Shown here: piece after piece, positions 1 through 30,652 of the stretch
Layout of the letters: each line of letters starts with the position of its first letter
Numbering within the stretch: position 1 is the stretch's first letter
Source of the DNA: Asterionellopsis glacialis
Lineage: Eukaryota > Bacillariophyta > Plagiogrammaphyceae > Rhaphoneidales > Asterionellopsidaceae
Assembly (NCBI GenBank): GCA_014885115.2
Contig: WKLE02000586.1
Span: forward strand, 2,537-33,188
Direction: 5' to 3'
Length of the DNA stretch: 30,652 nucleotides
Position numbers and translations under genes: made by a program
The notes under the pieces: generated by a model
Told to the model about the DNA's origin: nothing
The model's database searches: none
Seen by the model: the letters and a program-made list of their open reading frames with translations, nothing else

Positions 1-1411
1 AGCTAGCAGGCCTCAGCAATGCCATGATGCTACCTGCTTATTTTAAAAACTCCACAAAGACCAAATGACTAGATGATTGAATATTGACTTTGCTTATATT
101 TGTGTATACCTTATAGAGTACTGGATTTCTTGTTTAGGTCTGACAAAGTGTGCAAGTGTGGCAAGAGCTTGTGGTGCTATTTCATACTATGGAGGTTATA
201 CTATTTATAAACAGTCTTGTTCATGAATACTAAAAGGGCAAAAGCTGAAGTAGGTAATTCCTCCTTTTTTAAGACAGCATGTAAGAAGAAGAAATAACAT
301 CTTATTCCACTTGATGCCTTCATAAGGTAAAAATAAAACAGACAAAAGTGAATACTACTAATGGGAGATAAAAATGTGAGTCCAAAGTAGTAAGAACAAG
401 TTGAACAGCAGTAACTACAACACCACAGACTTGAGAGTAGTAATGTCTTTATGTTGAAACCTAAATCACCCATTTTTTAATTTTGGTGAACTTTCATAAT
501 AACATCAGCACCACTAACTTTTTACTCTTACTGTTCAACATGTTACGGGGAGTAGAAAGATGCCTTCAAATATGCTACCCACAGGTTGGTAAGCTTTTAT
601 AAATATGATTAGTAGTTCAAAAAGAACCACAAGAACACACAGAAAAGAAAAACACCATCATGAGCAATTGACTATCTGGCAAGAAGCTTGTCAGTGCTGT
701 ATAGTTGCAAAATTCACTAAATATGCAATGTATCAAAATCACATTAATGTTCTGTTTGGGAGTTGCATTGCCTTAAATAAAACTATTTTTATTTCCCCTT
801 GAGAATGAGTGGGTGTAGAAATTACCAATCTGACCCTGAGCCCATTTTCAAGGTTTTGCATGTGGAATTGATGCAAATTGGTTCAGAAATGAATGCATAT
901 CAAACTTTTCACAAAAAAGGCTTGTAGTAATACAGTAGTTGGCAGTCCTTTTTGTGGAGGATGATGCTTTGTATCATAAAAAAAGGTCTTCATTTTAAAT
1001 AGCATATTTACAAGAGGGAAATGAACAAGCTAGTGAGTAAGTTGTGGGGATAGTATTTGATGGAGGCTTTAAATATTGGAGTAAAAGCTGACACCTTATT
1101 GTAAAATATAAGAGCAATGCGTATTTCATTTCCTCATAAAAGTGTACAAAATTTGAAAGAAAACCAGAACAAGTGGATTTTGGCCCCTTTTAACTTTATC
1201 TATAATTCTTTGTCCTTCGGGTGGGAAGGGTGTCCTTACTAAGGTCTCACCTCAAGCTCACAAGAGACAAACTTTTCCTATCAACAGAGCAAGCTTGGCA
1301 AAAGATACAAAACTTAATTCTAGATACACAAGTTTTCTCATCAACAGAATAGTCGTCCTACAAGTTCAGGGGAGGTAAAAAAACGAACACTAAGTCACTG
1401 TTCAGTTGGAA
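1..1411. other. Left-edge region without a convincing gene
   Basis: AT-rich sequence with only short open frames on both strands and no recognisable protein. Two short peptides could be terminal exons of a plus-strand gene entering from the left: an open frame at 3-68 ending in TGA, and one from about 138 after a possible TTTAG acceptor. Both are too short to support. The last few hundred bases should hold the 3' UTR of the minus-strand gene ending at 1412. I see no RNA gene here. Confidence 0.5.
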
Positions 1412-4400
1412 CTAGCAATTGTAGTCACAGTCACTACCTTCGCTGACACTATCGCTGCCACTATCACTGCGGAACAAAACCTGGTCATCGTCGTCCTCAT
1501 TCGGTACATTCACCAGCAAAGTTCCACCCGGAGACAACTTTGCATTGAATTGCAGTCCGCCTTCTCCAACCCGTTCCTGCAGTGGTCGATAAGTAGATAC
1601 ATTTCCAACTTTAGGTTCCTTTGCATGCTTTTTCTCCTTTGTTGCCTTCGAGACACACCTCCTCATGTCTTGTAGGTACGTCTTATACCCAGCCCTCGGG
1701 CGAATGGGTTTCATTGCAATGGGTTCATCATACTCGCATACGACACGATTCGCCCCGCTAGAATCATCGATTATTGGACTTCCCACGTCAAATGTAATGT
1801 TGTCTGACATTGTTCCTGCCGTGTTCGATACACCTCGAAGAGGAGTTGAATTAAAGATGTCATCATCTGCGTCTGCTTCCAACAATGCAATACGTTCAGC
1901 CTCCATCTTTTCATCTTTGCTCTTTGAAGATTTCTTTTTACGAAGCATTGGTGTCTTTACAAGAGAGAACCATTTATCCCGGCACTCGGAAGCAGTTTTA
2001 CCTTCAACCAACTTTTCAACATCCAACCAGAATGTGGAGGAGGTAGGATCGACTTGCGCTTGTGCCATTTTCAGTTCATTCACTTGGGCACTAGTCCAAG
2101 GTGATAGCTCTCCTAATTCATCCTGAATGCTGTATCTCTTTTTAGCCTCTACTACCTTCGTTGTCGCGGTTCGGGAGTTAGAGGTAAAAGATTCTGGACA
2201 TCCAACGTTCACGTCCATCTGTGCATCAGTCTTGGAACCTTCAAGCTTTTCTTTGGAAACTCCTGTCTCGGACGAAGAACGGGAGCTTACATCTTTTCTG
2301 AGTGCTTTCATTTTCTTGCCACGTGACTTTCGAGGTTTGGCCCGTTTCTTCTTCTCTTTTGACCTGAAAGTTGCCTTCTTAGGCCTACTCCTTGTTGGTA
2401 ACTTCTTCGCTATTTTCTCTGTCGATCCTTGAATCATTTTGTTCGCTTCGTCGGGAGTGTCCTTACCATGCTCCGAACCTTCCCAGCTTATCATTAGTCG
2501 ATCGGTTTTGACACGACGTCTGCAGGACCTTCGCAACCCATTTTCTTCGTCAGCGATGGTTCTTGCTACCCAGAATGAAGGTGATACCACCTCGATATCT
2601 AATACTCGAGATCCTGGCCTATTTTGTTGAATAGGACTGGTAATTGCCACATCGACATCCAGTACTTGGGAACCCAGTCGATCATTTTTATCAGCACACA
2701 CGGGTACGGTATTGCTATTTACCAAGCTAATCGATCTACGCTTTATATCAAAGCTGTGCCTTTGACCATTATCTTGAGAATTCATATCCTGTATCCGATT
2801 ACTTGTCTCTAGTTCACAGCGTTTATTATCAACATTGCCGGTCAAAAACGGAGATGTCTCTCTTAGGTCATTGCTATCGACTGTTTTTTCATTCTCTGTG
2901 ACTTTTACTTCTCCACTCGACCTTGTGTAAGTTTCCACAACCGATCGATTTTGAGAAGTAGCAAATGTTTGGTCGACTTTTGAAGAAGTTTCCACATCAG
3001 AGTGACCATAGTTTCCCTCAGAACTACAAGATACCTTGGATACACCCCCCTTGGTCGATTCCTTTTGTATGCTAGTGTTAACGTTTACTTCAGACGACAA
3101 ATCTATGTTTTGCAAGTCAAATTCCTGACAATCGGATGAAGCCCCCAAACAGTTGGCATCTGTCATTAACGAGGCCAGAGAGTGACCTTCAGATGAAGCC
3201 CCCACACAGCCTGCATCTGTTATTGACGAAACCAGAGAGTGACCATCGTGTGAAGCGCCTAAACAGTCGGTATGTTTCATTGACGAGGTCAGAGAGGCTA
3301 GAGCTTCCTTAGTACTACTTCTCATATTTTCTGCCTGTGCTTTCATTTTTTCCGGTGTTTGCTTGAAGTCTATCCGTTTTGATGGTTTCTGTGGCGTTTC
3401 GGATGAAGAGGGCTCATTCAAAACGGCGAGATACTTTGAAGAGGTATCGTTCAAGTTCGCCTCCATTCTTCTGTTACCAGAAGTGGAGATTCTGGCAGTA
3501 TTATGTCGCATTTTCGAATCCCTTGACGGTTGAAATGAAACCCACTTTTTAGCCCAGCCTTCAATAGCACCCGATTCGGTAGTTGCTACAAATGAAGGAT
3601 TCTTTGCGATTTGAGGAAGTTCCGATATTAGGCGTTCTTTAGTTGTCACAGAATCTTTTCCTTTCGAGACTTCCACTCTTCTGCTCGACGAAGAGCGAGT
3701 TTGACGTGCATTGGCCAAGGTATTATCTTCTTTTCGCTTAGATCGCATTGAACGATTATTGCCTTTTCTATTCGAAATCTTCTTTTTCTCTTTTTTTGGT
3801 TTTGGTTCAGTCAGAAGTGACCCTAAAGAATCCATTTCTTTGAAGATACCGTTCGATATCTTTTCATTCTTGATTGTTTTCTTTGCAGGGTAGTTTGACG
3901 AAGAAGATTCATTTTGAGGAACTACCAACAAAGAATCACAATAAGTTTTTTGCAATGCTCCCTTTCTTCCGAGAATGCCTTTTCTATTGCGAGGATTCCC
4001 ACTAGACTGACATTTATCCCTTGTTGCATAGGCGGGAAGAGATCCCAAACAATCTACAACTTCAAGAGGAGTCGCACGATTTGCTACTGCTATGTTGTTA
4101 AGATTCATCAACACAGATTCTTGAACGTCATTTCCCCTCCCCAATGTTACGAGTTCATCTGGATTTTCTTCCTTTTCCGAAGTTGATGATACTAGCCCCC
4201 CAAGTACCCCTAAAGCTTCTGTTGCCTTAAGCGAAGTTGGTTTTGTCCGTTTTCGACCAGCTCTTGTGCGAACAAATGTATCAGCACCTTTCTCCTTAGG
4301 CTTTGTTGACTTTGCAAATCTTTGATTCCCAGGAATTTTGTTAGTTTGTTCAGATAGTACAAGTCGCTGCCGCAGTTTTCTTTTATCTGTTTGCCTTGAT

Positions 4401-4558
4401 GACTTTTCTCGCTGCCCATTTCGTTTTTTCTGATACCGACTATCACTTTCCTTGATGTTGGCAAGTGAATCAGTAACCTGTAACGGATCTCTATTTTCAC
4501 CACCCTCTATGCTCGGAAAAAGCACACGACGAAGTTTAGAAATAAATGCACTACTCAT
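1412..4558 (-). CDS. SANT-domain nuclear protein, candidate KNL2/M18BP1 centromere factor
   Basis: Single-exon 1048-aa protein, strongly basic and rich in Ser, Lys and Arg over most of its length, with many KKxKK/RKR clusters (nuclear). Residues about 816-871 form a Myb/SANT domain: it opens PWTSAQ, has FWLDV in the middle and ends ASECRDKWFSLV. Residues about 672-692 (RRSCRRRV followed by ISW) resemble the CENP-C motif (RRSxRxRV...YW). The order CENP-C motif then SANT, followed by an acidic DDDIF-STPL segment and a Ser/Asp/Glu-rich tail, fits non-mammalian vertebrate KNL2/M18BP1, which helps load centromeric histone CENP-A. I see no SANTA domain, normally present in that family. Residues about 417-480 carry tandem 19-aa repeats. 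The start is the first ATG, and the gene is divergent from the TTC27-like gene. SANT is certain; the KNL2 assignment is inference, and another Myb/SANT chromatin protein is the alternative. Confidence 0.8.
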   Translation of the reverse strand: MSSAFISKLRRVLFPSIEGGENRDPLQVTDSLANIKESDSRYQKKRNGQREKSSRQTDKRKLRQRLVLSEQTNKIPGNQRFAKSTKPKEKGADTFVRTRAGRKRTKPTSLKATEALGVLGGLVSSTSEKEENPDELVTLGRGNDVQESVLMNLNNIAVANRATPLEVVDCLGSLPAYATRDKCQSSGNPRNRKGILGRKGALQKTYCDSLLVVPQNESSSSNYPAKKTIKNEKISNGIFKEMDSLGSLLTEPKPKKEKKKISNRKGNNRSMRSKRKEDNTLANARQTRSSSSRRVEVSKGKDSVTTKERLISELPQIAKNPSFVATTESGAIEGWAKKWVSFQPSRDSKMRHNTARISTSGNRRMEANLNDTSSKYLAVLNEPSSSETPQKPSKRIDFKQTPEKMKAQAENMRSSTKEALASLTSSMKHTDCLGASHDGHSLVSSITDAGCVGASSEGHSLASLMTDANCLGASSDCQEFDLQNIDLSSEVNVNTSIQKESTKGGVSKVSCSSEGNYGHSDVETSSKVDQTFATSQNRSVVETYTRSSGEVKVTENEKTVDSNDLRETSPFLTGNVDNKRCELETSNRIQDMNSQDNGQRHSFDIKRRSISLVNSNTVPVCADKNDRLGSQVLDVDVAITSPIQQNRPGSRVLDIEVVSPSFWVARTIADEENGLRRSCRRRVKTDRLMISWEGSEHGKDTPDEANKMIQGSTEKIAKKLPTRSRPKKATFRSKEKKKRAKPRKSRGKKMKALRKDVSSRSSSETGVSKEKLEGSKTDAQMDVNVGCPESFTSNSRTATTKVVEAKKRYSIQDELGELSPWTSAQVNELKMAQAQVDPTSSTFWLDVEKLVEGKTASECRDKWFSLVKTPMLRKKKSSKSKDEKMEAERIALLEADADDDIFNSTPLRGVSNTAGTMSDNITFDVGSPIIDDSSGANRVVCEYDEPIAMKPIRPRAGYKTYLQDMRRCVSKATKEKKHAKEPKVGNVSTYRPLQERVGEGGLQFNAKLSPGGTLLVNVPNEDDDDQVLFRSDSGSDSVSEGSDCDYNC
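3128..3300 (-). repeat. 57-bp tandem repeat coding for 19-aa units
   Basis: About three imperfect in-frame copies inside the SANT-protein gene. The anchor TGAAGC recurs at 3137, 3194 and 3251, exactly 57 bp apart. The units read as D/G/N-C-L/V-GAS-S/H-x-GHSL-x-S-x-x-TDA. A length of 19 codons keeps the frame when copy number changes. Confidence 0.8.
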
Positions 4559-5136
4559 TGTATTGTTATCAATTGTTCCGCGTGTTTACTCTCTTTAAGA
4601 TAGAGTCCGAAATCAGGATATACGCGACCTTACGAAAATTGAAAAATATTTTGAAAATACAAATTATACTACCGCACTATTTACATATACTTCGAAACCT
4701 GTTACAGTCCCAACAATGAGATCACTAGTACGGAGTGCGTATTTGTGCCGTGAACGAGAGGCCAAAAAGAAAGAGAGCCACGAAATCCCGGGAAGGTTGT
4801 GGTCTCCCAGGAAAACCTCTGAAAATGTGACGGTTTGAATTTTGGGTTTTTGGTGAGGTATTCGTTAATGCATTCGTTAGTGCATTACTTAACGAGAACA
4901 CGTCATCATTACGCAAGAGTTTCCGTTGTGAATTCCGTCTGTACGACGTTTCGATGGGCCAAACTTCTTAGTCCAGAACCAAGTAAATTTTTTTCTGTCG
5001 CAGGTTTTCTCCTGAGACTTCCTCATCATGTTTTGCCCGTCTCCCTCCGTCGAACACACACAGCATCACAAATAACCACAACATAAGTTTTACTTGTTTC
5101 TTCTTTAGTTAAACCAAAATCTCACGTTAAAAAACC
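4559..5136. promoter_or_regulatory. Divergent promoter region between the SANT and TTC27-like genes
   Basis: 578 bp separate two start codons pointing outwards, so both promoters should lie here. There is a 12-bp direct repeat, TTCGTTAATGCA at 4861-4872 and TTCGTTAGTGCA at 4873-4884, followed by ACTTAACGAG, which partly inverts it. No clear TATA box is assigned. Short open frames here look accidental. Confidence 0.5.
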
Positions 5137-8119
5137 ATGCAGGGAGACGACAGCGATAGCGATAGCGATGTTGCATTCGCGGCGATGGATTTTTCTGGAG
5201 TGAATTTTGATGATGGCGCGACAGACGACGACTTCGGTCTGAACGAGATTGATAAGGCAGCGTTATCTCTTGAAGAACTTGTTTTTCTGTCAAGAGAAAA
5301 TCCGGGTGATGGAAAGGAGGATGAAAGTTCTGAAGATATCTCACCTGATATCGACCGGATTCGAACTCTCACTAAATTACTATCTTCCGGCAGGTACACA
5401 GATATCCTCAAGAGTGAATCTGCAACTGCTTTCTTTGGTGGGATGGAAGAGTTTACAGAAGTAACCGTTGTTCAGGAGATCAGAAAGAGAATGTTTTCCT
5501 ACTGTACGAATGCCACTTCTTGTGTAGAAGCAGAGATCCTGGGCGTGGCAGCTCTCAATATGTTCCTTCAACTCAACTATACCGGACCGTCCCTTGATCA
5601 TGGACTGAATCCTGCAGAAATTGTTGAGGACCCACTTTTGGGGATTAACCCGCATGATTGCTTTCGTGAGCATTTAATTGCATCTGTCAACGACACACAA
5701 GACATAAAACAGGAAGAAAGCGAAACCAACGAGGAGGAAAAGACTGAGAAACTGACGAAGTCAAAGCGCGACATGGCCTATCAGAATGCTGTTTTATCTG
5801 AACTTGCCGTGGATGGGGAGTGGCCTTGCCAAGTTTGTGAAGTACCATACTTTCTTCTGATAGCACGCGCTATACTATTTACACTATCAACACCAGATCG
5901 TGCGGATTGGACGAACTCTATTGGATCAGATGAATCACAAGCAACACCTGATAACTCTCAATCTATACCACCGGAGTTTTCAGCGGTGGCGAAACAGCTT
6001 CATGCATCACATCTGTGGAGTGCTCGGGCGGCTCTTGCCCATGAGCGCTTGCTTCAATCTCGTGGACCATCGGTTACGCTGTGGAATGAAGTTGAGGCAC
6101 TGTATAGTCACTGTCGTACTACATATTGCGATCCTGTAGCGGATGACTTGGAAAATAAAAGCCACAAGGAGAGAACTACTGCTGCATCAATCATGCTAGA
6201 ATGGGGACTTGCGGAACATCACTTTGACAGAGATGGCAAAGGAAAGAAGGCTTTTCTGAAAGCACAGGAACTGTCTGGATTGGAGGTCGAGGTTACGGGT
6301 GCCGTGGGAAAACGTACCAAATTTCAACAAGAAGCGACGGCACAGATGCTTGTGAAAGCTAAATCTGCGTTTAGAGAGACAGAACAAGGTCAGACGGAAA
6401 GCAAGGGTGAAAAGCAAACGGTGAAACCCGAAATGATTGAACACGACGAAGAAGAGATTCTCCTCGAAAAAATCAAGTTCGATGATGATGAAGAGAATAA
6501 AGTTGACGATCTGACCATTCTGGATCAGACCATTATCCTGTCCCTGTGTCTCGATGTGAAGAACAACAACCCAGCCGACGGACTCACAGCGGAGCAAATG
6601 GGCGCATATTTGGCTCGTGTCTTGCACCACCATGATGACTGGATGGTGTACTCAACCGCATTATTAGAGCGAGCTTGGCTTGAGTGCGAGAAAAGCCACG
6701 GACGGGAACGTGCTATCTTACAAATCCAAGCCCTTACCGATCAACACGCAAATCGTCTCACCGTAACACAGTCCACAATGCAAAGTGTAGAGGATTCTGC
6801 ACCGGCACAAGACCGTCTTGAGAACTTGCACACAATTGTGTATCCCCCTAGGTGGTCTATGTTACGTGATTTGGCCGAGCGGTACGCAAAGATTGGTGTC
6901 GTTACGTCTGCAGCAGAAATCTTTGAACAACTTGAAATGTGGGACGAAGTTGTTGAATGCTACCGCCACGCAGGAAAAGAGAGCAAGGCAGAGCAAGTTA
7001 TTCGAGAACGTCTTGCGGAGGCGGAGACGCCTCGTATGTGGGCTGCACTGGGAGATATTACAAAAGATCCTTCCTACTTCGAGAAAGCACTCAAAATATC
7101 CAAGGGGAGGTTTTCAGATGCCTACGTTGCACTTGGAAAATACAGCTTTGAAAAAGGCGAGCTTCAAAATTCATTTGACTATTTCAAAAAAGCACTCAAA
7201 GTAAGACCCTTGATGCCCCAGGTGTGGTTTAATTTAGGAACTGTTAGTATGCGACTCGGTGAATGGCAGATGGCATTAAGAGCTTTTACAGAAGTTGTGC
7301 AACAAGAACCTGAAACGGGTGATGCATGGGCAAATGTTGCCGCAGTGCATATGCATAACAAGCACCCCGCAGAAGCATACCCGGCTCTCCTCGAGGTAAG
7401 AATCTAGTTTGATGAACCACAAAATATTTCTTTCGTGCTGAATACTCATCCTTCTTATTCTCCCGCCACAGTCATTGAAATACAGCCGGAATAATTGGCG
7501 TGTTTGGATAAGTAAGCTTTATACATGCATTGATCTTGGAAAGTACGACGAAGCTATTCAGGCTTGTGGTGTTTTAATGGACCTTAGATCAAAGAAGAAT
7601 ATGGCTGAAAAGATCCCACCACTCGAGGAAAAATGTGTGAAGGCGATTGTTGGTGGAACACTGAAACAACGCGAAAATTGCAAAGATGATCCTGCTGCCC
7701 TCCAGTCTTCCACAAGATCACTTACTCGTGTACACGATCTGCTCGAAAAACTGAGTTCATCAACCACACCTGAGCCATGGATATGGGAAACACTTGCAGT
7801 CTTTAATGAACAGGTAGGAAATGATAGAGATGTCTTCGACAATCTAATGAAGGAATACAGAGCCCTTCAGACTGTCCCAAACTGGGAAAAGGATGATTTT
7901 CAGGTGCGCAAAGTCAGTCAAGTTGTATTTCAGATTGCTCGCTTTCACAAACAAGAAGGAAGCCGGCAAAGCCTTTCTAAATGTAAGCTCCTTGTGAGTG
8001 GTATCATCCAAAAGGTACGTAAAGTCTATCTGGACGACTCGAAAATCCCAGGGGACTTGGAAAAGCTAGAAGAACTTCTCCAAGAATTGGAAGGACTTTT
8101 GAAGGAATCATCATCTTAA
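5137..8119 (+). CDS. TTC27-like tetratricopeptide repeat protein
   Basis: Two exons, 5137-7395 and 7472-8119, with a 76-bp GT-AG intron at 7396-7471 in phase 0; the spliced product is 968 aa. Splicing joins PALLE to SLKYSRNNW, restoring a TPR helix pair that runs across the junction. The N-terminal 75 residues are acidic (DSDSDSD near the start). A family-specific middle region contains SHLWSARAALAHERLL. TPR units follow from about residue 571 to 805, including FEQLEMWDEVVECYRHAG and ALKVRPLMPQVWFNLG. This layout matches TTC27 (about 840 aa in human; yeast relative Emw1), a soluble TPR scaffold implicated in cell-wall integrity in yeast. The extra length here lies mainly in low-complexity inserts such as residues 190-215 and 405-455. 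The start is the first ATG after an AC-rich leader. Family assignment is confident from the pattern; function in algae is unknown. Confidence 0.88.
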
Positions 8120-8252
8120 TCAATAGCGTAACGAATCATGAATTTAAATTTGTACTAAATAGCATTGAGTTTTTGAAGTTCTACACCACTGGTGAAAATT
8201 CTTGGGCTCACCATTTCAACTAGAGAGGGGTGACCATGAATTATTGTCTTTA

Positions 8253-9976
8253 CTACTTCAGCTGAGAAGTGTCTATTATGTTGGCAAATCGAATTTCAGC
8301 AATCCACGTTGACAAAATTTCCTGTATCTTCTGAAATCCTTGTTTTACATCATCAGTATCTTTGTCCGACGGACCTTGTCCGGACAAATCTGAATGATGT
8401 GCACCATTTTCAAAATTGAGTACCACAAGACTATCCGATAAGTTTGATAGTATGCCCCCCACAGACCACCCATCATTCAAACCATTGGTAAACAAGATTT
8501 TGGATGCATTAGCTCCATTCACTAAATCATTAATATGCCAATCCTCATCAAGATGTTTAGGATTCGGTGTCACCCCAAATCTTTTTCTACAATGATCCGT
8601 AAGCCATTGTAACGTCCAATTTCTTGGTGGGAACATGGATACTTCGGAAAAACCAATAGCTTCAATTAGAAATGAACACGTCTGGAAGTCCCAACTCTCA
8701 CCGCTCGTACCCGTGCCGACTCCAGACCAGTCTTTGAGGGCAATAACAAAAAAACCTAAGGTTGAGAGGCAGACAGAGACGAATAGATTGAAAACAACAT
8801 CCCATTCTACTTACCTCCAGCTGAAATGGTAGCCTTTGGACCAGTAGGTAGCTGAGTACTCATATTGAAGCAACGGTCGGTTTCTTTCATGAAATGATCC
8901 GAAAAGAAATGTTTGACTTTGTCAGTAGAATGGCTGAGAGTGTTCTTCAAGTAGCCATCTTCTGATGATACAAAATTTTTACATGATTGATGTAATCGCG
9001 TTTGATTGTTCGGCGGATAGTTACCCATATTATCATTTGCAAAAGTGTATCCAACGACCATAAATACTTCCTCCTGAAAGGTCTTTCCATCGCGAATGTA
9101 ATTTGGTAACGTTCCATCACAAATTCCTAAAGACTGTGCAGCAATATTCAAATCATTGGCATTGGAAATTTTTGAAAATTTCGATTGTAATCTTAGTAAT
9201 GCCTTCCGAACAGCCTTAGCACAGCCAGGTAACGACTTCTCCGCAACTTTAGTAATATGTTCATAATATGCTCCAACAGAAACTTGTTGCGAATAAAATT
9301 TCATAGGTGCAGAAGCAGCATATGCCATATCAATCACGTCTGGGAATATAACTCGTGCCATTGCGCTCAGAAAACCTGGATAAGACCCACCCACTGTGAT
9401 GACTGGACAATACTTATTCGACTGTCGATCATTTGAACACCCTAATACTTTTTGTGTATGTCGCAACAATCGAACTGCATCATGCAAAGCTTGCTCGAAT
9501 GTTAGGAGCTTGAGTCGTGGATCACTAGCTTTCTTTGCTGTGTCTCCTAAAAATATCGAAGAAAAATCTACTTTAGTATAAACTTGATCCACACTAACTG
9601 GCATAGATTCACCATAGAAGCGATGTTCGGGCTCTAATACGTATGCACCAAAAGATTGGGCTAAATGATCTGTAACAAAAGGATAAAGTAAACCAGCTTG
9701 AGGTTCTATATTCCCTTCTCCACCGAGTATCATAAATATAGGTGACCCTGGTCCTTCAAAGTGTTCGTCATAAACATAATATCGTTGTACCCATTCCTGT
9801 TTATTATTATCATCAAAATGATCTACAAGTTGATGAGAATAGTAACGAGGAGGTGCTGGTGTTCCAGCACGACATACTGATAAACCATTATTATTATTTC
9901 TTCTCTTTGATGACGATGATGCCAAAAGTACAGCGGAGAACAATTTGAATTTATTCGAAAGGATCGCCATGATCAT
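8253..9976 (-). CDS. Serine carboxypeptidase, peptidase family S28 (PRCP/DPP7/PRSS16-like)
   Basis: Two exons on the minus strand, 9976-8815 and 8731-8253, with an 83-bp intron (8732-8814; donor GTAAGT, acceptor CAAAG) in phase 1; spliced product 546 aa. Splicing gives SAG-D-WSG, then WDFQTC and a conserved PPRNW segment, as in S28 enzymes. The triad is visible: Ser198 in GGSYPG, Asp474 in NGLNDGWS, and His499 or His500 in GAHHSDL. The EPEHRFYGES motif near residue 115 is also typical. The N-terminus (KFKLFSAVLLASSSS) looks like a signal peptide, so the enzyme is probably secreted or vacuolar and removes residues next to proline. GGSYPG rather than GGSYGG is closer to the PRSS16-like branch. 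Length is normal for the family. It converges on the TTC27-like gene, with 133 bp between the stops. Confidence 0.92.
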
Positions 9977-10181
9977 CCATATTATATCGCAGAAGAATCT
10001 ACTTGCGTGTCGTGTTCTTTTTGATGGTTCTGTTGGCTATACCTGTACCGGTAGGAAAAGGTTTGGCGTTTTCCACATTTGTGGCATTGTCCGATGTTCA
10101 GGTATCTTTCAGAAGTCAGAAGATCTGACATCTGACAAAATGATGAAACCCAGGGGAGAGAGGTTCGAGATCCAGCCAGTT

Positions 10182-10205
10182 CTAGGTCCTCTCTAGAGGA
10201 CCTAG
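10182..10205. repeat. Perfect 10-bp inverted repeat (CTAG hairpin)
   Basis: Arms CTAGGTCCTC and GAGGACCTAG flank a 4-base TCTA spacer. Same word family as the hairpins at 10648 and 18021. Confidence 0.9.
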
Positions 10206-10647
10206 TCAAACGGGTGTTGTCGTGTGGTGTCAGAAATTCGGAAGGGTACTGTGCAGAACTCCCTCCACAACGAATCTCTATCCAAGGTCGAGGCATCATA
10301 ACCTATTGAAGTTAGAGTGTACTTAAAATCTCATAGTTAATAATTGTTTGTGAACTTTTCTTGTCTTTTTTCCTGATTTTGGGTGATACGAGCCCGATCG
10401 AATGATTATCAGTCGATTTGACCCACAAAATAGAAATCGACAACCCAGACGAATGTTTTCAGGAAGACATGGATATTCGTTTTCGTTGTAACAAGGAGAA
10501 CTGGAAAATGAATGTGTTCCTGAAAATTGGGGACTGGAACATGATTTTAGAGGGATTTTTCTATAGTATTCTTTATCCCATAGTAACCTTATTTCTCTAA
10601 TGTTGGGCTCCGTGGAAACTGATCGTAAGAAGATCCCTACCAGGTAG

Positions 10648-10673
10648 GTCCTAGAGAGGACCCTCTCTAGGAC
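10648..10673. repeat. Perfect 12-bp inverted repeat (CTAG hairpin)
   Basis: Arms GTCCTAGAGAGG and CCTCTCTAGGAC with a 2-base AC spacer. It directly follows a TACCAGGTA palindrome at 10638-10646. The next 150 bp hold many further GGTCCT/AGGACC words. Confidence 0.9.
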
Positions 10674-10699
10674 TACTGTAGGTCCTTTAGAGAGGTCCT

Positions 10700-10715
10700 C
10701 TAGTCTCTAGACTAG
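10700..10715. repeat. 6-bp inverted repeat, CTAG family
   Basis: Arms CTAGTC and GACTAG flank TCTA, the same spacer as in the hairpin at 10182. Confidence 0.7.
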
Positions 10716-11119
10716 TCCGCCTAGGTAGGGTCATAGGGGCTGTACAGGTAGAGTCCTAGAGGCGGTCCTTAGGTCTACGTTAGGTTCATAGGACTAGGAC
10801 CCTAGAGGGTCCTACATAGCTCCTTACAACCAGCACTGGTAGATTATGGCTCACCGCATATAGCATGCGCGATTTTGAGTTTTCCCCCGTAGTGAGCCAC
10901 CAACTAAAACGGACATCTTTTCGGAATTTCGAAACAATAAAAAAATTACTTACCAGTAGCGTACCAGTTTATACGAAGGGTGTACGTAGGTCCTAGATGT
11001 CATGAATACCTGGTACTATAAGTGTACATTCAGAGACAAAAACAGGTGTAACTGGTAGCTGGTAGTGGTTTTGTGTATTATGTATTTTTTTGTACGAACT
11101 ACTTGGAAGAAGCGAAACT

Positions 11120-11140
11120 GGTAAATAACAATTATTTACC
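11120..11140. repeat. Perfect 9-bp inverted repeat
   Basis: Arms GGTAAATAA and TTATTTACC with a CAA spacer. The right arm overlaps the TACCTGGTA copy at 11137-11145. Confidence 0.85.
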
Positions 11141-13018
11141 TGGTACAGTGAGGGCTTTCTTTCGTTTTAAATATTATATGTAATATTATCGACGCCGCAT
11201 TTTTAAAAAAGCACCTTGAAGTTCATAAAGAACAATCGCTTTCTTTGCATTTTGTATGCAAATTACAAGTGTCTGACCAGATTCGCTTCTGAATAGTAAA
11301 TGAGAAATTATGAGGATTAAATCCGGCAAGTGAAAAAAAGGGAATGTAAAAATATACAGGTAAATCTATATTATCAAGCCAATCCGGTATCCAGTAAAAT
11401 TACACATCTATGTATGAGAATAAGAATTAAGTCGAAGCATGGAACTTTTAGGACACCTACCTACATAATGGACAAGATGGTCTTGTTCAAGTTGACAGAC
11501 AGTCGGTAGTACTGTACAGGGCTACCTGGTTTACCTTACCTGGTACAGGTATGTGCAATCTAAAGCAGTCACGTGCATCGACTTCTTACTTTTATACTGT
11601 ATTAATATTTGAGTGCTTCGAGTGTATTATTTTTACAACGGAATATACCTGTAAGTTGAGCTGTATTTGCGAAAGGCCTATTGGAGGAAACCAGAGGAAC
11701 CTTCCATTCAATAATAATATGGCAATAATTGATAACCAAGAATAAAAAATCCTTTCTTTTCTGTTCCTAGCCGGTCGATAGTAGTATTATAGACTTATAT
11801 AAAATACAGTACCATGTACCTTGTACTCGTAAGTTGAAGAAGGGATACCAGGTCGTAACCAGGTACAAGGCATCATGTCATGTGGTACTTGAGGACCGCG
11901 CACTTTGAAGTAATACGGTAACATCAATACAATCAACACAGTCCTAACTGATACCTGGTACTCTTGTTTCTAGGTCCTTGACCAGGACTACCTCTACAGG
12001 TAATGTACAGTATCTGTAAAGAAAGTGGCTTCCAACTAAAATGTATACCATATACTGTACATCATGATCTCTACCTACTCTTCGTGTATTTGTACTAATA
12101 GGTGGTACGGCGGCGTTACCCAGGTACGGGCACTACATTGTATACTGGTACGAAGTATGTATACCAGGTACAAATACAGACCTTACTCATGTACCTGTAC
12201 TGTACCTTTATCACATTTACGTATCAGATGTACGTAGAATGTCGAACCTAGGGCTATACCTGTATAGATATTAGTTTTATAAAAATTGTACCAGTTAGTA
12301 ATAGATAGGCTTTACAGGTACCTGGTACCAGGACGTCATTCAAACTATTAGTAGAAACCCTCACCTCTGCTAGTTATCATAGCATTTCACATCTGGCTGC
12401 CGATAGGAACTAAAATACATGGTACAAGGAACGGTATACTGGTACCAGTTAGTTTGGATAGATCTTGTACCTGTATCCTACCAGCGGGTACCTGTACATT
12501 ACTAGGACCTACGAATTCTATACTGTTTATGTGACGTGATTAATTGCATGCATGCCTGCATGCCTACCTGGTACAGTAGTTACTTCAGGTCCCTAGATAC
12601 TGTTGTAGTAGATACTGGTTGGTCTATAGAACATAGTCGTACCAGGTACTATGACAGTACCCGTTGAATTACCCGTACAGGTACCAGGTACTTGTTGTTT
12701 TGGTTTTCCGAATGGTACCAGGTACCATACAGGACATACCCAGGTACGGCACAGGACATACGGCACTGGTCATGATGCATTCTCATTGACTCTAAAGACC
12801 TCTAGTTTCTGTAGAAATGCTGTCTTCGTGCCTGTCAACATCATATAATAAATATTGATTACTCCGTTCCAACTTGTTCTCAGTGAGGCAACGGGAGCTA
12901 ATAAAAAAATACATCATATTGTCTACCTTGTCGATCTAGATGGGCAGGAACTACCTATAGAGGACTTACAACCAAGAGAGAGGGGACAAAGAGTATCGAA
13001 AACGACGTCCAATATAAA

Positions 13019-15440
13019 ATGCCATTGGTATCAACATCAGCATCAGCATCTACTTCTTCTTCTTCTTCGCAATCCAACTCGGTGGAGGAGGCAGCACTGA
13101 CCAAATCATCATCGGGTAATCCGACGAAATTTCTCCCTCTTCGCATTTTTTCTCGATCAAAAAAGAGGATGACAGCGACAAAACCCCCTTCTACCCCTCC
13201 GGCACCACAAATGGCAACAATGTCGGAAACATTTGGATTTATCTTACAATGCAATTCTGGTACAAGAGCATTATTCATTATGGGGTGCTTAGGAAGTGTG
13301 GGGAGTGGACTTGTCTTTCCCATGTTAGCATCCTTATTCCCTGTAGCCTTTTCAACTATTACAGGGTCAGCTGCTGGATTGGAAGAACTTCGTTCTGTAT
13401 CACACAAATTTCTTGTAATAGGTGTATATGCACTGTTTATGGCATCCATCCAAGCTGGATGTATTGAAACTGCAGCTGCACGTGCAACTCGATCATTCCG
13501 ATTACAATGGTTCCAAGCTCTCTTACGACAGGATATTGCCTTTTTTGATGTACATGCTGTATCAGAAATCTCAACCATGTTGGGACCACAATCGAACATA
13601 TACCGACGTGGTATCGGTCGCAAATTTGGGGATGGTATTCATTATGCTACACAATTTCTTGGTGGCATATCCTTTGCCTTTTATTCATCGTGGAGAGTAG
13701 CATCTGTAGTTATTTCGGCATTGCCTTTCGTGTCTGTTGCATTGTATTTGTCTATAATCTACAACCAAAACGTTACAGCTAACTCTGCCAGGGCCTATTC
13801 CAAGGCTGCGAGTGTTGCGTTATCTACCATATCTGCCATTCGAACAGTCTTGTCATTAAATGCAATACCTGAAATGATCCGTCAATATTCGGATGCAACA
13901 TTAGAGGCATATACAACCACTGTACGGATACTCTGGAAACAGGGACTTGCTAATGGGTTTATGCAGGGTGCATTCAAACTTTTAAATCTTATCCTTACTT
14001 TATATGGGGCATCCTTGGTCTATAAGGAAGTAAGAGTGACAGGATGCAATCCCTCTGGTGGTTCATTTGGTAGTTTTTCTTGTGAAGAAAGCGGACCTGC
14101 CGTATTTGGGGCGATGCTGGGGATTGCCTTTGCTGCAACAGGTGTATCACAATTGACTAATTCCTACGAAGCCTTTACGGCAGCACGAATAGCCGCCTAC
14201 CGCGCCATACAATGTATTCACCGAGTACCTGGTGCACCGCAAGAAACCCTATTCCATGACGCCGAAATTCTAGACCTTACGTCGGTGGAAGACAAAAATG
14301 ATGGCAATGATATTGAAGCACCAAAGTACGGCAAGATCAGAGCCGTGGTACCTAGTTACCAAATAGACTCTTCTTCGAATGATGGCTTAAAAGTCAAATC
14401 AATCAAGGGTGACATTGCTTTTGAAAATGTTACATTTTCATATCCTACTCGACCTGGTAATGTCATTCTAAATGACTTCAATCTTACTGTAGAAGCGGGT
14501 AAGACAGTAGCACTTGTAGGTGCAAGTGGCGGCGGGAAGAGTACTATCGCTGCTCTGATAGAACGGTTTTACGATCCAACATTTGGTAGTGTGCATTTGG
14601 ATGGGATAGATCTGCGTGAATTGAATGTCAATCAATTGCGTCAATCCATTGGCTATGTAGGTCAAGAACCAATTCTATTTGCAACTACTATTGCTGAAAA
14701 CATTCGTAATGGTCACCCCACCGCCTCCCTGCAGGATATTTACGAAGCTGCTAGGTTAGCAAATGCGCATCAATTCATCCAGTCTTTTCCAGATGGGTAC
14801 GAGACAAAGGTAGGGGATAACGGAGCACAGTTATCAGGAGGTCAGAAGCAAAGAATAGCCATTGCAAGGGTATTGGTATCAAGGCCAAGTATTTTCTTAT
14901 TTGACGAGGCTACATCAGCACTTGATGCTGAATCTGAAGTTGCCGTACAAGAAGCTGTGGACAATGTTGTTGCAGGCTGTAAACGAACAACAATAGTGAT
15001 TGCTCACCGACTATCGACTATCCGAAACGCCGACTCCATTGCTGTAGTTTCCGGTGGAAGAGTCGTAGAACAAGGTAGTCATACGGAATTGATGGATTCT
15101 AATATTGGAGAATATCGCAGGCTTGTAGAAAAACAGTCATCAAATATAAAACGACATTCATCTTTCAGAAGAAGTACAACGGGAGATCTCGACAGTTCAA
15201 GTTCACATGTGTCTCGTAGCGGTGCTGCACTTGGTGACGTTGATCAGGTGCGATTTGATAAAGTTAGCTTTTCCTATCCTAGTCGTCCTGGAAGGGTCGT
15301 TCTAAGCGATTTCAAACTCAAGATCTACGAGGGTGAAACAGTAGCTTTGGTTGGACCTAGTGGCGGTGGAAAGGTACGAAGAAAACAGTTTGCTTCAATC
15401 GGTCACTACTATGAAGTTTATTTTCTGACTGCATTGTTTT

Positions 15441-15484
<44 letters not shown>

Positions 15485-17440
15485 NNNNNNNNNNNNNNNN
15501 NNNNNNNNNNNNNNNNNNCCCCCCCCCGCAGTCAACAGTCGTGAGTTTGATTGAGCGTTTTTATGATGTGGATGAGGGTACTGTAGAGTTCAGAGGTTGT
15601 GACATCAAGAATCTTAATCCAAAGTGGTATCGCGATCAAATTGGGTATGTGGGACAGGAACCCACACTTTTTGATACAACCATTGGAAAAAATATTGCTT
15701 ATGGATTTCAAGGTGCTACACAAGATGATATCGAACAGGCAGCTAAACAAGCAAACGCACATGATTTCATCATGTCCTTTCCAGATGGGTATGATACTCT
15801 TGTTGGAGACCGTGGTGCATTGCTTTCTGGAGGTCAAAAACAAAGGGTAGCTATTGCTAGAGCTCTCGTGAAGGGACCAAAGATTCTTCTTCTTGACGAG
15901 GCAACGTAAGTGCAACACATGCTTATCTTTCAAGTGTGTTGTATTTTGCTGTAGGTTCCTTTGATTTTGATTATGCATTGTTTTTCATCTCGTGTGTTTT
16001 GCTTCTTTTGTGCATTATAGATCCGCACTTGATTCGGAATCTGAGTCCATCGTTCAGGAAGCACTCGACCAACTTATGGCATCAAGGAACCACACAACCA
16101 TTGTGATCGCTCACCGTCTTTCGACCATATGTGATGTAGATCGCATTGTCTACATTGATCAGGGGAAAGTCATTGAGTGCGGCTCCCATGAATCATTAAT
16201 GGATATGCCAAAAGGGCGATATCGGCGTCTAGTGGAAACACAGAGTGGCACACAAACAATGTTATCGTCAACGAATCTTAGTGGTGCGACCCTCGAGGGC
16301 AGCGAGGAAAAAGAACCACAAGAAAATGATTGCGATGAAGAGTTGGACACAAACGCATTTTCTGTATCAAGAGCTAGAAAGTTGGCTACTCCTGATGTTG
16401 GTTATCTTCTCTTTGGAGCTTGTGGAGCCATGGTTGCGGGATCAATATTTCCAGCTTGGGGTGTCCTGTTTTCACAAACTATTGAAATGCTGTTCACAGT
16501 TGTTGTTGAATGCGACAACAATTTTCTTAACAGAACAGATTTCGATTCATGCCCTGATTACTGGGAATCAGTGGCAGATGAAATGCAGCAAAGGTCAATA
16601 GAATTGGGGTGTTATTGGATAATTCTTGCTGTTGGTTTCATCGTCGGAACTTTAGCATACATGGTCGGTTTTGGCTATGCAAGCGAAAGATTAAACAAGC
16701 GAGTACGAGATCAAGTATTTGCCGCTCTAATCCGACAAGAGGTGGCTTATTTCGATGTGCACCCCACCGGAAAAATTTCATCCCAACTGCAGGAAGATAC
16801 TTTATGCATCCACACATTTTCTGGCGAACCTGTGAGGGTTATCGTTTTTGCTTGCTCTTCAGTTTTTACTGGAATAGTGATTGCGTTTAGCAGCATGTGG
16901 CAATTCGCTTTGTTGTCGATGCTTACTATACCATTTATGGCATTTGCATCAACCAGAACAGTAAAAGCAAAGATTGGACAGGATGAAGGTGATACGAATG
17001 CGCCAGATCCATCCGACAGCCCTGGAGCCATCGTGATCGAAACGCTGTCGAATATTCGTACAGTAGCAGCGCTTACGATGGAAAAAGCACAGTTCGAAAA
17101 ATATAAAGATGCACTACGATCATCTGAAGAGAGTTACTACCTTACCGCTATCAAGAACGGCATTACGAACGGCATGTCAGTATTTATCCAACAATGGGTA
17201 AATGCCCTGCATATATGGTGGGGTGGTTATCTCTTATCCAAACATGAAGGTCATTATAGCTTCAATGACCTTTTAGTATCGATGTTTGCAATGATGTTTT
17301 CCCTGTTTGGGTTGGGTAATGCTTTTCAAAATCTATCCGATCGAAGCGAAACGGAGAAAAGTGCTGGCAGAATCCTTTATTTACTAGATAGAAAGAGTCA
17401 GATCGACCCTCTTAGTGAAGGCGGAAAAAAGCTCGATTAA
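13019..17440 (+). CDS. ABCB/MDR-type ABC exporter with TMD-NBD-NBD-TMD order
   Basis: Three exons, 13019-15373, 15532-15905 and 16021-17440, give 1382 aa. The first junction joins GGGK to ST of a Walker A motif; the second joins DEA-T to SALD. TMD1 spans about residues 80-400. NBD1 has Walker [10 protein letters not shown] (501-509), signature LSGGQ (605-609), Walker B IFLFDE (625-630) and the H-loop [12 protein letters not shown]2 follows after only about 45 residues, with Walker A ending at Lys785-Ser-Thr, LSGGQ (883-887), Walker B ILLLDE (903-908) and another H-loop, so both ATP sites look intact. TMD2 (about 1034-1360) comes last, and the protein stops at [10 protein letters not shown], exactly where an NBD normally begins. 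The usual order is TMD-NBD-TMD-NBD. Type B exporters pump lipids, drugs or metabolites out of membranes; the substrate here is unknown. An assembly gap lies in intron 1. Confidence 0.88.
15445..15484 (+). repeat. (TC)20 microsatellite
   Basis: Forty bases of uninterrupted TC dinucleotide ending at the N run; the real repeat may be longer. A shorter TC run lies near 19485. Confidence 0.95.
15485..15518. other. Assembly gap (34 N)
   Basis: Unresolved bases inside intron 1 of the ABC exporter gene. Confidence 0.99.
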
Positions 17441-18538
17441 TTAATCGATTAAGATGGAAACTATATAACAACTAAAGAAGTTTGCATTGATTGGCTGCGA
17501 ACTACTTTAGAAGGTTCTTTAAGCACAGGAAACTTGTTGGAAATATCAGATTTTGATTCAACCTCTCGCGGTCACTGGAAGAAATTTTTGAAACAGATAA
17601 AACAACTTTTGGAAGTCTTATAATAGTACTTTTATTTCCTACCTAATGAATGCACAATGTGAGGCAGATATTCTTTTCTTTTTAGAGAATGACTGTAATT
17701 CCTAAGTTCGTACTTTAACGGTATTCTGTTCCTGTGGTTTGTGCACTTCATTGGACTGTGTCTTTGCTTTTTGTCGTCTGCAGCAGCAAGAGATAAGATA
17801 GTGCTCGACTGTCTGTGCATGTACGTCATAAAATTGATTTCTTCCGGCAACCGCTTGGCACAATTTTCTACTAAAATTGAAAAAAAATGTGCGAAACGAA
17901 ATTATGAGCAACCCGCAACAACAAATGCATGGATATTTTCAATACTTTGCCTAAAATTAAAATGTATGAAACGTATTAGGTACCATACTTGGTGGCCAAG
18001 AAAAGTAGGACAATAGAGACTAGTCCTCTCTAGGCCTAGAGGACTAGGTCCTCTCTAGAGTACCCTGGTACAAAATCTCAAGCAATTAGTACAAAAAGAA
18101 GACGAAGTAGTAGATTTGCAAACTTTTAAATTTTCTTCCGATCTGAAATCCACAACATAATTTGATGATATATACGTAGTTTGGATGCCAATGATATTGA
18201 CTCCCTTGAGGGAATTAATAATTTATAATTACATCCTTTCATAATCAACATATTTCTTCCATTCGCAGATTTTCTAAAGTATGATCGTATTCATTTCTTT
18301 TATTGTTTCTTCATGGAGGACAATCAAAGAATTAGAGGACTACAACTGCTATAGCGTTTATTTGCACAAACCTTGTTGATGCAATCAATAACTACGCATT
18401 ATAGAAGCAGCATTTATAAGTACCATACTATCTACACGTGCACGTTGGCATCATTTCCGTGTCAGAAACCGTAAGATATAAAACCGTGGCCGAGATGGAG
18501 GGAGGAGTACTCCAATTTCATTTTTCCTCTTGAAGTTG
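17441..18538. other. Intergenic region downstream of the ABC exporter
   Basis: No gene recognised. It contains a 56-codon stretch (17453-17620) in the exporter's frame after two TAA codons, ending in TAA at 17621, with no similarity I recognise. A CTAG-type hairpin lies at 18021-18046. The ends of both flanking genes converge here (exporter plus, small gene minus). Confidence 0.6.
18021..18046. repeat. Imperfect inverted repeat, CTAG family
   Basis: Outer arms TAGTCCTCT and AGAGGACTA enclose CTAGGCCT, which itself forms the palindrome CTAGGCCTAG with the next two bases. The words match the hairpins at 10182 and 10648. A further partial copy (GGTCCTCTCTAGAG) follows directly. Confidence 0.8.
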
Positions 18539-19210
18539 TCAAGATTGACTTGTAGATGACTTTTCAAGATTATTTACCATGCCACCAAGTAAAAATTGCG
18601 CATACGCTTTGTGCAAAGGGAGCAAAAACTGTGCAGAACTTTGCCACTCTGTTGACATGCAATTCCCATGATACACCTTTCGGGACATAGGATCAAACCC
18701 TACCATCGTGCAACCATGGATGCTTGCAGAAGAAATTCGCCAGGTGCAAATTAATTCATAAGGAGATACTACTTTGGTATCCCAAGCCATAAACTTAGTA
18801 CCGATTTCAAACTTCGGCGGCAAGGATGAATTTTCACGTGTGAAAAATGGTGTCAATATCAAATGTTCAGGTGTAAAGCGTGGTGACCCAAAATACGCTC
18901 GAGCCATCTCACTTGACGGATGAGGGTGCCTATCTAACCACATTGCACATGTGGAAGAGACTGTCTGCGAATACATATCGGTAAAAATTTCACCGATGTT
19001 GCCTTTTGAGTCATGTTTGTCTGAATTATTCCGCCTATGACGTTGTCGTCTATTGCCGTTGTCACTGTTGGATGATTCTTGAACAAACCATCGTCGCAAA
19101 TCTTCATCGCAAAAACCGCCTCCCAGCGCCCCTCGAGTTGAATAGTAACACGATGTCATCGATCCCAAAGATTTGGCACGAAAAGTGTGGATTTGTCGGG
19201 AATGCATCAT
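18539..19210 (-). CDS. Uncharacterised protein, possibly organelle-targeted
   Basis: The open frame extends upstream to 19384, but I start at the MM pair at 19210, giving 223 aa. The upstream part contains a TACCTGGTA repeat (19298-19306) and low-quality coding sequence. From this start the first 25 residues are rich in Arg, Ser, Thr and His with no acids, like a mitochondrial presequence. A low-complexity Asn/Arg/Asp segment follows (residues about 46-65). A compact domain of about 140 residues comes last, with SEMARAYFGSPRFTPEHL, IGTKFMAWD, SPYELICTWR and a C-terminal LLPLHKAYAQFLLG. That pattern vaguely recalls DUF2867-type proteins (SRPBCC-like), but I am not sure. No catalytic motif is recognised. 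Convergent with the ABC exporter. Confidence 0.65.
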   Translation of the reverse strand: MMHSRQIHTFRAKSLGSMTSCYYSTRGALGGGFCDEDLRRWFVQESSNSDNGNRRQRHRRNNSDKHDSKGNIGEIFTDMYSQTVSSTCAMWLDRHPHPSSEMARAYFGSPRFTPEHLILTPFFTRENSSLPPKFEIGTKFMAWDTKVVSPYELICTWRISSASIHGCTMVGFDPMSRKVYHGNCMSTEWQSSAQFLLPLHKAYAQFLLGGMVNNLEKSSTSQS

Positions 19211-20016
19211 TGTAATATTACGTGACTCTGGTCGGTTCGACCAGGAAATGTTCCCAAAGCACAATGAATTTTGTTGGCGGTGTATCAGGTAGATACGTAC
19301 CTGGTACCCCTGTTTTGAAGTTCCTCTCTTTATTACCTGTACACATATTTTTAATACTCGTACCGGTAGGCGCGCACCCCTCATTTTTACTTATTTTGAT
19401 TTGCACATCAGAACTATTTACAGACAGACGGTAGGACCTCTCCAGAGGACCTGTAGAGTATCTACTCTCTCTGTACCTGGTAGAACTCTCTCTCTCTCTC
19501 TAGAGTACCTGGTACTGTACTCGTACCTCGTACTTTGGAAAATGACGGCTGCGATCATACTAGGACCCACAGAAGCTTTGACGCGATAACATCCATGATT
19601 TTCTGCATGGGCGGGTCTACAAGTGGAATCAGGGATAGAGTTAATCTGGATCATTGTCTCTTTTATCTTTTGATTATTATATAATAAATATTTCCAAATT
19701 TTTTATTGGCGATCGGTCCAAGATAATCAAATCCAGAATGTTTCATGGTTTGGTGGAAAATATATATGAAGGTACATTGATAAGACACATCTGGTGCATT
19801 TTCTTTTCTCTCGTCTCGCCGAAGAAAATACCTATATTAATTACGTTCTCGTACCCATACAGGTACGACATACTTGTAGGTCCTACGATCTCGTGACTAC
19901 AAGTAGACCAAACAATGGATTCTTTGTGTTTGTTGTTCTTAAGAAGCGACCATTGATCATCTCGTTTATGTTACAAAGCGTTGTTGAGTGGTAACTGAAT
20001 TTACTGATGAGGAAAG
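19211..20016. promoter_or_regulatory. Divergent promoter region with palindromic repeats
   Basis: 806 bp between two outward-facing genes. It holds three TACCWGGTA copies (19298, 19474, 19506), an imperfect CCTCT-CC-AGAGG hairpin near 19437-19448, a short TC run near 19485 and a hairpin CTGGTC-GGTTC-GACCAG at 19228-19244. No gene is recognised inside. Confidence 0.5.
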
Positions 20017-22773
20017 ATGTCTATGCGAAACCGAGGATTTAGAAGTGCAGAGCAGAAAAAATGCTCTGACGAAAGCCATTTTGATGCTAAGACACCCTCG
20101 AATGGTGACAACGACAAATCAAGAGAAAGGAGAGAAAACACTGTGAGACGAATACTCGGCAACAAAATTAGTCAGGGATGCCTGTTGATCATTTTGGCAT
20201 ATAATGTTATATCTGGTGGAATAATTGCAGAGTTCAAAACAGCTGATGAAGCAAGATCAAAACTGACTTCGTTCGTAGCGACAAATATGAATGATAGTAG
20301 TAGAAGTAGTATTCTTGAGCATATCAAAACAACAAGGGCATCAATAGCTAGTCTAGCAAATTTCCCAGTCAGCAAAGATAAAGAAACACGACGACCTGGG
20401 CGTTTTCCAAAATACGGCACAAAAGAATTTGCTCAACAATGTAATTGGACTGTTCCTGCTCCAGACAGTCCAGACCCAGAATGTGCTTACCTAGCTCGTC
20501 CTCCACCCAAAAGTCACGAGGGAATATCTGACTGGGCAAGTGGTGTTACTACGTCTTATCTAATGGCAAGACAACTGGGCTGCAAGATGTATGTTGACTA
20601 CGGTAAAGATGTTGATATTCATAGTGTTGTTACCATTTTTCCTGATATCCACCCCCTACACAATTGGACGACCCCTGCTCATTTAGCCAATAAATTCACT
20701 GGAAATAGTGCACGTTCATTGCAAGGCTGGAATAATACCAAAATGGGACGCCGAGCTCGAAATGTTGATGCACCCAAATACCGTTATTCGATGGGTGGCT
20801 TAACTAGACAATATATATATGAAGATGACTTTCCAGACCTGAAAAAGAATCTTCCAGGTTTTAATCTTGAAACTGGAATGGCATGTGTGTTAGGGAACAT
20901 ATTCAATCTATCCCCTACTGCAGCAAACTATGAACCCCAACTCTTCACTGAAATTCTACCAGCATTGCATGATGAAAATGCTCTTGTGATCGCTTTGAAT
21001 GTTCGTACCAATAGAGCAGATTTAATGGCTGATAAGGAAAAACTCAATGCAACCGTACCAAAAGAGCGAAAAGTAAGGTCACAAAAGTCATTCACGAGTT
21101 TTGTGAATAAATCATTTTGCATAGAAGAGAGATATCTCTCTGGTATTGAAGAACCTGATTTGGATATTTCTCAAGTTGTGTGGATAATATTAAGTGACGG
21201 TCAAGAAGTTAAGCGTTCATTTCAGGAACGGTACGATGGGAAGGATGCCAACGCAAGACTTCCAGAAGAAAGTCGAAAATGGAAATCCAAGGTCATCCCA
21301 AGAAAAATATTATATACAAAGGCACGAGGTATACACACGAGGCCAGAACGGAGTCCTAGCACTCAGGATTTCGCCGAAGCATTTATTGATTGGTATCTGA
21401 TTGGAGAGTCTGACGCAGTGGTTGTTGAGTCAGTAAGCTCGTTTGGTCCAACAGCTGCCATGCGAACGCATCGTCCTTTGTACCGTACACACAAAGGAAA
21501 TAACTATGTATGTGATGAGCCTATTCCAGCAATACGCAAAAGGATACCAGAAGTAGAGGTAACTTCAAAAGCATCCAATAACAAAAACAAAAATGCTGTT
21601 AAAACAGTGCTACGAAATAATAAAAGGCTACAAAAAGAAGAAGCACTGCCGGTATTGAATAGCCATAGATTTCCTTCATACGGTACGCCTAGTTTCAGGG
21701 ACGAATGCAGTTGGACAGAACTTGAAATGTATAACAATGATCCTAAATGCATCATCTATTTCGCTCCGAAGACTTCATCAGAAGGTCTTTCATGGTTTAT
21801 GAGTGAACTTGCGAGTCAGTACATCATGGCAAAGCAGGCTGGCTGTCAACTTTACTTTTCTTATGGATTACATCAAAGGTCAAAAATCGACATGAGTCAA
21901 GTAATACTTCCACACACAGATTCTGTGTCACCCAACAACTGGACAGTACCCACAGGATTCGAATGTCTGGAGGAAGAACACTGCTATATCATTCCTATCG
22001 ATACAAACCATTTAAGGAGCAAACCTTATATACCGGTACCAGCCTTCAGTGAAGTGCCGGGGAGAAAGCCTCTAAAAAGTGTACCACGGTACCGCTATGC
22101 TTACTTTATATTGGGTGACAAATTTTTGTACAATGACATGTTCTTGGATTTAAAGGATGTACTTCCTGGGTTCAAAGTTGAAACTGGAATGGCTTGTGCA
22201 CTTGCAAGCTTGTTCCGATTGTCTCCCAAGGTATCTCAGTTTGAACCTCGACTCTTTAGCAGCATCTTTCCTAAACTGCACGACCCTGACTCACTTGTCA
22301 TATCCATTTATATCCGCACCGGAAAAGCAGATATGGCAGCAGAGAAAAACGGAATTACCCTCAAGGGTCAAAGTACTTTGGATTGTGCTATGTCTGTTGA
22401 AAAATTGATTTCTATCAGCCAGAAGCGCATTGTATGGATGGTAGTATCTGATTCTCCAGCGCTAAAGCAGGAGATCGTGAAATCCTACAATAATACAAGT
22501 GTAGATGTTGGAAACACGCATTCAAACATAACGCGAGAGATTCTAGTGACCGGGGCAGAAGGTTTGCATACTAAAGGGGCAAGTCCATCTATGCAAAGCT
22601 TTGGAGAAGCTTTCATAGATTGGTATCTCATCGGAGAGTCTAACGTTGTTGTATCATCACAAGATTCGACCTTTGGCACAACAGCTGCACTGCGCTCTAA
22701 CCTGCCGGTCTACGAAACTAGGAAATGCAAACAAAGGACTTTGATTCATCAAAGAATCGAGAAAAAGCATTAG
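20017..22773 (+). CDS. Tandem-domain fucosyltransferase-like type II membrane protein
   Basis: Single exon, 918 aa. A basic, hydrophilic N-terminus is followed by one hydrophobic segment (GCLLIILAYNVISGGIIA, about residues 54-71), the layout of a Golgi type II glycosyltransferase. Two homologous halves follow, about 128-505 and 546-918. Each starts RFP-x-YGT, has EG(I/L)S, GC-x-(L/M)-Y, NWT, PGF-x-(L/V)-ETGMAC and LSP, then three motifs recalling the fucosyltransferase superfamily (NodZ/FUT8/O-FucT). These are an Arg motif (VRTNRAD with Arg330; IRTGKAD with Arg767), VVW/IVW followed by (L/V)SD, and FIDWYLIGES (456-465 and 866-875) leading into TFG/SFG-x-TAA. Several NxT/NxS sites fit a lumenal protein. 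The sugar and acceptor are not predictable. Both halves keep the Arg motif, so both could be active. It could instead be an unrelated GT-B family. Confidence 0.75.
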   Translation: MSMRNRGFRSAEQKKCSDESHFDAKTPSNGDNDKSRERRENTVRRILGNKISQGCLLIILAYNVISGGIIAEFKTADEARSKLTSFVATNMNDSSRSSILEHIKTTRASIASLANFPVSKDKETRRPGRFPKYGTKEFAQQCNWTVPAPDSPDPECAYLARPPPKSHEGISDWASGVTTSYLMARQLGCKMYVDYGKDVDIHSVVTIFPDIHPLHNWTTPAHLANKFTGNSARSLQGWNNTKMGRRARNVDAPKYRYSMGGLTRQYIYEDDFPDLKKNLPGFNLETGMACVLGNIFNLSPTAANYEPQLFTEILPALHDENALVIALNVRTNRADLMADKEKLNATVPKERKVRSQKSFTSFVNKSFCIEERYLSGIEEPDLDISQVVWIILSDGQEVKRSFQERYDGKDANARLPEESRKWKSKVIPRKILYTKARGIHTRPERSPSTQDFAEAFIDWYLIGESDAVVVESVSSFGPTAAMRTHRPLYRTHKGNNYVCDEPIPAIRKRIPEVEVTSKASNNKNKNAVKTVLRNNKRLQKEEALPVLNSHRFPSYGTPSFRDECSWTELEMYNNDPKCIIYFAPKTSSEGLSWFMSELASQYIMAKQAGCQLYFSYGLHQRSKIDMSQVILPHTDSVSPNNWTVPTGFECLEEEHCYIIPIDTNHLRSKPYIPVPAFSEVPGRKPLKSVPRYRYAYFILGDKFLYNDMFLDLKDVLPGFKVETGMACALASLFRLSPKVSQFEPRLFSSIFPKLHDPDSLVISIYIRTGKADMAAEKNGITLKGQSTLDCAMSVEKLISISQKRIVWMVVSDSPALKQEIVKSYNNTSVDVGNTHSNITREILVTGAEGLHTKGASPSMQSFGEAFIDWYLIGESNVVVSSQDSTFGTTAALRSNLPVYETRKCKQRTLIHQRIEKKH

Positions 22774-23498
22774 AAATACAGCTGAAAGTTTAGCAAAAAA
22801 TGTATTAACTAATCTGCAATAGACTGGACTGAAATTTTGCCACAATGTTACACTACTTACTAATTTATCCTTTGTTACTGTAGATGGCAAAAAGCAATTG
22901 TACAGTCGAATGCAGAACCTAACCACAATAAAAGACTACAGTACCTTTAAATTACGAACTTATGAAGTTATTTTCATAGGAGAACATCTAGCTCAAATTG
23001 GGGAAAAAATGAGTAGGATAATATTATTATTGTACGACTTCTAAAACCTTATCTACCTGTTAAAAAACCTTCTTATACCTGGGAGAGGTTGAATTAGATT
23101 GGATATTTGAAAACTGTTTCTGTTTCCTGCACCAAACCATAAGAAAAATAGCGGTGCAAAGTGAGAGCAATGAAAGCAGAACTACCTGGTACTTCTGCCA
23201 TTTAATACAAGCTCATACTCGATAAAGATATAAATGAAACAAGAACAATGCGCCACACGCTTCACTCGCGAATGGAGATTCCACATTTTCTCTCCAAGAT
23301 GCCCCCTCCCCCCCTCCCCTTAGACTCTAATTGTAGTCGTGCATTTTTAAATTTTGTCTACTTGACACAGTATTCCTTGGCTATATGGTTCAAAAGGTAA
23401 GGTTAGGTGATGGGACAGTACTGCAACATTGTAGTTTTTAGCTATATAATTCAATCAGATGACTTTTCAACTGGTTTCGTTGACTAAGGCATTCATAC
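22774..23498. other. Convergent intergenic region
   Basis: 725 bp between two gene ends. It holds 3' flanks, one isolated TACCTGGTA (23183-23191) and a C-rich tract near 23300-23320. No gene or RNA recognised. Confidence 0.6.
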
Positions 23499-24704
23499 TT
23501 AAGCTGTATCCAACCAGTCATGCATAGCCTCTGCGCCCTTTTGCCAATTACATCCAAGCATAACATCGTGGGGCGAATCAACCATTACAGCTTCGTCTAG
23601 TCCAAAATAAAAGGCAGTCTCGTCAACACCTTCCTGATCAACAATGTTATCACGTGTGGCCCCTATAACTAGACAGGGAGGCAGCTCTGACAAGAATGGG
23701 GCTCTACCTTCAATGGCTTCATCAGAAGGTAAGTTTTTCACAAAGTCGCTAACATCGATGATTGCATCTGTGTCACGACGAAAGTATCCCTGATACCGAG
23801 CAATATCTTCGTCTGACACACCGTAATCTTCGACAGTTCCATCCTCGAGAACTTGCTTGTCACCTCCAAAAAACAATTCTCGACACAAGGTAGGATCTGT
23901 AATAGCTTTTTGTAAAGCAAATCCTGCAATAATTTTCCAAGATTTGACCAGAGATCGTCTTAAGAAACGCATTGTCATCGGGCCATTCCCACTTGGCGGA
24001 ACAGGGCACATTGTGACTACCCCACCAAGCCTTGACACCTCGTCCGGGAATTTCTCAAGATATTTCATCACTACTGCACATCCAAATGAATGCGATATTA
24101 GTATTGGCTTCGATGCCTCATCTCCTAAAATACTTGGTAATTTTTCCAGAAATGCTTGAACGTCTGAGGCATGCTCGGTAATTTTTACTTTCTTAACATT
24201 TTCTCCTGCAAATGTCCCTCCTGTACCTCTTAAACTAAGGGCAACAACTGGGTATCCCAGTGATACAAAATAAGGAAAGTATTTTTCAGTCCAACACCAA
24301 CCTGCATGGAATGAACCATGAACAAATACAAGAGGTGGACGTTTTTTTGTAGGTTTCGATCCCTCCAATGTCGACATGATTTGACCAAAAAATCCAGATT
24401 TTGGAGCTTTCCGTGCAGATGGAGAGCAAGATAAAACTTGGGCTACAACACCAGTTGCAAGCTCCATTTTGTCTTCTTTCACATCGATTATTGAATCCAC
24501 ATTGGTGTCTAAATCTGCTAGCGAAACCAACTTTACTCTAACGGATTGCTGCCCTTGTGATGGGGAAAATTTGAGTGTATCGAACTGACGTGACGAAGAG
24601 AAAGCTTTACATGACGAAAAACCGGTTAGAACCAAAAGAAGGAAAACTGGTGATAATGTCATGGCTTTGTAGATTTGCATAATGTATGAACCGACGTTGG
24701 TCAA
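23499..24704 (-). CDS. Alpha/beta hydrolase, probably plastid-targeted
   Basis: 401 aa; Met9 and Met15 are alternative starts. The N-terminus has a signal-peptide core (LSPVFLLLVLTG) ending in SSCKAFSSSR, which resembles the bipartite plastid presequence of diatoms: an ER signal with Phe just after the cleavage site (the ASAFAP motif). The hydrolase domain covers about residues 123-401. It shows the oxyanion motif HGSFHAGWCW (129-138), the nucleophile elbow SHSFG with Ser206 (Ser in place of the usual first Gly), an acid Asp352 or Asp356 in RDNIVD, and His379 in DSPHD. It resembles plant and algal plastid hydrolases whose substrates are mostly unknown; an esterase or lipase role is possible. 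It is divergent from the DUF2358 gene. Fold is confident, substrate unknown, targeting inferred. Confidence 0.85.
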   Translation of the reverse strand: MTNVGSYIMQIYKAMTLSPVFLLLVLTGFSSCKAFSSSRQFDTLKFSPSQGQQSVRVKLVSLADLDTNVDSIIDVKEDKMELATGVVAQVLSCSPSARKAPKSGFFGQIMSTLEGSKPTKKRPPLVFVHGSFHAGWCWTEKYFPYFVSLGYPVVALSLRGTGGTFAGENVKKVKITEHASDVQAFLEKLPSILGDEASKPILISHSFGCAVVMKYLEKFPDEVSRLGGVVTMCPVPPSGNGPMTMRFLRRSLVKSWKIIAGFALQKAITDPTLCRELFFGGDKQVLEDGTVEDYGVSDEDIARYQGYFRRDTDAIIDVSDFVKNLPSDEAIEGRAPFLSELPPCLVIGATRDNIVDQEGVDETAFYFGLDEAVMVDSPHDVMLGCNWQKGAEAMHDWLDTA

Positions 24705-25227
24705 ACAGGTATTGAGTAGAACTTGAAACCCTACTTGATCAACCGATTGCTAAGCGCTCAAAAAATTATTCTGTTCTAGAATCTAATGGCCTTTCGGTCT
24801 CAAAATTCGTTGTGCAAATTGCGGATGTGTGTGAAGTAATAATGTGATTACAGACAATCCGGCACCCTGTTTGGGATAACCTCGGTGATCGTTGATTTTG
24901 CTCTTGCTCAATCTGGTTTGATCGTTGACGACTGTCGACAGTCTAGGACTACCGCTATGTAGGACTAGGACCTATCGGTAAAATATTATTTTAGTCTGAA
25001 AATGATGTGATGTTTTAGAGGGTGGAAAAAGATATGGGCATGAACGACTGCAAGTCACCCCCAGTTCCATATCTTTGTGGTTGTCAGTATTGTCACTGTC
25101 ACCCAATTTTTCAAAAGTTATCTCCAACACTAATGAAACAAATATCTCTCTAGAGCTGTAAATATTAAAAAACGGAAAGATGACGTGTCGCGAAAGAAGA
25201 GAGATGTGACAAAAATGAAGAGAGAGA
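24705..25227. promoter_or_regulatory. Divergent promoter region, hydrolase and DUF2358 genes
   Basis: 523 bp separate two outward-facing genes with likely plastid products. It contains a short cluster of the CTAG word family (TAGGACTA, AGGACCTA) at about 24942-24975. No TATA box or known site is assigned. Confidence 0.5.
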
Positions 25228-26237
25228 ATGGAAATACAGATCTTGTATAGCAAAGTTTTCACAATGACGAATTTCACCAAGCGAAAGACTTCATATGCGT
25301 TAGTGTTTCTAATTTTAATTTCCTCACCTCCACCTGGATTGTGCCTGACAACTGTTTCAAGAAAGTTGCAACAACATAGCAGGAAAAGTAATGTTCTCTT
25401 CGGCCAAGCCAACAATAACAACAATAAAAATGATGATGGGAACGATGACAACTCCTCAACGTCTTCGTTTGAGAACTCGGGAGCTTCTTCAAAAGGGATA
25501 GTTTCTTCCTTAACTGGACTTGTTAATTTTGTAATGGACAGTTTCAAAGGAGAATCACAAGCAGAAAATGGTGAGTTTGAAATCCATGCTGGTACAGTAC
25601 TGTGAAATAGCTGACAAGGCATGGCACACCACTCATTGGCAGTCAAAACCGTGTACACAAAATCATATAGTATGTGATTACCTACTTCATATCTCACATA
25701 ACTCCTCATCTTTTCCTGGCAATTCTTCAATAACCAGAAGCATCACTCGATATATTACCTCCGCCGTCAACTCCAGCAGAACTGATGAAAAAAATTGGAG
25801 AAGACTATACGGTGAATAATTACTTGTGGACGGGAGATATTTACCTTTCAGCATTTGAAACGAATTGTCGTTTTACAGATCCTACATTATCATTCGAGGG
25901 AAGAGATAAATTTGTTTCTAATGTACAGAATTTACGCCCCATTGTAGATGCATTAATTGAACCTGGTGGATGCCGATCAGATTTACTTCAAATCGATTTG
26001 AATGAAAAGGAGGGGTTTGTTCAAAGTAGATGGAATATGGTTGGAGAACTCAATGCTTTGCCATGGAAACCAAAGATAGATGTCATTGGACGCACCAAGT
26101 TCTGGTATAATTATGAAAATAACAAGTGCAAGGTATATCTCTATGATGAGTGTTGGGAAGTACCAGCAGGAAAAGCATTATTACAACTGATAACACCCGG
26201 AGGCACCATCCCCAATAGTGTCGAGACAAGTAATTAA
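25228..26237 (+). CDS. DUF2358 family protein, probably plastid
   Basis: Exons 25228-25570 and 25738-26237 with a 167-bp intron (25571-25737; GTGAGT...CCAG) in phase 1; 280 aa, or 268 aa from the second ATG at 25264. Splicing gives QAENE-ASLDILPPPSTPAEL. The N-terminus has a hydrophobic segment (YALVFLILISSPPPGLCL) that could be an ER/plastid signal, then an Asn/Asp/Ser-rich linker (residues about 63-85). The C-terminal domain carries the DUF2358 pattern: F-x-DP-x-L-x-FEGRDKFVSNVQNLR, then W-x-(M/V)-x-G-(E/x)-L-x-x-LPWKP and a final DECWEVP. DUF2358 is a cyanobacterial and plastid family with a SnoaL/NTF2-like fold and no established reaction. The last coding bases and the 3' flank belong to an element also found after the LRR gene. 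Confidence 0.82.
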
Positions 26238-26403
26238 AAGACAAAGACTGGTACTGGTAAAAAACGTAATAGCAAAACTTTATAATCTTTTATGAATGGC
26301 GATATGAGACCATCATCAGCCGCTTGAGGCTATGTATATGATCTGATAATACACTTGTGTTAGAGCGGTAATTACAATGCTTTCGAAATGATATCTTAAT
26401 ATT
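26221..26403 (+). repeat. Shared 3'-flank element, copy A
   Basis: It aligns along its full length with 30006-30185. Shared blocks include TCGAGACAA, GGTACTGGTA, AAGAC/GAGACC, ATCTGATAA and TTACAATGCTTTC. It starts in the last codons of the DUF2358 gene and runs towards the convergent gene's end. Confidence 0.7.
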
Positions 26404-26464
26404 ATGTTTCACTGGAAAAAATAAATAAATCGAAAATGTATATGTGAACATAACTGTCGTTTAT

Positions 26465-27520
26465 CTATGATGTAATAGTAGCAGTTGACAGGATTTGATC
26501 TCGACACAAAGTAAGATGCACAGTTTCTGGAATGTTGTTCAGAGCTGCCTGGAAGGTCGCTGACGAATACGATTCCGCCTTTTTATCCGTGCCGCATAAC
26601 TCAAATCGGAAGAGCGTGTTTTCATCATCGGTCGAGGAAAAACCAATTGCACCCCAATCAATAGCCTGACGACTTACAGCGACGCGTAATCCTATTCTAT
26701 TCCCTTGCGTCCAATGTGGATTTATAGCGATCTTGCTATTGGAGGTAAGCCGACCATTGGCAGAAAGGCTTAAATCTGGAACCCAAGAGTCATCATTCTC
26801 TTCTGGAGACCAAAAAGGGACACGAGAGGAGAAAAAATCTTTACCAGGGTTGCTTCCAATGATGAGAGACGTTTTTAGCAATATTCGACGATGAAGAGGA
26901 GCTGAAACAGATAATGTGCCTGACTTTGCTGTGTCAACCCGTGCACTTAAAGTTAGAGGAGGTGCTTGAAAATCCTCCTTTTGTTTCCATGTAAAACCGA
27001 CTTGAGCCGCATAATCGTTTGGTTGTTGCAAGCCTTTTTCCGTCCGGAGATCAATATTTGTGGGTGGAGAACATCGCGGATGCCTCTTCGTTGAATCATA
27101 TTTTTGTCTTCTAGAAGAAAGATCCCATCTAAACGTCGATAATAATCGAGTTGCCCCATACCACACACTGCCAAAGTCATAATTTGCACTCAAAAAGAGT
27201 GATGGAGGTATCAACCCATTACCATCTAACTGACCTACACGAAATAGGGGTGTTGTTTCATCTTCATCACTTGGCTGAAGAACACCATTTTTTGGTCCCG
27301 CAACATGGCAGTTGAACTGTCCAGATAAATCCAACGATACATGGTCATAGGAGCGACGCTTATTGCGTTTGTTTTCATCTTGGTTACTTTGCCTTTCTTC
27401 TGACTTTAATACGCGAGATAAAGTAGAACTCTTTACATTTAAGTTCACATGTCCTCCATCACATATACTGATTAGTAGACCAGCACAGAACCACACCAAT
27501 ATGAAATTGTTAAACGACAT
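26465..27520 (-). CDS. Secreted beta-rich protein of unknown function
   Basis: 351 aa, one exon. The N-terminus (FILVWFCAGLLISICDG) is a clear signal peptide. The mature part begins with a basic, hydrophilic segment (residues 35-60) and continues as mostly alternating polar/hydrophobic strands. Three related segments recur with the pattern P-x-L-x-LSA: PSLFLSANYDFG at about 106, PPLTLSARVDTA at about 187 and PDLSLSANGRLT at about 248. Each is followed by further beta-strand-like sequence ending in basic residues. The pattern could be a beta-barrel or beta-sandwich; I recognise no family. Cysteines are few (for example 71, 150, 309, 339). The gene converges with the DUF2358 gene and is divergent from the LRR gene. 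It appears real because of its length, signal peptide and repeat logic. Confidence 0.7.
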   Translation of the reverse strand: MSFNNFILVWFCAGLLISICDGGHVNLNVKSSTLSRVLKSEERQSNQDENKRNKRRSYDHVSLDLSGQFNCHVAGPKNGVLQPSDEDETTPLFRVGQLDGNGLIPPSLFLSANYDFGSVWYGATRLLSTFRWDLSSRRQKYDSTKRHPRCSPPTNIDLRTEKGLQQPNDYAAQVGFTWKQKEDFQAPPLTLSARVDTAKSGTLSVSAPLHRRILLKTSLIIGSNPGKDFFSSRVPFWSPEENDDSWVPDLSLSANGRLTSNSKIAINPHWTQGNRIGLRVAVSRQAIDWGAIGFSSTDDENTLFRFELCGTDKKAESYSSATFQAALNNIPETVHLTLCRDQILSTATITS

Positions 27521-28185
27521 TGTGAAAATCTTTCCCCTTTTCGGTAAAGCATTTACTCAGTATAAAAAGTAATCATATTCGTGCTTTGAAACATATCCTT
27601 TTATGCTGATGGTCTTTGAATTTTGCTTGACGTGCAAAATTATTTCGAGTTTGGCCACTCTCTTCTACTCCCTCTTCTTCTGCTTTTCCTCTTCACCAAA
27701 ACTTCCGTGAAAGCTTTGATGGTTGCGGTTCCGATCTTTTTTGTTCATGTCCATCCATTTCACGCAGATTCTGTCACTCCACTAATGTTGGTACCACGCA
27801 CAGAGAGGAACCTCCCTGGGTTACTTTGAGGAGTGATAAAAACAAGATCAAATCAATCAATTTGACCAATCAAAATCATGCGTTAAGCACTTAGCAGTTG
27901 TGACCAAAAATTTCAAAAATACGAGTATCATACCATGGGAAATATCATGATCATACATTTCTTTTTTTTCTAGTCTAGACTGCTCGCACGAATCTGATCG
28001 TGGCTTCAAAAACTTGAGAAAGCGCTTCTTTACGACTAGCCCTACTTACTACCAGGTAGGACTCTCTACTAGACTCTATCTTACACAGACATCTCTTCTT
28101 GGGTTTTCACAGGATCTGTGTTCTTTGCTAACAATAGGTAAAAAGCACAAAGGATTTCGGAGAGATCTAGACGCTTGTGTACAGC
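27521..28185. promoter_or_regulatory. Divergent region upstream of the LRR gene, possible 5' exon
   Basis: 665 bp between outward-facing genes. An ATG at 27719 opens a hydrophobic, signal-like peptide (MVAVPIFFVHVHPFHAD) that reaches a possible donor GTACCA at 27791 in phase 0. The acceptor TTCCTTCATTCAG ending at 28227 is also phase 0 in the LRR frame, so this could be the missing first exon. One TACCAGGTA copy lies at 28050-28058, which would then be intronic. Not proven. Confidence 0.35.
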
Positions 28186-30001
28186 ATGACATTAAGTCAG
28201 AAACGGATTCTCCTTTCCTTCATTCAGGGCGAAGAAGCCCGTCTTTGGGCTTCTGACCGCAATGGATGGAATAACTCGGATGAAAATGTATGCAGTTGGG
28301 AGGGTATTGGATGTGATGGAGCAAATAGCGACGATGTTACTAGTATAAGTTTGCCAAGGTCAGACCTATCGGCGACTATTCCGACGGAGATCGGATTGCT
28401 ATCGAAGCTACAGACAGTCGATCTGGAACATAATCTTATTCGAGGAACGTTGCCCTCTGAATTTACGGAAATGCAAAGCTTAGTTACCGTGATGCTATCT
28501 GAAAACCTTCTTGTTGGTACATTAAGTGCATTTGCATCCCCCGTGTTGGAGGAATTGGACTTGGGTTTTAATAGACTTGAAGGATCTATTCCAGTCGACT
28601 TCAATGAGATGAATACGGAATTGAGTCTTTTAGAGTTACGGTACAACAGTTTAACTGGATCAATTCCTTCCTCCATTGAAAATTTGAAGAAACTAACCTT
28701 TTTATCATTTTCAAGAAATAGGATGACTGGCACTCTGCCTCTCCTGAAGAATAAACCACTTTTAGAAAGACTTTACGTTGATGGGAACGAATTCGTTGGA
28801 ACTATCTCAAATCGCTGGGGCGTTGATGACAACTTGATGTTCCCTGCACTCGTTGAACTCTGGATGGATGATAACAAACTTTCCGGAATAATTCCTACTG
28901 GTCTAGCGAAACTCGAAAGCCTTGAAACTTTTTTTGCAAATGGTAAGTTTTTGTGAAGCGCGTAGGATGTGTAGAAAAACATTGAAAAGCATTCTCTATG
29001 CACTATCTTCCTCACGGGATCTTGAAACACTTACGCAAAACACCACTGTCTCACCGCTCTAACACGACGGTATTGAAACAGAAAATAAATTAACGGGGGC
29101 AATCCCTCAACAATTATGTACGGAAGAAATGAATGATAGTTTTTGGGAAAGCCTTGGTAAGATTGGGGATCATGAACTATCTGATATGAATGGTTTGAAT
29201 TTATGCGATGCAATAGCATGTCCAGCTGATCACACTTCTGGGAATGGGGAGTATCCATGTTACCAATGTACTTCGTCTCTACCTAATCCGTACATCGGAC
29301 GGGAGACACTGTGTCAAAACTTGAGCGAGGCAAAAATTATAGCAATGTTGTTCAAAACAGCCAAGCTTGATTCTGCGTGTGACGTCGATGGAGTTTCTTG
29401 CAATTCCAACGGGTATGTGGTGAAAATCCATGCAAGTCGTCGTAGGCTCAAGGGGACTATACCCGATGAACTTGGCTTCCTTCCATACCTTGAGGAGCTT
29501 GATTTGTCTGATAATGAACTGACTGGACAGCTCCCGTCAGGGTTGCGTTTTGCACCATTAAAAAAGCTAGATGTTTCTGGAAATATGTTAGGCGGTATTG
29601 TACCGCCGCTTTTGTGCGACAAGGATGGTGTAAATGGCAATGGAAATGGAGGTGCTGCTCATACTTGCCATGCAATTGCTTGTCCCGTGGGTACTTTCAG
29701 TCATTATGGACATGGTATCTGTCAGCCTTGCGATAATGGAGAGGGATTGTACTTGGCCAGCAAAAAATGCTCACCATTGTTTTCTAATTCTTCACGAGAT
29801 GCTGGGCACGAAGGGCCACGTTCGGCAGGAAAAGTTGTTCTTGGCATATTTTTTGCTTCATGTGTTCTTGTAGCGGTTGCCGCTTTCTTCATCAGACGTA
29901 GGATAAAGAAGAAACTTAAATTTGATTGTGACGAGGGAGAACACTCTGAAGATACACCATATCTAGAGGAACACCCACTGGAAGATGTAGCTTTAGTGTA
30001 G
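28186..30001 (+). CDS. Type I membrane leucine-rich-repeat protein
   Basis: Exons 28186-28942 and 29082-30001, intron 28943-29081 (139 bp, GTAAGT...ACAG, phase 1); 558 aa from the ATG at 28186. Splicing gives FFAN-E-NKLTGAIP, completing an LRR. Module 1 begins with a cap, WNNSDENVCSWEGIGCDG, followed by about eight plant-type LRRs (L-x-x-L-x-L-x-x-N-x-L-x-G-x-IP) and a cysteine block CDAIACPADHTSG...CYQC. Module 2 repeats the plan: CDVDGVSC cap, about three LRRs, then CHAIACPVGTFSHYG...CQPC. One transmembrane helix (VVLGIFFASCVLVAVAAFFI) and a short basic-then-acidic tail follow; there is no kinase. It is probably a cell-surface recognition or adhesion protein. The given start lacks a signal peptide, so an upstream exon is likely (see 27521-28185). 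Confidence 0.82.
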
Positions 30002-30471
30002 AGCATCGAGACAATCACAATAAATCGGGTACTGGTATGAATTATCGACATACAATAGTAAAACATCATTATCTTTAGGGTTATAAGACCGTCAACATCA
30101 TGCTTCGGGTAATGCAAATCATCTGATAACACACATGCGGTAGAATAGCCGTTACAATGCTTTCAAAATTAAATCTTAACATCATTAATACACAAAAAGT
30201 ATCATCGACCTCATCTATTTACTTGCAGACATTGTATAGTGTGTCTGATCGAATGCGTATACCATGGGATCCATCTGTAAATAACTAATGACATTATTGG
30301 AATTGAAAAAAAAGAAATAGAAAAGCATGATACAAAAACCTTGGTAAAGTAATACTGTAGCAGCCTACGAAATTCAATATTATAAAGTTATTCAGTCTTG
30401 AGCTAGCATCATCTCCTTTCCTTGAGAAAATATTTGAACGTAGTATGTGGACAAAGACAACTGGCGCCCCT
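30002..30471. other. Convergent intergenic region at the right edge
   Basis: 470 bp between the LRR gene and the minus-strand gene entering from the right. Apart from the shared element at 30006-30185 I see only AT-rich flank sequence. Confidence 0.6.
30006..30185 (+). repeat. Shared 3'-flank element, copy B
   Basis: It lies just after the LRR stop codon and is the partner of 26221-26403, with almost the same length (180 against 183 bp) and block order. Confidence 0.7.
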
Positions 30472-30651
30472 TCATAATTCAGCATTCTTGTTCTGAGCAC
30501 GACAATTAGAATACCAGGCACACTCTACCAACTCATCAAAAAAGAGCAATTGTTCTGCTACATGAAAAGAATTATACTTTGTTGTGATTTCAACACCAGG
30601 CTGAAGGTCGCGAGAAGCGTACAGGGCACCAGATCCAATCTCACATCCATT
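30472..30651 (-). CDS. C-terminal fragment of a gene cut by the right edge, possibly SET-like
   Basis: The last 59 codons of a minus-strand gene, ending in TGA at 30472-30474. The fragment reads GCEIGSGALYASRDLQPGVE, then ITTKYNSFHVAEQLLFFDEL and a Cys-containing tail. A-x-RDL-x-PG-x-EI-x-x-x-Y resembles the end of a SET domain, where A-x-RDI-x-x-GEE(L/I)-x-x-x-Y is common. The catalytic part lies outside the window, so this is only a suggestion. The coding look comes from the motif and from the clean stop. Confidence 0.5.
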   Translation of the reverse strand, partial: NGCEIGSGALYASRDLQPGVEITTKYNSFHVAEQLLFFDELVECAWYSNCRAQNKNAEL

Positions 30652-30652
30652 G

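What the first reader, a model, noticed from the sequence alone, without database searches (positions are those of the whole stretch)
13019..17440. ABC exporter with permuted domain order TMD-NBD-NBD-TMD
The contiguous plus-strand sequence shows a complete NBD1 followed within about 45 residues by a second NBD, and TMD2 comes last and ends at the TMD-NBD boundary ([10 protein letters not shown] then stop). Type B exporters are normally TMD-NBD-TMD-NBD. All four domains are present and both ATP sites keep Walker A, LSGGQ, Walker B Glu and H-loop. The C-terminal NBD therefore seems to have moved in front of TMD2 rather than been lost. Both flanking linkers are ordinary, so the pump could still fold.
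Basis: partly seen in the sequence, partly recalled or inferred. Interest (0 to 1): 0.75.

Follow-up and report, generated by a model that had tools for sequence, protein, structure and literature searches.

The report
Diatom ABC pump with reordered domains
An algal membrane pump of the P-glycoprotein type carries its two ATP-burning engines back to back in the middle of the chain, instead of one after each membrane half, and many diatoms share this order, so it looks like a real, overlooked third way to build a full ABC pump.

Summary
The gene at 13019-17440 (+) has three exons and encodes a 1382-residue protein ordered TMD1-NBD1-NBD2-TMD2. Both ATP sites keep their core motifs, and the protein stops in the peptide that normally leads from a TMD into an NBD. 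The 34-N gap lies inside intron 1 and does not create the order. A second gene of this order lies on gap-free DNA of another contig. Of 182 homologues from three searches, 171 score as T-N-N-T, 3 have that order with one TMD hit split, 3 are fragments that do not contradict it, and 5 are doubled canonical proteins of birds and plants. Every T-N-N-T protein whose listed name shows an organism is a diatom. In a tree, TMD1 joins the N-half and TMD2 (moderate support) the C-half TMDs of canonical ABCB pumps, so the ancestor was probably canonical. NBD1 and NBD2 look like a pair of their own, so duplication of NBD1 with loss of the old C-terminal NBD fits at least as well as 'NBD2 moved'. AlphaFold models of two relatives place NBD2 and TMD2 about where P-glycoprotein has them. 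Ten paper searches showed no description. Function, and range outside diatoms, are untested.

The parts
13019..15373 (+). exon 1: N-terminal extension, TMD1, NBD1, linker, first 48 residues of NBD2 (to Walker A GGGK)
13229..14278 (+). TMD1 (residues 71-420); Pfam ABC_membrane at residues 86-336
14399..15136 (+). NBD1 (residues 461-706), all core ATP-site motifs present
15137..15229 (+). NBD1-NBD2 linker (31 residues), the junction without a canonical counterpart
15230..16243 (+). NBD2 (residues 738-984), split by two introns; all core ATP-site motifs present
15374..15531 (+). intron 1 (GT..AG) inside Walker A of NBD2; holds (CT)n 15446-15484 and a 34-N gap 15485-15518
15532..15905 (+). exon 2: NBD2 middle (STVVS... 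to LLLDEA)
15906..16020 (+). intron 2 (GT..AG)
16021..17440 (+). exon 3: end of NBD2, NBD2-TMD2 linker, TMD2, stop
16382..17437 (+). TMD2 (residues 1031-1382), branches with C-half TMDs of canonical ABCB
17402..17437 (+). C-terminal [12 protein letters not shown]: the TMD-to-NBD connecting peptide, ending at the stop where an NBD would begin
   Evidence: a loose motif pattern of mine for it is found in 149 of 172 T-N-N-T proteins

Best explanation
This is a single-chain ABCB-type (P-glycoprotein-like, type IV) exporter whose order is TMD1-NBD1-NBD2-TMD2. Shown: the order, its conservation in the diatoms sampled, and complete motifs at both ATP sites. Supported by a tree: descent of TMD1 and TMD2 from the N and C halves of a canonical full ABCB. 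Inferred from models of relatives: the four domains assemble as in P-glycoprotein, with NBD2 under TMD2, so only the wiring differs. NBD2 is tied to NBD1 by about 40 residues and to the elbow of TMD2 by about 53, while the last TM helix of TMD2 ends free, without an NBD on its end. Inferred from the family: it works by ordinary alternating access (two ATP between NBD1 and NBD2 drive outward opening) and exports hydrophobic or xenobiotic substrates. The likely origin (about 0.6 on its own; the stated confidence is for architecture and mechanism) is tandem duplication of NBD1 with loss of the old C-terminal NBD, early in diatoms or before them.
For: Spliced gene and domains. The 60 best relatives shown each align in one HSP, most over about 95% of the protein. 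Of 182 homologues, 171 are T-N-N-T, 3 same order with a split TMD hit, 3 fragments, 5 doubled canonical proteins. Second T-N-N-T gene on gap-free DNA of contig C1285. Complete MMETSP transcript ORFs, e.g. P0009, P0092, P0151. ATP motifs by my patterns: NBD1 148-155 of 156, NBD2 151-155 of 156. TMD tree: TMD1 with canonical N-half TMDs 98/92, TMD2 with C-half TMDs 89/82. C-terminus equals the canonical pre-NBD peptide. Models: P0142, pLDDT 85.8, pTM 0.79, TMD1-NBD1-NBD2 fits ABCB1 7zk5 over 746 residues at 3.2 A. P0060, pLDDT 83.7, pTM 0.70, TMD1-NBD1-TMD2 fits 7zk4 over 723 at 4.2 A and TMD1-NBD1-NBD2 fits 7zk5 over 636 at 4.1 A.
Against: No experiment: transport, ATPase and location are unknown. 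Each homologue list is only the best 120 of about 7,500-8,000 scored, so canonical diatom ABCBs or non-diatom T-N-N-T may exist unseen. Both modelled proteins lack part of TMD1, neither is the window protein, and AlphaFold may be drawn to the known P-gp fold. Whole-chain sequential fits are poor (Foldseek, 50 rows: query TM-scores 0.35-0.59, rmsd about 10-23 A), as expected for a permuted chain; for P0142, the TMD2-containing fits listed are to inward-facing-type structures at about 5-9 A. The TMD2 branch (89/82) is below the strict support mark. NBD origin is not settled: p-AU 0.078, 0.117, 0.263 for relocation-type trees.
Confidence: 0.78

Rival explanations
1. Assembly artefact: the gap in intron 1 joins pieces of two different ABC genes, or a segment is missing.
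For: A 34-N gap lies next to a CT microsatellite inside the NBD2 coding region.
Against: NBD1 to the start of NBD2, and the rest of NBD2 to TMD2 and stop, are each contiguous outside the gap. Homologues share the whole order across the joint. A second gene on gap-free DNA has the same order.
Confidence: 0.02
2. Two adjacent genes, a TMD-NBD half transporter followed by an NBD-TMD half transporter, wrongly read as one.
For: Half transporters of both orders are known in eukaryotes (PMC4649718, passages).
Against: The NBD1-NBD2 junction is within exon 1. Complete transcript ORFs of other diatoms carry all four domains.
Confidence: 0.02
3. Relocation: the original C-terminal NBD was moved in front of TMD2 and later homogenised with NBD1. 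(Shares the architecture and mechanism of the best explanation; differs in origin only.)
For: TMD2 groups with canonical C-half TMDs and ends in the old connecting peptide. N- and C-NBDs of the bird protein also group together, so NBDs may homogenise.
Against: NBD1 and NBD2 group together at 97/97. NBD2 with canonical C-NBDs: p-AU 0.078 and, with a mixture model and other rows, 0.021.
Confidence: 0.3
4. The chain is not self-contained: the free end of TMD2 and the tethered NBD pair make it work as an interlocked dimer or as a regulator.
For: The last TM helix carries no NBD, so NBD2 could in principle serve another chain (inference).
Against: Single-chain models reach a P-gp-like assembly; linker lengths vary little.
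Confidence: 0.08

Closest known systems
Full-length ABCB exporters (P-glycoprotein ABCB1, BSEP ABCB11, plant ABCB1/ABCB19)
   Same: Same TMD and NBD families. In PDB the window's NBD1 (with the start of NBD2) scores best against ABCB19, plant ABCB1 and P-gp, and the whole relative P0001 against ABCB4 and ABCB1. TMD1 and TMD2 branch with their N and C halves; models superpose on ABCB1.
   Different: Order is T-N-N-T, not T-N-T-N; no NBD follows TMD2; the two NBDs are directly joined.
Full ABCG/PDR transporters (NBD-TMD-NBD-TMD)
   Same: An NBD precedes the last TMD, which ends the protein.
   Different: TMDs match ABC_membrane PF00664; that ABCG TMDs belong to another Pfam family is recalled. 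The first half is TMD-NBD.
ABCC/MRP transporters of the same genome (contigs C702, C528, C1490)
   Same: ABC exporters with two PF00664 TMD matches each.
   Different: Of the models in NCBIfam they match MRP TIGR00957 best, below its cut-off as partial sequences. C702 and C528 keep canonical order by the coordinates; NBDs of all three are only about 27-35% identical to those of the window.
ABCE/ABCF proteins (NBD-NBD)
   Same: Two consecutive NBDs in one chain.
   Different: They have no TMDs (PMC4649718 and PMC3378599 passages).

Membership tests
ABCB full exporter (P-gp type) | Two PF00664 TMDs and two PF00005 NBDs in one chain | tested here: met
   spliced model
ABCB full exporter (P-gp type) | NBDs closest to ABCB among solved proteins | tested here: met
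   (window NBD1 and the start of NBD2): best rows are plant ABCB19/ABCB1, P-gp, ABCB1, ABCB4; (whole relative P0001): ABCB4, ABCB1. The window's NBD2 was not run alone.
ABCB full exporter (P-gp type) | Domain order TMD-NBD-TMD-NBD | tested here: not met
ABCB full exporter (P-gp type) | TMD1/TMD2 descend from N-half/C-half ABCB TMDs | tested here: met
   98/92 and, with moderate support, 89/82
ABCB full exporter (P-gp type) | Both ATP sites have complete core motifs | tested here: met
ABCB full exporter (P-gp type) | Overall P-gp assembly of four domains | tested here: met
   predicted models of two N-terminally incomplete relatives only
ABCB full exporter (P-gp type) | ATP-driven export | not testable with these tools
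   needs protein work
ABCG/PDR reverse full transporter | Order NBD-TMD-NBD-TMD | tested here: not met
ABCG/PDR reverse full transporter | ABC2-type TMD (feature recalled) | tested here: not met
   TMDs match PF00664
ABCC/MRP | Best match to the MRP model TIGR00957 | tested here: not met
   exon 1, P0001 and P0110 match TIGR00958 (TAP2 type, below its cut-off) best; three own-genome loci match MRP best

The most novel reading that the evidence does not exclude
Diatoms use a third full-transporter architecture, TMD-NBD-NBD-TMD, in place of canonical P-glycoprotein: ancient, expanded and functional. It would show that the covalent link from the last TM helix to NBD2, usually seen as central to coupling, is dispensable, and that a native NBD1-NBD2 tether can power an exporter.
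Probability: 0.55. Interest if true: 0.8.

Novelty: new variant of a known kind. Interest (0 to 1): 0.72.

Why it matters
A survey of eukaryotic ABC proteins gives only two full orders, TMD-NBD-TMD-NBD and NBD-TMD-NBD-TMD (PMC4649718, abstract and passages); a 2026 study uses five classes without this one (PMC13257379, passages). A third order kept across the sampled diatoms, and carried in databases under names such as 'Bile salt export pump', 'Leptomycin B resistance protein' or 'hypothetical protein', is a natural experiment on coupling: it separates the TM12-NBD2 covalent link from the coupling contacts. It also warns that annotation by similarity can hide domain order, and it bears on efflux in an ecologically major group of algae.

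Tried and rejected
Assembly gap as cause of the order: rejected. A third NBD downstream in the window: not found by tblastn. C-terminal tails: 33 of 172 T-N-N-T proteins have 40 or more residues after TMD2; the 22 tails of 80 or more residues printed (out of 156 proteins) are mostly Lys/Ser/Glu- or His-rich, and by eye show no NBD. They were not run against a family library.

Canonical P-gp in this genome: PF00664 gave 22 matches from 21 of 21 candidates. Three contigs with two TMD matches matched MRP best; C824 looks like a half transporter; C326, C1276, C226, C101, C158 and C171 show one TMD each and were not worked out, nor was C832, which shows two. PF00005 scored only 19 of 103 candidates. 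So absence of a canonical P-gp is likely, not proven.

NBD origin: the first script failed. One search gives NBD1 and NBD2 as sisters. N2+canonical C p-AU 0.078, N2+plant C 0.263, N2+animal C 0.117, N1+canonical N 0.043. One search (mixture model, 14 family proteins, 5 canonical proteins, 2 half transporters) gave 0.021 and 0.00074, but the long outgroup branch fell among NBD2 rows and one NBD1 row (P0168) fell beside the canonical NBDs, so I do not read its root.

This does not exclude one.

Fold searches: Foldseek on the P0142 model gave whole-chain fits of query TM-score 0.35-0.59; several rows have rmsd of 13-26 A and are not used. A Foldseek 'pdb' list was collected only for P0142.

Literature. 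Searches found no paper. Of the others I saw only the listed papers (at most 20 per call) with abstract starts, and none shown describes this order; one search asked about P-gp half-molecules. Passages only: PMC3237598, PMC4649718, PMC13257379, PMC3378599. Preprints and most subscription papers are not in the library.

Full report
What was checked. The gene at 13019-17440 (+) reads as three exons with GT..AG introns: 13019-15373, 15532-15905, 16021-17440. The spliced protein has 1382 residues. Pfam assigns ABC_membrane and ABC_tran to exon 1, ABC_tran to exon 2 and ABC_membrane to exon 3. On my domain borders NBD1 is 461-706, NBD2 738-984 and TMD2 1031-1382. NBD1 and NBD2 are 60.6% identical over 241 residues; TMD1 and TMD2 are 25.9% over 185. 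Walker A, Q-loop, LSGGQ, Walker B with Glu, and His switch are present in both NBDs. A tblastn of the four domains finds no other ABC domain in the window.

Not an artefact. The only gap, 34 Ns at 15485-15518, lies inside intron 1 next to a CT repeat. NBD1 plus the start of NBD2, and the rest of NBD2 plus TMD2 plus stop, are each on contiguous sequence. The same genome (40.3 Mb, 1503 contigs) holds a second gene with the same order on contig C1285, on DNA without Ns. The window protein and three relatives match it piece by piece in the order TMD1, NBD1, NBD2, TMD2.

A diatom family. Three protein searches (each listing the best 120 of 7,544-7,971 proteins) gave 182 distinct proteins. With the window protein that is 183: 172 T-N-N-T (window included), 3 with the same order but one TMD hit split (P0098, P0142, P0173), 3 fragments that do not contradict it (P0121, whose two NBD hits look like one split NBD2; P0162; P0163), and 5 doubled canonical proteins from birds and plants (P0081, P0102, P0119, P0166, P0172). 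The 60 rows shown each align to the window protein in a single HSP, most over about 95%. Every T-N-N-T protein whose listed name shows an organism is a diatom: Leptocylindrus, Rhizosolenia, Chaetoceros, Thalassiosira, Skeletonema, Attheya, Nitzschia, Cylindrotheca, Fragilariopsis, Seminavis, Entomoneis, Epithemia and others (some names are cut in the listing and completed by me; reading CCRYP as Cyclotella and Psemu1 as Pseudo-nitzschia is recalled). Several are MMETSP transcript ORFs marked complete (e.g. P0009, P0092, P0151), so the four domains lie on one mRNA in those species. That the window's organism is a diatom is inferred from these relatives.

Anatomy of the permutation. Across 172 T-N-N-T proteins the NBD1-NBD2 linker has a median of 40 residues (10-90%: 33-53), the NBD2-TMD2 linker 53 (48-63), and 130 of 172 end within 12 residues of the TMD2 match. 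The window protein ends [12 protein letters not shown]. Canonical ABCB proteins have a matching peptide just before their NBDs, for example IDSYSEEGEKPKIFGGNISF in P0081. The chain thus stops where an NBD would start.

Descent. In a TMD tree (18 family proteins, 3 doubled canonical proteins, 2 half transporters) TMD1 joins canonical N-half TMDs (98/92) and TMD2 joins canonical C-half TMDs (89/82, below the strict mark). The ancestor was therefore most likely a canonical full ABCB, not a new fusion of two half transporters. In an NBD tree (78 rows) NBD1 and NBD2 of the family group together (97/97). Placing NBD2 with canonical C-terminal NBDs gives p-AU 0.078 and, with a mixture model and other sampling, 0.021; placing it with plant or animal C-NBDs alone gives 0.263 and 0.117. 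I read this as leaning to duplication of NBD1 with loss of the old NBD2, without settling it.

Mechanism. Two complete ATP sites and a P-gp-like assembly point to alternating-access export with two ATP between NBD1 and NBD2 (inference from ABCB knowledge). The wiring differs: TMD2's last helix is not joined to NBD2, so coupling on that side must run through the intracellular-loop contacts alone, while NBD2 is held by two linkers. Substrates are unknown; export of drugs or xenobiotics rests on family likeness only.

Known or new. PMC4649718 (abstract and passages) gives the full orders of eukaryotic ABC transporters as TMD-NBD-TMD-NBD and NBD-TMD-NBD-TMD; PMC13257379 (passages) uses five classes, none T-N-N-T. 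Ten searches of the open library showed no description of the order (listings only). Subscription papers and preprints are not covered. Because the canonical order was tested and not met, I file it as a new variant of the ABCB exporter and not as a canonical member.

Limits. The lists are top-120 cuts, so neither a diatom-only range nor absence of canonical ABCB in diatoms is shown. In this genome three loci with two TMDs match MRP models best and C824 looks like a half transporter; several other ABC loci were not resolved.

Noticed in passing
12000-12999: Intergenic DNA rich in GGTAC/GTACC words: 16 of the window's 52 GGTAC and 7 of its 13 GGTACC lie in this kilobase.
   Followed up: partly
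20011-22773 (+): 920-residue ORF without a Pfam match made of two related halves: internal local alignment score 557 against at most 49 in 50 shuffles.
   Followed up: partly
L036 (contig C1285) 507-4970: Second T-N-N-T gene of the genome; its pieces are closer to the Leptocylindrus protein P0110 than to the window gene.
   Followed up: yes
family proteins, C-terminus: A subset of members carries long tails after TMD2, mostly Lys/Ser- or His-rich (22 of 156 with 80 or more residues); function unknown.
   Followed up: no
1412-4585 (-): 1057-residue ORF without a Pfam match; by eye a SANT/Myb-like stretch in its C-terminal third.
   Followed up: no
8253-10036 (-): Serine carboxypeptidase S28 gene in two frames, probably with an intron near 8807.
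   Followed up: no
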